NCBI GenBank assembly: GCA_040877935.1 | Contig: JBBDNB010000012.1 | Span: forward strand, 62,001 to 126,000 | Reading direction: 5' to 3' | Length of the DNA: 64,000 bases | Origin: Chitinophagales bacterium | GTDB lineage: Bacteria; Bacteroidota; Bacteroidia; Chitinophagales; CAIOSU01 | Part shown: positions 1 through 64,000 of the stretch, piece by piece | Position numbering within the stretch: the first letter of the stretch is position 1 | How the letters are laid out: every line of letters begins with the position of its first letter | Position numbers and translations under genes: made by a program | Notes under the pieces: generated by a model | Told to the model about the DNA's origin: nothing | The model's input: only the letters and a program-made list of their open reading frames with translations | The model's database searches: none

Positions 1-1904
1 TCATTGTCAGGGCCAATCGTAATGATAGCCGGTTCGGTTTCCTTGTTCAACACTTCTGCATAGAGTTGATATGTACCATAGGCAATATCGTCAAATTCAA
101 AATAGCCGGATGCATCGCTGTAGGTGTACTGAATCGGATTGTCATTCATATCGAGCAGCAAAATAGGAATATTGGGTGCGGCATCTGCCCCCGCTACCTT
201 TCCGGCACCCTGTGAAATATAGCCGCTTACAAATCCCGGTCCTCCGGTATTGTTGCCGGCCACAAGTGCAATGTTTATATTGTTGTTATTGCCATTTACA
301 TGGAGTGCTGTGGCATAGCCCCAAAACAAAGATACATCGTAGTATGTGGGCAGGTAACCGTGATAATCCGGATCGTTGGCAGTCAGGGCCGCTTTCAGGT
401 AGTATTGTCCTGGTGTGACATTTGCAAAATTATAATAGCCCTGTGGTGAGGTGTATTGTGAATCAACCAAAGTCAGCAATACATCTCCGCTACTTGTAGA
501 ATCAGCTGAAATCAGGTAAACAAGGGCATTTTGGGCTACATTATTCAAGCCTTTTGTTACTAGTCCAGAAAGGCTAAAGTTGTTGTTTCCACAAGCACCA
601 TTTGTCCAGGAAGTAACGCCATAAAAATAATAGGCTTCACAGCTATTGCCATAAGTATTTCCATCGCAGCCGCATACCGGATCGTAAATGGCTGGGCAAG
701 CCAGGTTAGAGTCAATTACACTTGTGTCAATGCAATTACCGCTAACAGTAGTTACCACAAAAATACTGTCGCAATAAGTATTGGTACAGCCCTGGTCGCT
801 GATGGTCAAACAAACATTGTAATACCCGGAAGAAGCATAATGATGAACAGGGGTCGCGGCAGTAGAAGTATCACCATCGCCCAGATTCCAGTGGTATGAT
901 GCTGTATTGGTTCCGTGGATTGCATTGAATGCATAAGCGCCATTGGGCGTTCTGTGGGCAGTCCACTCTGCATCACAATTGGGGTTGCTGCTGTTAGGAA
1001 CAGTTACGGTATTGCAGGTTCTTTCAAAGCATAGCGTACCGCTGTTGTTGATGATAATGGTCAGGCAAACCTGATAATCGCTTAAAACGGTATTGATGGG
1101 GGTAGAATAAGTATGTACAGGGTTTGCAGCATTGGAGGCATGTCCGTCACCAAAATCCCAGAAATAATACGAGTGATTGGGGGGGAGCAAGGAATCTGAA
1201 CTGAAATCAACTGTATAATTATTCGCTTGGTAGGAAAAACCTGCATGGCCATTGAAGCAGCCACTGTCCACTACAGATGGTACATAGGCTGAATCACAAA
1301 AGCTGCTTGTACAGCCCATGCCGTCTTCTATCGTCAGGCAGGCATAATAGACACCTGTATCGGCATAAAAATGTTCCGGACTGATCAGGGAAGAACTGTT
1401 GCCATCCCCAAAATCCCAGTGATAACTCCAGGAGCTGTCGTTTGGAGAAGGATTAAACTTCATACCGCCAAAAGCACCGGTAATAAATGATTGAAAGCCA
1501 ACACCGCAGTTGTTGTTATTGCTGCTGCAATCCATGGTGAAATCTACCCGTGCATAATTGATACTGCCTTGTGCGTTTTGTACCGTATCCTTCAAATATA
1601 CATTTTTACAAGAATCCAGTGTACTGACGAAATACCTGATATTAGGGCCTGTCATAGCACCGTCAACTATGGTGTCGATGTAATACCCATTGGAATTGGT
1701 GTAAACCGTAATCACGCGGTTTGGTGCAGCGGGATTGCTGAATGAATCTGTTACAATGGTAACAGGATGCCCCACTTTGGCCAAATTCCCGGGCGCAATA
1801 GTTACATATCCTTCTATTACAAAATCATTTTGTGCCTGTATAGCTGAAGGCAGCATAAAGCCCAGCAAGGCGATTGTAAGTAAAATTGTTTTCAGGGTTT
1901 TCAT
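1..1904 (-). CDS. Secreted PKD-repeat protein with a Kazal-like domain (C-terminus cut by window edge)
   Basis: The frame stays open from an ATG at 1904 to the window edge, giving about 634 visible residues. It begins with a signal peptide (MKTLKTILLTIALLGFMLPS..., cleavage near residue 23). Three PKD-type modules follow, marked by WDFGDGNSSS, WDFGDGHASN and WNLGDGDTST. Around residues 400-435 lies a cysteine-rich Kazal-like segment with PVCGCDGNTYGNSCEA. Two beta-sandwich modules of the carboxypeptidase-regulatory (CarboxypepD_reg/Cna-B) kind come next, each with a GYY/GYF...F...Y.L core. Such proteins are exported by Sec and usually by T9SS; the sorting domain would lie beyond the edge. A surface or extracellular role is inferred. 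A consensus promoter lies about 40 bases upstream of the start. Confidence 0.85.
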   Translation of the reverse strand, partial: MKTLKTILLTIALLGFMLPSAIQAQNDFVIEGYVTIAPGNLAKVGHPVTIVTDSFSNPAAPNRVITVYTNSNGYYIDTIVDGAMTGPNIRYFVSTLDSCKNVYLKDTVQNAQGSINYARVDFTMDCSSNNNNCGVGFQSFITGAFGGMKFNPSPNDSSWSYHWDFGDGNSSSLISPEHFYADTGVYYACLTIEDGMGCTSSFCDSAYVPSVVDSGCFNGHAGFSYQANNYTVDFSSDSLLPPNHSYYFWDFGDGHASNAANPVHTYSTPINTVLSDYQVCLTIIINNSGTLCFERTCNTVTVPNSSNPNCDAEWTAHRTPNGAYAFNAIHGTNTASYHWNLGDGDTSTAATPVHHYASSGYYNVCLTISDQGCTNTYCDSIFVVTTVSGNCIDTSVIDSNLACPAIYDPVCGCDGNTYGNSCEAYYFYGVTSWTNGACGNNNFSLSGLVTKGLNNVAQNALVYLISADSTSSGDVLLTLVDSQYTSPQGYYNFANVTPGQYYLKAALTANDPDYHGYLPTYYDVSLFWGYATALHVNGNNNNINIALVAGNNTGGPGFVSGYISQGAGKVAGADAAPNIPILLLDMNDNPIQYTYSDASGYFEFDDIAYGTYQLYAEVLNKETEPAIITIGPDN

Positions 1905-1942
1905 AACTGTAGTTTTTTAGGTTTTTTTAAATCTGATTGACT

Positions 1943-1973
1943 CAAAGCTATTGGCTTACTTTATTTAATACAA
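1943..1973 (-). promoter_or_regulatory. Bacteroidota-type promoter of the PKD/Kazal gene
   Basis: On the minus strand a -7 box TAGCTTTG (1950-1943) matches TAnnTTTG exactly. A TTG (1973-1971) lies 20 bases upstream, as the -33 element. Transcription would start near 1937, leaving a leader of about 33 bases. Confidence 0.55.
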
Positions 1974-2125
1974 TCACATTTTTTGGCATTTTTCAAAGCT
2001 TTGAGTGCTTTTGTTTTAGTATTGTCAATCTGTTTGTTTTTATAAGTAATTGATTTTCAGTTATCTAATTTCAATTCGTAAATAACATTTCTCAGTCCTT
2101 TTCAAAAATCACCCACTTTTTGAAA

Positions 2126-3217
2126 TCAGAATTTTATGAATTTTTCATACCGTTCGTACTTTTCGTTCTCTATCCTGAGCATATAATAACCTTCTGATAG
2201 GTCTTGAATGTCTATTTTATAATTCCCGCCACTTCTTTCAGCTTTCACATTGTGTATTTTTCCGTTCAGGTCTATAATGCTCCATTTGAAATCGGCATTT
2301 GATTCGGCTAATTTGACCATTAAATAATCGCTTGCCGGATTGGGATACAATTTCAGGTCTATGTTTTCCCGGCTTATAGCTTCAATGTTTGTAGGAATAA
2401 TATTGACTTGTTTTGAAGCCACCTGAATGGGTTTTGCATTCATATTGTTGCTGATCAAAAGCACATCTTCAAAAGTAAATTCCAATGCCTGAAAGCCTTT
2501 GCCAATAAGATTGTCCTCTATCACGCAGGAAACAATCAATAGTTTGCCATTGCCGGCAGCATTTACCAGACTGCTTTTGCTTACGGCTATGTTCAGTTTG
2601 CCGGCATTGCTTTCCTCAAAATACATCAGAAAGGGATCATCCTGCAATGCGCCACTCTTTTTTATCCAGGCTGCTGAGTCAAGTTTTACGGAAAATGAAG
2701 CTTCCCGGATCCGCTGTGGGTCATAGTTCAGGCTGAAAGCAATGCCGTAGAAGCTGTCAATTGGAGCGGCTACAGAACCGAGATGTATCGGTATTTCAAT
2801 TCTACTTTTATTCAGTACGGAATCAGCAGCTATTGCCATAAAAAGCGAATCGCCATTGGGGGAAATAGGGGACAGGCGATCGGGAGTGATACTTCCATGC
2901 TGTTCTTTGTAATTCAGCCTGATGGCTATGGTATCATCCAGGCTTATGTGTCCGCTGCCATTGCAATCGAGAAAGGCGAAATTGGTCTGGTCGGGCAGAA
3001 ACTGTTGCCATACCAATGTATTTTGTGCCTGGAAGAGTACGCTTTTTTGCAGTCGGGGCGGCCCCTGGTAGCTGTAGCCCATTCCGAAGTAAAGCAGGTC
3101 AAAGTGGTTGACCTCACCATTGTTGTTCGCATCTCCCGGCCACACATCTACCTGTGCACGGGCAGGGATGCCAAGCAAAAAACACAAAAGAAGTATTACA
3201 AAGAATCTGGCATGCAT
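2126..3217 (-). CDS. Secreted protein with dockerin-like repeats, cohesin-like domain and T9SS type A sorting domain
   Basis: 363 residues. An N-terminal signal peptide (RFFVILLLCFLLGIPARAQ) is followed by two dockerin-like calcium loops: GDANNNGEVNHFDLLYFGMG near residue 28 and LDCNGSGHISLDDTIAIRLN near residue 83. Residues about 135-275 form a beta-rich module with cohesin-like features (IPIHLG..., YGIAFSLNYDP). The last 80 residues carry YPNPASDYLMV and LSEGYYMLRI, the type A T9SS sorting signal. Dockerin and cohesin normally bind each other in trans, so having both in one chain suggests self-association or a structural role. No catalytic domain is seen. It is monocistronic, with about 220 bases to the neighbour downstream. 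Confidence 0.82.
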   Translation of the reverse strand: MHARFFVILLLCFLLGIPARAQVDVWPGDANNNGEVNHFDLLYFGMGYSYQGPPRLQKSVLFQAQNTLVWQQFLPDQTNFAFLDCNGSGHISLDDTIAIRLNYKEQHGSITPDRLSPISPNGDSLFMAIAADSVLNKSRIEIPIHLGSVAAPIDSFYGIAFSLNYDPQRIREASFSVKLDSAAWIKKSGALQDDPFLMYFEESNAGKLNIAVSKSSLVNAAGNGKLLIVSCVIEDNLIGKGFQALEFTFEDVLLISNNMNAKPIQVASKQVNIIPTNIEAISRENIDLKLYPNPASDYLMVKLAESNADFKWSIIDLNGKIHNVKAERSGGNYKIDIQDLSEGYYMLRIENEKYERYEKFIKF

Positions 3218-3424
3218 TGAGATTATTTTTTTGACATCATGAAGTTAATACAGATAAGTGCAATTATCAGCTACATTTTAAAGTAATTATCAATGAAAAT
3301 TCACCTTAAAAATTATGCAATTGATTGAAATACAAATAATAATGTTCATTTTTAAGAAATTTTATCAGCCCAATGAGTGGTATACTGATTTGAATAACTT
3401 TTATAAAAGTTGCAATTTCAATCC

Positions 3425-4849
3425 ATGGAAAACAGCAAATTGATATCTGTCCTGAGAACATTTACCGCTAAAGAATGGCGACTGTTTGGTGAGTTTATGG
3501 CATCGCCCTATTTCAATAAAAACAGCGATCTGCTGCCTTTTTATGAATATCTCAAAAAATTGGCTCCTGCATTTCCACCTGAAAAAACGACACGAAAAAA
3601 AGTCTTTTCTAAGTTATATCCAAAGCAGGCTTTCGATGAAAAGCAGTTCAACTATTTGATGAGTTTCACACTGAAACTGGCCGAGGAATTCCTTGCACAT
3701 GAGCATATGAAGGCTGAAGGCATAGCACTTGAAAATTACATGATGAATGCTTTTTTGGAGCGTGATCTGGACAAGCATTACCGATATATTTTCAACAAAA
3801 CCGACAAAAAGCTCGAAAATCAAAACTGGCGTGATACAGATTATTATTACAATCGCTACCTGATGGCACATACCGACAACCAGTATTTCCTTCAACAAAA
3901 AATAAGAAAATATGACGATCGGCTACAAAAGGCATCTGATTATCTCGACCATTTTTATTTGTGTGCCAAGCTGCGCTATTTCTGCGAAATGTTAGACCGC
4001 AAAAAATCCCTTGCTGCCGAATACGATCTGCATTTTCTGGAAGAAGTGAAAAAATATGCATCTGATACAGTTCTTGCAGATATTCCTCCGGTTAAAATTT
4101 ATTACCAATTGCTTTTGATGCTGGAGAATGATACGGATGACCGGCTTTTTACTGAATTCAAAGCACTTGTGGAAAAGCACCGACAGCTTTTTCCCCGTGA
4201 GGAAGTGAAAGATATTTATGCCTATGCCATCAATTATTGTATCAGAAAGATCAATCATGGAAATTTACAGTACCTGGAAGAATTGTTCAGCTTTTACCAC
4301 TATGCCATTGATAAAAATCTGCTGTTGGAAAATGACCATCTCTCGCCCTGGGCTTTTAAAAACATGGTAGGAGTGGGGTTGCGTCTAAAAAAATTCGACT
4401 GGACGGAAAATTTTATAAAAACGTACCACAAGCGTTTGCATTCCGATTTTCAGCAAAATGCACTGCACTACAACCTGGCAGAATTGTATTACTATAATCA
4501 AGATCATGACAGGGCATTGACTGAACTCAACAAAGTTTCTTTTTCAGATGTATATTATCACCTGGACACAAAAAAACTGATGCTGAAGATCTATTATGAA
4601 CAGGAAGAGATCGATGCATTTTATTCATTGTCCGCAGCATTTAAAATGCTGCTAAAGCGCAACAAGCTTATTTCATCCAGCAATAAAAAAGCTTATGAAA
4701 ATTTTGTAAGTATTCTTGGCAAAATGATCAGGAAAGAAGTAAAACTTTTGCCAGACATAGAAATACAAATTAAGGAAACCGAATTGCTTGCTGATCGCAA
4801 ATGGCTGAAAGAACAGTGGGGGCAAATGTCAGAAAAAAACCAAGCCTGA
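3425..4849 (+). CDS. Alpha-helical protein of unknown function (TPR-like)
   Basis: 474 residues starting at ATG 3425; an in-frame TTG lies five codons earlier, but ATG is preferred. There is no signal peptide or membrane segment, so it is probably cytoplasmic. The whole protein is predicted-looking alpha helix with aromatic/basic repeats such as LHYNLAELYYYNQDHDRALTELNKV near residue 345, which resembles a tetratricopeptide unit. The N-terminus (LRTFTAKEWRLFGEFMASPYFNK) reads like a conserved domain of the phylum, but I cannot name a family. Scaffolding or protein-protein binding is the most that can be inferred. The sulfotransferase begins 75 bases downstream. Confidence 0.75.
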   Translation: MENSKLISVLRTFTAKEWRLFGEFMASPYFNKNSDLLPFYEYLKKLAPAFPPEKTTRKKVFSKLYPKQAFDEKQFNYLMSFTLKLAEEFLAHEHMKAEGIALENYMMNAFLERDLDKHYRYIFNKTDKKLENQNWRDTDYYYNRYLMAHTDNQYFLQQKIRKYDDRLQKASDYLDHFYLCAKLRYFCEMLDRKKSLAAEYDLHFLEEVKKYASDTVLADIPPVKIYYQLLLMLENDTDDRLFTEFKALVEKHRQLFPREEVKDIYAYAINYCIRKINHGNLQYLEELFSFYHYAIDKNLLLENDHLSPWAFKNMVGVGLRLKKFDWTENFIKTYHKRLHSDFQQNALHYNLAELYYYNQDHDRALTELNKVSFSDVYYHLDTKKLMLKIYYEQEEIDAFYSLSAAFKMLLKRNKLISSSNKKAYENFVSILGKMIRKEVKLLPDIEIQIKETELLADRKWLKEQWGQMSEKNQA

Positions 4850-4892
4850 TTTTCATGATCATTCTTTTGTAGTATTTTTTGATCAAAAGCCT

Positions 4893-4900
4893 TAGTTTTG
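4893..4900 (+). promoter_or_regulatory. Possible -7 box upstream of the sulfotransferase gene
   Basis: TAGTTTTG matches TAnnTTTG and sits 25 bases before the ATG at 4925. The nearest TTTTG (4865-4869) is 23 bases upstream, somewhat too far for an ideal -33 element, so this is tentative. Confidence 0.35.
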
Positions 4901-4924
4901 GGCTCTAATTTTTTTGACTGAAAA

Positions 4925-6055
4925 ATGGCCAAAAAGGAAAAATTTGAAGCTGCAATATCTACAATAGCCGGTAGCGGTTTCCCCGTTTTTTTACGGGCAA
5001 TAAAAGCACACACAATTGATCCTGGATATAAATCAAGACTTTGGAAAAGTGCTGTTGTAAGTCTTATTGGCGAACCATTTCGCTGGACAGAAAAATTGCG
5101 CTACGGCAAGAAAATCCGTGATTTTGAAATAAAGCACGACCCGATTTTTATTTTGGGACACTGGCGCAGCGGCACTACCTTATTGCACAACTTAATTGCC
5201 CAGGATCCCAGGATGGGCTATGTAACCACCTATCAAAGTGTGTTTCCCAATTATACGCTCAGTAGCAGATGGCTTTGGCGCAATATGATGAAACTGATGA
5301 TGCCGGACAAACGCGCTTCGGATAATGTTGAGCTTTCAGTCAACTACCCACAGGAAGAGGAATTTGCCATAGGCGGCATAAATTCTTATTCCTACTATAA
5401 TTGGTGGTATTTTCCAAAAGATGCCCGCACACTTTTTAAGCAATTTATCTCTTTTGAAGCATCTGATGCTGCATTAAAGCAACAATGGAAAGATGATTAT
5501 AAAGCCCTGGTGAAAAAATCCCTGATCAATCTGGAAAAAGAATGTTTTGTTTCTAAAAACCCACCGAATACCGGACGTATAGATACCCTTACAGAAATAT
5601 TCCCTGATGCGCGTTTTATCCATATTTATCGCAATCCGGTAGCGGTGTTTATTTCCACTAAAAAATTCTTTACCGATACCATTCCACCCTTGCAGTTTCA
5701 GCGCATTTCAGAAGCAGAAATGGAAGAACTGATCTTTGATGTATATGAAATGCTGATGCGCAAATATTTAAAAGACAGGAAACTGTTGAATGAACAGCAA
5801 TTGATTGAGATTCGTTATGAGGATTTTGAGAAAAATCCACTTCCATTTATTGAAAAGATATACAAACAACTTAAAATTCCTAACTTTAAGGAGGCTAAAC
5901 CCGGTTTTGAAAAATACCTCCAGAAACAAAAGAAATTTGTCAGCAACAAGCACCAATTGAAACAGGAAACAGTTGACAAAATATTACAGAGGTGGGATTT
6001 TGCCATGAAAGCATTTAATTATGATATTCCCGGGAATATCGAAATCATAAAATAA
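4925..6055 (+). CDS. Sulfotransferase family protein
   Basis: 376 residues. The 5'-phosphosulfate loop of PAPS-dependent sulfotransferases is visible at residues 75-90 (FILGHWRSGTTLLHNL). The 3'-phosphate binding strand FIHIYRNPVAVFISTKKFF lies near residue 225. The protein should transfer sulfate from PAPS to a hydroxyl or amine of a lipid, glycan or small molecule; the acceptor cannot be told. No signal peptide is seen. The next gene starts 6 bases after the stop, so the two are probably co-transcribed. Confidence 0.85.
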   Translation: MAKKEKFEAAISTIAGSGFPVFLRAIKAHTIDPGYKSRLWKSAVVSLIGEPFRWTEKLRYGKKIRDFEIKHDPIFILGHWRSGTTLLHNLIAQDPRMGYVTTYQSVFPNYTLSSRWLWRNMMKLMMPDKRASDNVELSVNYPQEEEFAIGGINSYSYYNWWYFPKDARTLFKQFISFEASDAALKQQWKDDYKALVKKSLINLEKECFVSKNPPNTGRIDTLTEIFPDARFIHIYRNPVAVFISTKKFFTDTIPPLQFQRISEAEMEELIFDVYEMLMRKYLKDRKLLNEQQLIEIRYEDFEKNPLPFIEKIYKQLKIPNFKEAKPGFEKYLQKQKKFVSNKHQLKQETVDKILQRWDFAMKAFNYDIPGNIEIIK

Positions 6056-6061
6056 CAAACC

Positions 6062-6751
6062 ATGAAAAAATTACTCTTAATTGCAATTGTCGTCACTACA
6101 CAATTTTTTGCCTGGGCTGGCCCCGAAGATTTTGAAGGCAATATCACTTTCGGAATTGACCTTGAAGGAACCGGTACAGATATTTTAAAAGCTATGCTTC
6201 CCAACAGTTATGTTTACGTGCTTAAAGAAGATCAGATGATTTTTCGCATGGAAGGTGGAATGGCCGGTGGAATGCTGGGAGAGGTAATGATCAATGCCAA
6301 TGATGGCCATCATTATGTGGTAAAACACAAAGAACAGACTGCCTACAAAATAGACCCAGAATCTATGAAAGAAGGAAAGTCAACACCAACAGATGCAGAA
6401 ATCACTGCTTTGGATGAATACCAGGATATTGTGGGGTATAAATGCAGGAAATATAAAGTCACAGTCACTCAAGATGGTAAGAAAATGGATCAGTTCCTTT
6501 GGGCAACTACCGATATTAAAATCAAAGGGCAGGACGATATCAATCCTGAATTGAGCGGAAATATTTTTTACGAGGGCGTAAAAGGTTTTCCATTAAAAAT
6601 GGAAACAACCATAGATAAAATGGGTATGAGCTTTAAGATGATAATGACTGCCAATTCAGTTCAGAAACAACAAATAGAAAGTGGAATATTCACCTTACCA
6701 GCTTCCTATAAAATTGAGCCTTTTGATGCTTCTAAAATGATGGGATTTTAA
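6062..6751 (+). CDS. DUF4412 family exported protein
   Basis: 229 residues with a clear signal peptide (MKKLLLIAIVVTTQFFAWAG). The mature part is beta-rich and reads as DUF4412: DFEGNITFGIDLEG at the start of the domain, a central YKCRKYKVT strand, and a C-terminal FTLPASYKIEPFD segment. Members are periplasmic or outer-membrane-associated proteins of unknown function. It follows the sulfotransferase by 6 bases, suggesting an operon. A MarR regulator starts 62 bases downstream and may control the region. Confidence 0.8.
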   Translation: MKKLLLIAIVVTTQFFAWAGPEDFEGNITFGIDLEGTGTDILKAMLPNSYVYVLKEDQMIFRMEGGMAGGMLGEVMINANDGHHYVVKHKEQTAYKIDPESMKEGKSTPTDAEITALDEYQDIVGYKCRKYKVTVTQDGKKMDQFLWATTDIKIKGQDDINPELSGNIFYEGVKGFPLKMETTIDKMGMSFKMIMTANSVQKQQIESGIFTLPASYKIEPFDASKMMGF

Positions 6752-6782
6752 ATAATTGATCTTTTGACCTTTTTTACTTTAA

Positions 6783-6807
6783 TGTTGTTACAACTAATGT
6801 AACAACA
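6783..6807. promoter_or_regulatory. Perfect inverted repeat, probable MarR operator
   Basis: Ten-base arms TGTTGTTACA (6783-6792) and TGTAACAACA (6798-6807) are exact reverse complements around a 5-base centre. The site ends 6 bases before the marR-type start codon, where self-repression by a MarR dimer is usual. A TTGACC at 6764-6769 could be part of the promoter. Confidence 0.7.
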
Positions 6808-6813
6808 ATTATT

Positions 6814-7263
6814 ATGCGATTAGAAGAAGAAATCAAACAGAAAAAGTTCAAGGATGAATTTCACAAACTGTTCATCAACCTGATCTACACCGGCAATTGG
6901 GTAAAAAACCTGGATGCCGCTTTATTGAAAAAACATCAACTAACATCACAGCAATACAATGTGCTGCGTATTTTGCGCGGTCAGTATCCCGAGCCTGTTT
7001 CAGTAAATTTGATAGTAAACCGGATGCTCGACAAGATGAGCAATGCTTCGCGCCTGGTTGAAAAGCTGCGCAAAAAAGAACTGGTTGAACGCAGGGAATG
7101 TCCTAAAGATAGGAGACAGGCAGAAGTTTTGATTACGGAAACGGGCTTGCAATTGCTTGATAAAATCGATAAAGAACTTACCGTTCAGGGCAATCGCTTC
7201 AAGCAGATCAGTAAAAAAGAAGCCAAAACAGTGAATGATATTTTGGATAAGTTGAGGGGGTGA
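6814..7263 (+). CDS. MarR family transcriptional regulator
   Basis: 149 residues, the usual MarR length. A dimerising N-terminal helix is followed by a winged helix: LTSQQYNVLRILRGQ near residue 43, the recognition region MLDKMSNASRLVEKLRKKELVERRE near 70-95, and the wing KDRRQAEVLITETG near 97-110, with the DRR signature. MarR proteins are dimeric repressors released by small ligands or oxidation. No cysteine lies in the obvious sensing positions, so a ligand-sensing mode is likelier. The perfect palindrome just upstream is the expected operator. Confidence 0.92.
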   Translation: MRLEEEIKQKKFKDEFHKLFINLIYTGNWVKNLDAALLKKHQLTSQQYNVLRILRGQYPEPVSVNLIVNRMLDKMSNASRLVEKLRKKELVERRECPKDRRQAEVLITETGLQLLDKIDKELTVQGNRFKQISKKEAKTVNDILDKLRG

Positions 7264-7441
7264 TTAATGATTGTCGTTTTAGAAATGATTTATACCAGTT
7301 GTGATTTTACCAGCCTATCCTACTAAAGTCATTCTGGTATGCATTCGTGTGGGTGAGTTTTTGAATGATTATCGTATTGGTAATGTATTTTCTAATTGAT
7401 TTCAGTAAATTTAGGAACTGGAATTGAATGTTATTTTTTTA

Positions 7442-7530
7442 CTCGATAATCGAGATTTAAATGCTCCGAGGCTTGCCTCGTAATCAAAAGTATTTTTTCC
7501 AAATAAATGCCTCGTGGGCTTGCCCCGAGG
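7442..7530. repeat. Cluster of three short palindromes (REP-like)
   Basis: Three hairpin-forming sequences lie in the 297-base gap: CTCGA-TAA-TCGAG (7442-7454), CGAGG-CTTG-CCTCG (7467-7480) and CCTCG-T-GGGC-TT-GCCC-CGAGG (7510-7530). The last two share the GAGGC/GGGC-TTGCC core and are GC-rich against an AT-rich background. They look like REP-type intergenic repeats rather than a terminator, as no T-run follows. Confidence 0.6.
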
Positions 7531-7560
7531 TTGTTTACTTTCATAGCAATCTATTTTTAA

Positions 7561-8493
7561 ATGGATATGGTAAAAAGAGCAATCACTTACGGAATTTACC
7601 CCGTTGTTTTTGCAGCAGCGATGGTCTTTGCCCTGATAGGCATCAGCAGGGAGATGCATCCTGTATTGGTGCTTGGTGTAATTTTTTTGTCCACCGCGGC
7701 CATCATTACAATTTGTGAGCGGATTAACCCTTATTATTCAAGTTGGAACAAAAACCAGGATGATGTAAAGGTTGATTTGCTGCACATGCTGGTTTCTATG
7801 GTCTTTCTGAAACAGTTTCTTGAATTTCTGTTTTCACTCTTTCTGTTTTCATTTGCCATTTGGCTGGCGAATAATATTGGCTTTTCAATCTGGCCATCTG
7901 ATTGGCATCTTTTACTACAGTTGCCGCTGGCTATGCTGATCATTGGTTTTTTTGAATACTGGTGGCATCGCGCGGCACATGAAATTCCATTCTTCTGGCG
8001 TTTTCATGCTACACACCATAGCCCTGGGCGATTGTACTGGGTAAATGCGGCACGTTTTCACCCGCTTGATACAACGGTCAGCTATGTGGTGACCACTGGC
8101 CCGCTTATTCTATTAGGTGTCAGCCCGGGATTGTTGTTACTGGTGGCTGCCTGGGTGAATGTACACGGCATGTTTCAGCACAGCAATATCCATCTAAAAC
8201 TCGGCCCGCTCAACTGGATATTCAGTATGGCGGAATTGCACCGTTGGCATCATTCCAAAAAACTGGAAGAGGCCAATGCTAATTACGGCAACAATATCAT
8301 TTTCTGGGACATTGTTTTCGGTACCAGATATTTCCCTAAAGAACGCAAACCTGCAGAAAATATAGGACTCTCAGGCATGGATAATTTTCCCAAAGACTAT
8401 GTTGGGCAAATTCTTTCTCCTTTTAAGTGGAAGGAAATAGAACAGGGGCAAGCAGAGGATAAGAAAGTGCATAATCCACTTTTGCAGGATTGA
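7561..8493 (+). CDS. Sterol desaturase/fatty acid hydroxylase family membrane protein
   Basis: 310 residues with four to five membrane segments in the first half. The di-iron histidine boxes of the family are present in order: HRAAH near residue 138, HATHH near 149, QHSN near 205 and HRWHH near 225. These proteins use a di-iron centre and oxygen to hydroxylate or desaturate lipids, sterols or carotenoids; the substrate cannot be read from sequence. The C-terminal 50 residues are soluble and charged. Confidence 0.88.
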   Translation: MDMVKRAITYGIYPVVFAAAMVFALIGISREMHPVLVLGVIFLSTAAIITICERINPYYSSWNKNQDDVKVDLLHMLVSMVFLKQFLEFLFSLFLFSFAIWLANNIGFSIWPSDWHLLLQLPLAMLIIGFFEYWWHRAAHEIPFFWRFHATHHSPGRLYWVNAARFHPLDTTVSYVVTTGPLILLGVSPGLLLLVAAWVNVHGMFQHSNIHLKLGPLNWIFSMAELHRWHHSKKLEEANANYGNNIIFWDIVFGTRYFPKERKPAENIGLSGMDNFPKDYVGQILSPFKWKEIEQGQAEDKKVHNPLLQD

Positions 8494-8566
8494 CCACAAA
8501 CTGTTCTTTCGGATTTCCGAAAAGGATTGTTCAGGTAGATTGAGACTTCAAACTACATAAAATCAA

Positions 8567-9889
8567 CTACTCCACTTCAATTTCTTTTTCTTTAGTGGAA
8601 AAGCCCTTGCTGATTTGTTTGGCTTTTCTGTTTCCTGCCATTATCCCCAATTTGATCATCAGGCGTTTCTTAAATGGGGTTTTGGCAATTCGTCTTTTGT
8701 CTTTCAGCACATTGTCAAAGAAATCTTTGGAATACATTATGGCAAATCCAGCACAGGGCACATGACCTAGGTTTTTGCCATAGATTTTTTTATACACCTC
8801 AGCTCCATTGTCTTTCATATTTTGATAGGTAATTTCCGTATTGGCCGCCAATACAATATCATCACCCTCGCAGGCACAGAGCAAAACAGGAGCTTCTGGT
8901 TTCCAGTTGTGCAAGTTGTTTTCCGCCATTTTTTTCACAAAAGGGGAATTGGAATCACTGGTCAGCATTGCCAATAAGCTGTCCTCGATCATCTCGGAAG
9001 GCACACCCGGTAATTTATCATTGAGGATATTGAAATCCATATCCTCCGGATTTTCAAAATACTTCCTTAAATCCTCGCGATATTCCGCCTTAAATACATT
9101 GTAAATATCGCCCTGCCAGAGTTCTGGGTAAACATCATTATAGCTCACCAGCAAATAGGGCAAATAATAGGCATCTTTGTATTCTTCATATATGGTTTCT
9201 GATTGCGTGCCCGTCATGTCAAAAGCCCCTGCCAGCGGAGCAGATGCTGTGATTTTTAAATTGGAATAGGCGGGTGTTTCCATCATTTTGTGTGTGGCCA
9301 TAGCTGCATGTCCGCCCTGGGAATAGCCGGTAACAAACAAGTTGCCATCAGTCTCAATTTTCAATTCGGGCAAGAGCTTTTCCCTACAGGCTTTGATCAT
9401 ATAAATAACGGCATTGGCTTCCGTTTCGGCATGTTGATAGATATGTCTTTTGTCGCCACCGCCCAGGCCGTAGTAAAAGGGGAAATAAGACACGTAGCCA
9501 TCTGCTGCAAAAATGATGCTCACCATTTGCTCGTCATCATCCAGTCCACGCTTTTCCTTTATGGCCATGCGTGTACCGTGGCAGTATGCTACTTCCGGTT
9601 TTGCACCTTTTGATTTTGGGATAAAAACAATGCCTTTTGCTTTTACATAGCTTTTATTCACCCATTTGCCGTAATAAGTTACTTCATACATTTCCACGGC
9701 ATTGCGAATCGGAGCAAATGTTTTGGGGATTTCCTTTTTTTCAAAGAAGCGTTCCAGCGAATCTATGCTATAGGTATAGAGTAATTCATACTCGACTAAC
9801 AATTCATTGTCTGCTTTTTTATAGCTTTCTGCACTTGTATTGGCAGCAATTAAAAGCAATAGGCCAATAAGTAATATGGGTATTTTCAT
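8567..9889 (-). CDS. Secreted alpha/beta hydrolase, secretory-lipase type (copy 1)
   Basis: 440 residues. A signal peptide (IPILLIGLLLLIAANTSAES) precedes an alpha/beta hydrolase domain. The nucleophile elbow GYSQGGHAAM sits near residue 193-202, with the serine at about 195. A late histidine in LGHVPCAGF near residue 390 and an aspartate in CEGDDIVLAANT near 350 are candidates for the triad. The pattern resembles the secretory lipase family (LIP, PF03583), suggesting export and cleavage of lipid or other esters. It is 17 bases downstream of its close paralogue at 9907-11235, so the pair are a tandem duplication and probably one transcript. The lysine-rich C-terminus is not a T9SS signal. Confidence 0.82.
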   Translation of the reverse strand: MKIPILLIGLLLLIAANTSAESYKKADNELLVEYELLYTYSIDSLERFFEKKEIPKTFAPIRNAVEMYEVTYYGKWVNKSYVKAKGIVFIPKSKGAKPEVAYCHGTRMAIKEKRGLDDDEQMVSIIFAADGYVSYFPFYYGLGGGDKRHIYQHAETEANAVIYMIKACREKLLPELKIETDGNLFVTGYSQGGHAAMATHKMMETPAYSNLKITASAPLAGAFDMTGTQSETIYEEYKDAYYLPYLLVSYNDVYPELWQGDIYNVFKAEYREDLRKYFENPEDMDFNILNDKLPGVPSEMIEDSLLAMLTSDSNSPFVKKMAENNLHNWKPEAPVLLCACEGDDIVLAANTEITYQNMKDNGAEVYKKIYGKNLGHVPCAGFAIMYSKDFFDNVLKDKRRIAKTPFKKRLMIKLGIMAGNRKAKQISKGFSTKEKEIEVE

Positions 9890-9906
9890 TGAAATTTTGT
9901 GGGTTT

Positions 9907-11235
9907 TTATTTTTTCTTTCTTACGGACAATGCATCATTTTCTACTTCTCCGGTTTCCTTCATTTTCTTTTTTCCTTTTCTATTGGCACTCATTATGCCC
10001 AGGTTGAGGAAGAACCTTTTTGGAAAACGCACTTTGGCAATTCTTTTTCTATCATTGCGAATATTATCAAAAAAGGATTTGGAGTAAATAATTGTAAAAG
10101 GTGCGCAGGGATTGTGTGCCAGATGTTTGCCAAACATTCTCTTATACACTTCAGCGCCATTTTCCTTTAAATTTTCATAAGCCACTTCCGTGTTTTGATA
10201 CAATACCTCATTGTCGCCATAGCAAGCGCATAGCTGGATTGGGGCTTCCGGTTTCCAGTCGTGCAGGTTGTTTTCGGCCAGTTTTTTAGTGAATAAAAAA
10301 CTGGTATCCGTTTTAAAAACATTGACCAAGCTATCGATGATCATATCGGCAGGATAATTGGGCAAGATGCTGTCCAATGCACCATAATCGATTTTTCGGG
10401 GTTGTGCAAAATACTTTTTTAAATCCTTGTCAAAAGGTGGTTTGAATACTGAATAAATATCGCCCTCCCAAAGATGTTTGTATGCATAGCTGTAGGAAAT
10501 CAATAAATAAGGCAGGTAATGCGGCCGGTCGTATTCCTGAAACATGGTAACGGATTGTGTGCCCGTCATATCATAAGCACCCGACATAGGAGAGGAGGCC
10601 GTAATTTCTATTTCAGGGAATTTATCGGTTTCCAGCATTTGATGGGTGGCCATAGCCGCATGTCCGCCCTGGGAATAGCCGGTAACAAAAAGTTGCCCGT
10701 TCGTTTTTATATTTATTTTATCGAAAAGCTCTTCCCTACAGGCTTTTATCATATAAATAACTGCATTGGCTTCCGTTTCTGCATGTTGGTAAATATGCTC
10801 CTTATCGCCACCGCCTAGGCCGTAATAAAAGGGAAAGTAGGAAATATAACCATCGGCAGCATGCATAATGGCCACCAATTGTTCCAGGTCATTAATGCCA
10901 TACTTTTGTTTTACCGATATGCGCGTGCCGTGGCAATAAGCCAATTCGGCTTTGGGCTCCGTTGTTGTGGGAACATACAGCACACCTTTGGCTTTTATCA
11001 GCGAACCATCAATCCATTCGCCCCTGTATGTGATTTCATACATATCGATGCCATTTTCCACGGGAGTGATGAATTGTGGAATATTATTGGCTTTGTAAAA
11101 TCTTTCGAGAGAATCTTGAGTATAGGTGTAGAGTAGTTTGTAGTCAATTAGCAGCTTATCGCCTGCTTGATTTTTTTCTGCGAATAGCGAAAGGCATAGC
11201 AAGAGACCTGTACATAACAATAAATTGAATTTCAT
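9907..11235 (-). CDS. Secreted alpha/beta hydrolase, secretory-lipase type (copy 2)
   Basis: 442 residues, colinear with the gene at 8567-9889. Shared stretches include YHQ/HIYQHAETEANAVIYMIKA and GYSQGGHAAMATH, and both keep the NNLHxWKPEAP segment. It has a signal peptide (FNLLLCTGLLLCLSLFAEK), a nucleophile serine in GYSQGG and a histidine in KHLAHNPCAPF. The C-terminus is strongly basic (ANRKGKKKMKE...), as in copy 1. Start is ATG at 11235. As the upstream member it likely carries the promoter for both genes. Confidence 0.82.
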   Translation of the reverse strand: MKFNLLLCTGLLLCLSLFAEKNQAGDKLLIDYKLLYTYTQDSLERFYKANNIPQFITPVENGIDMYEITYRGEWIDGSLIKAKGVLYVPTTTEPKAELAYCHGTRISVKQKYGINDLEQLVAIMHAADGYISYFPFYYGLGGGDKEHIYQHAETEANAVIYMIKACREELFDKINIKTNGQLFVTGYSQGGHAAMATHQMLETDKFPEIEITASSPMSGAYDMTGTQSVTMFQEYDRPHYLPYLLISYSYAYKHLWEGDIYSVFKPPFDKDLKKYFAQPRKIDYGALDSILPNYPADMIIDSLVNVFKTDTSFLFTKKLAENNLHDWKPEAPIQLCACYGDNEVLYQNTEVAYENLKENGAEVYKRMFGKHLAHNPCAPFTIIYSKSFFDNIRNDRKRIAKVRFPKRFFLNLGIMSANRKGKKKMKETGEVENDALSVRKKK

Positions 11236-11471
11236 AGATTTTGATTACTTGATTTAGGTGTTTGACAATAACAATTGGTATTAAGTGAAAAATGTTTCCC
11301 AAAACTATACTATAGACGCATTTTTCATAAAAAAGGATGTCTTGATTTTTGAGAAATTTATTTTAAAATAAGGCAGCGTTCTTGTTTTTATTTAAAAAAT
11401 TCACAAATATGACTACATATCCCTAAAAGCATGAATAATACATGTATGACTTACAATTAACTATTTGCGCT

Positions 11472-12638
11472 TTATGAATACTCAAAATCCCCATAAGGGC
11501 TGTTGATGCTCAATTGTTTTTTATTAGAAGCTTCTACACGTCCGATTATCCGTGCATCTACATTGTAGCTTTTTGCAATTTCTATAAGTTGAGCGGCTTC
11601 TGCTTCGGGCAGGTAAAATTCCATTCTGCTGCCCATATTGAATACTTTATACATTTCCTTCCACTCTGTACCTGATTCGGATTGAATCAATTTGAAAAGT
11701 GGCGGCACTTCAAATAAGTTGTCTTTAATGATATGCACTTTATCTGTAAAATGTAGCACTTTTGTTTGTGCGCCCCCGCTGCAATGGATAATACCGTGGA
11801 TGTTTTTTTTGTCTATGGATTTGAGGGCTTTGGCTACAATTGGCGCATAGGTTCGCGTAGGAGATAGGATTAATTTTCCGACAGGGATTCCAGTTTCTCT
11901 TTCAAAATCAGTCAGTTTTTTGCTGCCTGCATAAATCAAATGCCCGGGAACCATAGGATCAAAACTTTCGGGATATTTCTCAGCCAGTTCATGGCTCAAC
12001 ACATCGTGGCGTGCAGAAGTAAGGCCGTTGCTTCCCATACCTCCGTTATAGCTATTTTCATAACTTGCCTTACCATATGATGCCAATCCTACAATAACAT
12101 CTCCCGGCTGAATATTGACTTCTATTACTTTTTTTCTTGGCAAACGTGCAAAGGCAGTAAAGCCGACATCGAGTGTACGTACGATATCGCCTACATCTGC
12201 TGTTTCTCCACCGGCCAGCACGGCACTAACCCCAAGTGCTTTGAGTTCTTCCAATAAATTTGCAGAAGCATTGATCAATTCTGAGATTACTTCACCGGGA
12301 ATGAGGTTTTTATTCCGGCCAATGGTAGAAGAAACTACAATATTATCAGTAGCTCCCACACAAATCAAATCATCAATATTCATTATAAGTGCATCCTGTA
12401 CTATTCCTTTCCAAACACTCAGATCGCCAGTTTCTCGCCAATACAAATATGCAAGTGCGGGTTTTGTCCCCGCTGTGTCGGCATGCATGATATTGCAATA
12501 GTCCGGGTCACCAGCTACAAGGTCGGGTAAAATCTTACAAAATGCATTGGGAAACAAGCCTTTATCTAAATTTTTGATGGCTTTGTGCACATCTTCTTTG
12601 TCGGCAGAAACGCCTCGCTGTGAATATTTTGTACTCAT
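11472..12638 (-). CDS. purM: Phosphoribosylformylglycinamidine cyclo-ligase (AIR synthase)
   Basis: 388 residues from the ATG at 12638; six more codons are open upstream (to 12656), but the chosen start gives the family N-terminus MSTKYSQRGVSADKEDV. It is the ATP-dependent enzyme that closes FGAM to aminoimidazole ribotide in purine synthesis, in the cytoplasm. Recognisable pieces are the HADTAGTKPALAY segment, AVLAGGETADVGD, the glycine-rich GLASYGKASYENSYNGGMGSNG region and the C-terminal IHCSGGAQTKVLH and VFNMGSRMEFYL. The length matches the long form used by Bacteroidota. It stands alone, not in a pur operon. Confidence 0.93.
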   Translation of the reverse strand: MSTKYSQRGVSADKEDVHKAIKNLDKGLFPNAFCKILPDLVAGDPDYCNIMHADTAGTKPALAYLYWRETGDLSVWKGIVQDALIMNIDDLICVGATDNIVVSSTIGRNKNLIPGEVISELINASANLLEELKALGVSAVLAGGETADVGDIVRTLDVGFTAFARLPRKKVIEVNIQPGDVIVGLASYGKASYENSYNGGMGSNGLTSARHDVLSHELAEKYPESFDPMVPGHLIYAGSKKLTDFERETGIPVGKLILSPTRTYAPIVAKALKSIDKKNIHGIIHCSGGAQTKVLHFTDKVHIIKDNLFEVPPLFKLIQSESGTEWKEMYKVFNMGSRMEFYLPEAEAAQLIEIAKSYNVDARIIGRVEASNKKQLSINSPYGDFEYS

Positions 12639-12830
12639 AGCGGCAAAGATAGCCATTTTCAGGGCTTCGTTTTATGTGGAGGGAAAATTGATTTCAAATA
12701 TTCGGGTGAATTTTGCTTTGACAGGATTCACTAGATCACATTTTTAATGATATTTAGCTCATAGTGTTATTTGCGTTGTTTGTATTGAAGGAAAAATATG
12801 AAAAACATCGGCTACAGTTTTTCAATGGTA

Positions 12831-13032
12831 CGACTCCTCCGGAGTCGATGAGTTGGGTGCTTTCGTGTTATAAATATATGATGCCACTGGCATCAGTTTG
12901 CTGCGCATTTTAGAAAATGTAATGTAATAGATGTATTAGCTGAAACCCAATTATAGCATACAATAACCATCCTGGAAGAATGGCATATTTATGAAATACG
13001 GTTCAAAAACAAACACTGATTCCAGTGGGATC
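12831..13032. repeat. Composite repeat unit, copy 1 (four palindromes)
   Basis: Four short palindromes in fixed order: CGACTCC-TCC-GGAGTCG (12831-12847), GATGCC-ACT-GGCATC (12880-12894), CCATCCTGGAAGAATGG (12967-12983) and GATTCC-AGT-GGGATC (13018-13032). The same four occur in the same order and spacing in copy 2. Confidence 0.75.
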
Positions 13033-13074
13033 GCTTCTTGTCTTCACATTGAACTCAGCTAAAACAGGAACATA

Positions 13075-13285
13075 CTATTCTTCCGGATTCGATGTAGTGG
13101 ACGGTTTCAGTTTTCTTATAAACATGTGATGTCTCTGGCATTGGTAGTCCACTTAGAAGTTAATCCAATCAACAATCAAAATAGTGTTTTTTATGAATTA
13201 CCCGCAAAACCCATCCCCATCCTGGAAGGATGGTATGTTTATAAAAATGAGGACCAACAACAAATCTCGACCCCCACTGGGGTCG
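13075..13285. repeat. Composite repeat unit, copy 2 (four palindromes)
   Basis: Counterparts of copy 1: a decayed CTATTCTTCCGGATTCG (13075-13091), GATGTCTCTGGCATT (13128-13142), a perfect CCATCC-TGGAA-GGATGG (13217-13233) and GACCCCCACTGGGGTC (about 13269-13284). Distances between palindromes (53, 89 and about 52 bases) match copy 1 (49, 87 and 51), so the unit is about 245-250 bases long. Confidence 0.75.
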
Positions 13286-13327
13286 AACCTTCTTACTTTA
13301 AAAGTGTGGAATATTTGTCCTATATAT

Positions 13328-13357
13328 TTTGATAAATGACAAAATGAATTATATTTG
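13328..13357 (+). promoter_or_regulatory. Bacteroidota-type promoter of the DUF1761 gene
   Basis: TTTG (13328-13331) and TATATTTG (13350-13357) are 18 bases apart, matching TTTG-N17-20-TAnnTTTG. The start codon is 23 bases downstream of the -7 box, giving a short leader. Confidence 0.65.
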
Positions 13358-13380
13358 AAGCCAACCAAACCCTAAACATT

Positions 13381-13878
13381 ATGTTCAACATTCCAATTAT
13401 TCTAGCAGCCGCTCTGGTACCGATGGTGGTAGGTTTTATTTGGTACAATCCAAAAGTATTTGGTACAGCATGGATGAAGGTCGCAGACATGAATGAAGAA
13501 AAGATGCAAGGTGCTAATATGGCTGTGATCTTTGGTGTTTCTTATCTTTTGAGTGTTTTTCTTGCTGCTGGAATTAGTTCTATAGTCATTCACCAGGGGC
13601 ACATTTATTCTGTTTTGATGAATGAGCCCGGGTTTAAAGACCCCAACTCTGAAGTAGGATTGTATATTTCTGCTTTTATGGAAAACTATGGAGATAATTT
13701 TCGGAGCTTCAAACACGGAGCATTTCACGGAGCATTGGGCGCTTTGCTTTTTGCCCTGCCTGTTTTGGGCATCAATGCATTGTTTGAAAGAAAAAGCTTT
13801 AAGTATATTGCATTGAACACCGGTTATTGGATAGTGACTTTTGCGCTTATGGGCGGGATTATTTGTCAATTTGCTTGA
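13381..13878 (+). CDS. DUF1761 family membrane protein
   Basis: 165 residues with four hydrophobic segments (about 1-20, 45-70, 115-135 and 145-165). The opening VPMVVGFIWYNPKVFGTAWMK is the signature of DUF1761, small inner-membrane proteins of unknown function. A consensus promoter precedes it and a terminator hairpin follows 30 bases after the stop, so it is a single-gene transcript. Confidence 0.85.
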   Translation: MFNIPIILAAALVPMVVGFIWYNPKVFGTAWMKVADMNEEKMQGANMAVIFGVSYLLSVFLAAGISSIVIHQGHIYSVLMNEPGFKDPNSEVGLYISAFMENYGDNFRSFKHGAFHGALGALLFALPVLGINALFERKSFKYIALNTGYWIVTFALMGGIICQFA

Positions 13879-13907
13879 TCTGAAATCAATTTAAATTTGA
13901 TGTAAAG

Positions 13908-13930
13908 CCCGGTTGATGCCGGGTTTTTTA
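13908..13930 (+). terminator. Intrinsic terminator after the DUF1761 gene
   Basis: CCCGG (13908-13912), a 6-base loop and CCGGG (13919-13923) are followed by a run of T. It separates the DUF1761 gene from the CLC gene, whose start is 50 bases further on. Confidence 0.75.
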
Positions 13931-13979
13931 TTTATAAAAAAATAAATTCGCAGTTAAAACTGTATATTTCTTCATTCTG

Positions 13980-15767
13980 ATGAAAAACAAAAAGTGGATA
14001 AATTTTAGATTACTGTTTAGAAGGATAACATCCTGGCGTTTGCTGAATTTAAGCCAGAGACATTTCATTCTTATTTTAAGCGTAATCGTTGGGCTGCTCT
14101 CCGGATTAGCTGTAGTGGTGATCAAGAATACAGTCCACTTTATCCAGAAAATTATTACACTTGGTTTTGCGGAAGATTTGCACAAATACTTGTTTGTGGT
14201 ATACCCTCTAATCGGGATTTTAATTACAGTTTTTATTATTCAAAGATTTATTGGCCGACCTGTATATCCGGGCATTCCATTTGCCCTTTTTTCAATTTCC
14301 AAGCGCAATAGTATAATCAGAAGATTTAGGATGTTTTCTTCAGTAATTACCAGTGTGTTTACTGTTGGTTTTGGTGGCTCTGCCGGATTGGAGGGGCCTA
14401 GTGTAATGACGAGTGCTGCCATAGGATCGAATATTGGCAGGGCTTTTAAGATGAATTACAAAGTCAGAACCTTGTTGATTGGCTGCGCTGCAACAGCTTC
14501 ACTTGCGGCTATTTTTAAAGCCCCTGTAGCGGCCATAGTTTTTGCCATAGAAGTGATTATGCTGGATTTGACAACAGCTTCGCTTATTCCATTGCTACTG
14601 GCATCAGTAAGTGCTGCAATTATATCCAGCTTTTTCCTGGGTGATGATGTCTTGTTTCATTTCACCCTGGTAGATCAGTTCAGGGCTTCAGATTTACCTT
14701 TTTATTTGCTTCTCGGTGTTGTGTCTGGAGTGATTTCACTTTATTTCAGCAAAATTTACCTCTATATTGTTGGGCGTTTTCAAAGTCTTAAAAATCCTTA
14801 TAAACGCGCCTTGATTGGAGGTTTATTGATGGGTGTGCTTTTACTTTTATTCCCTCCGTTATATGGTGAGGGTTATGATATTGTCAATGCTATTTTGAAC
14901 GGCAAGGGAGATCAGCTGACTCAGAACACACTTTTTGAAACAGATAACAGCTATTTGTTTTTGCTCTTTGTGGTAACGGTCCTTTTCTTTAAGGCATTGG
15001 CCACTTCATTTACCATTGGCAGCGGGGGAGTAGGTGGGATTTTTGCCCCGACTCTTTTTATGGGGAGTGTACTGGGTTTTTCCTTTTCCCGGGCACTTAA
15101 TTTGTTTGGGTTTAAAGATGTTTCCGAAAGCAATTTTACTTTAGTAGGAATGGCAGGTTTGATGGCAGGAGTTTTGCATGCGCCACTTACTGCGATTTTT
15201 CTGATAGCAGAGATTACCGGAGGATATGAGTTGTTTATACCACTGATGTTCACCGGTGCTATAGCTTTTACCACGGTGAAGATATTTATGCCTCACTCTA
15301 TTTATACAATTGAGCTTGCTAAAAGAGGTGAATTGATTACGCATCACAAAGACAAAGCTGTATTGACGCTTATGCGGCTGGAAAAGGAAATAGAGAAAAA
15401 TTTCATCCCCTTAAGCCCAAATGCTACGCTTGGTGAATTGGTAAACAGCATTTCTAAATCCAACAGAAATCTTTTTCCGGTATTGGATAAAAGTGGTTTT
15501 CTGGTTGGGATATTGACGCTGGATCAGGTGCGGGATATTATGTTTGACAAATCGCTTTATGATGATGTGAAGGTAGAGAGTCTTATGGAAGCACCGCCTG
15601 AACAAATAGAAGTGCATGAGTCGATGGATACTGTTGTAGAGAAATTTGAGCGTAGTGGTGCATGGAATTTACCTGTACTCGACAATGGAAAATATGTAGG
15701 ATTTGTTTCAAAGTCCAAACTGTTCAGTGCCTACCGGAATTTGTTGGTAGAGTTTTCAGAAGAGTGA
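13980..15767 (+). CDS. CLC-type chloride channel/transporter with C-terminal CBS domains
   Basis: 595 residues. The membrane part (about 25-440) carries the CLC selectivity motifs: GFGGSAGLEGPSVM near residue 130, with the gating glutamate in GLEGP where most members have GKEGP or GREGP, and GSGGVGGIFAPTLFMGS near residue 345. Two CBS domains follow (about 460-515 and 530-590), which in this family bind nucleotides and tune gating. It would move chloride across the inner membrane, by channel or proton exchange; the proton glutamate was not checked. No partner gene is adjacent. Confidence 0.92.
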   Translation: MKNKKWINFRLLFRRITSWRLLNLSQRHFILILSVIVGLLSGLAVVVIKNTVHFIQKIITLGFAEDLHKYLFVVYPLIGILITVFIIQRFIGRPVYPGIPFALFSISKRNSIIRRFRMFSSVITSVFTVGFGGSAGLEGPSVMTSAAIGSNIGRAFKMNYKVRTLLIGCAATASLAAIFKAPVAAIVFAIEVIMLDLTTASLIPLLLASVSAAIISSFFLGDDVLFHFTLVDQFRASDLPFYLLLGVVSGVISLYFSKIYLYIVGRFQSLKNPYKRALIGGLLMGVLLLLFPPLYGEGYDIVNAILNGKGDQLTQNTLFETDNSYLFLLFVVTVLFFKALATSFTIGSGGVGGIFAPTLFMGSVLGFSFSRALNLFGFKDVSESNFTLVGMAGLMAGVLHAPLTAIFLIAEITGGYELFIPLMFTGAIAFTTVKIFMPHSIYTIELAKRGELITHHKDKAVLTLMRLEKEIEKNFIPLSPNATLGELVNSISKSNRNLFPVLDKSGFLVGILTLDQVRDIMFDKSLYDDVKVESLMEAPPEQIEVHESMDTVVEKFERSGAWNLPVLDNGKYVGFVSKSKLFSAYRNLLVEFSEE

Positions 15768-15814
15768 ATTTTGGATTATGTCTGATCTGGAATCCCTGTG
15801 TTTTGGATATAAAC

Positions 15815-16066
15815 CTGAGTTCGGAAATTATTTATTGCTCAGAATACCAGAAAATAGTGAGATTCGACTGGAAATACTGATGGAATAGCGGGCTATTTTA
15901 AGGTATTTCCGGGAAGAAGATTGCTGTTTTCTGGTATTTGAAATCCATAAAACACAATTTGCTGCGTTGCATTTGCTCGGTTTATCCCGATAGACCTTCT
16001 CAAATGCGCCTTGCCTATTGCATTTTAGTGAATTTCTGAGCTCTTAAATAATTATAGAGCTCAGGT
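15815..16066. repeat. Palindromic repeat split by a MITE-like insertion
   Basis: The two halves of a roughly 60-base repeat, seen unbroken and inverted at 26428-26486, lie at about 15815-15840 and 16039-16066. About 198 bases separate them. That insert begins with a long hairpin (15843-15938), and its ends share an imperfect inverted CAGAA...AAAT. The right half also forms CTGAGCTCT...AGAGCTCAG. There is no coding potential. Confidence 0.6.
15843..15938. other. Long three-step hairpin
   Basis: Nested complementary arms: AATACCAGAAAA (15843-15854) with TTTTCTGGTATT (15927-15938), GGAAATAC (15870-15877) with GTATTTCC (15903-15910), and AATAGC (15884-15889) with GCTATT (15892-15897). It follows the CLC gene by 75 bases. 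It has no T-run, so it looks like part of a mobile element rather than a terminator. Confidence 0.65.
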
Positions 16067-16859
16067 TATAAATGTCCAGTTTGAATTTTTTACTGGGAAG
16101 CGTGTATGGAACAAGTGTTTTGGTCTCAAATTTTTCATTGCAAAAAACAGCACAAAGTGTATTGCTCACGTGAAATATCTTGTTTCTTTTATCGGGAGGG
16201 CAGCCATCGAGGATGCCGAGCATTACACCCCACCGGATTTTTTCCGGGGAATAAGCATAGTCGTGCCAAACGATTATGGAGTTTTCATCCCGGAGTAGCT
16301 TAAATGCTGTTTCAGTATCTTTTTTTACCGCTTCGTAGTGATGATCTCCATCAATGAAGATCATGTCGAATTTTTTGTCCAGCTTTTCAAAATCATATTG
16401 GTGGGAGTTTCCAAAAAGATGCTTGACATTTTTTAGATTTTTGGAAAAAAAACGGTGCGATTGGATATAATTTTCACCCAGCTTCATTTCCCTGAGTTTC
16501 TCATCCGGCAGGTTAAGCGTGTAGCATTCGGGCACTATCTGTGCAATATTCGCCACACTTGCCCCACGCCAGGTGCCAATTTCAAGATATGTTTTTACTT
16601 TAAAGCGCTCGGCAAGACTTCTCAACAAGGCAAAATCCGTTGGCAGGGAAGTGCCGTCAAGAAAGGAGAAAGGATCTACAGTGAGTTTATTTCCAGTAGC
16701 AATAGCTGAAAAATCAACTTGTTGAAGGCCATTTTCCAGCTGATGTCTTTTTATTGCAATTTCCCTGTATTGCTCATTGTCCTCTAATATTAAATTGATG
16801 AGTGAAGGTTTTTTTATAAGCAGGTGCAATCCCCGGATTAATTTTTTCAGTTTGTTCAT
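16044..16859 (-). CDS. Class I SAM-dependent methyltransferase (Methyltransf_24 type)
   Basis: 271 residues. SAM-binding motif I is YLEIGTWRGASVANIAQI near residue 95. The metal/substrate strand FDMIFIDGDHHYEAVKKDTE near residue 165 and IIVWHDYAYSPEKIRWG near 200 fit the Methyltransf_24 / cephalosporin-hydroxylase-like group, often sugar or small-molecule methylases in surface-glycan clusters. The flippase and asparagine-synthetase-like genes lie upstream on the same strand, so a role in modifying an exported glycan is plausible but inferred. Confidence 0.8.
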   Translation of the reverse strand: MNKLKKLIRGLHLLIKKPSLINLILEDNEQYREIAIKRHQLENGLQQVDFSAIATGNKLTVDPFSFLDGTSLPTDFALLRSLAERFKVKTYLEIGTWRGASVANIAQIVPECYTLNLPDEKLREMKLGENYIQSHRFFSKNLKNVKHLFGNSHQYDFEKLDKKFDMIFIDGDHHYEAVKKDTETAFKLLRDENSIIVWHDYAYSPEKIRWGVMLGILDGCPPDKRNKIFHVSNTLCAVFCNEKFETKTLVPYTLPSKKFKLDIYNLSSIII

Positions 16860-16967
16860 TTATATTGAAATTTCTTAGTTGAAGAAATTGATCTGCATTT
16901 GCGCGAATTAATTAGAGAAACTCGCGAGACGCGCACATCAACAGCAAATCCGGAATTTATGAATCTT

Positions 16968-18215
16968 TCATTTTAAAAATTTAACCAGTGCAAACAAAGA
17001 CAAAATTCCTGAAAACCACATCAAAAACACAGTGGTGTAGGCCGCCCCGAGTACTCCGTAATGCAACACAAAATAATAGCCGGCAAATACATTTATCAGC
17101 AATACAATTAATGAGAAAAACGCATTCACTCTAGGCCAGCCAATAGCAGAAAGCATATTGCCCAGTGGAATCCTTAATAAAAGTGCACCAACAGTCCCAA
17201 TAGAAAAAATAAGCATCAGGTTGTTGTCCTCGGTGTATTGCTTTCCAAAAATGTGCAGGATATCGTGTGAGAAAAAGTAAAACACTATGATTATGCCAAT
17301 GCATATAAACAGCATTACTTTCAGGTAGTTGAGGTAATAATCTTTAATAAATGTCCTGTTTGACTGGGCATTTTTTGCCAACTTCACAAAATCTGTGGTC
17401 ATAATGGCGACCGGTAAAATGTGCAGGCTAAAAGGGATTATATTGGAAGTTTTGTACTGCGCAAGTTGTTCTGCATCCTGTATTAAATTTCCGATAAGCA
17501 GAATATCTACGGCATAGAGCAATTGTGACAATACACCACCCAGGCTTGAATAAAAACCATAACTCAAAAATTCCCTGATGGAATGCTGTGGCTTTAATTT
17601 CCGGTTGTACCGCAGCAAATTAAATCTTTTAATGAGGTATGCAGAATAGAAAAATGGTGCTAATACAAGCGCTGCCACATAGCCTTTTCCACCCCAAAAA
17701 TAAGTGGCTAACATCGCTGACAGTAGTAGAATCAGGCTGTTGTATATCCCGGTAATCGCAAAGCCTTTATTGAGATTGATCAGCCGGGTATAAATCCTGA
17801 TGCTCTCGATCAACAACAAACTGATCAGTTGAAAACTCAACACTATGATATAAATCAGCGATTGTTCAAGGTTGGAGGAGAGCAATGGCGAAAGCAGGCA
17901 AATCACTGCTATCATTATAGCCGAATAGAATATTCCCCTTTTAATGATAAGGTTAAAATAGTATTTCTTTAATTGCTGCGATTCTGAAATTGAGCCATAC
18001 CTGAGCAATCCCTGGTGTACGCCAAAACCGTGAAAAGGCAGTATAAAGGCAATAATGGTAACAGCATAAACAATGTATCCGAATTCATCTTTTGGAATTA
18101 CTCTGATCACGTATAATGTAAGCAGGAAAGCCAATAATTTGATCGCAAATGAAGAAAACAGCACATAGGCACCTTTGCGCTTCAGAAAAGATTGTATGAA
18201 GTTCTGTGCACTCAA
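16968..18215 (-). CDS. Oligosaccharide flippase (Wzx/MATE-like)
   Basis: 415 residues with about twelve hydrophobic segments and short charged loops, the layout of polysaccharide flippases of the MOP superfamily. The start MSAQNFIQSFLKRKGAYVLFSSFAIKLLAF, with an amphipathic helix before the first membrane span, is typical. It would turn lipid-linked sugar units across the inner membrane. Its ATG overlaps the stop of the upstream asparagine-synthetase-like gene by four bases (ATGA), implying translational coupling. Confidence 0.82.
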   Translation of the reverse strand: MSAQNFIQSFLKRKGAYVLFSSFAIKLLAFLLTLYVIRVIPKDEFGYIVYAVTIIAFILPFHGFGVHQGLLRYGSISESQQLKKYYFNLIIKRGIFYSAIMIAVICLLSPLLSSNLEQSLIYIIVLSFQLISLLLIESIRIYTRLINLNKGFAITGIYNSLILLLSAMLATYFWGGKGYVAALVLAPFFYSAYLIKRFNLLRYNRKLKPQHSIREFLSYGFYSSLGGVLSQLLYAVDILLIGNLIQDAEQLAQYKTSNIIPFSLHILPVAIMTTDFVKLAKNAQSNRTFIKDYYLNYLKVMLFICIGIIIVFYFFSHDILHIFGKQYTEDNNLMLIFSIGTVGALLLRIPLGNMLSAIGWPRVNAFFSLIVLLINVFAGYYFVLHYGVLGAAYTTVFLMWFSGILSLFALVKFLK

Positions 18216-20104
18216 GCTTTTATATTGTATTTATTAATTGCCTCCAGCAAAGTAATTACCAGCGATTTCTCTAAGGTATTTCCTTTTTCGAATAAGAAGT
18301 GCATATCCTTGTTCAGGTTTTTGTCAATGACCAGATCAATTAGAGTCTCAAAACGGGTTTTGTAAAGGTCTCGTATATTTTTGTTTTTCCTATACCAATA
18401 TTCATAGGGGTTCATACTGGTTTTTTGCAATTGCCCGGTTTTGTTATGATAAATCTGTTTAATTTTATTGCGGTATCTGCTCAATTCATTTTTCCATTGC
18501 GCATTGGGTTTAAAACCTGTTTTTTCCCATTTGTACTGCGCAATTTCAGGTCTGTATTTTTCGATCCACTTAAAATAGAGCTTGCTGTTTTGTTTTAGAT
18601 GGATATCAATAGACAAGCAGGCCTCAATAAAATCGGTATTGAGGAAAGGAGAACAAAGATAGCTCTGGTTATTTTCGCAAATTAATGATCCTGATACAGT
18701 TATGTTGAATAATCTATTGTGGAATTTAAAAACTTCTTCCGAAGCGTAATCATCAGTTTTTATAAAATCAATTTTGTGGATCAGCTTTTTTGAAGTAGCT
18801 GTGGAAAAGTAATCGGGGTTATCGGGATTTTTAGAAATAAAACCTCCCATCACAGCACCGCCAATTTGCCCGGTATGGATAAGTCCAAAATCATTCAGTT
18901 TGAGTTTTTTCAGTGCGAAATTAAAATGTGCTGCTGCCAGGTAAAATATCGAAGCATTGTAACAGGATAGATTTTCTTCAATATGCTCCATATATATGGC
19001 TTCATCAAGCGGAATAAAAGTGTAGGTATTGCCCAGGTCAGCACTTATTTTTCTTGAGATTTGCTCATCTGCATAGCCCGATTGCGAAAAACAAAAATTG
19101 TGTGTTGAAAGCCCCATTTTTGCAGCAGCCATTACATTCATCCTGGAGTCCAGTCCACCGCTCAGGGTTGCAATATGCTTGTAGCCATACTCAATATCCT
19201 TTTGATATTCCATTTCAATGGCATTGCTGAAATGTGCTTCAAGCAGCTCAATGGCTTTTTCTTCACTGTAAATTTTTGATTTAATATTATTGAAACTGTG
19301 ATAATTTTCCACACTTAATTTATCTCCGGAGACTTGCAGCAATTGTCCTGCACAAAGCTTATGGATACCGGAAATCAGTGTCTGGCTTTTGTATGTACCG
19401 CCAAAAGTGAGCATGGCATAAGCAGCATTAAAATTAAGTTGGTTAGCACCATCTATTTCGCTTTTCAGGTCACTGATAATTTTCAAATCTGGACTGATTA
19501 TGGTAGAATTTCCGGCTTTGCAGTACAGTGCCTTTTTTGTGCCAGCCTGGTTGGTGAAAAACAAGAGCTCATGGCTGTCTTTGTCAAAAATAAAACCACA
19601 AAATTCCCCGCTGAACTGATTGATGAAATTTTTGCCAAATTGATTGTGCAGATGGAGTATCAGCTTGAAATTATCTGAAAGCGCATATGTTTTTCTAAGT
19701 TGCCGAAGATTTAAAATAACCCCGTCCATTCCGACAATAAACTGCTCATTTTCCCCAAAACACTTGTCTTTATTAAATTTTGAATGAGGATTATAATAGA
19801 AGGAATACCGACTTTGAGATTGACTTGAAATAAATTCGATCTTTTGCATTTCCGCAAATTCAATGTCTTCGGTATTGTTGTATATAATAGTAAATCCGTA
19901 CAAAATAAACTGCTTGTCAAATGAAGGGAATTGGCAAAATAAATTGAGCAACAATCCTTGCTTGAATAATTGTCTTTGTTGTAAAAGTAGCCATGTTTTT
20001 CGGGAAATAGAATCTTGTTTTTTGCTAAATCCCTGAACAATAAAAACCTCTGTCACTAACAAATTAAAGCAACTACTACAGCTTTTAAAATACTCCATCG
20101 ACAT
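18212..20104 (-). CDS. Asparagine-synthetase-like amidotransferase (probable glycan-cluster enzyme)
   Basis: 630 residues. The C-terminal half is an asparagine synthetase domain, with the PP-loop ATLSGGLDSRMNVMAAAK near residue 315. The N-terminal half resembles a class II glutamine amidotransferase fold (FSGEFCGFIFDKDSHELLFFTNQAGTKKALYC). It lacks the usual Met-Cys start that provides the nucleophile; the ORF instead begins MSMEYFKSCSSC and has about 60 extra residues. So it probably activates a carboxyl group but cannot draw ammonia from glutamine in the standard way. Such paralogues occur in surface-sugar clusters. Overlap with the flippase supports this. The true start could be further inside. 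Confidence 0.75.
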   Translation of the reverse strand: MSMEYFKSCSSCFNLLVTEVFIVQGFSKKQDSISRKTWLLLQQRQLFKQGLLLNLFCQFPSFDKQFILYGFTIIYNNTEDIEFAEMQKIEFISSQSQSRYSFYYNPHSKFNKDKCFGENEQFIVGMDGVILNLRQLRKTYALSDNFKLILHLHNQFGKNFINQFSGEFCGFIFDKDSHELLFFTNQAGTKKALYCKAGNSTIISPDLKIISDLKSEIDGANQLNFNAAYAMLTFGGTYKSQTLISGIHKLCAGQLLQVSGDKLSVENYHSFNNIKSKIYSEEKAIELLEAHFSNAIEMEYQKDIEYGYKHIATLSGGLDSRMNVMAAAKMGLSTHNFCFSQSGYADEQISRKISADLGNTYTFIPLDEAIYMEHIEENLSCYNASIFYLAAAHFNFALKKLKLNDFGLIHTGQIGGAVMGGFISKNPDNPDYFSTATSKKLIHKIDFIKTDDYASEEVFKFHNRLFNITVSGSLICENNQSYLCSPFLNTDFIEACLSIDIHLKQNSKLYFKWIEKYRPEIAQYKWEKTGFKPNAQWKNELSRYRNKIKQIYHNKTGQLQKTSMNPYEYWYRKNKNIRDLYKTRFETLIDLVIDKNLNKDMHFLFEKGNTLEKSLVITLLEAINKYNIKA

Positions 20105-20240
20105 AATTCCTCTCAGGAGAATCTTTCATTTATTTAAAAGCCAAACATTTTCATTTCACTTCCGTAAAAGGATGCAGTGATTCTTCTCTCAGTGTGTGTG
20201 TAGATCGAAAAACTATTTGATAACGAGAAGAGACAAGATT

Positions 20241-22160
20241 ATGCAGCTACAGAACTGGAGTGCAAAAGCATTTATTTTAAGCGGGCTTATTTTAAGCAAC
20301 ACAATTACCGGACTATTTGCCAGTGGACAGAATGAAACACTTTATTGGTATGAAGCAGGTAAAGCGGTAGAATGGAAAGTTGATCATTCTAAGCAGTTTT
20401 TCAAATTGCATGAAAATTATTTTAAAGAAGCAGCTACTGCTAAAACATACATTCCCTTTGAGTATGTTGCCCAAAATATTGTTTCCATAGATCAGTATTC
20501 ATCCTCTGAGTCTGTGGAGCATTATATAAATTCAGGATTAATGAGTCCTGTTACAGCTATTTATTCTGAAGGACTTAAAGAAAAAACACTGTATTTAGAT
20601 GATATACTATTACTACAATTGCGTGATCTGGAATCAACAAAAGCAATTGAGTATTTGCAAAATCGCTACAATATAGAATTGCTGAAAGCACATGAAAATA
20701 GCTACAATACTGTACTTTTTAAAAATCTCAACACAAATGAGTACATCAATTCGGCTTTGCTTTCTGCTAAAATTTATGAAGAAGAAAATGCTATTGTAAA
20801 AGAAGTACAGCCCAATAGAATCAATCTTTTTGAGCCTTTGGGCGCTGCAAATGATGTTGATATTGAAAAATCCTGGTTTATAGAAAACAGCGGGCAGGCT
20901 GTATCCTGTGGAAGTTATCAACAAGAAGCTACAACAGATGCCGCAATCGGTCAGGCTTGGGACAATGGAGCTACAGGAAAAAATACTAAGGTTGCAGTGA
21001 TTGATTTTTTCGGTTTTGACTACGATCATCCCGATATGCAGGGACAAATGCTTGGCGGCTGGGATTGTATTAAAAACAAGACTTATGATGCCTCCAATTT
21101 TTACTTTACCAGTAGTTCTCAGGCACATGGTATGGCTGTTGCTGGAGTGATAGCTGCAAAAGCAAATAATGGAGTCGGCTCGGCTGGAGTGGCCTACGAT
21201 TCTAAAGTTATTCCAATGTTGATAGATGGATCTGAAGCTTCTGTAGTACTGGCACTGCAAAAAGCAATCAGCAGTGGGTTCGATGCTGATGTGATCAATT
21301 GTAGTTTTGGTTCTTATTTTCCGAGCCCTGCAATTAAAAATGAAATAGACAATGCCATAAACCATGGAAGAAATGGAAAAGGAACTTTTATTGTCGCTTC
21401 ACATGGCAATGATTATTATGATGATATTAATAATCCTCAGTATCCATCTTCTTATGATGAAGTGATTAGTGTAGGTGCATCAACACCTGATGATTTGAGA
21501 AAAACGCCTAATGATGGATGGGATGTGTCGGGTTCATGGGGCACTAATTATGGAGATAAGATGCATATATCAGCTCCTGGTGTATGTATATTTACTACCG
21601 ATCTTTCCGGGGGAAATGGTTATGGAAGTTCTGATTATATAAGCTTTCATAAAACTTCTGCAGCAGCGCCAATAGTGAGTGGGGTTATTGCTTTAATGCT
21701 GGGGCAAGACAACACTAAGCAATACAGTGAAGTTGTATCAGAATTGCTAAATACCGCTGATAAAGTTAATGCAGGTGATGGCGGTGCTAAATACAATTAC
21801 TATTATAATGAAGATGAGCAAGGCCGAAGCAGGGAAACCGGTTATGGTCGGGTAAATGCGTTGAAAGCCGTTGGAGGTACTCCTGTAGGTATTGGAAATA
21901 CAATGGATGCCGATGAATTGGGAATAAGTATGAATACCCTGGTACAAGACAAACTGCAAATTAATCTAAGTAATCAAAATACCAATATTGAAATACATAC
22001 AAGAATTGTTGATCTTTCGGGTAAAACTGTTTATTTTCAGGCTTTAATAGAATCAATGGAGATTGATGCTAACTCTTGGGCAACAGGCATGTATTTGGTT
22101 CATTTTATAATAGAAAATCAAGCCATTGAGACGCGTAAGGTTGTAAAATCCAGCTACTAA
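20241..22160 (+). CDS. Secreted subtilisin-family (S8) serine protease with T9SS sorting domain
   Basis: 639 residues from ATG 20241; a GTG 15 codons upstream is less likely because the signal peptide (NWSAKAFILSGLILSNTITG) begins after the ATG. Residues about 31-200 are a prodomain opening with LYWYEAGKAVEW and ending IVKEVQPNRINLFE. The catalytic domain has Asp255 (VAVIDFFGFDYDHPD), His296 (AHGMAVAGVIAA), oxyanion Asn390 (ASHGND) and Ser473 (KTSAAAPIVSG), so the triad is intact. The last 80 residues (IVDLSGKTVYF, WATGMYLVHF) look like a T9SS type A domain. It would be exported to the surface or medium and self-processed. The next gene overlaps its stop codon. Confidence 0.9.
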   Translation: MQLQNWSAKAFILSGLILSNTITGLFASGQNETLYWYEAGKAVEWKVDHSKQFFKLHENYFKEAATAKTYIPFEYVAQNIVSIDQYSSSESVEHYINSGLMSPVTAIYSEGLKEKTLYLDDILLLQLRDLESTKAIEYLQNRYNIELLKAHENSYNTVLFKNLNTNEYINSALLSAKIYEEENAIVKEVQPNRINLFEPLGAANDVDIEKSWFIENSGQAVSCGSYQQEATTDAAIGQAWDNGATGKNTKVAVIDFFGFDYDHPDMQGQMLGGWDCIKNKTYDASNFYFTSSSQAHGMAVAGVIAAKANNGVGSAGVAYDSKVIPMLIDGSEASVVLALQKAISSGFDADVINCSFGSYFPSPAIKNEIDNAINHGRNGKGTFIVASHGNDYYDDINNPQYPSSYDEVISVGASTPDDLRKTPNDGWDVSGSWGTNYGDKMHISAPGVCIFTTDLSGGNGYGSSDYISFHKTSAAAPIVSGVIALMLGQDNTKQYSEVVSELLNTADKVNAGDGGAKYNYYYNEDEQGRSRETGYGRVNALKAVGGTPVGIGNTMDADELGISMNTLVQDKLQINLSNQNTNIEIHTRIVDLSGKTVYFQALIESMEIDANSWATGMYLVHFIIENQAIETRKVVKSSY

Positions 22161-23113
22161 TGAAGGTTCTGCACAAAATAATTATTGTCACATCGGTGCT
22201 CTTACTGAGTATCTCACTGATCAGTTTCAGGTCTGATTCGGATGATTTGTACTGGTATGTAAACGGTGAACCCTATTACTGGGAAGAGCAATCCGATGTT
22301 TATGCCTTCAGGATGCACAATTCATCTACAGCAAAGCTTAATATTGATGAAGAGCTGGTAGATCGTGTACAACATCGTTCAGACAAAAAAGACAAGATCA
22401 GATTGGTTTATTTCAATGAACAGAGTTCTGAATTTGATAGACAACAAGTCATTTCAGAAATTGAATCATCTATTGATTTTGATATTAGTTTCCCTGTAAT
22501 TACTCAATTCCCCAATCTGAAATACGATAAAGGAATGTGGTTTGTTGTAGATGATCACCTGATGGCTAATTTTAAACCCTCTGAGATTGATAGCAGCAGT
22601 GTTCAAAACTTTGAAATCAAACACAATCTATTGGCTATAAACCGTCCTTCGGGCAATCTGCCTTCTTCGGCAAGCTTCACCTATATTTTCGAGATTGATG
22701 ATACTGAGTTGAAATATGCCAATGCGATTCAACTCTCGCGCTCCATATATCTTGAGGATCAGCAGATTCTGAAGAACATTCAACCCAATTTGATAAATGC
22801 CTATGAAGAAAGGGGAGAAGAGGAAGTGATTAGTTCAATTTCAGACAATGCCTTTTCAGAAGAAAGAGAGTTTTATCTTGTAAATGTCACAAGTGAACAG
22901 GTAAGGGTATTTTGCAAATTGCCGAAAATTGATCAAGGGATTATTTTTAATATTTATGATCTAACCGGACGAAAATTATTTACCAAAACGCTGAATAGTG
23001 GTGCAATAGATTTTGATATAAATCTTTCAGCATACTCCAGGGGACTTTACATCGCAAATCTGGAGAATAAAAATGGAGAAACAATAGAGCAGCGAAAGTT
23101 TAGAAAATTATAA
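22160..23113 (+). CDS. Secreted prodomain-like protein paired with the S8 protease (no catalytic domain)
   Basis: 317 residues. After a signal peptide (KIIIVTSVLLLSISLISF) it starts LYWYVNGEPYYW, matching LYWYEAGKAVEW of the neighbouring protease, and continues to SRSIYLEDQQILKNIQPNLINAYE (193-216), matching the end of the protease prodomain. There is no Asp/His/Ser domain; the chain passes directly to a type A T9SS-like tail (IFNIYDLTGRKLF, YSRGLYIANLEN). The ATG shares one base with the protease stop (TAATG), so translation is coupled. The likely role, inferred, is inhibitor, folding helper or decoy prodomain for that protease. Read from sequence only; no direct family name known to me. Confidence 0.8.
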   Translation: MKVLHKIIIVTSVLLLSISLISFRSDSDDLYWYVNGEPYYWEEQSDVYAFRMHNSSTAKLNIDEELVDRVQHRSDKKDKIRLVYFNEQSSEFDRQQVISEIESSIDFDISFPVITQFPNLKYDKGMWFVVDDHLMANFKPSEIDSSSVQNFEIKHNLLAINRPSGNLPSSASFTYIFEIDDTELKYANAIQLSRSIYLEDQQILKNIQPNLINAYEERGEEEVISSISDNAFSEEREFYLVNVTSEQVRVFCKLPKIDQGIIFNIYDLTGRKLFTKTLNSGAIDFDINLSAYSRGLYIANLENKNGETIEQRKFRKL

Positions 23114-23236
23114 TCCTGCCATTATAATCCCCCCCCATTATTTCAAAAAGTTTTGTGGAAGATTCTTCAGTATAGTGTATTTCTTTAAAAGATTTGGCAA
23201 TTTTGATACCTGATCCCGGCTAAAAATTGTTTCAAA

Positions 23237-24214
23237 TTGCTTAAACAAGGTTGTTTTCAAATTTCTGTAACCTATTGCAGTATTGCAATGCTACTGCTAT
23301 TTGCAAGCTGCACAACCAATATTGAACTGGATTTGCCCGAGGCAGAACCCAAACTGGTAGTAGAAGGCAGTATTAATGCCGGTGGCCCACCCATTGTTAC
23401 GCTTAGCAGAAATGCCTCCTTTTTTGGAGAAGTCAATTTAAAAGATTTCGATCAGTATTTTGTTAATGGAGCAAATGTATGGGTGTATTCCAATTCCGAT
23501 TCTGTAAAATTAGGTGAATTCTGTACGGCTTCTTTTCCTGAAAATGTGCAACGTCAACTGGCCAGAAGCCTTGGTTATAGTTTTAGTGATACCGTGCAAC
23601 TGCCCAATATTTGTATATACACCATTCCAGAAATTATCGATTTGTTCCAGGGCGATTCGAGCAATGCTTTTTTGGGAGAATACCGGAAATCTTATTCCTT
23701 AAAGATTGAGGCTGAAGGAAAGACTTTGACATCCAAAACAAGTATTCCGGCCAAGCCCGATGTACATTCCCTGGGCGTTATTCCGCATCCAGATGAAAAA
23801 AAGGACAGTCTTGTTTCGGTGACGATCACCTTTTCAGTTCCGGATTCAGGCGGTAATTTTATAAGGTATCTGACTAAACGCAATAACGAACCTTTTTATG
23901 CACCACTTTCAGCTTCAGTTTACAGTGATAAATTGTTCAGAGGAGGCACCTACACTTTTCCCCTGGAAGCGGGGCAAAATCCCAATAGAGAGATCGATTG
24001 GGAAACATACAGCTATTTTTGGAAAGGTGATACCGTAAAGGTGAAATGGTCAACCATTGACAAGGCCCATTATGATTTTTGGAATACTATTGAAAATGAT
24101 GGAGGAGACTCACCATTGAGCACACCTACACGTATTAAATCCAATATTAATGGGGGACTCGGTATTTGGGGCGGTTATGGGGCAGTATATTTGAGTATAA
24201 TTGTGCCTGAGTAA
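23237..24214 (+). CDS. DUF4249 family lipoprotein
   Basis: 325 residues if the TTG at 23237 is used; the frame has no ATG or GTG between the stop at 23204 and an internal ATG at 23288, which would leave only seven residues before the lipobox. The sequence LLLFASC gives a lipoprotein signal. The domain is DUF4249: IELDLPEAEPKLVVEGSI at the start, and a C-terminal YDFWNTI...SNINGGLGIWGGYGAVY. Family members usually sit next to TonB-dependent receptors, but none is present here. The protein is probably outer-membrane anchored. Confidence 0.82.
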   Translation: MLKQGCFQISVTYCSIAMLLLFASCTTNIELDLPEAEPKLVVEGSINAGGPPIVTLSRNASFFGEVNLKDFDQYFVNGANVWVYSNSDSVKLGEFCTASFPENVQRQLARSLGYSFSDTVQLPNICIYTIPEIIDLFQGDSSNAFLGEYRKSYSLKIEAEGKTLTSKTSIPAKPDVHSLGVIPHPDEKKDSLVSVTITFSVPDSGGNFIRYLTKRNNEPFYAPLSASVYSDKLFRGGTYTFPLEAGQNPNREIDWETYSYFWKGDTVKVKWSTIDKAHYDFWNTIENDGGDSPLSTPTRIKSNINGGLGIWGGYGAVYLSIIVPE

Positions 24215-24426
24215 ATGCTGTAAATGAATGGAACGCTGGTGACACTGATTTTTCATGATAAAATTAAATTGATTTCAGATTTGCTGAAACTGTTTCTATC
24301 AGTATATACCTGCTGAAACTGTGACATCTGGGTGCTAATATTATCGAATCAATCTTTTGTCGTAGTTTTAGCTTTCCAATGATTTTGCTAATTTACCTGA
24401 AATTTATTTTTCAATAAAAAAATACT

Positions 24427-25248
24427 ATGGCTTTTGATTTTCGAAATTTCCGTTTAGCGACTATTGTTTTATTTGCTTTGCTGCTTTTCAGCTCATGTGA
24501 TAAAGACAATAATGATCCCGATGACAATGATATAAAGGAAGACAAATACACTTTAGATCATTTTTATTCTGGAATATCAACCCTTAAGCTGGAAGTAGCT
24601 TATGAAACAGGTGCAGAGCCTATTATTGAAAGTGGTGGAATATTAGGGAATGAACCTGCCTGGAATCTGACCAAAAACAATATAGAAGCCCTTTTTCAGG
24701 GGCGTAGTGTAGAAACGCAGATAGATTTGCCGCTCACCCTTCAGGAAATGACTGAAATCCCAAAACAAAAACAAGGGGATTACAGCTCCGCTGATATCAA
24801 AGAAATTGCCGATGAGTTCAGGAAAGGGGTAAATGAAGGAAGCACGGGCAATATTTTTATACTTTTTGTAGATGCCTATTACAGTTCGGGTGGAGAGCGT
24901 CAGGAAAATGTACTGGGAGTTGCGCTGGGAGAAACCCCTTATGTTGCAATATTTAAGCCTGTAATCAATAGTGTTTCATCCGGTTCCAGAAAAAATGTAG
25001 AGCAGGCAACTGTAATCCACGAGGTAGGTCATGCAATCGGTTTGGTGAATTTTGGACTGCCCATGACGGCCAATCACCAAGATGAGGATCATGGCAAACA
25101 TTGCACCAATGAAGATTGTGTTATGTACTGGACGGTAGAAAACAAATCTGACATTACGGATTTTATAGGTATCATTAATGACAATGAAAAAATTCTGTTC
25201 GGACAGGAGTGTTTGGATGATGCACGTGCTTATCAACCAGAATTATAA
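24427..25248 (+). CDS. Zinc metalloprotease-like lipoprotein (zincin, archaemetzincin-like core)
   Basis: 273 residues. The lipoprotein signal ends FSSC24, followed by an acidic linker (DKDNNDPDDND). The active-site segment HEVGHAIGLVNFG (198-210) is an extended HExxHxxG zinc motif. It is followed after about 14 residues by HCTNEDCVMY (225-234), which recalls the HC-x4-CxM element of archaemetzincins, although an insertion separates the two parts. A surface-anchored peptidase is likely; the substrate is unknown. No operon partner is seen, with 100 bases to the peroxidase gene. Confidence 0.78.
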   Translation: MAFDFRNFRLATIVLFALLLFSSCDKDNNDPDDNDIKEDKYTLDHFYSGISTLKLEVAYETGAEPIIESGGILGNEPAWNLTKNNIEALFQGRSVETQIDLPLTLQEMTEIPKQKQGDYSSADIKEIADEFRKGVNEGSTGNIFILFVDAYYSSGGERQENVLGVALGETPYVAIFKPVINSVSSGSRKNVEQATVIHEVGHAIGLVNFGLPMTANHQDEDHGKHCTNEDCVMYWTVENKSDITDFIGIINDNEKILFGQECLDDARAYQPEL

Positions 25249-25348
25249 TATCCATTTATAGCCTATCAATTTTATTGTTTTTGTATTTTGCCACAATAGT
25301 GCAGTAGTTTTTTAATTTTACTGTAATTGAAAAACTAAAATTTATCAT

Positions 25349-26428
25349 ATGCGCTATTGGACTTTTCTATTTGCCTTGTCAGTATTTTTTGTAACTGCCT
25401 GCAGTTCTGAACAAACTTCTAAATCATTAGAAGATCGCGAACACATACAATACAACTTGGCACTTCAGGATCATTTTGAGCTTTATGGGAGCTTACCTTT
25501 GAAGGCTGAAAACCCAAACAATAAGATCACAGATGAAAAAGTGGAACTGGGACGCTTGCTTTATTTCGACAAGCGCTTGTCCAAAGATGGAACAGTGAGT
25601 TGTAATTCCTGCCATAACCTGGAGACATTTGGTGTGGATAATCTACCGACTTCGCCAGGAGTAGGAGGGACTTTAGGCCCCAGAAATTCGCCAACAGTCT
25701 TTAATGCGGCATTGCACAAAAGTCAATTTTGGGACGGCCGTGCCAAAGATGTGGAAGAACAGGCTGGTATGCCGATTTTAAACCCAATAGAAATGGCTAT
25801 TCCCAGCGAAGAATTTTTAATTGAGCGATTGTCTCAAATTCCACTTTACAAAGAGAAATTTAGTGAAGCATTTCCTGAGGAAGAATCTGCAATAAACTAT
25901 GAGAACCTTAAAAAAGCCATTGCTGTATTTGAGCGTCTAATGATTACCCCTTCTTCATTTGATGAATATCTTGCTGGCGATTCCAGTGCATTAACCCTAA
26001 AGCAGAAAAAAGGAATGATGACTTTTTCTTTGGTTGGTTGCACTACTTGTCATGCAGGAAGATTATTAGGTGGGGAGCTATTGCAGAAATTTGGTGTTTA
26101 TTACAGCTATTGGGATTATACCGGAAGTAAAAATATAGATGAAGGGCTTTTTGAAGTGACAAAAAATGAAACTGAAAAATATATTTTCAAAGTGCCTTCC
26201 CTGAGGAATGTAGCCAAAACAGCCCCTTATTTCCACGATGGAAGTGTTGATACGCTTGAAAAAGCTGTTCAAATTATGGCGATCACTCAATTAGACCTAA
26301 AGTTGAGTGATTCAGAAGTTGAGAACATCGTTGCTTTTCTAAATGCATTAACCAGCGATATTCCGGATGAATTAAAAGAAGTACCTGAAGCATTAAAAGA
26401 TCAGGAAGAAGGCATGACATCGCTTTAA
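25349..26428 (+). CDS. Di-haem cytochrome c peroxidase family lipoprotein
   Basis: 359 residues. A lipoprotein signal (LFALSVFFVTACSS) is followed by two haem-binding sites: CNSCH near residue 87 and CTTCH near residue 232. Supporting motifs are LGRLLYFDKRLSKDGTVSCNSCH, GPRNSPTVFNAALH and the C-terminal FKVPSLRNVAKTAPYFHDG. The family (CCP/MauG) reduces peroxide, or oxidises other substrates, using electrons from small cytochromes. The protein would be tethered in the periplasm. A palindromic repeat follows the stop directly. Confidence 0.9.
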   Translation: MRYWTFLFALSVFFVTACSSEQTSKSLEDREHIQYNLALQDHFELYGSLPLKAENPNNKITDEKVELGRLLYFDKRLSKDGTVSCNSCHNLETFGVDNLPTSPGVGGTLGPRNSPTVFNAALHKSQFWDGRAKDVEEQAGMPILNPIEMAIPSEEFLIERLSQIPLYKEKFSEAFPEEESAINYENLKKAIAVFERLMITPSSFDEYLAGDSSALTLKQKKGMMTFSLVGCTTCHAGRLLGGELLQKFGVYYSYWDYTGSKNIDEGLFEVTKNETEKYIFKVPSLRNVAKTAPYFHDGSVDTLEKAVQIMAITQLDLKLSDSEVENIVAFLNALTSDIPDELKEVPEALKDQEEGMTSL

Positions 26429-26486
26429 ACCTGAGCTCGATAATTATTTAAGAGCCGAGCAATAAATAATTTCCGAACACAGGTTT
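26428..26486. repeat. Unbroken copy of the roughly 60-base palindromic repeat
   Basis: Starts AACCTGAGCTCG and ends CGAACACAGGTT, so AACCTG/CAGGTT bracket it. Read on the minus strand, its two halves match 15815-15840 and 16039-16066 at almost every position. In this copy the halves adjoin. Confidence 0.65.
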
Positions 26487-26571
26487 TAAATATTTAAAAT
26501 TCAACTGGCAGCAATCAAATAGAGTTTGTCTATAAAGTCTGAGTGTCCGCTTTAGAATGTCCGAGTTCCAG

Positions 26572-26669
26572 CCTGCCTGCCCGCCCGGACAAACCCTGCC
26601 CGAACGACTTCGTTCAGGCGGGCATTCGCAGGGGCACGAAGTCGTTTCTGCAAAGGCAGGGCAAGCAGG
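26572..26669. repeat. GC-rich imperfect palindrome (about 98 bases)
   Basis: Outer arms CCTGCCTGCCC (26572-26582) and GGGCAAGCAGG (26659-26669) pair with one mismatch. An inner hairpin, TGCCCGAACGA with TCGTT-CAGG-CGGGCA (26597-26624), sits inside. It is strikingly GC-rich and similar in wording to 33142-33174 and to the start of 59186-59215. The rest of the 364-base gap before dinB holds no gene. Confidence 0.55.
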
Positions 26670-26792
26670 TGAAATGGTGATGGGTTGGTTGGGGTGAGTT
26701 GGAGACATTCATAATCAATGCTTTGGCTTTTGTGTAAACGAGAAACAGTTAAGTAGTTTACAAAAACAAAAAATTACGGACTTTTGCAGGAG

Positions 26793-27872
26793 ATGCCCGC
26801 TATCCGCAAGATCATACATATAGATATGGATGCTTTTTATGCTTCCATTGAGCAACGTGATAATCCAACATTACGCGGCAAGCCGGTGGCCGTTGGCGGT
26901 AGCGCGGAACGAGGCGTGGTGGCTGCTGCCAGTTATGAAGCGCGTAAGTATGGTGTGCATTCTGCTATGCCATCTGTTACTGCTAAGCGGAAATGCCCCC
27001 ATCTTATTTTTGTAAAACACCGCTTTGAAGTGTATCGCTCAGTGAGCATTCAAATACGGGAAATTTTTAGAGATTACACAGAACTCGTTGAGCCACTTTC
27101 ACTGGATGAAGCCTACTTGGATGTCACCAGCAATAAAAAGCAAATGCCCTCTGCCACTTTGATAGCTGAGGAAATACGCCAGCGGATCTTTGAAACTACG
27201 GGGCTTACAGCTTCAGCCGGCATCTCTTTTAATAAGTTTCTCGCCAAAGTGGCCAGTGATGTCAATAAGCCCAATGGCATTACCGTAATCCCGCCTGAAA
27301 AAGCTACTGCATTTTTGGAACAGTTGCCTATCAATAAGTTTCACGGCATTGGTAAAGTAACAGAGGGAAAAATGAGAAAGCTGGGCATCCACAACGGTGC
27401 AGATTTGAAAGGATTTTCAGAAATTGAACTGGTCCGGCAATTTGGTAAATCAGGGAGGCATTATTACAACATTGTGCGCGGCAAAGATGAACGGGAGGTG
27501 GAAGCCAACCGCATTCGCAAGTCGGTGGGTGCAGAAAATACCTTTGAAAGCGATTTGAGTAGTGAAACAGAAATGCTGCAGGAGCTGGAAAAAATAGCAG
27601 CTAAAGTAGTAGAGCGACTGAAAAAAAGTAAAACCAAAGGCCGGACGATCACCTTAAAACTCAAGTATCAGGATTTTAAGCAGCACACGCGCAGCAAGAG
27701 TTTCCCTTATTTCCTGGAGCCCGATGAAAAATTAATAATGGGAATTGTACGGGAATTGCTGCACCAGCCCTACTTCCCAGAAAAATCAGTGCGTTTGCTG
27801 GGCATTACATTTTCCAATCTTAATAACGAGCAGCCAAAAGGTACAGGAGCGCAGTTGACTTTGCAGTTTTAG
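26793..27872 (+). CDS. dinB: DNA polymerase IV (Y-family translesion polymerase)
   Basis: 359 residues from ATG 26793 (a TTG three codons earlier is possible). The palm begins IIHIDMDAFYASIEQRD, with the first catalytic aspartates, and the second acidic site is SLDEAYLDVT near residue 105. The helix-hairpin-helix/thumb region FHGIGKVTEGKMRKLGI near residue 185 and a little-finger domain complete the family length. The C-terminus lacks an obvious beta-clamp motif beyond QLTLQF. It copies past damaged bases in the cytoplasm. It stands alone and is preceded by a GC-rich palindrome. Confidence 0.93.
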   Translation: MPAIRKIIHIDMDAFYASIEQRDNPTLRGKPVAVGGSAERGVVAAASYEARKYGVHSAMPSVTAKRKCPHLIFVKHRFEVYRSVSIQIREIFRDYTELVEPLSLDEAYLDVTSNKKQMPSATLIAEEIRQRIFETTGLTASAGISFNKFLAKVASDVNKPNGITVIPPEKATAFLEQLPINKFHGIGKVTEGKMRKLGIHNGADLKGFSEIELVRQFGKSGRHYYNIVRGKDEREVEANRIRKSVGAENTFESDLSSETEMLQELEKIAAKVVERLKKSKTKGRTITLKLKYQDFKQHTRSKSFPYFLEPDEKLIMGIVRELLHQPYFPEKSVRLLGITFSNLNNEQPKGTGAQLTLQF

Positions 27873-28230
27873 TTGGACGGGGGAATATGGAAGTTAAGCT
27901 TCAATGGATACACTTGTTTGGAAGTTGAAAGCTTTGTTGGAAAAGGAGTGGCAGTTTTGAGGCTGACATCTCTTTTAGATTTTTTATCTGGCACTGTTTT
28001 CAACTTTTAGCATTTGGCGCAAATAACTTTTAGCGTCATTTCACTGCAAAATTATGTAGTGGTTGACTTTACGTGGCGCCAACAAACTTACAGAGTTTAG
28101 CATTTTTTACAAAATAAGTCAACTATTTGGTAAATCTCACTCTTAACAGAAAGTTTTTCGTCATTAATCATTTTTTCTAATGAATAATTCGGGTTTAACA
28201 GTTACTTTAGATATCTACTAGAATCACCCT
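27873..28230. other. Non-coding stretch, no clear feature
   Basis: 358 AT-rich bases with no open frame worth calling. The ten-base AACTTTTAGC occurs twice near 28000-28035. No terminator is apparent after dinB. Confidence 0.5.
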
Positions 28231-28671
28231 ATGGCTCCATCACTGCTATTTACGTACACAGCTTGTGGAATTTTCTTTCTCACTGGTCTAATCACTGGCG
28301 TTTGGAAGTACTACCATATCCATTCATCGAAGGAAGCACAAGCACCTGTCTATGTGGATATCGCACATCGAACATCGCTGATGTATAGTTTTGCCACACT
28401 GGTTCTGGCCAAATTTGTGGAACTAAGCCCCTATTCCGAGATGGTGACTTTCTGGTCGGCAGCAGCGCCCATCGTGTTTTTCGCTCTGGCGATTTCAACG
28501 TATGTGATTCATGGGGTGCTAAAAGACACCGATAATCAGATGAAAAAACCCCACAAACTGGGAGCATCCACGCTTCCTAATTGGGTGATTATCACATTTA
28601 TGGTGGCGCTGATCATAGCTGAGATCGGAGGGTTTGGAATTTTGTTTGTGGGATTCTTGAGCACGCTATAG
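28231..28671 (+). CDS. Four-helix membrane protein of unknown function
   Basis: 146 residues with four hydrophobic segments (about 5-27, 48-65, 72-95 and 118-143). The first loop carries WKYYHIHSS and VDIAHRTSLMYSF, so histidines near the membrane edge might bind metal or haem, but no family is recognised. Its base composition looks GC-richer than its AT-rich neighbours and it begins the accessory region, which may mean transfer from another lineage. It has no operon partner. Confidence 0.65.
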   Translation: MAPSLLFTYTACGIFFLTGLITGVWKYYHIHSSKEAQAPVYVDIAHRTSLMYSFATLVLAKFVELSPYSEMVTFWSAAAPIVFFALAISTYVIHGVLKDTDNQMKKPHKLGASTLPNWVIITFMVALIIAEIGGFGILFVGFLSTL

Positions 28672-28732
28672 CTCTGAAAACGCACAAGATGGCTGGAGCT
28701 CATAGCTAGCGGGTCTTGCCACGAGCGGGGGC

Positions 28733-30256
28733 TTAAGGCTCAATTTTTATTTCTTTATAAGTTACGGCTTTATTCAACTTGGTTATATGATAATTGATAT
28801 CATACTTACCTTTTTTGTGGGATGTAGAGTTGAATTTATTTTTTACATCCTGTAATATTTCTTGAGGGATGTTTTCTTCTGATTTAACTTGAAATGTTGA
28901 GTTTTTTTTCACAATTAATATAAAATCAACTTGATAGTTTTCTATATTTATAGGGTAAGTTGCTCTACTTTGCATATAGAGATTATTTTGGTAAATGCAT
29001 GTCCTAAGTTTATCAGATATATCTGGGATCCAGTACTCTATTATTTTTAATATATGAGAACTATCAGTATGCAAATCATATTCAATTTCAGACCTCCCAT
29101 TTGAATCGCAATCTAAATGGATAAAACCTTTTAATGAGTAACTGTAATTTTGATTTTTTAATTTTTCTAAGATATAGTTCTCTATTATTTCTTTTCTTTT
29201 TAAGTAAAGGGTTTTATTATGTTCTTCAACATTAATAATTGTGTTGCTTCTGAGGTTTAAAAACTCGTTATGTTTGGCTTTTACTTTTGCTATTCTTATT
29301 GAATCCTCCTCAATTTTCCTTAATCGGTCTAGTTCTCTTTTTTCGCGTGATAAATCATAAGGTATGATAATAAATACAGGATTGTACTCTTTTAAATAGT
29401 CTTCAAGGCTGGCTGCTACATAATCTTTATAATAGAGGCGAAATGGATCTTCATAAAAAAATAACAATCTACCAACTGAATACCTCCAAACAATATCGTC
29501 TGGCTGAAATGCAATATGGTTTTTAGCTATATATTTTATTGAGTCATTTTTTGGGTAAAGTAATTCTTTGCTTTGATGAGGTAATGAGACATATTCAATT
29601 CCATCTATAAAGGATGTATTTGATGACTTATCAAAATTCACATGAAAATTTCTAACAAACTCTGAAATATCGAGTTTCTTAATTATTCTACCTGTCTGTA
29701 TATTGCGCTTAAGCCTCCAATATAATATTCCTTTATCATATTTTTGAATATCTTCAATCTCAATAAAAGTATTGTTTTTCTTTATTTTTTCTTTTATTAA
29801 CCATTTGCCATCAAAAATACCTTCTTTGTTAAAATTGCCTTCAACATATAAATCACTGTGATTGTTGAAGTAAAATTCTCCTATTAATTTTCCATCCTTA
29901 AAAGTGCATGAACTTATCAGTGTTTTATTTGCTCCATCAATTTTAATTTTCGTCCATTTACCGTCTAATTTATCATCCTTGAAATTTCCAGATTGAACTA
30001 TATTGTCAGATATAAATTTCCATTCGCCAACTTTTAATCCATTTGCATATTGTCCTTTTATTTCATTTTTATTACCTGATTCTGATTTCCGTATATATGT
30101 GAATGCACCATGGTATATTCTTTCGTAGGCATCATTTTCATAATACTCATAAGTAGCCTCTCCACCTTTATAAGATCCCTTATAAGTTTTAATGTTTTGA
30201 GCAATAGATGCATAGTGTATAAAACACAAGCACAGAAGTATGCATTTATAAATCAT
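28733..30256 (-). CDS. Exported MORN/YwqK-repeat-like protein
   Basis: 507 residues with a signal peptide (MIYKCILLCLCFIHYASIAQ). Residues about 20-160 contain repeated G-x-Y/F-x(n)-G-x-W units: GQYANGLKVGEWKF, GNFKDDKLDGKWTK, GEFYFN and GNFNKEGIFDGKWLI, typical of MORN/toxin-antitoxin YwqK-like repeats. The second half is charged, with a coiled-coil-like stretch (LSREKREL...EEDSIRIAKVKAKHNEF near 305-340), and ends in a small domain with no name. The ATG overlaps the stop of the small upstream gene by four bases. Function unknown. Confidence 0.72.
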   Translation of the reverse strand: MIYKCILLCLCFIHYASIAQNIKTYKGSYKGGEATYEYYENDAYERIYHGAFTYIRKSESGNKNEIKGQYANGLKVGEWKFISDNIVQSGNFKDDKLDGKWTKIKIDGANKTLISSCTFKDGKLIGEFYFNNHSDLYVEGNFNKEGIFDGKWLIKEKIKKNNTFIEIEDIQKYDKGILYWRLKRNIQTGRIIKKLDISEFVRNFHVNFDKSSNTSFIDGIEYVSLPHQSKELLYPKNDSIKYIAKNHIAFQPDDIVWRYSVGRLLFFYEDPFRLYYKDYVAASLEDYLKEYNPVFIIIPYDLSREKRELDRLRKIEEDSIRIAKVKAKHNEFLNLRSNTIINVEEHNKTLYLKRKEIIENYILEKLKNQNYSYSLKGFIHLDCDSNGRSEIEYDLHTDSSHILKIIEYWIPDISDKLRTCIYQNNLYMQSRATYPINIENYQVDFILIVKKNSTFQVKSEENIPQEILQDVKNKFNSTSHKKGKYDINYHITKLNKAVTYKEIKIEP

Positions 30257-30510
30257 CTTTGAATATCCTTTATAAAATCCCTCAAAGCTTCAATAATAAG
30301 CTTGTTATTAGAATTGTTTTCGTTTAATATACTTTTTAATATTTGAATAGATAATTGATCAGGGATAATAAACCACATTGGATTACCAAATACTTTAGGA
30401 TAACTTACATCTTCAGAATTATAATCATCGCCATTCCATCTCATAGCTATAACACTATAATCGTTTTCCCAAATCCCTGAGATAATGGAAAACTTATCAT
30501 TATCATACAA
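30253..30510 (-). CDS. Small hypothetical protein, start codon uncertain (possibly a gene remnant)
   Basis: 85 residues if the TTG at 30510 starts translation. The frame is open a further ten codons to a TAA but has no ATG, GTG or other TTG there. The reading frame is tightly coupled to the next gene (ATGA overlap), which supports expression. The sequence is soluble, with a conserved-looking FGNPMWFIIPDQLSIQILKS core. I recognise no family. It may be the 3' end of a longer gene trimmed by recombination, as the flank carries a cassette-like inverted repeat. Confidence 0.45.
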   Translation of the reverse strand: MYDNDKFSIISGIWENDYSVIAMRWNGDDYNSEDVSYPKVFGNPMWFIIPDQLSIQILKSILNENNSNNKLIIEALRDFIKDIQR

Positions 30511-30654
30511 TATTTTTCTATATTCATTTTTTTGAATTTACTAATCTTGGATTTATTTATCAAAGTTAATTTTTTTCTGGGTATGTAAAGGGTAGAAGCA
30601 GTATCCATTGGAAGAAGGTTCGCATTTTCTCTGCTGAAAGCTTTGCTGCAAATG

Positions 30655-30775
30655 CGCTACAACTTGGGGGCAGTTGGGGGCTCTAACTTTTCGTTTTAGT
30701 ACTGACTTTTATTTCATTCACTTACTTTTCAGTTAAACAACTATACCCCAATTGATTATAGCCGATGTTGTAGCG
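30655..30775. repeat. Cassette-like inverted repeat downstream of the HEPN gene
   Basis: CGCTACAAC (30655-30663) and GTTGTAGCG (30767-30775) are exact complements 103 bases apart. Just inside, TTGGGG (30664-30669) pairs with CCCCAA (30746-30751). The layout resembles a recombination or folding site at a gene-cassette junction. The surrounding gap (30511-30797) has no gene. Confidence 0.55.
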
Positions 30776-30797
30776 GTTGTTTTTTATATTCTAAAAT

Positions 30798-31520
30798 TTA
30801 ATTATTATCAATTGTTACTAAATATTTTTTATACAATTCTATGAATACCTTGTCTATCAAAACCAATAGAAAAAAGTAAATAAAATAGTTTTCGTATTTG
30901 TGGTCTTCATTTGCTAATGTTTTTAGTGTTGGCAAATTCTGTTGATACGAGGGAGTGTTGTGTGCAATTCGATTTCTTTGCCTATACAAATGCTTTTCAT
31001 ACATTTTTTTCAATGATGTGTTTGCAAATAAGGTCGCTTTTTCATTAGCAAAATGTGTGGCTTTAATATCCTTTAAAATTGACTCAAAACTTAGAATATC
31101 TTTCTGTGCCCAAATTGATAAATTGGTATTTGAAAATGTATCTAAAATATCCGAAGAAGTTGTTATCAATATATCTTTTTTATCAATATCAATATTAGAA
31201 AACTTTAAACCATATTTTTCAATTTGCTTTATCAATTCCTTGTAAATCTTTTGCTTTTCTGAATAGCTTGAACATTCACCAAAAGGCATTCTTGTAAAAT
31301 CATATCTGTATTCGTAATCAACGGTCGCCATTTCCCAACAGACACATTTCATTTTCTGTTCTTGAAATCCTGTCATTTTTAGAAATACGGATTGCATTAC
31401 ATAGTCACACAAGGGAAAGGTTTCAATTCCACTTCCTATTCCTGTACTTGCAGACACAATATCTTTCAAAATGTCTGTAATTGGTGATAATATGAAATCG
31501 GTGTGATTGTTAGGACGCAT
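30798..31520 (-). CDS. HEPN-domain protein, probable RNase partner of the DUF262 protein
   Basis: 240 residues, soluble. The C-terminal part has the HEPN ribonuclease signature R-x4-H as QRNRIAHN (181-188: Arg182, His187) between long helices, followed by YFIYFFLLVLIDKVFIELYKKYL. The layout resembles the MAE_28990/MAE_18760-type HEPN-like nucleases. The first 100 residues are less clear. Its start overlaps the end of the DUF262 gene by 11 bases, so the two are translated together. In HEPN systems the RNase is kept quiet by a partner and released on infection or stress; that role here is inferred. Confidence 0.75.
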   Translation of the reverse strand: MRPNNHTDFILSPITDILKDIVSASTGIGSGIETFPLCDYVMQSVFLKMTGFQEQKMKCVCWEMATVDYEYRYDFTRMPFGECSSYSEKQKIYKELIKQIEKYGLKFSNIDIDKKDILITTSSDILDTFSNTNLSIWAQKDILSFESILKDIKATHFANEKATLFANTSLKKMYEKHLYRQRNRIAHNTPSYQQNLPTLKTLANEDHKYENYFIYFFLLVLIDKVFIELYKKYLVTIDNN

Positions 31521-32682
31521 ACTTTTCGAATACTTCTATTGATGAACTAATTCGCGACCTTAAATGTCCTAAGTTACTTGGTGCTTTTGTATGTGAGTTA
31601 TCATTTTTGAACACACTTATTTTAGTTTCAATTTTTTGTTTTAGTTCGTCTTTTTTTGTATTGTCTATCGTTTTGTTTTCAAAGACAATTGTGTATGTAA
31701 GACCAAAGAAATACATATCCAAATCAATAATTGATGGAAATTGATTTTTGATTTCCAATGAATTTAACGCTTGTTTCAAATTTAATAAACGGGCCTCATA
31801 TTGTTTGTTCGGGAATATGCTTGAAAACTTCCCATACTTATCATCAGTATCGGCAATAACGGAATAAATATATTCTTCGTAATACTTTTCCATTTTTGGT
31901 TTATAACTGCGTGCAACCTTGTTTACTGAATTTTCTTTGTTGAATTGCGACAATAAAGACAAACATCTAACAAAGTCAATTTTTGTTTCGCTACTCACAC
32001 CTTTTACCGCAAATGTTTTAGTGAAGTCGGGCACAAAAAACTGAACTAAATTTTGATCTAAAAAATATAAAGAAGCTCTACTTTCCTGTGGCAATAAAGC
32101 TTCACCTTGTATGTTTATATTTCTAAAAACGGAAGAGTAATATTTTTGCTGCTCCCTTTCATCTGTAACAAAAGGCACCAAGTAAGAAAAGCCTAAAAAT
32201 GTAGTTTCAAGAAACATATCGTCTATCTTGAAATCTATTTTTTTGTAGTTCCCGTCAGTAATTTTTGTAAGAATTTCTTGTTTGTTTTTTCCTTTTTCGG
32301 TTAATTTTTCAAACTTCCATTCAAGAATGTTGTCAAGTTGTTCGTCTATTTCTTCTTCGTCATCATTTTCATTTGCGAATTTTTCTATAGCTTTTTTGTA
32401 TGTGGTCTCGTCAGGGAATAAACTAAGGTATGCTAACAAAACACTTGTTAATCGCTGCTGTCCATCAAGTATTAAATTTTGATTATTATTTTTATTCTTA
32501 AAAGCTCCAATTGTCACGGGAGGAACAAATTGTTTTTTCTTAAATGTATCAATTAAGGTTTCAACTTTTTTTTCATTCCAAACAAAATATCGTTGATAGT
32601 CCGGAAGTATGATATTCTTTTTCAGAATTAATTCTATCCAATGTTTCAGACAATACTCCCCGTAATAAACTCTGTTGTCCAT
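31510..32682 (-). CDS. DUF262 (ParB/GmrS-like) protein of a probable defence pair
   Basis: 390 residues. The N-terminal domain carries LPDYQRYFVW (26-35) and LDGQQRLTSVLLAYL (72-86), the hallmarks of DUF262, a ParB-like nucleotide-binding fold found in GmrSD and related anti-phage systems. The C-terminus has no DUF1524 HNH nuclease motif, unlike GmrD-fused forms. The downstream gene, overlapping by 11 bases, supplies a HEPN RNase instead. The DUF262 part probably senses nucleotide or modified DNA and controls the partner; this is inference from related systems. Confidence 0.8.
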   Translation of the reverse strand: MDNRVYYGEYCLKHWIELILKKNIILPDYQRYFVWNEKKVETLIDTFKKKQFVPPVTIGAFKNKNNNQNLILDGQQRLTSVLLAYLSLFPDETTYKKAIEKFANENDDEEEIDEQLDNILEWKFEKLTEKGKNKQEILTKITDGNYKKIDFKIDDMFLETTFLGFSYLVPFVTDEREQQKYYSSVFRNINIQGEALLPQESRASLYFLDQNLVQFFVPDFTKTFAVKGVSSETKIDFVRCLSLLSQFNKENSVNKVARSYKPKMEKYYEEYIYSVIADTDDKYGKFSSIFPNKQYEARLLNLKQALNSLEIKNQFPSIIDLDMYFFGLTYTIVFENKTIDNTKKDELKQKIETKISVFKNDNSHTKAPSNLGHLRSRISSSIEVFEKYAS

Positions 32683-33141
32683 AAATTATTTTTCTTTACT
32701 GTGGTTCTTACCATTGTGCATTGTCGTCTTTAAGTAACCACTCATTTAACCCTCATAAAACTTCTTATACCTGACATGTAAGATTGTTGTATATACACAA
32801 GTGGTGTTAGGGTTTATCTATTGTAAATGTACATTTTTTCACAATTCATCAATAGGACTTTTAATATTTTTTATTCAATCAATCATCTATAAAAACGTGG
32901 TTTGGTTGTTCGGCTTAATCTTTGGAGATTCCCCGATCTTTAGTTCTAAGGGACATAAAGTCGGGGAATGACGGGGTTTCAAAAGGTATGGTAGTTTCCT
33001 AGACCTAAAATAAAAGCCGTCCTTTAGAATCCTTAGAGCGTGGCTTTGTGTGTTGGCTAAGGATGTGGCAATCTCCCAAATCCTACCAGATTCTTCCCTT
33101 CGCTTCCTGCCCCTGCCGATTCAGGCGGGTGCTCCGTTCTG

Positions 33142-33174
33142 CCCGCCCGTACCGAAAAGGTACGTTCGGGCGGG
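33142..33174. repeat. GC-rich hairpin
   Basis: CCCGCCCG (33142-33149) and TACC (33150-33153) pair with GGTA (33159-33162) and CGGGCGGG (33167-33174), with a CGTT bulge. The arms resemble those of the 26572-26669 element, so this is probably the same intergenic repeat family. Confidence 0.6.
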
Positions 33175-33254
33175 AATGACGGTTTCAATTTAACCTCAAT
33201 GCTGCTCTTTCTGTTTTCGAATCCAAAGCAATATTGTTATGAAAACGCAAACCC

Positions 33255-33402
33255 GCGTGAGGGATGGAAGCGGTATCCTTTTGGGGCGGGGCATTAGTGT
33301 TGCGGGCTTTGGGAAAGCGACCAGCGGAAGCTCATACTAAAGTCCATTTGCAACACTTTGCCATCGCACCAAAAGATAGAGCGGACAGCCCGGTAAACAC
33401 GC
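33255..33402 (+). ncRNA. Possible structured RNA or folded repeat element
   Basis: GCGTG (33255-33259) pairs with CACGC (33398-33402). Inside it, ATCCTTTTGGGGC (33275-33287) pairs with GCACCAAAAGAT (33366-33377) with one mismatch and one bulge. Between the stems the strands read GGAAGCGG and AGAGCGGACAGC, an unpaired pair of GCGG boxes. No promoter or terminator was found, so it could equally be a DNA repeat. Confidence 0.4.
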
Positions 33403-33677
33403 CATTCTGATGATTTGATGTGCTGATTTTTTGATGTGCTGATGGATTGATTTGAGGATGAAAAATAGTGTCTTAAAATTCAAATTCTACCATTTTTTGG
33501 CAGAAAAATTTATGTATTATCCTGAAACACTTGTAAATATTGATGGTTCAGAGGGGAATTATTTTGTCCAACTTTTTAAATGCCACCTCTTAGTTATGGT
33601 TTAAATCATTTTTATTTTGATATTTAGGTTTGTTTAGGATTTATTTTTTAGCAATTAGGATTTCCGGTTTATCCGGC

Positions 33678-34907
33678 TTAGGCTTTGTGCAGTTCCATCA
33701 CCGTAATTTCGGGCAAGATGCCGATGCGGCCGGGATAGCCGAGGAAGCCAAAACCGCGATTGACGTATAAATATTGTTGACCTTTTTGGTAAAGTCCTGC
33801 CCATTGTGGATAGATGTATTGGCTGGGGCTCCAGCGGAAGGAACCGAATTCTATACCAAATTGTGCACCGTGGGTATGTCCGGAAAAGGTGATGTCGATT
33901 TTGGGATATTTGGGAATGACTTGGGCATCCCAGTGGCTGGGGTCATGGCTGAGTAGGAGTTTTACGGGAATGTTTTCCGTACCTTTTTCAGCCAGGTCGA
34001 GTCGCCCTTTTTTGCCAAAGCGCTTGGCACTCCAGTTTTCTACACCAAGCACGGCAATTTTTTCGCCATTTCTTTCTATGATGCGGTTTTCATTGAGCAA
34101 AAGCTGCCAGCCCATTTTGCGCTGCATATCCTGTAGCAATTGCATGTTTTTATCCTTTTCGGCTTGGTCTTTCCAGCGGTAATAATCGCCATAATCGTGA
34201 TTGCCCAGACAGGAGTAAATGCCTTCTTTGGCCTTGATTTGGGCGAAATATTCCAGATAGGGCAAAAACTCATCTGCGCGGTTGTTTACCAAATCACCGG
34301 TAAACAATACAATATCTGGCTTTTCGCGATTGATCATTTCAATGGCGCGAAGGATGGGCCTTTTGGCAGTAAAGGAGCCGGAGTGGATATCGGAAATCTG
34401 CACGATTTTAAAGCCCTGGAAGGATTTTGGCAAATGGGGCAATTTCACCTGTGCACGGTGCAATTGGTAGTTGTAGGCATTTTTGACCATTCCGTAAATG
34501 CCGCTGAGCAAGGGGATGGCACCGAATACAATGGTGAGTTTCCCGAAAAATGATGCTCGGTCGGGCATGGTGCCTTCTGTTTTTTCGTCCCCAAAAAAGG
34601 AAAAGCTCCAGCGCAGAAATCTCCCGGTATCTTCCAATAGCAGGAAAAAGACTACGAATAACTTGGACAGGTACAAGAGCAGGATGACCGCAAAAATGTA
34701 AGTGCGCAGAGCATCTGGCCACAGCGGAATGGGGATGAACAAAATAGCCAGAACACAGGTCATGCTGGCAATGCCCACTGCCCAATAGCCCCATTTGATC
34801 CAATGGAGTTCGCTGCGAAATCCCGCCTTAAACGCCTGGAAGGCATAAAGGTCGATGAGAAACATCAGCAGTATTACAAAAAGTATGGGGGCAATAAGTC
34901 GGGTCAT
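33678..34907 (-). CDS. Membrane-anchored metallophosphoesterase (YkuE-like)
   Basis: 409 residues. Four hydrophobic segments in the first 130 residues anchor the protein. The calcineurin-like domain follows with all usual metal motifs: QISDIHSGSF near residue 170, FTGDLVNNR near 207, CLGNHDYGD near 238, LLSHDPSHWD near 328 and FSGHTHGAQFG near 350. It would hydrolyse a phosphodiester or phosphomonoester, possibly on a lipid, at the membrane. It is divergent from the peptidase gene, with 34 bases between the two starts, so they share a regulatory region. Confidence 0.88.
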   Translation of the reverse strand: MTRLIAPILFVILLMFLIDLYAFQAFKAGFRSELHWIKWGYWAVGIASMTCVLAILFIPIPLWPDALRTYIFAVILLLYLSKLFVVFFLLLEDTGRFLRWSFSFFGDEKTEGTMPDRASFFGKLTIVFGAIPLLSGIYGMVKNAYNYQLHRAQVKLPHLPKSFQGFKIVQISDIHSGSFTAKRPILRAIEMINREKPDIVLFTGDLVNNRADEFLPYLEYFAQIKAKEGIYSCLGNHDYGDYYRWKDQAEKDKNMQLLQDMQRKMGWQLLLNENRIIERNGEKIAVLGVENWSAKRFGKKGRLDLAEKGTENIPVKLLLSHDPSHWDAQVIPKYPKIDITFSGHTHGAQFGIEFGSFRWSPSQYIYPQWAGLYQKGQQYLYVNRGFGFLGYPGRIGILPEITVMELHKA

Positions 34908-34941
34908 TGTGGTATTTTTGGGCTAAAATCAATAATCGATT

Positions 34942-36600
34942 ATGCGTCAAATTTGTTTTCTAATTGCCTTAATATTTTCCCTGGATTGCACAGCTCAGCA
35001 ATTGTTTTCCAAAACGGATACTTTTACCGAGGCGGACAGCCTGCGGGGTTCACTCAACAAAGATAGGACTTGTTTTGATGTACATTTTTATCATTTGGAT
35101 ATAAAAGTAGATCCGGATAGTCAGTTTATCAGTGGCAGCAATACCATTGCTTTTGAGGTGGTGCACAGCTTTAAGCGATTGCAACTGGATCTGTTCAAGA
35201 ATATGCAGATCAATGCGGTAATGCAGGGAGAGGACAGTCTGGAATTTGTGCGGCACCACGATGCTTTTTATGTGTATTTTGATGAGAACCCCAGGAAAGG
35301 AGCGCTGCATGAAATCACGGTGCATTACGAGGGAAAACCGATCGTGGCCGAAAATGCTCCTTGGGATGGTGGATTTGTTTGGAAAAAAGACAGCAATGGA
35401 AAGCATTGGGTAGGCGTGGCTTGTCAAGGTATGGGAGCGAGCGTTTGGTGGCCCAATAAAGACCACCTGTCGGATGAGCCGGACAGTATGTTGATTTCGG
35501 TTGCGGTGCCTGAAAATTTGATGAATGTTTCCAATGGTCGGTTAAGGAATACGGAAGTTTTGGAAAATGGCTGGAAGCGATTTAATTGGTTTGTTTCCAA
35601 TCCCATCAACAATTACAATGTTACGCTGAATATTGCCGATTATGCCTATTTCTCGGATGAATATGAACGAGCGGAAAGTACGGAAACCTTGCATTATTAT
35701 GTATTGAACGAAAACCTTGAAAAAGCCAAAACCCATTTTGAGCAGGTTAAGCCCATGATGCGCTGTTTTGAGGAATATATGGGGGAATATCCTTTTTGGG
35801 AAGATGGCTATAAACTGGTGGAAACGCCCTATTTGGGCATGGAACATCAGTCGGCCATAGCCTATGGAAATGAGTACAAAACGGGCTATGCCGGCCGGGA
35901 TTATTCCCGCATTGGGCTGGAATTTGATTATATCATCATTCACGAAACCGGACACGAATGGTGGGGCAATGCCGTGAGTGTGGCAGATATTGCTGATTTG
36001 TGGGTGCACGAGGGCTTTTGCACTTATTCGGAAGCGATATATGTGGAGTGCATGTACGATAAGGAAAAAGCGCTGGAATACATCAATGCGAAAAAACCGG
36101 GCGTTCAGAACAAAAAACCAATGTTGGGCGTGCAGGGCGTAAATCATGAGGGTTCGAGCGATATGTACAGCAAGGGCATGTTGGTGTTGAATACTTTGCG
36201 CTCATTGGTTGAGGATGATGAATTGTGGTGGAATACCATTCGGGCTTTGGTGGCTGAATTTTCTTATACAACTACGGATACGGAAGAAGTAGTGGCTTTT
36301 TTAAGTGAGAAATTAAACAAGGATTTGACAGCATTTTTTGAGCAATATTTGGCTTATCCGAATATTCCCGTTTTTGAATATCGACTGGACAGAAGTAGAA
36401 AATCGGCCGAGCTTTCATATCGCTGGAAAGCCGATGTTGCTGATTTTGATATGCCCGTTATTGTGCGTTTTGCCGGAGAGAAAAAATGGATTTTCCCAAA
36501 AAGAGGGGAGTGGCAAAAAATGGAAATTCCGTTGAGGAAAAAGGAGGATTTCTCTGTGGCCGAGGAATTGTTTTATGTTGGGGTGGAAAAGGTGGATTGA
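34942..36600 (+). CDS. M1 family aminopeptidase-like metallopeptidase
   Basis: 552 residues with a signal peptide (MRQICFLIALIFSLDCTAQQ). An N-terminal beta-sandwich leads to the catalytic domain: a GMEHQSA variant of the GxMEN substrate motif near residue 298, zinc site HETGHEWWG (about 334-342) and the third ligand glutamate in WVHEGFCTYSEA near 357. It lacks the long C-terminal helical domain of PepN, as is common for short bacterial M1 enzymes. It would trim N-terminal residues from peptides outside the cytoplasm. No T9SS domain is seen. Confidence 0.9.
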   Translation: MRQICFLIALIFSLDCTAQQLFSKTDTFTEADSLRGSLNKDRTCFDVHFYHLDIKVDPDSQFISGSNTIAFEVVHSFKRLQLDLFKNMQINAVMQGEDSLEFVRHHDAFYVYFDENPRKGALHEITVHYEGKPIVAENAPWDGGFVWKKDSNGKHWVGVACQGMGASVWWPNKDHLSDEPDSMLISVAVPENLMNVSNGRLRNTEVLENGWKRFNWFVSNPINNYNVTLNIADYAYFSDEYERAESTETLHYYVLNENLEKAKTHFEQVKPMMRCFEEYMGEYPFWEDGYKLVETPYLGMEHQSAIAYGNEYKTGYAGRDYSRIGLEFDYIIIHETGHEWWGNAVSVADIADLWVHEGFCTYSEAIYVECMYDKEKALEYINAKKPGVQNKKPMLGVQGVNHEGSSDMYSKGMLVLNTLRSLVEDDELWWNTIRALVAEFSYTTTDTEEVVAFLSEKLNKDLTAFFEQYLAYPNIPVFEYRLDRSRKSAELSYRWKADVADFDMPVIVRFAGEKKWIFPKRGEWQKMEIPLRKKEDFSVAEELFYVGVEKVD

Positions 36601-36642
36601 TTTTAGGAACGAGCTTGAAAACTCGTACTAGTGATGTGGATT

Positions 36643-37296
36643 CTACTTTGATGCTTTTATCACTATATAACTGCTATTAGTATCAGCTATATTATTAAAA
36701 GTATCATTGAAAATAACTTGAAATGGAAATTTAAATTCTCCAACCTTTTTATGAATGACTTCCATTTTATTCAAGTAACCTTCTGTTTTTTTTCTAAATA
36801 TGTCATACACGCCTTTATCATTGGTACCGTAAACTTTGTTTATAGAACCAGGAGGCGTAGCAACATATACCGACAATTGAAGAGTATCTCCTACTTTAAT
36901 ATCAAGTGAGTTAGATTTTGCATAACAAAAGTACTGGCCTTCTTCAAATTCAAGACCGCCTTCACTATCATAAAACCTTCTATACACTAATTCACCACTA
37001 GGATTAAAAAAATTATACTGTTTCAGTAAACCACTTGTATCATAAATATACTCTTCATTAATTTTTTTTAAATCAACTATGCTACCCTTTAGTGCAATTG
37101 AACCATTAGGGTAGAAACAACTATAATTTTCAAGTTTATCATTATACTCATTAAAATCACACCGTATTTTCTCCTTATTAGCGTAAGTGATACTGCTTAA
37201 AACAACATCAATTTGATTAGTATTATCATTATCATTGTTGCAACAGAGTAGAAGAACAAATAAAAAAGACAGCATACATTTTTTTAGTACCAACAT
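36643..37296 (-). CDS. Lipoprotein of unknown function
   Basis: 217 residues from ATG 37296 (a TTG lies four codons earlier). The signal MLVLKKCMLSFLFVLLLCC ends in a lipobox-like LLCC, with an Asn/Asp-rich linker (NNDNDNTN). The mature part has short YWNGS/NPSGELVYRRFYD strands that hint at YwqK/MORN-like repeats, but there is no firm family. The gene lies in an accessory stretch next to a toxin-antitoxin pair. Confidence 0.6.
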   Translation of the reverse strand: MLVLKKCMLSFLFVLLLCCNNDNDNTNQIDVVLSSITYANKEKIRCDFNEYNDKLENYSCFYPNGSIALKGSIVDLKKINEEYIYDTSGLLKQYNFFNPSGELVYRRFYDSEGGLEFEEGQYFCYAKSNSLDIKVGDTLQLSVYVATPPGSINKVYGTNDKGVYDIFRKKTEGYLNKMEVIHKKVGEFKFPFQVIFNDTFNNIADTNSSYIVIKASK

Positions 37297-37414
37297 ATTT
37301 AAGTGCAATTATTTGTTATGTATCCAGATTTAAATTCTCATCATACCCCACTAAAATAGAAAATTTCCGGATTGGTTATTTTAGGTTGCTTTGAATTAGA
37401 CCATAAAAATACTC

Positions 37415-37453
37415 ACTAATAAAAATTCGCTTTTAGCGAACTATTTTATTAGT
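37415..37453. promoter_or_regulatory. Nested palindromes, probable HigBA operator
   Basis: ACTAATAAAA (37415-37424) is complementary to TTTTATTAGT (37444-37453), and inside it TTCGC (37426-37430) pairs with GCGAA (37436-37440). The right arm overlaps a TAGTTTTG -7 box (37450-37457). Toxin-antitoxin complexes usually bind such sites to repress themselves. Confidence 0.65.
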
Positions 37454-37466
37454 TTTGATGTGTGTT

Positions 37467-37796
37467 ATGAAAGTTCACTTAATCAAATGGAAATCTGTTG
37501 AAGGATTCATTTTGAATCACGCGCGTTCAAAAGTATCATTTGAAGGCTTTAAAGAAAGTATTAAACAGGCAGATTGGAACTCGATCAATGATGTTCAGCA
37601 AACATTTGCTTCAGCAGATTTAATAAGTAACAATAGAATAGTTTTTAACATTGGAGGTAATAATTATCGTATGATTTGTGCTTTTTGGTTTGGCCCTAAA
37701 ATGGTTCATCTATACTTGAAATGGATTGGCACACATGCAGAGTACACAAAATTATGCAGCAGAAACCTTCAATATTCAATTGATAAATTTTCATGA
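37467..37796 (+). CDS. higB: HigB-type toxin (mRNA interferase)
   Basis: 109 residues from ATG 37467; an ATG at 37458 is also in frame, but it coincides with the likely -7 box, so the later start fits a near-leaderless mRNA. The HigB family (PF09907) is recognised by VFNIGGNNYRMICAFWFG (about 56-73) and VHLYLKWIGTHAEYTKL near residue 80. It cleaves mRNA at the ribosome and is held in check by HigA. The antitoxin gene overlaps its stop by four bases. Confidence 0.88.
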   Translation: MKVHLIKWKSVEGFILNHARSKVSFEGFKESIKQADWNSINDVQQTFASADLISNNRIVFNIGGNNYRMICAFWFGPKMVHLYLKWIGTHAEYTKLCSRNLQYSIDKFS

Positions 37797-38212
37797 AAAT
37801 GACGAACTATATTATCATCAGGACAGAAGATCAATATTATGCTTATTGCAATGAACTCGAAAGATTGAGCTCAAAATACCAAGACAATCCTTCTGATGTG
37901 TTATTGGATAAGATAGAAACGCTTACACTGCTAATAGAACATTATGACCAAGAACATTCAAGTCTCAATGAGCTTGACCCCATTGAACTGTTGAAGTATT
38001 TGATGAAAGAAAATCAATTGAAGCAAATAGAACTGGCGAATCTGCTTCAGATTTCAAAAGGGCATTTGTCAGATATATTAAGCTACAAAAAAGGTCTTTC
38101 CAAAAATATCATTCGATTGCTTTCTGAAAGATTCAAGGTAAGGCAGAGTGCTTTTAACAGACCCTATAAATTAATTTCAGATATTGACAAGCAGTACAGA
38201 AATGCGAGTTGA
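37793..38212 (+). CDS. higA: HigA-type antitoxin (Xre helix-turn-helix)
   Basis: 139 residues. The C-terminal half has an Xre HTH: LMKENQLKQIELANLLQIS (about 76-94) and GHLSDILSYKKGLSKNIIRLL. The N-terminal half is the toxin-binding region. Its ATG overlaps the toxin stop by four bases, which couples expression. It probably represses the operon through the palindromes at 37415-37453. Confidence 0.88.
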   Translation: MKMTNYIIIRTEDQYYAYCNELERLSSKYQDNPSDVLLDKIETLTLLIEHYDQEHSSLNELDPIELLKYLMKENQLKQIELANLLQISKGHLSDILSYKKGLSKNIIRLLSERFKVRQSAFNRPYKLISDIDKQYRNAS

Positions 38213-38227
38213 ATGTAATTGTTAAAA

Positions 38228-38497
38228 TCATTTGCTTGTTAGCTGTTTATCTGATTTTGGGTTTTGTTCCAAGGCTAGTTTATGTAAAAACTCAGGAGCG
38301 AAATCAGCACCATTTTCCCACTCAATTGTCCATCTGTTTAATGTAAAACTTTTGAAGTACTCAACATTTTTTAGAGGTTGATAAATGGGACCTGCTAAAT
38401 GTTTTTTTAAGTCAATTGTTCTGCGTAATCCATCATTAAAACTAAGCTCAAGTTTGTATTCTTTTAAATGTTTTGCAGTTGTTACCTTTATTAGCAT
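38228..38497 (-). CDS. DUF2442 domain protein
   Basis: 89 residues, the normal length for DUF2442: an opening VTTAKHLKEYKLELSFNDGLRRTIDL and the closing WENGADFAPEFLHKLA are characteristic. It is 5 bases downstream of a DUF4160 gene, the usual arrangement for this pair, which has been proposed to be a toxin-antitoxin-like or mobile accessory unit. It converges on the HigA gene, 15 bases away. Confidence 0.85.
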   Translation of the reverse strand: MLIKVTTAKHLKEYKLELSFNDGLRRTIDLKKHLAGPIYQPLKNVEYFKSFTLNRWTIEWENGADFAPEFLHKLALEQNPKSDKQLTSK

Positions 38498-38502
38498 GTG
38501 AA

Positions 38503-38760
38503 TTATTTTAATGGTTCTATTTTATTTAACTGTTTGAATTGCATGGCAAGTTTCCAGTCTTCCAATAATTCTTCTTTGTGTAAATCAATCCATTCATAAA
38601 TAAGTTTCAAGGCTCTCCTTGGCATTTCACCTTTTATAACTCCATTTTCCAGTTCAACCTTTGCGTCATAATCCTGGTATTCTATATGGATATGTGGTGG
38701 GTTATGATCATTGTAAAACATTCTTACTACTATTCCATAAAATCTACTTATTTCTGGCAT
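38503..38760 (-). CDS. DUF4160 domain protein
   Basis: 85 residues, the normal length for DUF4160, with the family core RMFYNDHNPPHIHIEYQDYDAKV (residues 13-35) and a C-terminal helix pair (EWIDLHKEELLEDWKL). The first gene of the DUF4160-DUF2442 pair. The function is not known; the HNPPHIH motif is suggestive of metal binding, but that is inference. Confidence 0.87.
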   Translation of the reverse strand: MPEISRFYGIVVRMFYNDHNPPHIHIEYQDYDAKVELENGVIKGEMPRRALKLIYEWIDLHKEELLEDWKLAMQFKQLNKIEPLK

Positions 38761-38868
38761 GAAATAAAATTACATTTTTTTTGGAATCTTTAGATGGAGC
38801 AATATTAAATTCGTGTATTCACGGCATAATGGTATGGGCGTAGGAATTTTCTAATACATATTTTCGCT

Positions 38869-39639
38869 TCAAGGACATTCAGAATCTAAAAGCTCAACTT
38901 TTACATTTTCTGTAATGATTTCAGAGAGCAGTTTTAATTCATCAGAGTCAAATTTCTGTGCCAATTCTAAAAGTGCTACATCCTTAGTCAGGGGCTTATA
39001 GTTGTTGTAATCCACAAAGCGTATGCCTTCAATATATCTTGGGTTAAAAGCTTCGCGAAAGCGCATGCCACCAACATTTGTTTCAAAGCTGTAGGCCAGG
39101 TAATCTACTGTAAAAGAATCAGTCTGTATCCAATAGAGATAGATGTCCTCAAAATCTTCGCCACCGCCTTCCTGGTCAAAAGTGACTTGTAGCAAATGGT
39201 ATTTTTTATTATTGATGTTTTCTTCTCCCAGGTATTTTTTGTTTACAGCCTCATCATTCAAGCGCCAGGGCAATTGCACAAAATAATGCACTGAATTTAC
39301 AGAAGCGGAATATTTTGCCGCCATTGTGTCTGGGATTTGCTGTGTAGCACCGTTTTTTAATCTTCTGAAACCTGTTGGACTAAGTACATCCCTGATTGTA
39401 GCTGATGAATCATTGCTGATGCGCTCCAAAGTCATTTGTCCGCATTGGCCAATGCTTTTGTAGCTTTTGTCTCTGAAATCAAAACGCACCTTAGCGTTTG
39501 CAAATGCTTGTGTGCCAGATTTTTCAATGGCTTTATCTACAATTTTTTGAGCATTATGTGATTCTTCTGGGTTGTTTTGGCAAGCAACAAATAGAAATAA
39601 AACAAGAAAATAAGAAAGTCCCGATTTTTGTTTTTGCAT
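38869..39639 (-). CDS. DUF6503 family lipoprotein
   Basis: 256 residues. The signal GLSYFLVLFLFVAC has a lipobox, followed by a polar linker. The mature part matches the DUF6503 pattern: VDKAIEKSGTQAFANAKVRFDFRDKSY after the linker, LPWRLNDEAV in the middle, and YLAYSFET...MRFREAFNPRYIEGIRFVDY. It is related to the lipoprotein-carrier-like beta folds. The gene lies 9 bases after the GT2 gene, so the two are probably one transcript. Confidence 0.75.
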   Translation of the reverse strand: MQKQKSGLSYFLVLFLFVACQNNPEESHNAQKIVDKAIEKSGTQAFANAKVRFDFRDKSYKSIGQCGQMTLERISNDSSATIRDVLSPTGFRRLKNGATQQIPDTMAAKYSASVNSVHYFVQLPWRLNDEAVNKKYLGEENINNKKYHLLQVTFDQEGGGEDFEDIYLYWIQTDSFTVDYLAYSFETNVGGMRFREAFNPRYIEGIRFVDYNNYKPLTKDVALLELAQKFDSDELKLLSEIITENVKVELLDSECP

Positions 39640-39648
39640 GATTTGGAT

Positions 39649-40377
39649 TTATTTCTTGCTGAAAAACCTGTAAAATAGAATCTTCATAAAGTTAGCGCAT
39701 TCGATCAGCATCTGTTTCCAGCTTATTTTAGAAAATGTCACGGTATCTTTCAGGGAAACCGGTACTGTTATTATTTTCAAGGTTTTGTCCTGATTTGCGA
39801 GGTAAAGAAATTCGAGGTCAAACAAATATCTGTTGATTTTGGTTTTAAGCAGGATTTTTTTGCCTTTGTTGTTAAATCCCTTTAGACCTGTTTGTGTATC
39901 TGAAGTAGGGAGCTGAAGCAGCATGCGAACACTAGAACGCAGCAACCTGGATATTAAGACCCTTAAGAATGGGACATTCTTATAATAATCCGTTTCCCTT
40001 GATCCCACAGCAATATCTGCTTGTTCAAAGAGAAGATTTTCATACATGTTTGCCAGATCTTTTTCGGCATATGGAAAATCTATATCGGTGAATATCTGCA
40101 AATCACTTTTTCCCAAAGCAATTCCTTTCCTTATTGCATTGCCTTTGCCTTTATTTATAGCTAAATGCTCAATACATAAATCAGGTATTTTTTGATTTAA
40201 AGAAAGCAATGCAGCATCATTTATACCTTTGCTTGATCCATCATTTACAATAATGACTTGAATATTTGTATCAGGCAGTAATTTGCGAATTTCGATGTAG
40301 CTGTTGAATACATTTTTTTCCCAATCAGGAAGCGGGTTGTAGCAGGGGAGAATTAAATCGAGAGTGGGTTTATTCAT
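39649..40377 (-). CDS. Glycosyltransferase family 2 (polyprenyl-phosphate sugar synthase-like)
   Basis: 242 residues. The GT-A fold begins LDLILPCYNPLPDWEKN, with VIIVNDGSSKG near residue 43 and the metal-binding DIDFPYAEKDL near residue 96. The length and the DTQTGLKGFN motif near 160 are typical of dolichol/undecaprenyl-phosphate mannose or glucose synthases. No transmembrane helices are seen at the C-terminus. It would charge a lipid carrier for a membrane glycosyltransferase; the multi-span protein at 40504 is a candidate recipient. Confidence 0.85.
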   Translation of the reverse strand: MNKPTLDLILPCYNPLPDWEKNVFNSYIEIRKLLPDTNIQVIIVNDGSSKGINDAALLSLNQKIPDLCIEHLAINKGKGNAIRKGIALGKSDLQIFTDIDFPYAEKDLANMYENLLFEQADIAVGSRETDYYKNVPFLRVLISRLLRSSVRMLLQLPTSDTQTGLKGFNNKGKKILLKTKINRYLFDLEFLYLANQDKTLKIITVPVSLKDTVTFSKISWKQMLIECANFMKILFYRFFSKK

Positions 40378-40503
40378 TAGTACAACAAATTTATAGAAAA
40401 ATTGCTGTAGTTATTTTTTGAAATGATATAGCTTAATTTATGCAATGGTATTTATATCAATTCTCTTATTTTCACGGATAAATAAATTTATTACTCATTA
40501 TTT

Positions 40504-42213
40504 ATGAAGTCGATTATTAGTTCCTGTAATAGATTGCCTGATTATGCCTATTTAATATTTTTCATACTATTATCTGCAATTGTATTTCTACCAAGTATTC
40601 CTTCAGGTTTTGTATTTGATTTTATTGGTTGGGCATGGCTTTATCAACAGGGTACTTTCCTTGATGCTTTGAACAGCTTTGAATACAAAGGCATACATCC
40701 GGTGCTACATGCTTTTTCCTATTCTTTTTTTAAGCTGTTTGGTTTTGATGGATTTGCTTGGTATTTGGTGACATCAGTTCTGCATGGATTGAATGCTTTT
40801 GTACTGTTCAAATTTTTAAAGTATCTGCTTTTTAATTTTGAAATAACTACTCCTGTATTTTTGGCAGCTGTAATTTCAGTTCTGTTTATACTTCATCCCT
40901 ATAATGTTGAGCCGGTAGTTTGGAAAGCATGCCTTCACTATTTGCTCTCATTCTTTACGATTGTATTGAGCTTATATCTTATATCGGTAAATGTTGTTGA
41001 AAACTCCACAAAACATTATTGGATTGGTATTTTGCTTTTTGCTACTGCTTTGTTCACCCTGGAAATTTCCTTTATTACTCCATTGCTTTGGTTTTTAACT
41101 GCTGCTTTGATCAATACAAGATTATCTTCAGAAAATAAAAAGTCATTTCTAAGCTTGGGAATTAGAATGTTGTTGATTCCCGCCTTCTTTTTTGTAGGGT
41201 ATCTATCATTGACCTATCTCAAATTGGGTAGTGCAATAGGCCATTATGGCGCAGATAAGCATCTTAATTTCGATTTTTATAAAATTCTCCTGAATGCCTA
41301 CAGCTACTTTGTAAAACACCTGCTTTTTGCCAGGAATTTTAATTTTTATAACAAACCGGCTTATGAGTTGCTCAGTCAGCCTTTTGTCTTGCTTGTAATT
41401 ACCGGTTTTTTGATTTTTCTGCTTCTTGCTGCTTTATACTATTTTAAGAAAATTCCTCGCAATATTTTACTCTCACTGCATTTTGCAGTTTTGTTTTTTG
41501 TGAGTTTGTTGCCGGTTTTGAATTTGTTTTTTTATCACTTATTGTTGTCCGAAAATGACAGGTACGGCTATCTTGCTTCTCCTTTTATAATAGCTTCATT
41601 TGTACTTCTTTTCATTAATATTCGCAGCTATTTAAAATGGATACCTGTTTTGCTTTACTTTATGCTAAGTGTTTACTTTTTTAGCATAACTATAGATGCA
41701 TGGCACAAGTCGGGAATTATAACCCGTGCTTTAGTTAATGATTTTTCTTTTTATGATAAAGAAGAAATAATTTTCCTGAATACCCCTGATAATTATATGG
41801 GGGCAATTATATTGAGAGCTGTAAACTCTGATCAATCAATGTTTAATCTTTCATTGGAAACCATGAGAGGAAAGAAATTTGAAGGAAAAATATGGGAAGT
41901 TGCGCAATACAGTATGGTCGATAGTGAAAACAAATTCGCAATTCAAAGTGACAGCAGCAATCATCTGAGTATTACATTTAGCAAATGGGGTTCCTGGTGG
42001 ATGAAAAATGCCCATGGTGCTGTGTCGTATGAAACTGAAAGGTATAAAATGGTACTGAATGACGTAGTATCCTATGATTTGTATATTAAAGGCGAGCTGA
42101 ATGAAAATACAGCAGTACTTTATCACGATGGAAATAAATGGAAGGAGCTAAGTATAGATTCAATAAAATCAAACAAAGCGGTAAAACTCAATAATTATAA
42201 GGGTGTTTATTAG
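40504..42213 (+). CDS. Multi-span membrane protein, GT-C glycosyltransferase-like
   Basis: 569 residues with about ten hydrophobic segments up to residue 400 and a soluble C-terminal domain of about 150 residues. The first extracytoplasmic loop (WAWLYQQGTFLDALNSFEYKGIHPVLH) resembles the GT-C fold of TMTC/PMT-like transferases, but I did not find a clear catalytic aspartate pair. It is divergent from the GT2 gene at 40377 (126 bases between starts), which could make the donor lipid. Function inferred. Confidence 0.65.
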   Translation: MKSIISSCNRLPDYAYLIFFILLSAIVFLPSIPSGFVFDFIGWAWLYQQGTFLDALNSFEYKGIHPVLHAFSYSFFKLFGFDGFAWYLVTSVLHGLNAFVLFKFLKYLLFNFEITTPVFLAAVISVLFILHPYNVEPVVWKACLHYLLSFFTIVLSLYLISVNVVENSTKHYWIGILLFATALFTLEISFITPLLWFLTAALINTRLSSENKKSFLSLGIRMLLIPAFFFVGYLSLTYLKLGSAIGHYGADKHLNFDFYKILLNAYSYFVKHLLFARNFNFYNKPAYELLSQPFVLLVITGFLIFLLLAALYYFKKIPRNILLSLHFAVLFFVSLLPVLNLFFYHLLLSENDRYGYLASPFIIASFVLLFINIRSYLKWIPVLLYFMLSVYFFSITIDAWHKSGIITRALVNDFSFYDKEEIIFLNTPDNYMGAIILRAVNSDQSMFNLSLETMRGKKFEGKIWEVAQYSMVDSENKFAIQSDSSNHLSITFSKWGSWWMKNAHGAVSYETERYKMVLNDVVSYDLYIKGELNENTAVLYHDGNKWKELSIDSIKSNKAVKLNNYKGVY

Positions 42214-42262
42214 CCTGAGTTTGGAAATTCAATTTGATGCCTAATCACAGTTGTTATAATAA

Positions 42263-42302
42263 GAAAAAAGGCTTTCTGCATATCTGCAAAAAGCCTTTTT
42301 TC
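42263..42302. terminator. Bidirectional intrinsic terminator
   Basis: AAAAAAGGCTTT (from 42264) pairs with AAAGCCTTTTTT (to 42302) around GCA...TGC. A-run and T-run on either side let it serve both the + strand gene ending at 42213 and the - strand adhesin gene ending at 42361. Confidence 0.85.
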
Positions 42303-42360
42303 TCTCTAACCAAAAACTATAACAACCAAACTATAGTTTCTTTTTTGATGCTCCTGAAAC

Positions 42361-45300
42361 TTATCTCAGAAGCGTCACATTTCCTTTTTTTAATACTTCC
42401 TGTCCGTTGGAGCATACGCCCTCCATTACATAGACAAATACGTCTGAACTCAACATACGTCCTTTGTAAAAGCCATCCCAACCGTGATTGACATCTTTAC
42501 TTTCAAATACCATATTGCCCCAGCGATCAAATATCCTGAAATAATTCAGATGGGATACGCCAAATCCTCTTACATAAAGCACGTCATTGATTTCGTCTTT
42601 ATTGGGCGAAAAAGTATTGGGAATATAGAAATTGTCACCACAATCCCCGGCAGATTTTACCAATACTGTATCATAGGCCACACAGCCCTCAGTATCGGTA
42701 AATTTCAATGTAAATTCCTGCTCGTCCTGATCAACGTACCATTCCGGGTTTTCACAATTGGTACAGTTTAGGGCTTCATAAGGCCCCCACTCATAATTTC
42801 TTGCAAAATGACTGCTCACTACGTTAAGGGTGATTGTTCCGCCATTAACAGAGCGTTCAGGATCCTCAATTTTAAGATCAGGGATTTGGTTTACTTTGAT
42901 ATTTACCTTTTGTGTGTCAGCAATACAAGCGCCACTTTCAATAATTCTGGTGTAGCTAATACTGCGCTCTGGTTTACTCTGAACAGAGTGCTCTGAAATA
43001 TTGCTCAGGTAGTTAAGTGGTGACCAGCTTACAGTTGAACCCAGATAGCTTTCAGCAGAAATATTAGTATTGAACTGCACAACATTGCCGGCACATATAC
43101 TTGTGTCATTCAATGGACTGGCAATCACTTTTTCTATTACTTCCAGGTTAACAGTGTCGGAATTTTGACAGTCATATTGATTGTATGCAGTTACGATCAA
43201 TTGAATATCATCTTCAGGATTTGCTGTTGGGCTCAGTATATTGTCTGCCGATAATACTTTTGGCTGTGTCCACTCAAAAACAACACCTGTATTTGAAACA
43301 GAGCTTAATGTAATTTCATCACCGAGGCACAGTTTTGTGTCCTCAATTGTTTGAATATCTGGCAAAGGACGAACAGTTATTGTAATACTGTCTTGTGCAG
43401 TACATCCAAATTCACTTTCAACTTCAACAACATATTCTATATCATTGATGGCTGTAAAGCTCGGGTCATCACAATTTGTGCAGTTTAATCCTGAAGTATT
43501 TTCAAGCCAGGTGTAATTCACTCCTCCACTTGCCTGCAGGTTTACGGTTTCATTCAGGCAAGCATCAGAAGGGCCAACAATGTGAGTTACCGGAAGCGGG
43601 TTTACAAATACTTTTACACTATCAGAAATTGTACAGGCAAATTGGTTGCTCATTTCAACTACATATGTTGCAGAATCTTCGGGAGTGGCAACTGGATTTT
43701 CGCAATTAGTACAAGACAGGCTGTTATTGCCATTAGCAATCCAGTTATAGCTGTTGCCCCCCTGTGTATTTAGCACTACTGAAGCACCTTCACATATTGT
43801 GGTGTCGTTTTGTACAATTCCATCGGGATTTGGATTTACTGTTACAGATACGGAATCTGTACTAACACATCCTGCAGAATTACTTACTTCTACATAATAC
43901 ACAGTGCTTTCTATAGCTCTTATAATATTAGTGTCACAGCTCGGACAATTGCCATTGGGAGTCCAGTTGTAAAAATCACCGCCACTTGCCCAGATTTCAG
44001 CAATTTCCCCATAGCATAGTACTGTATCTGAACTTGTATTTGTCTGTGGTGGATAATTCACTTGAATATTTACAGAGTCTGTATTGCTGCAACCTTTTTT
44101 GTCTGTAACAGTTAAAACATAATTTGTAGTAGAATCCGGTTGTGCAATAGGATTGGCTATATTTGAATTGCTTAGACCAGCTGCAGGTGTCCAATTATAG
44201 GTAATTCCCCCTTGGCCGTTAAGTTGAGTTTGCTCATAAGAACAGATACTTGAATCTTGTCCTGCATTGGCAATAGGTAACTCGTTGATGGTTATTGCAT
44301 TGGAAACAGTATCTCTACAACCACTCACTGATGTTACAATCAATTGAACATCGTAAGTTCCGGAATCTGGATACTGTGTCACTGTATTTTGAGTACTGTC
44401 AGTTAGTCCATTGCCAAAATCCCAGCTCCATTTGGCAAGTGTACTGTCAGATTGGGTAAGGTCTGTAAATGTGATGTCTGCGGAAATACATTTTAATCCT
44501 GCATTACTGAATTCTGCCTGTGGCCCACGATCAACACGAATAAAAGCCTCTTTTCTCATGGTATCAGAACAGTAGTCATTTGAAACAATCAGCTCTACTG
44601 TATAAATTCCTGGGCTATTATAATGATGTAAAGGATTTTGAGCTGTAGAAGTATTGCCGTCACCAAAATCCCAGTGTCGGTTTGTAATATTAGGGAATCC
44701 GGTTGAAAGGTCTCCGAATTGAATGCTTCCTGATTTACACAGATAATTGCTGTCTGCAATAAAATCTGCCTGAATATCCCCAACCATTAATGTGTCGCTA
44801 CTGCTAATTGTAAATAAGCATCCCTGCCCGTCATCCAATACCAGTACGGGGTTGTAGATTCCGGAATTGGGATAAGTATGAGTAGCTGTATCTCCTCCGG
44901 TAAAAAGCGTACCATCACCAAAATCCCAGGTATTCTCCACAGAATTGATTGTCTGTGCCGTAAATTCTATTTCATTGCCCAGGCAGCCATCTTTAGGGGT
45001 AAAACTAAAAGTGCCATTAGGACCGTTGACTATTACCAGGTCTTCTTTTTTCAAAGTGTCTTTACAACCTACTATATTTGTTACAATCAATTCTACAGAG
45101 AAACTCCCCGGTTGATTGTAAACATTTGAAGGCTCGTTGATCTGACTTTTACTGCCATCACCAAAATCCCAATCCCATGCTGTAATATTGCCTTTGGAGC
45201 TGTCCGTGAAATGCACCAATAATGGCGGACAAGGTGAGAAAAGCGAATCGGCATAAAAATCAGCAACCGGATCTGAAACAGTTACATAATCCGTTTTTAC

Positions 45301-48072
45301 TAAGGTGGAATCACAACCGAATTGATCGGTTACAGTTAAAGTAATGGTGTAAGTACCTTCAAATTCGTATTCATGCTCAGGGTTTTGAATAGTATCTGTA
45401 TTTCCATCGCCAAACTCCCAGTAATAGCTCAAGCCATTTCCTTCGGAAGAATCAGTGAAACTAACGGCTTTACCTGTACAGGTCAATTCATCTGCACTAA
45501 AATTGGCTATGGGCAATGAAGGTTTGATCAATTGGGATTTAACAATGGTATCGGTACAACCATTCACGTCTTCTATCATAAGCGTAACATCCTGTATCAG
45601 ACTGTTTTTATAGACATGTGAAGGGTTTTGCACCTGGCTGGAATCTCCATCGCCAAAGTACCATTTGAATTGATTCACGGCACCGCCAAATCCCACGGAT
45701 GAATCTATAAATACCACATTCAATGGAGCACATCCTGTTGTAGGTGTAGCACCAAAATTAGCTAAAGGGCCTCTCACGAAAATGAAATCTTCTTTCAACA
45801 GTGTATCGGCACAACCATTCACATCTTCCGAAATCAGACTGATATCGTAATATCCAGGCTCGTGGAATGTAAACGCAGGATCAACTAAACTAGAAGTCCG
45901 TGTTCCCTGTTCTATCTGCCATTTATATTTATCTCCATCTACAGAAAGATTTTTTAACTGAACTAAATAGGGATTACAAACCAGCGTATCTGCACTGGTA
46001 AAATCTGCTTTGGTATCGTATATGCGAATATTTTCCACAGCAATGTCCATACAACCATAAACTGAGTCTGTTACAGTAAGAGATACGGAATAAACACCGG
46101 TTGAATCAAAGCGGTGAGTTGGGTTCCTGTCAGTAGAGGTATTTCCATCGCCAAAATCCCATTCCCAGGTTTGTGCAGCAAGTGATGCATCTGTAAATGA
46201 AATTTCATAAGTATCGGCACAAGTTCTGTCGAAAGTAAATCCTGCACCGGGAGGATGGATGGTTACAATATTTTGATAAGCCTGTGTATCGGCACAACCA
46301 TACATAGAAGCAATTAATACCACTGAAAATGTACCGGTATCACTATACACATAAGATGGGTTTTGTTCACTTGAATGACCTTCATCACCAAACTCCCAGT
46401 ACCAATCATTGGAATTGGGTGTGGTGAGATTGGTGAAATTTATAGGATCACTTTTACAACTGACAGTAGGAGAGTAGGCAAAATCTGCATCCGGTTTTTC
46501 ACCGGCAGATGCAAACTGTGTCATAAGCAAAGTATCGCGACAGCCCCTGGCATTTCTCACAATCAGGCTTACATCATAAATGCCCTGTGCTGTATAGGTG
46601 TGGGCTGGATTGGGTTGGGTTGAAGTATTTCCATCCCCAAAATCCCAGATATATTGATTGATGGGTTCTGTAGAAATACTTTGATCAGTAAAATTGCTTG
46701 TCATAGGAACACACCCGCTGGTTTGGTCTGCAATAAAACTCGCTTCAGGACTTTCCACACTAACATAATCTTCCAGAATTAAAGTATCACGACAACCATT
46801 GAGACTTCCAACGCTCAGTGTGATATCGTACTGGCCTTCGGTAGTATAAGTGTGAGAGGGGTTTTGATCAGTTGATGTAGTCCCATCCCCAAAATACCAT
46901 TCCCAGGAATTGGCATTTACCGACAAATCGTTAAAATTAACGGTGTGCGGAGCTGTGCAAGCACTTGGGTTATTGGCAGAAAAATCTGCAGTAGGTGCAT
47001 TGGTCACATTAATATAGCCTGTTTTTTCTGTTATATCCCAACAAGTAGCAGAGTTACTTGCAGTGAGTTTTACATTGTAAGTACCGGGTGTTTGGTACGC
47101 ATGAACAGGGTTTTCATCTGTTGAAGTATTTCCATCTCCAAACTCCCAAAGCCATGTGTCGGGATTTGAAGAAGAAAGATCCGTAAACTGAATTGCTTTT
47201 CCAGCACAGGCAAATGTGCTGCTTGCAGAAAAGTCTGCTTGCAATTGCTCAATTGCGATATATCCGGGAATGCTAAGTACATCTGAGCAACCAGATGAGT
47301 TTGTTGCGGTGAATGTAACATCATAAACTCCTGAATTGGTATAAGTATGTGAAGGGTTTGCTTGATTTGAAGTATTGCCATCCCCAAAATCCCAGAAGTA
47401 TGTAATTGCATTGGTAGCCTGCTGTGTAAAATTTACAGTAAGCGGTTCCTGACAGCTCGACTGAACATCAGAAGTGAAATCTGCTTCAGGCAGTGCTTCT
47501 ACTTCTATAAATTGAGAAAAAACCGAGTCGCTTTTACAGCCATCCTGGTTTTCAGCTACAAGTGTGACATTATATATTCCTGCATTTTGATAGACATAAG
47601 TAGGGTTTTGCTGAGTGCTCGTGCCTCCATCTCCAAAATTCCATGTCCATTTATGCAATGGAGAAGAACCGGGATTACTTTCATCTGTAAAATCAACACT
47701 AAGTGGAGTGCAGCCTTTAATTTGACTGGCACTGATATTAATTTCAGGATCTTCAAAAACTTCTATGAAGTCATTCATTACAATGACATCTGTATTCACT
47801 CCATCAGATACAGTAAGCTCTACTGTATATTTTCCGGGGGTAATATAAATTTTTCCCGGATTTTGACTGCTTGATGTACTTCCATTACCGAATTTCCAGT
47901 TCCAGGAACTAATGTTTCCTGTGGATTGATCTGAAAAACGAACGACCACCGGACTACACCCGCTGGTAATATTTGCTGTAAAATTTGCTGTAACTTGTGC
48001 GTGAGCGGAAAATGAACCAAAGACGAGCACTGAGGCCAGTATCTGAATCATTCTTACAAATCGAATTGTCAT
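42361..48072 (-). CDS. Giant PKD-repeat adhesin with T9SS type B sorting domain
   Basis: 1,903 residues from ATG 48072; the frame is open to 48159, but the ATG fits the signal peptide (MIQILASVLVFGSFSAHAQ). I count about 15 PKD modules marked by W-x-W/F-x-FGDG-x-(T/S) (for example WDFGDGNTSTQPNP), then about seven Ig-like modules with C-x-N/G...C patterns and YxW centres. The final 90 residues (FYIPNTFSPNKDEINDVL, FRIFDRWGNMVFES, WDGFYKG) form a gliding-motility-associated, type B T9SS sorting domain. It would be exported and displayed at the cell surface as an adhesin. The 15-base AACAACCAAACTATA flanks the gene in inverted orientation. Confidence 0.93.
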   Translation of the reverse strand: MTIRFVRMIQILASVLVFGSFSAHAQVTANFTANITSGCSPVVVRFSDQSTGNISSWNWKFGNGSTSSSQNPGKIYITPGKYTVELTVSDGVNTDVIVMNDFIEVFEDPEINISASQIKGCTPLSVDFTDESNPGSSPLHKWTWNFGDGGTSTQQNPTYVYQNAGIYNVTLVAENQDGCKSDSVFSQFIEVEALPEADFTSDVQSSCQEPLTVNFTQQATNAITYFWDFGDGNTSNQANPSHTYTNSGVYDVTFTATNSSGCSDVLSIPGYIAIEQLQADFSASSTFACAGKAIQFTDLSSSNPDTWLWEFGDGNTSTDENPVHAYQTPGTYNVKLTASNSATCWDITEKTGYINVTNAPTADFSANNPSACTAPHTVNFNDLSVNANSWEWYFGDGTTSTDQNPSHTYTTEGQYDITLSVGSLNGCRDTLILEDYVSVESPEASFIADQTSGCVPMTSNFTDQSISTEPINQYIWDFGDGNTSTQPNPAHTYTAQGIYDVSLIVRNARGCRDTLLMTQFASAGEKPDADFAYSPTVSCKSDPINFTNLTTPNSNDWYWEFGDEGHSSEQNPSYVYSDTGTFSVVLIASMYGCADTQAYQNIVTIHPPGAGFTFDRTCADTYEISFTDASLAAQTWEWDFGDGNTSTDRNPTHRFDSTGVYSVSLTVTDSVYGCMDIAVENIRIYDTKADFTSADTLVCNPYLVQLKNLSVDGDKYKWQIEQGTRTSSLVDPAFTFHEPGYYDISLISEDVNGCADTLLKEDFIFVRGPLANFGATPTTGCAPLNVVFIDSSVGFGGAVNQFKWYFGDGDSSQVQNPSHVYKNSLIQDVTLMIEDVNGCTDTIVKSQLIKPSLPIANFSADELTCTGKAVSFTDSSEGNGLSYYWEFGDGNTDTIQNPEHEYEFEGTYTITLTVTDQFGCDSTLVKTDYVTVSDPVADFYADSLFSPCPPLLVHFTDSSKGNITAWDWDFGDGSKSQINEPSNVYNQPGSFSVELIVTNIVGCKDTLKKEDLVIVNGPNGTFSFTPKDGCLGNEIEFTAQTINSVENTWDFGDGTLFTGGDTATHTYPNSGIYNPVLVLDDGQGCLFTISSSDTLMVGDIQADFIADSNYLCKSGSIQFGDLSTGFPNITNRHWDFGDGNTSTAQNPLHHYNSPGIYTVELIVSNDYCSDTMRKEAFIRVDRGPQAEFSNAGLKCISADITFTDLTQSDSTLAKWSWDFGNGLTDSTQNTVTQYPDSGTYDVQLIVTSVSGCRDTVSNAITINELPIANAGQDSSICSYEQTQLNGQGGITYNWTPAAGLSNSNIANPIAQPDSTTNYVLTVTDKKGCSNTDSVNIQVNYPPQTNTSSDTVLCYGEIAEIWASGGDFYNWTPNGNCPSCDTNIIRAIESTVYYVEVSNSAGCVSTDSVSVTVNPNPDGIVQNDTTICEGASVVLNTQGGNSYNWIANGNNSLSCTNCENPVATPEDSATYVVEMSNQFACTISDSVKVFVNPLPVTHIVGPSDACLNETVNLQASGGVNYTWLENTSGLNCTNCDDPSFTAINDIEYVVEVESEFGCTAQDSITITVRPLPDIQTIEDTKLCLGDEITLSSVSNTGVVFEWTQPKVLSADNILSPTANPEDDIQLIVTAYNQYDCQNSDTVNLEVIEKVIASPLNDTSICAGNVVQFNTNISAESYLGSTVSWSPLNYLSNISEHSVQSKPERSISYTRIIESGACIADTQKVNIKVNQIPDLKIEDPERSVNGGTITLNVVSSHFARNYEWGPYEALNCTNCENPEWYVDQDEQEFTLKFTDTEGCVAYDTVLVKSAGDCGDNFYIPNTFSPNKDEINDVLYVRGFGVSHLNYFRIFDRWGNMVFESKDVNHGWDGFYKGRMLSSDVFVYVMEGVCSNGQEVLKKGNVTLLR

Positions 48073-48431
48073 GATAATATGTTTGGTTGAGAGAATTATA
48101 GTTTGGTTGTTCACTTTGTACGGGAGGGCAATTAAAAAGTTGTGGTAATCCGAAAACAAATGCAGTAGGATGTTCTATTAGCAGATTTACATTAAAAAGC
48201 CTTTGAACCCGGAATATGCCTGTATTTTTATTTCTGATTAATTCTTTCAATCCTGGAAGAAGTTTTTTGATTTGTGACTGTGGATAAATGAGCGACTTAA
48301 ATCAGGCATTTTTATCTAAATGTGTAAAAACAAAGATTAAAGGTTGGTATCCTTATAAATAATGTGAATAAACACCTGTTTTATGTGGAAATAGATGAGG
48401 AAATATTGTGCATTAATTTTGTGTGAAAATA

Positions 48432-48462
48432 TTTGTACATCTGGGCTTTAGGTCTATTTTTG
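48432..48462 (+). promoter_or_regulatory. Promoter of candidate ncRNA copy A
   Basis: TTTG (48432-48435) and TATTTTTG (48455-48462) are separated by 19 bases, an exact fit to the Bacteroidota consensus TTTG-N17-20-TAnnTTTG. Transcription should begin near 48468. Confidence 0.8.
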
Positions 48463-48467
48463 ATAAC

Positions 48468-48817
48468 ATCGAATGAGAGATAAAGGGTAGAGGCGCAAGC
48501 CAAAAGCTTTGATCTTCATCTGAGAAAATGAAAGCCAAAGGATTGAGTATTTCTTCGGAAGGAAAGGTTGAAAAAGTGTAAACTTCAGAAGGTGGATTTT
48601 TCTCGCTTCTGCTTCGGTATGGAGTTACTGAATGAAACGGTGCAAGCCGGGAATTTCGACAGGTGGGATTTAAAGTTTTCCCAAAATATCTATAGCATCA
48701 TGTATGTTGTAGGGCTATGGGAAGCCATAATAACTGTAATTCGACAATGATTTGCACTACGGTGTTAAATTGTTGAAGGCGGGAATTCAAAGTAATTTGA
48801 TTCCCGCCTTTTGTTTT
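48468..48817 (+). ncRNA. Candidate structured non-coding RNA, copy A (about 350 nt)
   Basis: Runs from a consensus promoter to a terminator. The short open frame inside (48568-48750) has no counterpart in the second copy. Folding features: TCGAAT (48469-48474) pairs with ATTCGA (48739-48744) to close the molecule; GGC-GCAA-GCC (48492-48501) is a GNRA hairpin; TTTCTT-CGGA-AGGAAA (48550-48565); TGC-TTCG-GTA (48610-48619) is a UUCG hairpin; CGG-(6)-CCG follows. The copy at 53565-53916 keeps these stems while changing the loops. It does not carry the P4 motifs of RNase P, a tmRNA tag frame or the single long rod of 6S RNA. Function unknown. Confidence 0.7.
48778..48817 (+). terminator. Terminator of candidate ncRNA copy A
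   Basis: GGCGGGAA-TTCAAA pairs with TTTGA-TTCCCGCC and runs into TTTTGTTTTT. Confidence 0.85.
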
Positions 48818-48867
48818 TATACTGTGCCGGAAATAATGACAGCAAATCCTGTAGAAAGAAACCTTTG

Positions 48868-48941
48868 TGACCCGGGAGGGACTCGAACCCCCAACCAACA
48901 GAGCCGAAATCTGCCGTTCTATCCAATTGAACTACCGGGCC
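48868..48941 (-). tRNA. tRNA-Arg (anticodon TCG)
   Basis: 74 bases on the minus strand. Acceptor GGCCCGG/CCGGGTC (with one G-T pair) with discriminator A, D stem GTTC/GAAC, anticodon stem GCAGA/TCTGT around loop TTTCGGC (anticodon TCG), and T stem GGGGG/CCCTC with TTCGAGT loop. CCA is not encoded, so it is added after transcription. It reads CGN arginine codons. A TAAATTTG (-7-like) lies at 48957-48950, just upstream. Confidence 0.95.
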
Positions 48942-49013
48942 ATGGGCTGCAAATTTAAAATTAAATAGGCAGTGGAATAGCTTTCTTTTGATAATTTTGT
49001 GCAAAACAAAACT

Positions 49014-49532
49014 ATGAATGCTAAAAAGCCTTCCGAATCGGAAGTAACAATGACAGAAATTGTATTGCCTAATGATACCAATGCACTGCACAATTTGCGC
49101 GGAGGTAAAATCCTGCACTGGATGGATATAGCTTCAGCAATCAGTGCTGGAAAACATACGCAGGCTGTTTGTGTAACTGCTGCGGTGGACAATGTATCTT
49201 TTGAAAATCCCATAAAATTAGGTGATGTGGTAACCATTAAAGCAAAGGTTACACGTGCCTTTCGCACTAGTTTGGAAACGTATATTGAAGTTACTGCTGA
49301 AAATCTACCGACACAAAATACTTACAAATGCAATACAGCCTACTACACCTTTGTGGCATTAGACAGCAATGGTCGTCCAAAAAAAGTGCCCGTAGTAGAA
49401 CCCGAAACTGAGGATGAACATCAACAATTTGCTGATGCGCTGCGCAGAAGAGAGCTCCGCCTTTTACTGGCAGGAAGACTAAAAGCTGAAGAAGCTACCG
49501 AAATTCAATCATTGTTTAAGACAGATAAATAA
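49014..49532 (+). CDS. Acyl-CoA thioesterase (hotdog fold)
   Basis: 172 residues from ATG 49014 (a GTG five codons earlier is in frame). Hotdog-family motifs: NLRGGKILHWMDIASAISAGKH (about 28-49), VDNVSFENPIKLGDVVTIKAKV (58-79) and TSLETYIEV. The pattern matches the YciA/BFIT-like single-domain acyl-CoA hydrolases, which release free fatty acid and CoA in the cytoplasm. It is divergent from the tRNA gene. Confidence 0.88.
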   Translation: MNAKKPSESEVTMTEIVLPNDTNALHNLRGGKILHWMDIASAISAGKHTQAVCVTAAVDNVSFENPIKLGDVVTIKAKVTRAFRTSLETYIEVTAENLPTQNTYKCNTAYYTFVALDSNGRPKKVPVVEPETEDEHQQFADALRRRELRLLLAGRLKAEEATEIQSLFKTDK

Positions 49533-49544
49533 TTCGGCTACAAA

Positions 49545-51236
49545 TCAATCAATTTCCCTAAAGTAAACTTTGTAATTTTCCTGGGTATCTTCTTTTTCAA
49601 GGCGACCCGACCCGAAAAGTCTTACGAGCTCTATTCCATTGTTGTGGAGCCTTTCCGCTATTTTTATAGTGCGGTAAATATCAAGTCTGATTTTTGATGA
49701 GGATGGGCGCAATGATTCTGGGTGTATTCTGAAATCTGCAAATTCTTTTTTTGTGAATTTATAAGTGTCTTTATCTTTTAAACTGGTCAATTCAGATTTA
49801 CTGGCAATACCTACAACTTTAATTTTTAATTTTGGATTTAAATTGAGGAAATAAAGTAGATTTTCAATAATGGAATCTTGTTTTGCATCCAGTAACGCCC
49901 CACTGTTTTTCTTAAATAGCAGTTCATAATCATTTATACTTTTAGCGGTTTCAATTTCTGATGAGTCGCTTAGATCTCCCGGTTTAGGGATGGTTAGTTT
50001 TAAAATATAATTGCTGTCAGAGATATATTTATCAACCAAATTCTGTATATCTGAAGTGGTAAGGGCATTTATTTTATCCATTATATTTGCATGAAAATTT
50101 ATGTCTTTATATGCCCACATAGTATAGACCATTCGCGATTTTAACAGCGAATTGTTGTGCATGGTTTGAAATATCTGATTCATTTTGGTCTTAATGTCAT
50201 CCAATTTCGATTTAGAAAGAATATTTAGTTTGTTTTTATTTGTCAGTAATTCTGATTTTAATTTCTCCCAGTTACTTAAAAACTCCTCTTTTGTATCGCC
50301 TTTAACACTAAGGGTTGCAGGATTAGCATAGTTAAGTGTCTTTATGTTAAAAGAAATATCGTACATACCTAACTCTTGTTTGACCAGGGGATTTAGCAAA
50401 GCTCCTGCAAGTACACTTGTGAGATCACTGCGCAATGTAGGCCCCTGAAAAAAGTATTCAGCCCTGAAATTAGTCCTTTCATAATTTACAATTTGTTGAT
50501 TAAAGCGCAGTGGTTCAGGCTGTGGAACCGGGAATTGACTGAAATAATTAAAATTACATTTATTCAAGCCTCCAAGAGTTTTTTGTACCAGTTCCAGGGT
50601 GTTTTGAAAGTCCAGGTTACCGCTAATCAAAATAAGGCTGTTTTGTGTGCACAGATTGCGTTGCTGTATAATTTGAAGCTTGCTTTTTAGATTTTCATTT
50701 AAAGAGTCAGGATGTATTTTATTATTAACCCTGTTAAAGTAATCACCCCAAAGCAATGGCTCCTCTCTGTTAATTCTGTAATTGCGCAATTTGGTTTTTG
50801 CTATATAATCAATAGCAGATCGTGTGATTGTAGTATCTTCAATTTGATTTTTAAGGAAATTAAGTGTCGTTAAAATTGAATTTTTATCTGAAAAATTAAA
50901 CGAAAAATTAAGGTATTCTTCAGTGCAAGAACTTTCTTGCTGAATACCTTCCCTAAAAATTTCCTGATTGTTGGTGGTGCTTGGATCTTCTATGTTTTTT
51001 ATAAAGAAAATATCGCTGAAAAAGCTGGTTACCCCATCGAGTTCTTTTGATTCAGTATAACTTCCCGCTTTGCTTGTATAAGATAACGTATATCCATCTT
51101 GAGTTTTGTCTTGTATCAAAAATAATTCCAGGCCATTGGTCAGTTGATAATAGCGCTCGTTTTCTGAAAAATAATTTTGGGCGGATAGTAAATTACTGAA
51201 TATTAGAAAAGATAGAAAAAAGGTAATTCTGTGCAT
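49545..51236 (-). CDS. Inactive M16-peptidase-like protein with a C-terminal OmpA-like domain
   Basis: 563 residues with a signal peptide (RITFFLSFLIFSNLLSAQ). Residues about 30-430 follow the two-lobe M16 pattern, but the zinc motif HxxEH is missing: the matching place reads ELDGVTSFFSDIFF (66-79). The last 100 residues (NLNPKLKIKVVGIASK, YRTIKIAERLHNNGIELVRL) resemble the OmpA-like peptidoglycan-binding fold, though the usual GxTD is changed. Inactive M16 subunits often pair with an active one. It may act as a structural or binding protein at the outer membrane. It lies 4 bases after the methyltransferase gene. Confidence 0.65.
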   Translation of the reverse strand: MHRITFFLSFLIFSNLLSAQNYFSENERYYQLTNGLELFLIQDKTQDGYTLSYTSKAGSYTESKELDGVTSFFSDIFFIKNIEDPSTTNNQEIFREGIQQESSCTEEYLNFSFNFSDKNSILTTLNFLKNQIEDTTITRSAIDYIAKTKLRNYRINREEPLLWGDYFNRVNNKIHPDSLNENLKSKLQIIQQRNLCTQNSLILISGNLDFQNTLELVQKTLGGLNKCNFNYFSQFPVPQPEPLRFNQQIVNYERTNFRAEYFFQGPTLRSDLTSVLAGALLNPLVKQELGMYDISFNIKTLNYANPATLSVKGDTKEEFLSNWEKLKSELLTNKNKLNILSKSKLDDIKTKMNQIFQTMHNNSLLKSRMVYTMWAYKDINFHANIMDKINALTTSDIQNLVDKYISDSNYILKLTIPKPGDLSDSSEIETAKSINDYELLFKKNSGALLDAKQDSIIENLLYFLNLNPKLKIKVVGIASKSELTSLKDKDTYKFTKKEFADFRIHPESLRPSSSKIRLDIYRTIKIAERLHNNGIELVRLFGSGRLEKEDTQENYKVYFREID

Positions 51237-51240
51237 AATT

Positions 51241-51948
51241 TTAGTATTTATAGGATACGTGTTGTGGTTTTAATAATTCTTTTTTAAAGAAAAGCAGCCC
51301 CATTCTGAAAAGATCGATACTGCAGCGCACTTCAGGATATTTTTTAATTTCTTCCCAGGCTTCCAGCATTTCTTCTGACCAACGGATATCGTCCATCACA
51401 ACAATGCTTTCATTGTGCAAATAAGGCAAAATCTGGCGGAAGTAGCGAAGACTTGCTTCTTTTTTGTGATTGCCATCCATTAATACAATATCTGCTTTTC
51501 CCATTTCAATTAATACTGGGGCTAATAAAGTGTCAAAATTACCATTGTAGAAACAAATTTTTTCATTGGCTTTTAGCATTTTGATATTTTCCTTTGCAAA
51601 TGGAATCAAACTTGCTGAACCCTCTATGCTATAAGTTAGGGAATCAGGACCTGATGCCAGTGCAAAGTATGCGGTAGAAACTCCCATTCCAGTACCCAGT
51701 TCCAATATTTTTTTTGATTTGCTCCATTGAGTGAGCCGGTAGAGCAAACGCCCATATTTTGCAGGTATTGCAGTTGTTTTTGTGATTTGAGCAATGCTGC
51801 GAATTTCGGAATGGTGTTTTTTAGAGCCGGCTCCAAGATCATTTAACTCAATGTTGGTTTTATTCTTTAGATTATTGTTCAATACCTTATTTATTGCGCA
51901 ATAATCAGTCACTTTTATATTGTCATTAGACAGTACATTTTCTGCCAA
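51241..51948 (-). CDS. Class I SAM-dependent O-methyltransferase; N-terminus probably longer
   Basis: 235 residues from a TTG at 51948. Motif I is ILELGTGMGVSTAYFALASG near residue 83. ADIVLMDGNHKKEASLRYF (about 148) and VVMDDIRWSEEMLEAW (about 178) resemble O-methyltransferases. The same frame continues upstream for 43 codons to a stop at 52078, encoding NTHSPFLYDL, a segment I expect in homologues (HSPFxxD), without an ATG, GTG or TTG. So the real start may be a rare codon near 52017-52044, or the DNA may carry a frameshift. It probably shares a transcript with the M16-like gene. Confidence 0.72.
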   Translation of the reverse strand: MAENVLSNDNIKVTDYCAINKVLNNNLKNKTNIELNDLGAGSKKHHSEIRSIAQITKTTAIPAKYGRLLYRLTQWSKSKKILELGTGMGVSTAYFALASGPDSLTYSIEGSASLIPFAKENIKMLKANEKICFYNGNFDTLLAPVLIEMGKADIVLMDGNHKKEASLRYFRQILPYLHNESIVVMDDIRWSEEMLEAWEEIKKYPEVRCSIDLFRMGLLFFKKELLKPQHVSYKY

Positions 51949-52206
51949 ATCATATAAAAAAGGAGAGTGGGTGTTATAAATATTTATAGCATTCCATTGG
52001 TAATGTAACCATTGCAGTATTTGAAATCTGAAATTCAGGTTTTTCTTTTTAGTATTAAAATCGGAGCATGTGCAAAATTAGATTATTTGAGCTAATCCTA
52101 CTGAATTGTTTTCTTCTGTAGTGGGTGGGAATAGTTATTTAACTCAGGTTATATGAGCCATGCTGTTCGGATGAGCCTTTTAAGCAAGGTCAAGCCATAG
52201 CCTAAA

Positions 52207-53154
52207 CTACAACCACTTTTTCTTTTTGAAGTACAATAGGAATATCAATGAAGAAGCAATCATAATACCGATTGCAAATAGATAGCCATATTGCCAGTCC
52301 AGTTCAGGTATTACTTCAAAATTCATACCGTAGATACTTGCAATTAATGTTGGAGGCATAAAAACAACTGTTACCACTGTAAATATTTTTATTACCTGGT
52401 TTTGCTCAATATTTACCAGGCCCAGGAAAGTGTTTTGCATATATTCCAGTCTTTCAAAACTGAATTCGGTATGTTGTAAAAGAGATGCAATATCCTTGAT
52501 AATGATGCGCAAACGATCCTTTATTTCATCGGGGACTTTCTTTGATTTTATCAGTGCGGATACCAGGCGTTGCTTGTCAAAAATACTTTCTCTTATTAAA
52601 ATGGTGTTCTCCTGTAATTCGGATATTTTTACCAGGATATCTTCTGTAGTATCTTTTTTCTTTACCAGCTTTTTGCTCGTGTTATTGATAATTCTTGAAA
52701 TGCCCTCAATATAATCGGCATCAAGATCAATGCGGGTTTCTAAAAGCATAGCCCATATTTCTTCAGCAGAAACAGAATCTTCTGTAAGTGTTTTTAACTT
52801 TCGAGTGGTTTCGGCAAATGTCTTCAGGTTGTCATTGCGCAGTGTAAAGAGAATTTTATTTTTCAGTATAAAAGAAACCTGTTTTGAGTAGAAATTTTGA
52901 TCCTTGTAGAGCACAAATACATTATTTGCCTCAATGATATTGCTGCCTTCAAAATAACGCGAACTGCTTTCAATTTCAGATGCTTCCTGTGGAGTGAAAA
53001 AATCAATATTAAAGCGCAGTTCTATTTGTGATTTTTCCAGTTCAGTGGGATCCTGCAGATCCACCCATATGATTTTTACATTAGAATAGTCAAGAGGAGC
53101 TTCGTTTTTCTCCCATTGCAATTCTCCTTCTTTTATGTAATAAACTCTAATCAC
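52207..53154 (-). CDS. corA: CorA family divalent cation transporter
   Basis: 315 residues from a GTG start at 53154. The N-terminal cytoplasmic domain is followed by a long helix and two C-terminal membrane spans, with the GMN pore signature in SIYGMNFEVIPELDWQYGY near residue 278. It would take up Mg2+ (or Co2+/Ni2+) as a pentamer in the inner membrane. It stands alone; no M-box was recognised upstream. Confidence 0.93.
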   Translation of the reverse strand: MIRVYYIKEGELQWEKNEAPLDYSNVKIIWVDLQDPTELEKSQIELRFNIDFFTPQEASEIESSSRYFEGSNIIEANNVFVLYKDQNFYSKQVSFILKNKILFTLRNDNLKTFAETTRKLKTLTEDSVSAEEIWAMLLETRIDLDADYIEGISRIINNTSKKLVKKKDTTEDILVKISELQENTILIRESIFDKQRLVSALIKSKKVPDEIKDRLRIIIKDIASLLQHTEFSFERLEYMQNTFLGLVNIEQNQVIKIFTVVTVVFMPPTLIASIYGMNFEVIPELDWQYGYLFAIGIMIASSLIFLLYFKKKKWL

Positions 53155-53528
53155 ATTTTATTTTGTGAATCGTTCAAAAAAATAACAAGCATCAAAGTTA
53201 ATGTCTTGACAGGACTTCACTGAATTTTTGGAAAATTACTTATTCTTTTTTGTTTTTCGATTAAAGTAGGGTTGTTTCATGAATCGATAAGACATCAAAT
53301 CCCAAAGTTTGTGTGTGCAATTTCCCCATCATAGCAATTATATTTTTTTTGCTGCGATATTTTCTCACTTTACATGTGTGGAAATCTGCGTGTTTTTTTT
53401 CAAAGAATTTTCTTAAATGTGCAAAAACTAATTTAATATGTTGATATCATGTGTTTACCTGTTTATAAAGACATTTTATTTGTGGATTCAACAAGGCAAA
53501 GATTGTGTATTATTTTTTTGGTTGAAAA

Positions 53529-53559
53529 TTTGTTTATCTCAAAATTACTGCTACTTTTG
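53529..53559 (+). promoter_or_regulatory. Promoter of candidate ncRNA copy B
   Basis: TTTG (53529-53532) and TACTTTTG (53552-53559), 19 bases apart, again fit TTTG-N17-20-TAnnTTTG. Spacing and phase equal those of copy A at 48432-48462. Confidence 0.8.
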
Positions 53560-53564
53560 AATAT

Positions 53565-53916
53565 ATCGAATGAGAGATAAAGGGTAGAGGCGAAAGCCAA
53601 AAGCTTTTATTTTCATCTTAAAAAATGCAGGCCAAATGATTGAGTATTTCTTCGGAAAGAAAGATTGAAAATGTGTAAACATCAGAAAGCTGAATTTTTT
53701 TGCTCTTGCGAAAGCACGGAGTTACTGAATGAAACGGTACAAGCCGGGGATTTCGACAGATGGGATTAAAAGTTTTCCCGAAAGACTTATGACATCAAGC
53801 GTGTAATAGGGAATAGGGAAGCCGTAATAACTGTAATTCGACTGCAATTTTCACTACGGTGTTAAATTGCTGAAGGCGGGAATTCAAAGCAATTTGATTC
53901 CCGCCTTTTGTTTTTT
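53565..53916 (+). ncRNA. Candidate structured non-coding RNA, copy B (about 352 nt)
   Basis: Same order of elements as copy A: TCGAAT (53566-53571) with ATTCGA (53836-53841), GGC-GAAA-GCC (53589-53598), TTTCTT-CGGA-AAGAAA (53647-53662), TGC-GAAA-GCA (53707-53716) and CGG-(6)-CCG. Relative to copy A the GNRA loop GCAA becomes GAAA, UUCG becomes GAAA with G-U becoming G-C, and a U-G pair becomes U-A; all keep pairing. No shared reading frame is seen. The remainder of 53155-54008 holds no gene. It ends in a terminator just before the SDR gene on the same strand. Confidence 0.7.
53875..53916 (+). terminator. Terminator of candidate ncRNA copy B
   Basis: GGCGGGAA-TTCAAA pairs with TTTGATTCCCGCC and continues TTTTGTTTTTT; it is almost identical to the copy A terminator. 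Confidence 0.85.
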
Positions 53917-54008
53917 AGTACTGTCCTATAGTATATTTCCATATTGTTTTAAGAATTAATTTCCTTATCTTTTTGCAATTGTAAATACTTCATCAATTAA
54001 CTTACTAT

Positions 54009-54851
54009 ATGCAAGGAAAACACGTGCTTATTACCGGGGTAAATTCCGGAATAGGATATGCCACAGCTAAATTACTGGCAGAAAAAGGTGCTAAAATTTC
54101 TCTTTTAGTCAGGTCTTCAGAAAAAGGGGGGACGACTATCAAAAATATTCACGAGTCAGTTCCGCAGGCTGAAATTGATTATTTTGTTGCTGATCTTTCC
54201 AGCCAAGCGGAAGTTCGCGCAGCGGCAGAAGAGTTTAAGAAAAAATACAATGAATTGGATGTGCTTATAAATAATGCAGGGGCATTTTATTCCTCATTGC
54301 AATATTCGGTTGACGGAATTGAAATGCAATGGGCCATCAATCACCTGGCACCTTTTTTACTCACCCACTTATTGCTGGACGAACTTAAAGCTGCTCCACA
54401 AGGGCGGATTGTAAATGTGAGTTCCAATGCACACCGCAGGGGCAGTATCAATTTTGATGACCTTTACTATGAAAAGGATTACAAAGGTTTTCAGGTGTAT
54501 TGCCAAAATAAACTGGCCAACGTCTTTTTTACGAAATCGCTTTCCAAAAGATTAAAAGATACTGATGTGACAGTAAATGCCCTTCACCCAGGCTTTGTGA
54601 AGTCAGATATTGGAATGAAACACGACTCGGGACTGGCACATTGGATTTGGCGATTGATGAAGCCATTTATGATTACTTTGGAAGAAGGTGCCGCCACCAG
54701 CGTATATCTTGCAAGCAGCGATGATGTGACAAATATCAGCGGAGGCTTTTTTGAAAAATGTAAAAAAGTGAAACCCGGTCGCAAATCCAATGATGAAGCA
54801 GTTGAAGAAAGGCTTTACCAATTGAGCTTGGAGCAGTGTGGACTGAATTGA
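54009..54851 (+). CDS. Short-chain dehydrogenase/reductase (SDR)
   Basis: 280 residues. Rossmann motif GVNSGIGYATAKLLAEKG (10-27), NNAG (about 88), structural VNVSSNAHRRG with the catalytic serine (about 137) and YCQNK (YxxxK, about 163) fit a classical SDR, and the length and ENNLAPFLLTHLL-like region (NHLAPFLLTHLLLDEL) suggest the retinol-dehydrogenase-like subgroup. It uses NAD(P)H on an alcohol or carbonyl substrate that cannot be specified. The converging lipoprotein gene ends 9 bases away. Confidence 0.9.
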   Translation: MQGKHVLITGVNSGIGYATAKLLAEKGAKISLLVRSSEKGGTTIKNIHESVPQAEIDYFVADLSSQAEVRAAAEEFKKKYNELDVLINNAGAFYSSLQYSVDGIEMQWAINHLAPFLLTHLLLDELKAAPQGRIVNVSSNAHRRGSINFDDLYYEKDYKGFQVYCQNKLANVFFTKSLSKRLKDTDVTVNALHPGFVKSDIGMKHDSGLAHWIWRLMKPFMITLEEGAATSVYLASSDDVTNISGGFFEKCKKVKPGRKSNDEAVEERLYQLSLEQCGLN

Positions 54852-54860
54852 TATACCTGA

Positions 54861-55226
54861 CTACTTCTTCAACAATACCATTTTTTCCTGTATCCCCCCG
54901 GCATTCATCAGAAACGACAGTGTATCTTCATTTAGCTTTTGAATATCAACCTTGATATCCAGCTTACCCTCGGGAGAAACAGTTAAATCAGAACCACTTA
55001 TGGTATAAGTACCCTGATCCTTTGTTTGTCCTAATTTTGATTCATATGTTTTATTCTCTTCAAATTTAAAATACACATTGCCGCCTCCACAGCGATTTTG
55101 TGGGTTTTCAACAGATGTCCATTCCACACATTCCCAGTGCCCTGAAATTTTTTTATACTGCTCGGGATCTTCACAGGAAAACAACAACAGTGTAATTGCA
55201 ATGATCAATATAATGTACTTAAGCAT
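54861..55226 (-). CDS. Lipocalin-like lipoprotein
   Basis: 121 residues with a lipoprotein signal (LKYIILIIAITLLLFSC). The mature domain opens ISGHWECVEWTSV and continues YFKFEENKTYES and GTYTISGSDLTVSPEG, the pattern of small lipocalin-like domains of Bacteroidota that bind hydrophobic ligands or have no known ligand. Function unknown. Confidence 0.72.
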   Translation of the reverse strand: MLKYIILIIAITLLLFSCEDPEQYKKISGHWECVEWTSVENPQNRCGGGNVYFKFEENKTYESKLGQTKDQGTYTISGSDLTVSPEGKLDIKVDIQKLNEDTLSFLMNAGGIQEKMVLLKK

Positions 55227-55302
55227 GGTTTGGGTTTTGATTTATAAATTAAGGTTTGTAACAAACTCTTAGCGGTTTCAAAATAAGCAATGTATCGCGT
55301 TT

Positions 55303-56283
55303 TTAGCAAAAGAAGAAGTAATCTTTCATATTTTTCATTCCTGAATACTGAAGTTTTGCACGAATATTTTCCTGGGCAATACTATTGGCTACTGCTACAA
55401 TGACCTGTGATGATTGGAATTTGGGAAATGTGCTTTCATCATGAATTACCTGTCCGTATATTTCATTGCCTATTTTGTTTGGGTTGTTGCATATCCAGTG
55501 AAAATCAATATGGGCAGCATTGAGCAAAATAGCCAGTTTTTTCCCTCTTTTTCCAGCTCCCCAAAGCACCAATGCTCTATCAGACTTGTTTTCCGATTTC
55601 AGAAAATACTTGATTTTCAATTCACTAAAATGATTGTCCAGGTAATTGGGATCGTTTCGTGAGCTTCTTTCGGGATGGTCCCGCCATAGATGTAAAGTTT
55701 GATTGCAGGGAATGCATTTCAACCCGGCAGCATACATTCTAAAGCAGAGGTCGTAATCTTCGGGGTACTGATCAGAACTGAAAGCCCCACATTTTTCCAG
55801 ATCAGCCCTGTGTAGCATCCAGCAAGGCGAGGGAATGACACATTCCTTGAAAATTTCTTCAAAATTGTTGCCCTTTGCAGTCAGGCTGTTCAACCATTCA
55901 GCGTATTTTTTGTAGCCTTCGCCCAGTTCATTTTCAGAAAAATATTCTACCTGCCCAATGGCGATATGTCCCCTTCCGTATTTTAGCAAATTATTGAGCA
56001 ATACACCGAGCTTATTTTGTTTGCAAATATCATCTGCATCCATCCTTGTGATATATTTGCCCTTTGATTTTTCGTATGCCAGTCGCAGAGCAGGGATGAT
56101 ACCTTTGCCTGTATTTTGAAGCACTTGAATGCGCTTGTCTTTTGCTGAGTAATTTTCTAATATTTCAAAGCTGTCATCATCGGAATGGTCGTTTACGGCA
56201 AGCAGTTCCCAATTCCCATAGCTTTGGTGAATAATGGAATCAAGGCATTGCCAGAGAAATGGCTCTGCATTTTTAACCGGCAT
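55303..56283 (-). CDS. Glycosyltransferase family 2 with a C-terminal Rossmann-like extension; start may lie upstream
   Basis: 326 residues from ATG 56283. GT-A motifs: MPVKNAEPFL, LLAVNDHSDDDS near residue 28, the DxD-type ITRMDADD near residue 77 and PEDYDLCFRMY near 173. Residues about 230-326 form an extra alpha/beta domain (ALVLWGAGKRGKKLAILL...). The first beta-strand expected in this family (ISIL before MPVKN) is encoded just upstream in frame, between the TAA at 56319 and the ATG, with no ATG, GTG or TTG. A rare ATT/ATC start (for example 56295) is possible. It probably adds sugar to a surface glycan. Confidence 0.8.
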   Translation of the reverse strand: MPVKNAEPFLWQCLDSIIHQSYGNWELLAVNDHSDDDSFEILENYSAKDKRIQVLQNTGKGIIPALRLAYEKSKGKYITRMDADDICKQNKLGVLLNNLLKYGRGHIAIGQVEYFSENELGEGYKKYAEWLNSLTAKGNNFEEIFKECVIPSPCWMLHRADLEKCGAFSSDQYPEDYDLCFRMYAAGLKCIPCNQTLHLWRDHPERSSRNDPNYLDNHFSELKIKYFLKSENKSDRALVLWGAGKRGKKLAILLNAAHIDFHWICNNPNKIGNEIYGQVIHDESTFPKFQSSQVIVAVANSIAQENIRAKLQYSGMKNMKDYFFFC

Positions 56284-56475
56284 TAATATGCTAATTTCAG
56301 GAGCTTCGATTGTGTATTATTTATGTGATGCGATACAAGGATGAATATTCAAACAATCTTGAAAGCATTAATTTAAGCTATAGGGTTCAATAATACTTAG
56401 TTTTTATTACAGGATAAAATTTTAAAAACCTAAAAAAATACCCTTGTTTTGAGGAAAATTTTTCAATTTCCCTGA

Positions 56476-58713
56476 ATGAAATTACCATTTAGAGTAAAAG
56501 CTCCCGGAAAGATCAGCGTTGTACCGTCCTCTGAAAAAGGACTGGGCACTTTTGGTGGAGTTTTCACACCTTCCATACTGACTATTCTCGGTGTAATTAT
56601 GTACCTGCGCTTTGGCTGGGTAGTGGGTAATGTTGGGCTCATCGGTACATTGATTATTGTCACCTTATCTACGGCCATTACATTCCTTACAACACTTTCT
56701 ATCTCTGCTATTGCTACAGATCAGCATGTGCGCACAGGAGGCGCTTATTATATGATCAGTCGCTCGCTGGGAATTGAATCGGGCGGAGCAATTGGAGTGC
56801 CTTTATACCTTGCCCAGGCTCTATCTGTTGCACTTTATGTAGTGGGTTTTGCAGAAAGTTTAATCGCTTTTTTTCCCAACATGAATGAAAAATTAATAGG
56901 CATTATTACCACTTTATTGATTACAGGACTTGCCCTTGTGTCTGCCAAAGCAGTGATAAAAATACAGTATTTCATCATGTTTGGAATTGTATTGTCGCTG
57001 CTTTCATTGCTTTTTGGATCACCTTTAGAAGATACCAGTATTGAGATGTGGGGTGCTGCCGATCGGCATTCAGAAAGCTTTTGGAAAGTTTTTGCCGTGT
57101 TTTTTCCTGCTGTTACGGGCATAATGGCAGGTGTGAATATGTCCGGTGATTTGAAAAATCCTGGAAAGTCCATTCCTCGAGGAACTTTTGCTGCAATTGG
57201 CGTTGGCTATGTTATTTATATGACACTGCCCATTCTTTTGGCCAATCGTGCAGATGCGCTCACACTTATTGAAGATCCTTTTATCATGCGCAGGATTTCC
57301 TATTGGGGCGATGCGCTGTTTGTAGGAGTATGGGGAGCCACGCTTTCCAGTGCTTTGGGAAGTATTCTGGGAGCTCCTCGGGTACTTCAGGCTTTGGCCC
57401 GCGATGGTGTTTTGTCTAAAAAAATGGCTTTTCTCGGAAAAGGAAAAGGGGAGGAGGATACCCCAAGAACAGGCACTATAGTTACTATGGGTTTGGTATT
57501 GGTTGCCGTGTATTTGGGCGATCTGAATTTGATCGCTCCGGTATTGACCATGTTTTTCCTTACGACATATGGTGTATTGAACATCACTGCCGGAACCGAA
57601 AAGTTACTCGGGAGTCCATCATTTCGTCCCCGCTTTAAAGTGCACTGGATTTTTTCATTGCTTGGAGCCATAGGTTGTTTTGCAGTAATGTTTTTGATCA
57701 ATGCAGTGGCAACTTTAGTGGCATTTGTTTTTATAGCATTGATTTTTATCTGGTTGCAGCAAAGGGAAATGACAACGGCATGGGGTGGCGTGCGCAACGG
57801 AATCTGGCTGGCGGTTATCAGGGCCGGACTCATGCGCCTGGACAGGGAAAATTCATTTAAAAACTGGAGGCCCCACCCTTTGGTGTTGTCGGGTGTTCCG
57901 ACCAGTCGCTGGCATTTAATTGAACTGGCGAATTTGCTGATACACAATCGCGGAATTATGACAGTAGCTATGGTATTGACCCGAGAAGGGATAAGCAAAC
58001 AGCGGCAATATGCAATGGAGAATAATGTGCGCAGTTTTTTAAATAAAAGAGGTGTGCAGGCTTTGGTAAGGGCATTCCCTTCTAAAGACCCTTTTACCGG
58101 TGCCCGGCTATTGCTCAAAGCCTATGGACTGGGTGAATTGGTGCCCAATACCGTAATTATGGGCGATAATCAAAATCCTGAAAAGCTGCCCGACTTTTGT
58201 CAATTGATTGTAGATTGCCATGAAAATCAGCGCAATGTGTTGGTTTTTTCAGGCAAAAGCCAGGAGAACTATTTTGGCAAGCGCAAAAAAATAGATGTGT
58301 GGTGGGGCGGACTAAAGGGCAATGGCGGCCTGATGATTATTCTTGCCTACTTGCTCAAGTCTAACAACGATTGGTGGAATGCGGAACTCACTGTAAAAAT
58401 GGTGGTGCCCAATGACGCTGCTGCGGAAGGGGCAGAAAAAAACCTCTCTGAAATTATCAGGGAAATGAGAACAGGTGCACGTGCAGAGGTCATTATTTCT
58501 GATGGCACTCCTTTTAATGATATTCTTCACAAATCATCTGAAGATTCTGATCTTATTTTCCTCGGGCTTAAAGAACCCGAAGCCGATGAAGATTACAGCA
58601 AATACTACAGTGCTGTTCAAAAAAGGGTGGCAGACATGCCCAGTACAATTTTAGTTCTGGCTTCCGAAGATGTTGCCTTTGGTAGGGTATTGGTTGAGCC
58701 CAGTAATAACTAG
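56476..58713 (+). CDS. SLC12-like cation-chloride cotransporter/amino-acid permease
   Basis: 745 residues with about twelve membrane spans up to residue 430 and a large soluble C-terminus. The opening GVFTPSILTILGVIMYLRFGWVVGNVG and TGGAYYMISRSLG match the Na-K-Cl (SLC12) branch of the APC superfamily. The C-terminal domain (ENQRNVLVFSGKSQENYFGKRKKIDVWWGG, DLIFLGLKEPE) resembles the regulatory part of those carriers. It would move cations and chloride, or amino acids, across the inner membrane; coupling ions cannot be told. Confidence 0.85.
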   Translation: MKLPFRVKAPGKISVVPSSEKGLGTFGGVFTPSILTILGVIMYLRFGWVVGNVGLIGTLIIVTLSTAITFLTTLSISAIATDQHVRTGGAYYMISRSLGIESGGAIGVPLYLAQALSVALYVVGFAESLIAFFPNMNEKLIGIITTLLITGLALVSAKAVIKIQYFIMFGIVLSLLSLLFGSPLEDTSIEMWGAADRHSESFWKVFAVFFPAVTGIMAGVNMSGDLKNPGKSIPRGTFAAIGVGYVIYMTLPILLANRADALTLIEDPFIMRRISYWGDALFVGVWGATLSSALGSILGAPRVLQALARDGVLSKKMAFLGKGKGEEDTPRTGTIVTMGLVLVAVYLGDLNLIAPVLTMFFLTTYGVLNITAGTEKLLGSPSFRPRFKVHWIFSLLGAIGCFAVMFLINAVATLVAFVFIALIFIWLQQREMTTAWGGVRNGIWLAVIRAGLMRLDRENSFKNWRPHPLVLSGVPTSRWHLIELANLLIHNRGIMTVAMVLTREGISKQRQYAMENNVRSFLNKRGVQALVRAFPSKDPFTGARLLLKAYGLGELVPNTVIMGDNQNPEKLPDFCQLIVDCHENQRNVLVFSGKSQENYFGKRKKIDVWWGGLKGNGGLMIILAYLLKSNNDWWNAELTVKMVVPNDAAAEGAEKNLSEIIREMRTGARAEVIISDGTPFNDILHKSSEDSDLIFLGLKEPEADEDYSKYYSAVQKRVADMPSTILVLASEDVAFGRVLVEPSNN

Positions 58714-58740
58714 TTTTTTGTGAAAATAGTAATTAAGCTG

Positions 58741-58857
58741 ATGCACCTTGTTCCAGCATTTTTTGAATGGTTTGCTTAAAATAGCCAATAGCCACACCGG
58801 AGTGCAGCTATTGGGTTCGGGGCTTGATGGATACCACCGCGCACCTAGTAGAAAGAT
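58741..58857. repeat. Roughly 115-base repeat, copy 1, with CCAATAGC/GCTATTGG hairpin
   Basis: Its first 55 bases match 59761-59815 with about four differences. CCAATAGC (58785-58792) pairs with GCTATTGG (58807-58814). On the minus strand it reads GYFKQTIQKMLEQGA and then stops. Confidence 0.7.
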
Positions 58858-59049
58858 AAAATTATCAATTGCTACATAATGCAAATGTAAAATATTTGGA
58901 TTGGAAATTTTAGGTTAGTTTGTATTTTCAACCTTTCAGAAGGTTTGGAAATTTAGGCAAAAAGTCTGATTAGGTATAACCAGCCATTCACTTTCCTTTT
59001 GGTCGATTGTAATGATGACGGCATTGATTTTTGGCAGCTTCATAAAACA

Positions 59050-59079
59050 CCAATAGCTACACCGAAGCGCAGCTATTGG
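59050..59079. repeat. CCAATAGC/GCTATTGG hairpin, copy 2 (partial)
   Basis: Same arms (59050-59057 and 59072-59079) with a related loop, but the 55-base flank is not conserved here. Confidence 0.6.
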
Positions 59080-59257
59080 GGCTGAGGTTGGTAGAACCGC
59101 CCTCAGGGTAAATATAAATCTTTTGGTTTAAACTCACTAATTTTATTTCGATATAAAAGCAGTCCAATTGAAAACATCATCCAGAACGCCCGCCTAGCCC
59201 GGCAGGGCAGGGAACGAAGTGGAGTGAAGGATCTGGTCGGGTTTGGGAGATTGCTGC

Positions 59258-59779
59258 TCATTTTTGTCCAAGGTATTTTAGCTTCGCTGTTTTGTTCCCG
59301 TATTTTTTGATCATGCCTTTAAATTTAGCTACGGCATTTACACGTTCCTTATTATCCTCATAATACCATTCTGGCCATTTATCAAAAACGCAGTGGTTTA
59401 TTTCATAAGCGTCTTCAAAATGGTGTTCAAGCCAACCATAATAGGAAAACAACTCCAATATATCATTAGCATCAATAATAAAACACAAATAAAGGTACTC
59501 TTCAGCAAATTTATAATTGGCATTAAAATTTTTGAGACTGTCAAAAAAAATGGATTGAGCCCTGTATGCATTACCCCAGTCTTCGCACCATACAAAAACC
59601 ATTGCGGCTTTGATTATGCTTCTCCTTTCCCAGTCTCTCATGCTCCCTGATGGCATAAAAAGAGCTGCCATTTTAGTCAATTGTAGTAAGCTTGGTTTTT
59701 CTTGTTGGTCGTTTTTGATATATGACTGATAAGCCTGTTCAATTATCGCTTCCTTGACCAACGCACCTTGTTCCAGCAT
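59258..59779 (-). CDS. Small hypothetical protein whose 5' end lies in a repeat
   Basis: 173 residues from ATG 59779. The frame is open to 59893, but that upstream part (to NKKMLEQGA) is the same repeat that occurs at 58741-58857, so the internal ATG is preferred. The unique part (EAIIEQAYQSYIKNDQ...) is helical with many aromatic residues (EEYLYLCFIIDANDILELFSYYGW near residue 100) and no recognised family. No signal peptide. Confidence 0.5.
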   Translation of the reverse strand: MLEQGALVKEAIIEQAYQSYIKNDQQEKPSLLQLTKMAALFMPSGSMRDWERRSIIKAAMVFVWCEDWGNAYRAQSIFFDSLKNFNANYKFAEEYLYLCFIIDANDILELFSYYGWLEHHFEDAYEINHCVFDKWPEWYYEDNKERVNAVAKFKGMIKKYGNKTAKLKYLGQK

Positions 59780-59880
59780 TTTTTTATTGGTTTGCCTAAA
59801 ATAGCCAATAGCCACGCAAGCTGCGCAGCTATTGGATGTGGGACTTGGACGCACCGCGTCCCTGGCAGAAGCCAACAGCT
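59761..59880. repeat. Roughly 115-base repeat, copy 3, overlapping a gene start
   Basis: CCAATAGC (59805-59812) pairs with GCTATTGG (59828-59835). The adjoining 55 bases are almost identical to 58741-58795. It covers the start codon of the gene at 59258-59779. Confidence 0.7.
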
Positions 59881-60030
59881 CGCAGCACCGCAAAAGCTAA
59901 GTAACTGCCATCTAAACTTCTACTTAGTGTAAATATACATGTTCGGTTTAAAACTATTAATCTTGCAGACTTGTTAGGTTTTGGACTGACTTACCAAGTC
60001 TCAAAGACTTAGGAAGTCTATTGCTAAATA

Positions 60031-60390
60031 TCAGTCTATAAATTCAATTATATCAGCAGATATAGTAACAGATATTCTCGCTTCATTTTGAGCGAAATCA
60101 GAGGAAATATTAACCAAGGCTCTACTTCCAACTAATTCAACACCGGCATCAGCAGCATTTTTTAAAAGATCTTTTTTTGCCATAGCAGCCAAGCCCTCTT
60201 CATTTTTAATGTTCCCTTTGCTGAGTTTAGTTGAATATTGCCCAACAAAACTTCCTAATACTTTAAAATTTGCCTTTGAAAGTTCTACTTGTGTTTGACT
60301 TAGTTGATTGTAGTTCATGGTGTAAATGACAGGTGTACAAGAGATAAAACACGCACTTACGATACAAATAAACAAGATGAATTTTACCAT
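60031..60390 (-). CDS. DUF6567 family small lipoprotein
   Basis: 119 residues. The signal FILFICIVSACFISC ends in a lipobox. The conserved core SKANFKVLGSFVGQYSTKL and GLAAMAKKDLLKNAADAGVELVGSRALVNISSD fit DUF6567, small exported proteins of Bacteroidota of unknown function. Convergent or divergent partners are absent; the type IIG gene ends 99 bases beyond its start on the same strand. Confidence 0.75.
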   Translation of the reverse strand: MVKFILFICIVSACFISCTPVIYTMNYNQLSQTQVELSKANFKVLGSFVGQYSTKLSKGNIKNEEGLAAMAKKDLLKNAADAGVELVGSRALVNISSDFAQNEARISVTISADIIEFID

Positions 60391-60489
60391 TTTGATAGTT
60401 TTTAAATTAAAGAATCAATAATGATAATAAAATTTGCTTAGAATTTATAAACACTCTTGTTTATATTAATGCTGTTGATTACTAATATT

Positions 60490-63400
60490 TTACTTTAAAC
60501 TCCCCTCCACAACCCCAATCTCCTCCTCACTCAAGCCATACAACTCATAAACCAATTGATCTATTTCTGTTTCCAGTGCGCTGGTGTCGGACTCGGGGTT
60601 TTGTTTTTTGAGGGAAATTATTGCTTCCGCTTTAGCTTGTATGCTTTTGTTATTTGATATTTCTGGATGAACAGGAATCTGTTCCAAATATTGTCTGATG
60701 AATCTCAAATACCCTCCACGTATTGATGAAGTGAGATTGGAATAGAAAAAATGAACCAATCTTGAATTCAGTACAGCCAATAATCCCAAATCATTTACAG
60801 GAATTATATAAGCTGTATTGACACAATATGCTTTAGAGTTGTCAATCATAGCTTGTGCTTTCAAAGCAATGTCAGGAAGCATAATCTTCGGCTTCTCAAA
60901 CTCATCGTAATAATCACAGGCACGCAATTCCCACCAAAAATCACCTTTGTCGTAGCGTGCCTTGGCTTTTGCTTCAAAGGGTTTTAAATGTTTGGCAATG
61001 GCGGGAAAATTATCCTGCAACCAAGACCACGCATCATCATATGGCATATCACCATAGCGGGGTGGCGGCTCACTAACTGCATCTTCAAAGTTGGAGTCAT
61101 CAGGCGGCAAATTCCTTTTTATCGTAAATCCCTTTGGGAAGAATATCAAGTATTTGTTGATTTTTGGCGCAGCATATCTTTTGATGTCCCTACCTGCCAA
61201 AAAAGGCTTTATGACTTTTGCACTGTTCGGGTCTTCTTCTATCAATCTGTTTCTCGTTGCTTCATCAATTACAAAAGCTTCGTTTAGCCCGGTTTTAATA
61301 CCATAGTAAATGTTATCCGAAACATATTCCCTCAAAGGCACGCCTTTTTCCCTAAGCTTTGCGAGTAATTTTTGTACCCGTGCATCTATCAAAGTCCACC
61401 CTGAATCAGGCAGCTCGTTACTGATTACTTCAATGGAATGGGCATCAATAAATGAGGATATTCCTGCCGGAAAATCAAGTGTATCAATATTTGCAGCTTT
61501 AAAGCTGTTTTCCTCGTTTTTTGATTTATCGATTTGAATGATACATGGATAGGTCGTAGCCTCCTCAAATACCGGCAAATCACCAAAATCGATGATTTGA
61601 ACGATGGTGTTTTCCTGTATAAAATTTCTCAATGCTTTTCCATACCCTGCACGCATCCACTTATTGGGAATAATAAAAACAAAATCACCTTGCTTTTTAA
61701 GGATATTTAAACCCAATTCCACAAAGTAAGTATAGAGGTCGGCTGTTCCGGTAAATATCTTAAATCGGCTCTGTAAATAAGCTTTAATTTCTTTAAAAGA
61801 TTCTTGCCGGATATAAGGCGGATTCCCAATTACCAGATCAAAACCCATGAAATCACCTTTTTCATTCAGCACTTCGGGGAATTCAAAGCGCCACTCAAAG
61901 GCATTTTCATAAATCCTGTTGTTTTTGATTTCCTCTATTTCAGCACCTAGTTTTTCAATGTTTTCCTCTAAATTCTTCAGTCTATCTTTCGCTTTTTTCC
62001 GATTTTGCTTGTTGCCATAGGTGGCTTCCTCTTCCTTGAAAATATTGGGAGCTACCAACAGATTGTACTCGTACTGCAATTTTTGCAGCTTTTTCACCTT
62101 TGGGTCATTTTGAGATATTTCACTACGGAAATCACTTTTGATATCATCAATTAGCTTCATCATTTCCCGCTTTTCTGCCTTGTCCGTAGCATTGCGGTAG
62201 GTGTCCACTGCCAGGCGATAACCCTCAATGGTCCATTTGCTTTTTTTCAATGCCTTGCTAAGGTTGGCTTTGATATCAAATCGACTGATCAATGAATTGC
62301 CACATTTTATATTGATATCAATATTGGGAAGGGTTTCCAGCTCGGTCTTGTTTTTATAATAAGCGCATTTCAATAATTCAATCCACAGGCGCAGTCGGCA
62401 GATTTTTACCGAATTGGGATTGATATCTACACCAAAAAGGCAGTTTTCAATGATTGTTTGCTTTTCGTGAAACAATGTTTCCTGAATGCGCTGACTTTCC
62501 TTATTCCCGGGTTTATATTCAAACAATTCACCGTCTTCATCGGTAACAATTAGCTCATCGTTTACTACCTCTACTTCATATTCTTTCAGCCGCCTGCCGT
62601 TTCTGTCTTGCAGTATGTTCAAATCGTTTTTAATGGCTATAATCTCATTGAGTGCAGAAACCAAAAAATGTCCGGAACCTACTGCGGGGTCGCAAATTTT
62701 CAGGTCATTGATGATTTGATTGGCTTCATTGCGGTCATTTATTTTATCGTAGAGTTCATCATGATTTTTGCAATTCCAGCCTTTGGTATCGTTGAATTTC
62801 TGCAATACTGCCTTTCGGATTGCTTCGTGACACATATACATGGTAATGAAACCGGGTGTAAAAAACGAGCCGTCTTTGTATCCATTGATTTTCTCAAAAA
62901 TTAGCCCCAGAACCGAGGCATTGATTAGGCTTTTGTTTTCTTCCTGAATGTCTTCTGCTCCTTCACTGCTAAAATCATAGGCATTGAGAAATTGAAATAG
63001 ATATTCCAGCGTATTGAGTTCTCCACTTCGTTTTTTGCCTTTGCTGTCTTTCAGCACAGTTCCGTTAAAAATCGGAATGGTTTTATCATCCCTTAAATTG
63101 CTGATGAAAAGTGTGTTATGTTCAATATTGGTGGGCTCAAACAAGGAGCTGTTCAAGTATGGCACCATTTCAAAAAGTGATTTTACATCTTCATTCCTTT
63201 CGGCATGTTTGCGCGCCAGCACTTGAAAGAAAAGACTGTTGAGATCATCGAAATTCTGTATTTTTTTGATGCTCAAAAACTCAAAGGAATTGTCACCACT
63301 GTGATAAGTAATCAATTGGGCTTCCATCAGTTTTAGGAAAAGTATGCGGTTGATCCAGGTGATACTGAGCTCAAGGCCCACATTAAAAAGCCGCTCATCG

Positions 63401-64000
63401 TGCGTGATGCCAAATTGAGTAGGTTTTTCCAGCCTGTTTATTTTGTCTAAACTGTCTAATTGGATAATGGTATTTTCCAGCAACGAGCCGGTATTTCTAT
63501 TTCCGACTTTATTCCTTTCAATGAGTTTTTTACCGCCATGTTTCGTTTCAGTAAGCCCAATAATGTGCAGCAATTCCCCGTAAAATCGCTTATCAAGGCT
63601 ATTGCTGTCATTGGTGAAAGGCAGTTTGAGCAAGTGTTCGGGCGAAAGCAGTTTGAAAAGTGCAATCAGTTTATTGTCGTCTTTAGGATTTTCATTGCGC
63701 AAGGGTTTTTCATACTGCCTGATATCAAAGTAGGTAAACTCTATTTCCTGATCGAGTGCAGCAATAAAAGGTGCAGCAATTTCCCTGAAAAAGAAATCAG
63801 TGGTTTTTCCGCTCAGCCGACCTTCGTTAAAATCGATGAATTGTTTGACCAGGCTTTTGTTTTGGGCAAAGATTTTTTCAAAAACACTGGCATCGAAAAT
63901 AAACCACTCGTAAATATTGGTGGCAATTAAGTGTCTGACTTCAAGGTTTTTATGCTCAATGCGTTCGCGTAGATAATACAAAACCAGTTCGTGAAATGCT
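60490..64000 (-). CDS. Type IIG-like restriction-modification enzyme (Eco57I methylase family), N-terminus cut by window edge
   Basis: At least 1,169 residues; the frame is open to the edge, and the first in-window TTG at 63981 is not necessarily the start. The adenine-methylase motifs are present: CDPAVGSGHFLVSALNE (near 62,690) and FDLVIGNPPYIRQE (near 61,820), the NPPY catalytic motif. A helical, coiled insert (KLQKLQYEY...EENIEKLGAEIEEIK) lies between. The C-terminal part (SRLVHFFYSNLTSSIRGGYLRFIRQYLEQIP) resembles a TaqI-like target-recognition domain. A nuclease, if fused, would be at the missing N-terminus. It likely methylates and cuts foreign DNA. Confidence 0.85.
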   Translation of the reverse strand, partial: AFHELVLYYLRERIEHKNLEVRHLIATNIYEWFIFDASVFEKIFAQNKSLVKQFIDFNEGRLSGKTTDFFFREIAAPFIAALDQEIEFTYFDIRQYEKPLRNENPKDDNKLIALFKLLSPEHLLKLPFTNDSNSLDKRFYGELLHIIGLTETKHGGKKLIERNKVGNRNTGSLLENTIIQLDSLDKINRLEKPTQFGITHDERLFNVGLELSITWINRILFLKLMEAQLITYHSGDNSFEFLSIKKIQNFDDLNSLFFQVLARKHAERNEDVKSLFEMVPYLNSSLFEPTNIEHNTLFISNLRDDKTIPIFNGTVLKDSKGKKRSGELNTLEYLFQFLNAYDFSSEGAEDIQEENKSLINASVLGLIFEKINGYKDGSFFTPGFITMYMCHEAIRKAVLQKFNDTKGWNCKNHDELYDKINDRNEANQIINDLKICDPAVGSGHFLVSALNEIIAIKNDLNILQDRNGRRLKEYEVEVVNDELIVTDEDGELFEYKPGNKESQRIQETLFHEKQTIIENCLFGVDINPNSVKICRLRLWIELLKCAYYKNKTELETLPNIDINIKCGNSLISRFDIKANLSKALKKSKWTIEGYRLAVDTYRNATDKAEKREMMKLIDDIKSDFRSEISQNDPKVKKLQKLQYEYNLLVAPNIFKEEEATYGNKQNRKKAKDRLKNLEENIEKLGAEIEEIKNNRIYENAFEWRFEFPEVLNEKGDFMGFDLVIGNPPYIRQESFKEIKAYLQSRFKIFTGTADLYTYFVELGLNILKKQGDFVFIIPNKWMRAGYGKALRNFIQENTIVQIIDFGDLPVFEEATTYPCIIQIDKSKNEENSFKAANIDTLDFPAGISSFIDAHSIEVISNELPDSGWTLIDARVQKLLAKLREKGVPLREYVSDNIYYGIKTGLNEAFVIDEATRNRLIEEDPNSAKVIKPFLAGRDIKRYAAPKINKYLIFFPKGFTIKRNLPPDDSNFEDAVSEPPPRYGDMPYDDAWSWLQDNFPAIAKHLKPFEAKAKARYDKGDFWWELRACDYYDEFEKPKIMLPDIALKAQAMIDNSKAYCVNTAYIIPVNDLGLLAVLNSRLVHFFYSNLTSSIRGGYLRFIRQYLEQIPVHPEISNNKSIQAKAEAIISLKKQNPESDTSALETEIDQLVYELYGLSEEEIGVVEGSLK

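Follow-up and report, generated by a model that had tools for sequence, protein, structure and literature searches.

A recurrent pair of overlapping DUF262 and HEPN-like genes as a candidate two-gene anti-phage module

In a Chitinophagales bacterium we identified two overlapping genes encoding a DUF262 protein and a HEPN-like protein, which probably form a self-contained two-gene anti-phage module where a DUF262 sensor or switch gates a HEPN RNase. Related pairs occur in several phyla with the same gene order and the same conserved motif residues, and genes of known defence families are concentrated around them. The features below are numbered along the window, i.e. the whole stretch of 64,000 nucleotides that was analyzed.

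31510..32682, minus strand: first gene, DUF262/GmrSD_N protein of 390 aa (Pfam GmrSD_N); proposed sensor and NTP switch
30798..31520, minus strand: second gene, HEPN-like protein of 240 aa, R182-x4-H187 (RNRIAHN); proposed RNase effector
31510..31520, minus strand: overlap of the two genes, 11 nt, from the ORF coordinates
28733..33000, no strand assigned: AT-rich stretch with the pair inside, G+C 29.6%

The gene pair and its encoded proteins

As originally predicted, the end of the DUF262 gene overlaps the HEPN gene, both being on the minus strand, and the 11-nt overlap makes translational coupling of the two genes likely. The pair is present in one copy in its own genome and has a G+C content of 30.1%, close to the 29.6% of the surrounding stretch (28733-33000) and well below the 38.1% of the whole window. 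Only three of 125 segments of the same length (1.9 kb) were as low, which suggests that the pair was acquired and agrees with the AT-rich, accessory context first proposed. The cassette-like inverted repeat thought to frame the pair was not found; the searches gave only weak long-range repeats and one local hairpin. The hairpin (~33143-33174) is G+C-rich and belongs to the long intergenic region that precedes the DUF262 gene; the genome contains its right arm only once. The HEPN gene is directly followed downstream by two AT-rich genes of no assigned family (28733-30510, minus strand): one encodes 507 aa and repeats a GxYxNGxKxGxW-like stretch, the other is an overlapping ORF of 85 aa; Pfam, PADLOC, and NCBIfam searches gave zero matches for both. 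Within the window the pair stands amid housekeeping genes, and the sole defence- or toxin-type neighbour is the HigBA pair noted earlier, 5 kb away (37455-38212, plus strand), where a HigB-type toxin (PF09907, E 2e-24) overlaps with an HTH protein scoring just below the HTH_3 cut-off.

The 390-aa protein matches Pfam GmrSD_N (DUF262) with an E-value of 2.2e-23 and contains the motif LPDYQRYFVW (residues 26-35) and the nucleotide motif DGQQR (residues 73-77, in ILDGQQR), of which D73, G74, Q75, and R77 are invariant across 37 DUF262 sequences. The AlphaFold2 model (pLDDT 86.4) found its best match among solved structures in BrxU (Z 8.3, rmsd 13.4, 271 residues aligned), followed by SspE (Z 7.2, rmsd 4.2, 149 residues), and also resembled ParB and sulfiredoxin (Z ~6). 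A DUF262 protein with DGQQR and a ParB-like fold had been predicted from the outset, and both the Pfam match and the model agree with this. Neither DUF1524/HNH nor any other nuclease domain was detected by Pfam in the 390-aa protein, and DUF1524 is missing from both genes, in line with the expected difference from GmrSD. A match to LytR in NCBIfam (E 1.7e-4) was discarded as chance, as it scored 21 bits against the 450 needed.

The HEPN motif RNRIAHN is intact in the 240-aa protein (residues 182-188), as the original prediction held, and none of the 39 HEPN sequences differs at R182, N183, A186, H187, or N188. A second conserved region is the helix TGFQEQKMKC..WE at residues 50-63 (TGxxEQKMK..W across the 39 sequences). 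When a far more distant sequence from a viral contig (L127) was added, R182, A186, H187, N188, G51, E54, Q55, K56, and W62 were still invariant, while N183 was replaced by H. Four loci (L031, L033, L039, and L045) have long insertions, up to ~150 aa in L045, in the central part of the protein, which is variable and lies away from the motif.

The HEPN half is missed by both Pfam and PADLOC at their cut-offs. The 240-aa protein scores 15.1 bits with HEPN_MAE_28990 (PF18737) against a cut-off of 26.8, and only two of the 39 family members match this model even at E 1; in some members, sub-threshold matches to PADLOC AbiD and to Pfam HEPN models were observed. Except for one short hairpin, the structural model (pLDDT 87.7) consists of helices only, and searches of the PDB, a second look with VIA-align 2, and BFVD gave no convincing match and no known HEPN. 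In profile comparisons with known DUF262-linked HEPN families, the family scored above all 40 column shuffles for two families, the likeness being confined to the motif region. Other DUF262-linked HEPN proteins carry RNRLAHG, RNAIAHG, or RHNIAHG at a similar distance from the end. The HEPN label is thus based on the motif, its position, the helical content, and the operon position, and not on a fold match. For the predicted HEPN-type RNase, the motif stood, a HEPN fold was not recovered by structure search, and the RNase activity is putative.

Recurrence, linkage and defence neighbourhood

Starting from the HEPN alignment, 84,980 species genomes were scanned via short conserved peptides, which gave 40 related loci, a number from which more divergent members will be missing. 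A DUF262 gene was located directly upstream on the same strand in all 40 loci; as the scan began from the HEPN half, how often such DUF262 proteins occur alone cannot be read from this figure. The two genes overlap by 1-23 nt in 37 of the 40 loci, abut in one, and are frameshifted copies in the remaining two. The recurrence of order, strand, and overlap, together with the invariant motif residues, indicates that the pair is more than a chance association. No recurrent third gene was found, the commonest neighbour family being present in three loci, and the module therefore consists of two genes.

According to the submitters' titles, the hosts belong to six phyla (Bacteroidota, Bacillota, Pseudomonadota, Thermodesulfobacteriota, Cyanobacteriota, and Lentisphaerota). 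Hosts of different phyla are interleaved on the trees, which fits horizontal transfer, bearing in mind that metagenome bins can mislead. Two loci with near-identical modules and flanks (L035 and L036) come from bins labelled Lachnospiraceae and Prevotella, reflecting either recent transfer or mis-binning. The pair is rare, with matches in three of 99 relatives (own genome and one weak spurious match included) and in two of 395 genomes of the phylum (own genome included), and no relatives were found on 72,556 plasmids or in the phages and E. coli genomes searched. One viral contig (L046) has the pair, again with DUF262 as the gene immediately before HEPN and both on one strand. The distant pair on L127 shows the same order, a 4-nt overlap, and the motif RHSIAHN, in which R and H are kept; against the family profiles its DUF262 protein scores 267 bits and its partner 75 bits. 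In two further loci, L012 (3893-5825) and L017 (8794-10735), the HEPN protein is ~60% identical to that of the window and the DUF262 protein only ~42%, and the HEPN and DUF262 trees place these loci differently. Judged from these sequences, it looks like the sensor half has been replaced or is changing fast.

To assess the neighbourhood, 129 ORFs from 20 loci, all no more than 4.5 kb from the pair, were set against 129 ORFs of distant regions on the same contigs. These control ORFs come from 16 regions, where a single long ORF (in L078) was omitted, and from a seventeenth that contributed one ORF; regions beyond these were left out. At E 1e-15, 69 PADLOC families were matched in the near set and four in the control set; the ORFs were simply called, and the counts are model families rather than systems, as several models can match one protein. 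Among the near-set matches were ThsA, LmuB, PbeA, type I restriction and specificity subunits, and several candidate defence families. Pfam identified TIR in three, SIR2 in two, and ResIII in two of the near-set proteins, while the control proteins were assigned to metabolism and transport. In L005, a gene for an AbiP2 reverse transcriptase adjoins the HEPN gene and follows it. Enrichment near defence genes in homologues, on which the original prediction had staked its refutation, is therefore present.

Proposed function and alternative explanations

In SspE, the arginine of DGQQR drives GTP hydrolysis after recognition of modified DNA, which licenses the nuclease (PMC13251355). By analogy, the DUF262 protein may sense infection and gate the HEPN RNase. 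It would detect an infection cue, possibly foreign or modified DNA as in GmrSD, BrxU, and SspE, and bind or hydrolyze an NTP at DGQQR. A change of state in the DUF262 protein would then release or activate the HEPN protein that the overlapping gene encodes, and a HEPN dimer would cleave RNA via R182 and H187, stopping phage growth or the infected cell. The data themselves show the gene pair, its conservation and linkage, its occurrence in several phyla, and its defence neighbourhood; we infer the cue, the use of NTP, complex formation, the RNase activity, and the outcome. Concerning defence by RNA cleavage as first proposed, the defence neighbourhood is in agreement, and for the RNase activity and phage defence themselves the argument draws on related systems. 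The invariant catalytic-type residues on both proteins count for such a module, and the protection against T4 by the similarly built PD-T4-2 counts for a role in phage defence. The missing HEPN structure match, the motif-only profile likeness, and the housekeeping surroundings in the window count against the module.

An unlikely but reasonable alternative is a plain toxin-antitoxin (addiction) system, with the HEPN protein as RNase toxin, the DUF262 protein as antitoxin, and a role that lies mainly in maintenance on mobile DNA and not in phage sensing. An overlapping gene pair with a motif of the HEPN type would suit such a system, there are HEPN toxins whose partners handle nucleotides (HEPN-MNT; PMC7641770), a HigBA pair is situated 5 kb away, and the HEPN gene never occurs without the DUF262 gene in the related loci, in a search that started from HEPN. 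However, the DUF262 protein exceeds the size usual for antitoxins, its domain family is found in defence as sensor or NTPase, the search of 72,556 plasmids yielded no relatives, and the defence neighbourhood is strong. Sequence evidence does not separate phage defence from a maintenance role, and it is the neighbourhood that favours defence.

We consider it considerably less probable that the DUF262 protein is itself the effector, as a ParB/Srx-type DNA nuclease or nickase resembling type IV restriction, with a helical partner that is structural or regulatory rather than an RNase. DUF262 is the half with a clear fold match, and a 2013 survey of HEPN proteins terms the gene paired with HEPN a 'ParB nuclease' (PMC3710099), but the 390 residues lack DUF1524/HNH or any other nuclease domain, and the helical partner shows no variation at R182 and H187 in any phylum or in L127, which is what a catalytic pair would be expected to show. 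Slightly more improbable still, in our view, is that the second gene does not encode a HEPN protein and that RNRxAHN matches by chance in a helical fold of another kind. This would account for the lack of significant structural or full-length profile matches to HEPN; against it are the similar distance of the motif from the end in other DUF262-linked HEPN proteins, a local profile score that, for two HEPN families, exceeds each of 40 column-shuffled controls (motif only), and the matches below threshold that some members give with Pfam HEPN and PADLOC AbiD.

Relation to known systems

The work adds a widespread, strictly linked pair to a known and mechanistically unsolved class, DUF262 proteins without DUF1524, and its effector half is missed by current defence-gene libraries. 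The system is compact, and as catalytic residues can be predicted for both proteins, control of a non-DNase partner by DUF262 is directly testable. The family may also aid annotation, since Pfam and PADLOC both overlook its HEPN half at their cut-offs. More tentatively, and with our doubts outweighing our confidence, it is possible that an undescribed HEPN effector family paired with its own DUF262 protein separately from PD-T4-2 and MAE_28990, that the sensor is exchangeable while the effector stays (as in L012 and L017), and that DUF262 is a general plug-in trigger for different killers, including HNH, ATPase, and several HEPN families.

By its domains PD-T4-2 is a DUF262 and HEPN system (PMC10952713). 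It confers protection against T4 on E. coli, and T4 plaquing returns when it is deleted from the native strain (PMC9519451; Vassallo et al. 2022). Shared with PD-T4-2 are the overlapping two-gene order, DUF262 then HEPN, and the defence settings, whereas the HEPN protein of the window has 240 aa compared to 168 aa and does not match PD-T4-2_B. Neither the window protein nor 38 relatives match the PD-T4-2_B model at E 1, and there is no match in the bacterium's own genome. The PD-T4-2_A model matches the window DUF262 protein along its length (E 2.5e-9), and HEC-05 scores equally well. In the DUF262 tree the window-type proteins form a clade (100/100) outside the clade (100/99) of PD-T4-2, Menshen, and other HEPN-linked DUF262 proteins. 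Identity as PD-T4-2 was ruled out by the lack of a B-subunit match and the different position of the DUF262 protein in the tree. In a topology test, a single clade of all HEPN-linked DUF262 proteins was not rejected (p-AU 0.209), and an independent origin of the pairing was therefore dropped as a claim. A PD-T4-2 pair proper (PD-T4-2_B, E 8.3e-51) was observed in L055 (384-3492), between type I restriction specificity-like and HsdR-like genes.

The 2013 survey (Anantharaman et al.) places the MAE_28990 HEPN in operons with 'ParB nuclease' and DNA methylase genes, and in Bacteroidota we found DUF262 directly upstream in 11 of 12 PF18737 loci. In L060 (1-2208) and L061 (2-2175), the DUF262 and MAE_28990 HEPN genes directly follow a DNA cytosine methyltransferase-like gene. 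The window pair resembles this type in the upstream, overlapping DUF262 gene, RN/RHxxAH ~50 residues from the end, and a similar length, but its HEPN protein is below the PF18737 cut-off with profile likeness limited to the motif, and no methylase lies beside it. Other DUF262 genes are followed by HEPN-like genes of 168-171 aa with WRNDFAH or WRHDFAH amid phage structural-looking genes (L128, 4926-6508; L129, 823-2395). A genome of the same family has DUF262 followed by a 166-aa protein with RHKYVH, a HEPN-like pair of a different HEPN type (L048, 1489-3077).

With the type IV restriction systems GmrSD, BrxU, and SspE, the pair shares the DUF262 domain with DGQQR and a matching fold, but instead of a DUF1524 nuclease there is a separate helical partner gene. 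Menshen (PADLOC NsnA/NsnB) likewise has a DUF262 protein followed by an overlapping effector gene; its partner is an ABC-type ATPase and not HEPN, and its DUF262 protein belongs to another clade. Elsewhere among the loci examined, DUF262 genes precede genes for ABC-type ATPases like those of Menshen. HEPN-MNT (HepT-MntA, type VII) combines a HEPN-type RNase motif with a nucleotide-handling partner, which is a minimal nucleotidyltransferase (MNT) where the window has DUF262. A HEPN partner for DUF262 is not as unusual as first supposed, PD-T4-2 and the MAE_28990-'ParB' pairs having been described earlier and such dyads being common in Bacteroidota. The DUF262-HEPN architecture is known and common, and the pair in the window is a separate, divergent branch of it.

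Follow-up and report, generated by a model that had tools for sequence, protein, structure and literature searches.

What kind of genetic element occupies positions 48432-48818 of the window, by which we mean the whole 64,000-nucleotide stretch analysed here from a Chitinophagales bacterium? A preliminary description of this DNA had taken the interval for a conserved, undescribed structured RNA, transcribed from its own promoter and accompanied by a paralogue 5 kb away. Our analysis makes it close to certain that this copy (copy A) and the paralogue (copy B) are members of a new RNA family of Bacteroidota, structured and free-standing; the joint reading, that of a new, free-standing and trans-acting RNA family whose transcription is probably controlled by DnaA, is one that we regard as fairly probable.

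An independent RNA gene in three copies

The copy A unit (48432-48818, forward strand) comprises, in its sequence, a promoter, a non-coding body of about 350 nt and a GC-stem terminator. The promoter announced in the preliminary description, TTTG-N19-TATTTTTG, can be read directly at 48432-48462, with the -33 TTTG at 48432-48435 and the -7 element TATTTTTG at 48455-48462, and it fits the sigma-ABfr consensus TTTG / TAnnTTTG (PMC7366714), in line with the near-perfect phylum promoter that had been claimed. The RNA gene itself, of about 350 nt, extends over 48467-48818 and is matched at 48466-48811 by R2, the second of the two covariance models described below (167.7 bits). The GC-stem terminator with a T-run was likewise found, as an intrinsic terminator at 48776-48818 in which a GC-rich stem is followed by TTTTGTTTTT. 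That the body holds no credible frame was borne out: its sense frames reach 60 aa if GTG and TTG starts are allowed and 43 aa from ATG, hardly longer than in shuffled sequences (95th percentile, 57), and the 28 other homologues tested have no common frame length above chance. The predicted fold of copy A is better than that of 100 out of 100 shuffles (z = -5.0).

The paralogue is real. Copy B lies at 53529-53915 on the same strand and has the same parts, namely a promoter, TTTG-N19-TACTTTTG, at 53529-53559 and an RNA gene at 53563-53915 (R2 match at 53563-53908, 170.9 bits); it is 82% identical to copy A over 420 nt, and its fold also beats every shuffle (z = -4.0). A third copy, with 86% identity, was found on another contig of the host assembly (G000:C43:50922-51306), so that identity among the host copies ranges from 82 to 86%.

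The surroundings of the RNA are not conserved. Among 59 flanking proteins, 109 Pfam families were recognized and none of them occurs in more than two; the downstream gene may lie on either strand and is unrelated from locus to locus, and tRNA genes are close to only a few copies. Without conserved neighbours, and with either orientation downstream, the RNA is best regarded as a stand-alone gene and not as a leader; the conserved same-strand downstream gene expected of a cis-regulatory leader or riboswitch was not found at these loci. A short-chain dehydrogenase common to the neighbourhoods of four loci proved not to be consistently adjacent and was dropped, and the use of a neighbouring thioesterase as a search query led to nothing. 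Copy A itself is adjoined by a gene (42361-48159) whose product, 1932 aa long, has numerous PKD domains and a CHU_C type IX secretion signal.

The promoter boxes are conserved in 51 non-redundant homologues and the terminator is also kept together with the RNA. Comparison shows each copy to be an independent RNA gene under structural constraint, served by a conserved house-keeping promoter of its own and a strong terminator.

A covarying core unlike known RNAs

In the family core, a closing helix, P1, encloses an internal loop that is near-invariant; a variable interior follows, and then a second hairpin and the terminator. The host copies contain all the parts by which we recognize the family (P1, the GAGAGAUAAA / AAUAACNGUA loop, the P3 hairpin and the terminator). 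In copy A, the closing pair TCGAAT/ATTCGA, noticed already in the preliminary description, provides the two strands of P1, UCGAAU at 48469-48474 and AUUCGA at 48739-48744. Most homologues have UCAAG and CUUGA at these places, a compensated change. Inside P1, the 5' side of the internal loop, GAGAGAUAAA (48475-48484), is near-invariant throughout the family and lies opposite a 3' side that reads AAUAACUGUA in copy A (48729-48738) and AAUAACNGUA in its family form; the loop is asymmetric, and the short inner helix next to it is near-invariant as well. The variable interior (48485-48728 in copy A) measures about 90 to 520 nt in homologues and contains, beside the inner helix, hairpins capped by GNRA and UNCG loops. 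The GCAA and UUCG tetraloop hairpins that had been pointed out in copy A belong to this part, the former as a GGC/GCC hairpin at 48492-48501 and the latter near 48550. Directly after the 3' strand of P1 follow the P3 hairpin, with a UACG-type loop (48745-48775, cap C(UACG)G in copy A), and the terminator.

The preliminary description had proposed a search of Rfam and a look for covariation in homologues, and the covariation turned out to be strong. In an alignment of 75 distinct sequences, which was fitted to the model and so favours pairing, 93.3% of cells are paired, whereas shuffles give 78.0 ± 0.5% and slid partners no more than 51.1%; double changes are seen in 33 of 36 pairs, against 22.7 ± 1.8 in shuffles. 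With the set restricted to sequences below 65% identity, 91.2% of cells are still paired and 32 pairs have double changes. P1 (helix 1 of the analysis) is paired in 99% of cells, with double changes in 5 of its 6 pairs, P3 (helix 5) has them in 12 of 12, and the terminator hairpin corresponds to helices 6 and 7. The slid controls and the behaviour of P3 make it implausible that the covariation is purely a product of the fitting. The covarying P1 clamps the ends of the RNA and presents the asymmetric loop, leaving the interior free to vary, and this loop may be the docking site of a conserved protein.

Could this be a known RNA in a divergent form? The size, the multiple copies and the stand-alone transcription unit would suit a house-keeping RNA (6S, tmRNA, RNase P, SRP) or an RNA of mobile elements (omega RNA, retron, ROOL, GOLLD), and yet we consider such an origin very improbable. 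Rfam 15 returned nothing for the copy A unit at the gathering level and chance matches only at the permissive level, nor did it match the RNA at 18 homologue loci; the window and these loci yielded only tRNA, Flavo-1 at another place and a single TPP riboswitch, distant from the RNA. The statement that copy A differs from RNase P, tmRNA and 6S RNA holds as far as these comparisons reach. Further points against a known or mobile RNA are that the host carries a tmRNA and a weak 6S-Flavo-like locus elsewhere, that no neighbour family recurs, and that no viral, phage or plasmid relatives were found. RNase P and SRP RNA models gave no Rfam match at the copies or at the 18 loci, and the true genes were not located in the host genome. 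The Flavo-1 RNA (RF01705) of the window, at 33246-33399, just reaches its gathering score (42.3 against 42 bits).

Among individual classes, tmRNA (RF00023) resembles the new RNA in its length of about 350 nt and its helix-held ends; however, the host tmRNA is a separate gene (G000:C39:141773) with no array upstream, the new RNA is not recognized as tmRNA, and neither a tRNA-like domain nor a tag reading frame was found at the copies. The 6S RNA of Bacteroides and 6S-Flavo (RF01685) are also stand-alone structured RNAs of Bacteroidota, but 6S-Flavo is only about 108 nt long, and none of copies A to C is matched by its model. The only 6S-Flavo match in the host genome is below threshold (G000:C8:91259, 37 bits), has no DnaA array upstream, and lies in a region (G000:C8:90700-92000) that may hold the 6S RNA of the host lineage. 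OLE, ROOL, GOLLD and HEARO are, like the new RNA, large ornate RNAs that came from comparative genomics; all of them are in Rfam and none matches, and the new RNA has no protein or phage association.

A patchy family of Bacteroidota

Plain BLAST of copy A against 299 genomes of the order gave chance matches only and nothing credible outside the host; taken alone, it would have declared the RNA lineage-specific, and covariance models and a core pattern were needed. The first model, R1, built from the three host copies, found a homologue in another family of the host's order (E = 2.5e-15), which indicated that the 5' core is conserved. The pattern YATCRARTGAGAGATAAA was then scanned over 84,980 species genomes and yielded 106 stretches. 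R1 confirmed about thirty of these loci, all labelled as Bacteroidota or its subgroups, with E-values outside the host genome down to 1e-28, and matched none of the loci from other phyla included in the test. The second model, R2, built on 28 sequences, gave 91 matches, of which 75 are distinct; their E-values reach 1e-85. The homologues, about 75 distinct sequences, are all from Bacteroidota. Phage, plasmid and viral collections contained no relatives, and 46 viral matches to a 3' core pattern were judged by R2 to be due to chance.

Within the phylum, the RNA is present in 6 of 7 genomes of the host's family, often as tandem pairs, and in 58 of 148 genomes of one Cytophagales family, that of genome G480, with one to four matches each; the large searches of the phylum scored no more than four candidates per genome, which makes such counts lower bounds, and were complemented by smaller sets. 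The best matches in this Cytophagales family score the same as the loci of Aquiflexum and Cognataquiflexum. Scattered carriers occur in Bacteroidales, Flavobacteriales and Chitinophagales, and 39 other genomes spread over the phylum gave none. These numbers describe an RNA that is widespread yet patchy and, being absent from most sampled families, not essential in the phylum. The proposal of a conserved, undescribed RNA thus stands as regards homologues with compensatory changes and the lack of an Rfam match, and has to be narrowed as regards distribution, which is not universal; no description of the RNA was found in the part of the literature that was covered.

Two to four copies in many genomes, often in tandem, could also be expected of a functionless repeat or selfish element that happens to carry a promoter and a terminator. 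Such an element seems scarcely credible here, since compensatory changes, the promoter and the near-invariant loop are maintained over several orders and the flanks are not shared; the covariation already contradicts it.

Few bacterial RNAs are large, strongly structured and built on a near-invariant core, and those that are often prove to have central roles. Absent from Rfam, free-standing, multi-copy and distributed over several orders, the present family is a further class, open to immediate testing in relatives that can be cultured, among them Aquiflexum and Cecembia. Two peculiarities deserve mention. At three loci of one genus (L198, L199 and L200) the model matches are split, which suggests enlarged interiors and RNAs about 600 nt long; and in Cecembia lonarensis an intact copy is preceded, at a distance of about 260 bp, by an extra, apparently degenerate one (L140, 5455-5629).

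DnaA-box-like arrays upstream of the promoter

The most informative feature of the locus, a DnaA-box-like array upstream of the promoter, had been missed in the preliminary description. In copy A, TGTGnATAA-like sites at 48279, 48321, 48363, 48384 and 48407 form an array on the RNA strand (48279-48415) with a spacing of 42/42/21/23, and two of them, TGTGGATAA at 48279 and TGTGAATAA at 48363, are exact consensus. Copy B has its sites at 53377, 53418, 53460, 53481 and 53504 (array at 53377-53512, forward strand), spaced nearly as in copy A, and all three host copies have such sites on the RNA strand. Homologues from several orders have them at about -59, -70, -91 and -103 relative to the RNA start; the boxes are phased with the helix (11/21/32/43 bp) and keep a fixed distance to the promoter.

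In 50 non-redundant loci we found the exact DnaA box, TGTGGATAA (TTATCCACA), 16 times in forward and never in reverse orientation (0.11 expected), and TGTKNATAA 63 times forward, in 41 of the 50 loci, and 3 times reverse. Measured against 1.2 Mb taken from three genomes of the Cytophagales family, the two are enriched 202-fold and 122-fold, respectively. Double boxes, defined as two sites 11-12 bp apart that together match at 14 or more of 18 positions, are present in forward orientation in 33 of 54 loci, in reverse in none of the 54, and in 0.4% of background windows. E. coli DnaA binds box pairs 2-3 bp apart (a period of 11 or 12 bp) and regulates transcription (PMC11317965). One relative from the host's order (L250) has three perfect boxes. 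Clustered or double boxes upstream, as in DnaA-regulated promoters, are thus present in the family; the host copies have only single phased boxes, 21/42 bp apart, with no good double box, and some Bacteroidales copies have weak or palindromic arrays (TTATCAACA...TGTTAATAA). No such array accompanies the host tmRNA promoter, which argues against a general element of stable RNAs; no 16S gene is assembled in the host.

The sites strongly suggest that DnaA, or a factor of nearly its specificity, binds the array and controls transcription. The single boxes of the host and the palindromic Bacteroidales variants weaken the identification of DnaA, and the weak or palindromic arrays may point to another factor with a similar site. 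The RNA family could then be genuine and new, with its array bound by a different activator in the manner of the phased upstream Fis sites of rRNA promoters, and the product an abundant stable RNA unrelated to replication. Helix phasing (11/21/32/43 bp) and a fixed promoter distance would suit any activator, and the boxes are often degenerate (TGTTnATAA, TGTGGGGAA); however, no form of the box is more enriched than the exact DnaA 9-mer, at 202-fold, the pairing at 11-12 bp is the preference mapped for E. coli DnaA (PMC11317965), and the host tmRNA promoter has no array. We regard this alternative as doubtful, though it deserves to be taken seriously.

If DnaA is the regulator, ordered sites in the promoter suggest that the RNA may be tied to the cell cycle. 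DnaA would bind the phased boxes, partly as double boxes, and control transcription; RNA output would track how much DnaA is active and, through it, the replication cycle; and the RNA would act in trans, not as its neighbour's leader, through a protein bound at the P1 loop, the two forming a small ribonucleoprotein that serves the control of growth or the cell cycle. The full proposal, a non-coding RNA family under direct DnaA control that links chromosome replication to growth or division as a trans-acting ribonucleoprotein, is one we put forward tentatively. It would be the first regulator of its kind in the phylum and would add a new class to the outputs of DnaA; should the arrays bind DnaA, the RNA would give the replication initiator a conserved non-coding output and offer a way into the cell cycle of Bacteroidota, about which little is known. 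Likened by description, the RNA may work most like a cell-cycle non-coding RNA such as CcnA of Caulobacter crescentus, without being a member of its class: both are stand-alone and CcnA is under a cell-cycle master regulator, but CcnA belongs to another phylum, lies at the replication origin, is presumably activated by CtrA, and pairs with the ctrA and gcrA mRNAs (PMC8959179). DnaA-regulated promoters and DARS2 of E. coli share the promoter-near double boxes 2-3 bp apart; unlike the present arrays, none is described, in the sections of PMC11317965 at hand, as driving a conserved structured non-coding RNA.

The locus might also be mainly a DNA element. Examples are datA and DARS, clusters of boxes at a distance from oriC. 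The arrays, clustered and present in several copies per genome, resemble them, and one could imagine a DnaA-titrating or -reactivating element, or a replication origin, to which the RNA is secondary. We find this quite improbable, because the RNA itself is under strong structural selection, the host dnaA locus is box-free and, by 20-point sampling, the copies lie off the GC-skew minimum in three complete genomes. In the 20 kb around the host dnaA gene (L242, G000:C55:22001-42000) no TTATNCACA box was found, which places oriC probably elsewhere in the host genome; in the three complete genomes, hundreds of kilobases separate the copies from the GC-skew minimum, as located by this coarse sampling. 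Neither result supports the arrays as marks of oriC. At another locus (L269, 8864-16082; G783:C1, about 1.26 Mb), seven perfect TTATCCACA boxes are distributed over about 7 kb of mostly coding DNA around the GC-skew minimum, a cluster that is possibly an origin or a DnaA-titration region.

Follow-up and report, generated by a model that had tools for sequence, protein, structure and literature searches.

What is the element that occurs twice within a 64,000-nucleotide stretch of a Chitinophagales bacterium contig (hereafter the window), and does it represent a structured RNA gene kept by selection? An earlier sequence-only reading described the segment at 53529–53916 (copy B) as the second copy of a noncoding RNA. 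Our comparison bears this out, with copy B aligning without gaps to copy A at 48432–48820 (∼84%; 320/389 aligned bases). The search for more copies in the genome that the reading had proposed recovered a third, copy C, on a separate contig (G000:C43:50922-51307). None of the copies has an open reading frame on the plus strand. Folding z-scores relative to shuffled sequences are −4.9 for A, −3.8 for B and −6.0 for C, and in their consensus a CGAAU/AUUCG stem closes a multibranched body, with a UACG-loop hairpin and the terminator following (Table 1). The promoter of the copies, which we take to be of the Bacteroidota −33/−7 type, has the same 19-nt spacing in A and B (TTTG-N19-TAnnTTTG), and the terminator is common to both, as had been noted. 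The upstream likeness that the reading suspected is also genuine and corresponds to a regulatory region of ∼200 bp. Its proposal of a larger duplicated unit holds only for the RNA plus this upstream region; the genes for tRNA-Arg, a thioesterase, an M16-like protein, a methyltransferase and CorA are simply situated between A and B. By one count, A differs from C at 46 positions and from B at 53, so a recent local duplication does not by itself explain the A/B pair. Elsewhere in the window, a terminator-like sequence at 41157–41197, within the open reading frame at 40504–42213, is 76% like the copy B terminator.

Table 1. Coordinates in the window of the features assigned to copies A and B
Feature	Position	Strand	Remarks
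Copy A array, four DnaA-box-like sites	48279..48415		Sites at 48279, 48321, 48363 and 48407; 42, 42 and 44 nt apart
Copy A promoter, TTTG-N19-TATTTTTG	48432..48462	+	
Copy A structured RNA including terminator	48470..48820	+	
Copy B array, three sites (≤1 mismatch to TTATNCACA, minus orientation)	53418..53512		Sites at 53418, 53460 and 53504; 42 and 44 nt apart
Copy B promoter, TTTG-N19-TACTTTTG	53529..53559	+	Architecture shared with 41/48 family copies
Copy B structured RNA	53567..53910	+	Start inferred from promoter spacing; end taken as terminator
Copy B P1 5′ strand CGAAT	53567..53571	+	Followed by conserved GAGAGATAAA
Copy B P1 3′ strand ATTCG	53836..53840	+	Conserved AATAACTGTA just before
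Copy B P2 hairpin	53842..53872	+	UACG loop at 53855–53858
Copy B P3 terminator hairpin and T-rich tail	53873..53916	+	

The case for selection on RNA structure had been built on differences between A and B that leave hairpins intact. The individual exchanges were described correctly: GGC-GCAA-GCC in A becomes GGC-GAAA-GCC in B, UGC-UUCG-GUA becomes UGC-GAAA-GCA, and the TTTCTT stem changes from UUUCUUCGGAAG to UUUCUUCGGAAA. The pairing evidence behind the argument stands, with 18 of 24 changed A/B pairs still able to pair, and eight pairs are altered on both sides compared with one to three in slid controls. Substitution rates alone give little support. Between A and B the rate is 0.137 in predicted stems versus 0.183 outside them, and between B and C it is 0.174 versus 0.176. 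The reading had itself named changes at an equal rate outside stems as grounds for refutation; the rates differ little between predicted stems and the rest, and the rate argument alone would fail that test.

A DNA search of 60 relatives, seven family genomes, phage records and plasmids found no convincing relative; the weak matches L010–L012 and L014 and the viral match L016 have no further likeness and were set aside as chance. A sequence-only model (R1) matched 31 of 396 genomes of the order at E ≤ 0.01, with one clear relative, L022, which was the only convincing case among the alignments inspected (roughly ten from the rescored set). Modelling the 3′ end instead (R2) picked out 35 of 396 order genomes at a loose threshold of E ≤ 0.02. 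Four were accepted, namely the genome's own, L022, L055 and L056; 14 of the listed loci were examined closely (two being too short to show), and acceptance covers those only. Model R3 matched 11 of 395 phylum genomes, own included. Among the other ten, four have the 5′ motif with 0–1 mismatch, L328–L330 show the 3′ end only, and L324, L326 and L327 are uncertain as family members. The exact 5′ motif is found in 13 of the 395 phylum genomes, about as many as for a reversed control (10), and L220 and L221 are real copies among the 13.

A pattern scan of public genomes, using the shared 5′ motif and part of the −7 element, yielded at least 80 loci, and 43 of 82 motif sites among the matches listed carry the 3′ partner. 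With five copies added by hand to these 43, the family comprises at least 48 copies with both ends recognizable. We left out 39 of 87 motif sites that lack a 3′ partner under the strict pattern, and several of these (e.g. L138, L139 and L160, which share the 5′ motif) may be real copies that are cut by the locus end or have a variant 3′ end. Sixteen 5′-motif sites on viral contigs were rejected, none having a 3′ partner. Most counts below use 46 of the 48 copies after removal of two near-duplicates, and the end-consensus comparison took in 43 of those 46. Carriers among the matches listed are nearly all Bacteroidota (Bacteroidales, Cytophagales/Cyclobacteriaceae, one Flavobacteriales and one Sphingobacteriales bin), plus two bins labelled Chlorobiota, and the distribution across Bacteroidota is patchy. 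Cecembia, Aquiflexum and Algoriphagus are among the carriers with cultured representatives. The exact 5′ motif, counted as a motif rather than as full copies, occurs two or more times in 10 of 36 carrier genomes. Close copy pairs exist (L150, L165, ∼2 kb apart; L056, L176, ∼660 nt apart by the 3′ model). The 3′-model scan drew on 33 sources, made up of the window, the added copies and 28 or so of the loci from the public-genome scan; some of these are not real loci. A conserved-neighbor search found no flanking protein family common beyond a few loci or close clades, which identifies the RNA as a stand-alone gene.

The conserved anatomy is concentrated around the closing stem P1, which is flanked by YGAGRGAUAAA on the 5′ side and AAUAACNGUA on the 3′ side. 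The RNA begins with CAAGYGAGRGAUAAA directly after the promoter, and its 3′ end reads AAUAACNGUARCUUG, followed by hairpin P2 and an abutting terminator. P1 switches between CGAAU/AUUCG in the window copies and CAAG/CUUG. In L022, CAAGUGAGAGAUAAA and ACUUG stand where the window copies have CGAAUGAGAGAUAAA and AUUCG, a paired replacement that shows the closing stem to covary. The outer pair is C-G, U-A, U-G or G-U in 41 of 46 copies versus 31.8 in shuffles. Since the innermost candidate pair at position 5 has no covariation (39/46 versus 42.8 expected from shuffles), we take P1 to consist of four to five pairs. The P2 loop is of the YNCG type in most copies (TACG in 28, CACG in 7 and TTCG in 5 of 43 anchored copies); a YNCG-like loop is absent from 3 of 46. 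The middle domain is tetraloop-rich and 92–504 nt long, and its hairpins of 4 bp or more with a GNRA or UNCG cap number 111, versus ∼17 in shuffles. Its folding z-scores are mixed (+1.3 to −5.0 in the 16 of 46 copies tested), and in many members it folds little better than shuffled sequence. The middle domains of L153 and L177 (Cyclobacteriaceae/Algoriphagus) are among the longest at ∼500 nt; both repeat a capped hairpin followed by GCAGAA(G) several times, as if module duplication drove growth.

Selection on structure is far more strongly confirmed by this wider family than by the A/B pair. In the alignment of P2 and the terminator, 27 of 28 pairs have compensatory changes on both sides across 36 distinct 3′ ends, and 92.5% of cells pair compared with 37.6–53.1% when slid. 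Because a MAFFT alignment (A6) left the stems out of register, covariation was counted on a model-fitted alignment (A7; 37 matches, 36 distinct). This alignment leans towards the structure, which is addressed by the slid controls and by a separate loop-anchored count in which the five apical pairs of P2 score better than all 1000 shuffles.

Is this RNA already known? No Rfam 15 family was found at the gathering threshold for A, B, L022 or the RNA in 19 homologue loci, the searches including one at a loose cut-off (E up to 5). The sole Rfam match among the 19 loci is a TPP riboswitch elsewhere in L137. We found no description of such an RNA or of its 5′ motif in the literature, with subscription papers and supplements outside the search; in the portions available of PMC11109978 and PMC8632094, the Bacteroidota and DnaA words sought do not occur. 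With neither an Rfam match nor a published description, we regard this stand-alone structured RNA of Bacteroidota as a new family, one that is well supported in itself and apparently undescribed. The GOLLD, ROOL and OLE models, presumably among the 4227 Rfam models used, gave no match. From the part of the source available, those are stand-alone, heavily structured bacterial RNAs with many capped helices and largely open function (PMC12286853). The new RNA is like them in these structural respects, but is smaller, has another sequence and structure, and carries a DnaA-box-like array upstream. GOLLD, according to the same partial text, is encoded in phages or prophages, often near tRNA islands (PMC12286853), a setting not seen for the new RNA; copy A has one tRNA nearby. 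Flavo-1 RNA (RF01705) and other stand-alone RNAs of Bacteroidota are likewise intergenic and structured, and they have no similarity to the new RNA at the Rfam thresholds used. A Flavo-1 match just at the gathering score is present in the same window at 33246–33399 (+).

What may control the RNA is suggested by the array upstream. The copy A sites at 48279 and 48363 are exact TTATNCACA, and with its four sites this cluster is denser than any other on one strand in the 64-kb window. The copy B cluster (three sites within 130 nt) is the second-densest, tied with one at 18775 whose three sites are chance-like and not evenly spaced. Across the family, the array consensus is gTTATTAACAA-TTGTTaATAACt..TGTtgAtAt.TTGTGnAtAAA (effective n 40), and a TTG-N17-23-TRnnTTTR promoter lies close to P1 in 41 of 48 copies. 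We counted sites in the 105 bp from −150 to −45 and in equal segments of the same loci. Exact TTATNCACA occurs 0.39 times per copy versus 0.004 in the flanks (about 90-fold). Sites with at most one mismatch number 2.11 per copy; the flanks have 0.10, shuffled sequences 0.22, and the regions preceding 51 other promoter-like sites of the carrier loci 0.29. Two or more such sites precede 78% of RNA copies versus 8% of the other promoter-like sites. The exact sites are all in one orientation (18:0), and sites near −63, −74, −86, −96 and −107 fall on a one-turn grid, i.e. are helically phased. The TTATNCACA enrichment upstream satisfies the sequence criterion for a DnaA regulon. The features that define the family are all present: P1 with its flanking YGAGRGAUAAA/AAUAACNGUA, the covarying YNCG-loop P2 with abutting terminator, and the phased array with the TTG-N19-TAnnTTTG promoter.

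DnaA is the simplest reader to propose because of the box sequence, orientation and phasing, and it probably reads the array and controls transcription of the RNA; this remains an inference without binding or expression data. No array is present in what is readable upstream of six dnaA loci (one locus begins inside dnaA, and in another the sequence directly before the gene is masked), and GC skew failed to locate the origin in the only complete chromosome. Direct evidence for DnaA as the reader is thus lacking. It is possible, if doubtful, that another regulator or a nucleoid protein preferring TGTKNATAA reads them and that the RNA is unrelated to replication. Several array sites resemble TTATTAACA and have an A where the DnaA-box consensus normally has C. 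The palindrome TTATTAACA/TGTTAATAA departs from a strict box. In the form TTATTAACA-N1-4-TGTTNATAA it is found in 12 of 23 carrier genomes at 13 sites, 12 of them at the RNA promoter, and is thus nearly private to that promoter, as expected for a dedicated regulator; the array missing upstream of dnaA points the same way. Against such a regulator stand the strong, single-orientation excess of exact TTATNCACA and the runs of several exact boxes in some copies (L099 and L325). The thirteenth site belongs to a second phased TGTTAATAA array without the RNA, located ∼64 kb from dnaA (L280:1490-1555; G777:C1:2146799), preceding a secreted-protein gene with a SPOR-like open reading frame (by eye); it could be an origin marker, which GC skew did not settle.

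We consider it somewhat favored that A, B and C are stand-alone structured RNA genes of ∼345 nt, probably linked to DnaA, which act in trans. The gene, its ends, covarying stems and site array and the lack of a shared neighbor gene are established as far as sequence analysis allows, while DnaA as reader and action in trans are inferred, and data on expression and DnaA binding are lacking. In the proposed mechanism, pairing of the RNA ends in P1 would bring together the YGAGRGAUAAA and AAUAACNGUA strands, which probably form a non-Watson-Crick core. The lineage-variable, tetraloop-rich middle domain would sit on this core, with the YNCG-capped hairpin and terminator after it. A strong-looking −33/−7 promoter lies under the helically phased array, and ATP-bound DnaA, or a different protein that recognizes this sequence, would set the RNA level and thereby tie it to replication status. 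Our best guess is a trans-acting role in which the core of the RNA binds a protein. A more ambitious version, which we put forward as speculative and rather unlikely, is a new RNA class in the replication cycle of many Bacteroidota, where DnaA filaments on the phased array switch the RNA on or off and the RNA, bound to DnaA, to a replication protein or to RNA polymerase, in turn influences replication or the cell cycle.

Replication control in Bacteroidota has, to our knowledge, been little studied. Conserved in several lineages of the phylum, absent from Rfam and preceded by a control region of unusual conservation, this structured RNA makes a good candidate for a novel function. The array predicts that the RNA level follows DnaA activity and, if this is true, a noncoding RNA gene would be linked to replication control. 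In the available parts of the sources, ArrA of Bacillus subtilis, which lowers DnaA production (PMC12112137), and EcpR1 of Sinorhizobium (PMC4414408) are RNAs tied to replication or cell-cycle control, as proposed here. The new RNA differs from ArrA, as far as that partial text goes, in being large and structured, with its own gene seemingly under DnaA-box-like sites.

Other functions fit the RNA less well. It could be a regulatory RNA that base-pairs with mRNAs via exposed conserved strands, and both its own promoter and terminator and the apparently unpaired conserved strands adjoining P1 would suit this role. We find it improbable in view of the very heavy self-structure and covariation and the enclosure of those strands in a closed junction. 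Slightly less credible still is that the locus acts as DNA, either titrating or reactivating DnaA in the manner of datA/DARS or initiating replication as a secondary origin; the RNA would then take part or serve only for transcription through the site. Such a site would account for the phased boxes and the three copies in the window's genome, but the strongest constraint and covariation fall on the RNA itself, which lies ∼1.1 Mb from dnaA in the complete chromosome. 6S RNA and 6S-Flavo are RNA genes with paired ends. The new RNA shares the paired ends, along with a similar size range, a strong-looking promoter and single to few copies, and might be a 6S-like regulator of RNA polymerase replacing 6S in these bacteria. 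This seems very unlikely, as the Rfam 6S and 6S-Flavo models have no match to it and its body is multibranched with several hairpins, instead of one long bulged rod with a central bubble. Dead repeats or a mobile-element remnant, the other outcome that the sequence-only reading said would refute it, could explain several copies, patchy distribution and close pairs in several genomes, and can hardly be upheld when promoter, stems and terminator are kept across families with compensatory changes, no flanking protein is in common, and the genome has no reverse transcriptase over the cut-off (best RVT_1 match 14.2 bits, with stops).

Two specific element types were also considered and rejected. 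A retroelement was suggested by L015, an exact 22-nt match on a viral contig beside a reverse transcriptase; the shared ATGAAACGG opens the reading frame of that enzyme, and we put the match down to chance. An RNA of a retron or diversity-generating element was dismissed as the criterion of a cognate reverse transcriptase is not met in the genome. The window also contains two large open reading frames on the minus strand. One, at 42361–48159, encodes 1932 amino acids with many repeats of ∼80 amino acids that look PKD-like by eye, and its C-terminal region resembles gliding or surface proteins; the other, at 60490–63981, encodes 1163 amino acids and is restriction-modification-like, with the methyltransferase motif NPPY (by eye only).
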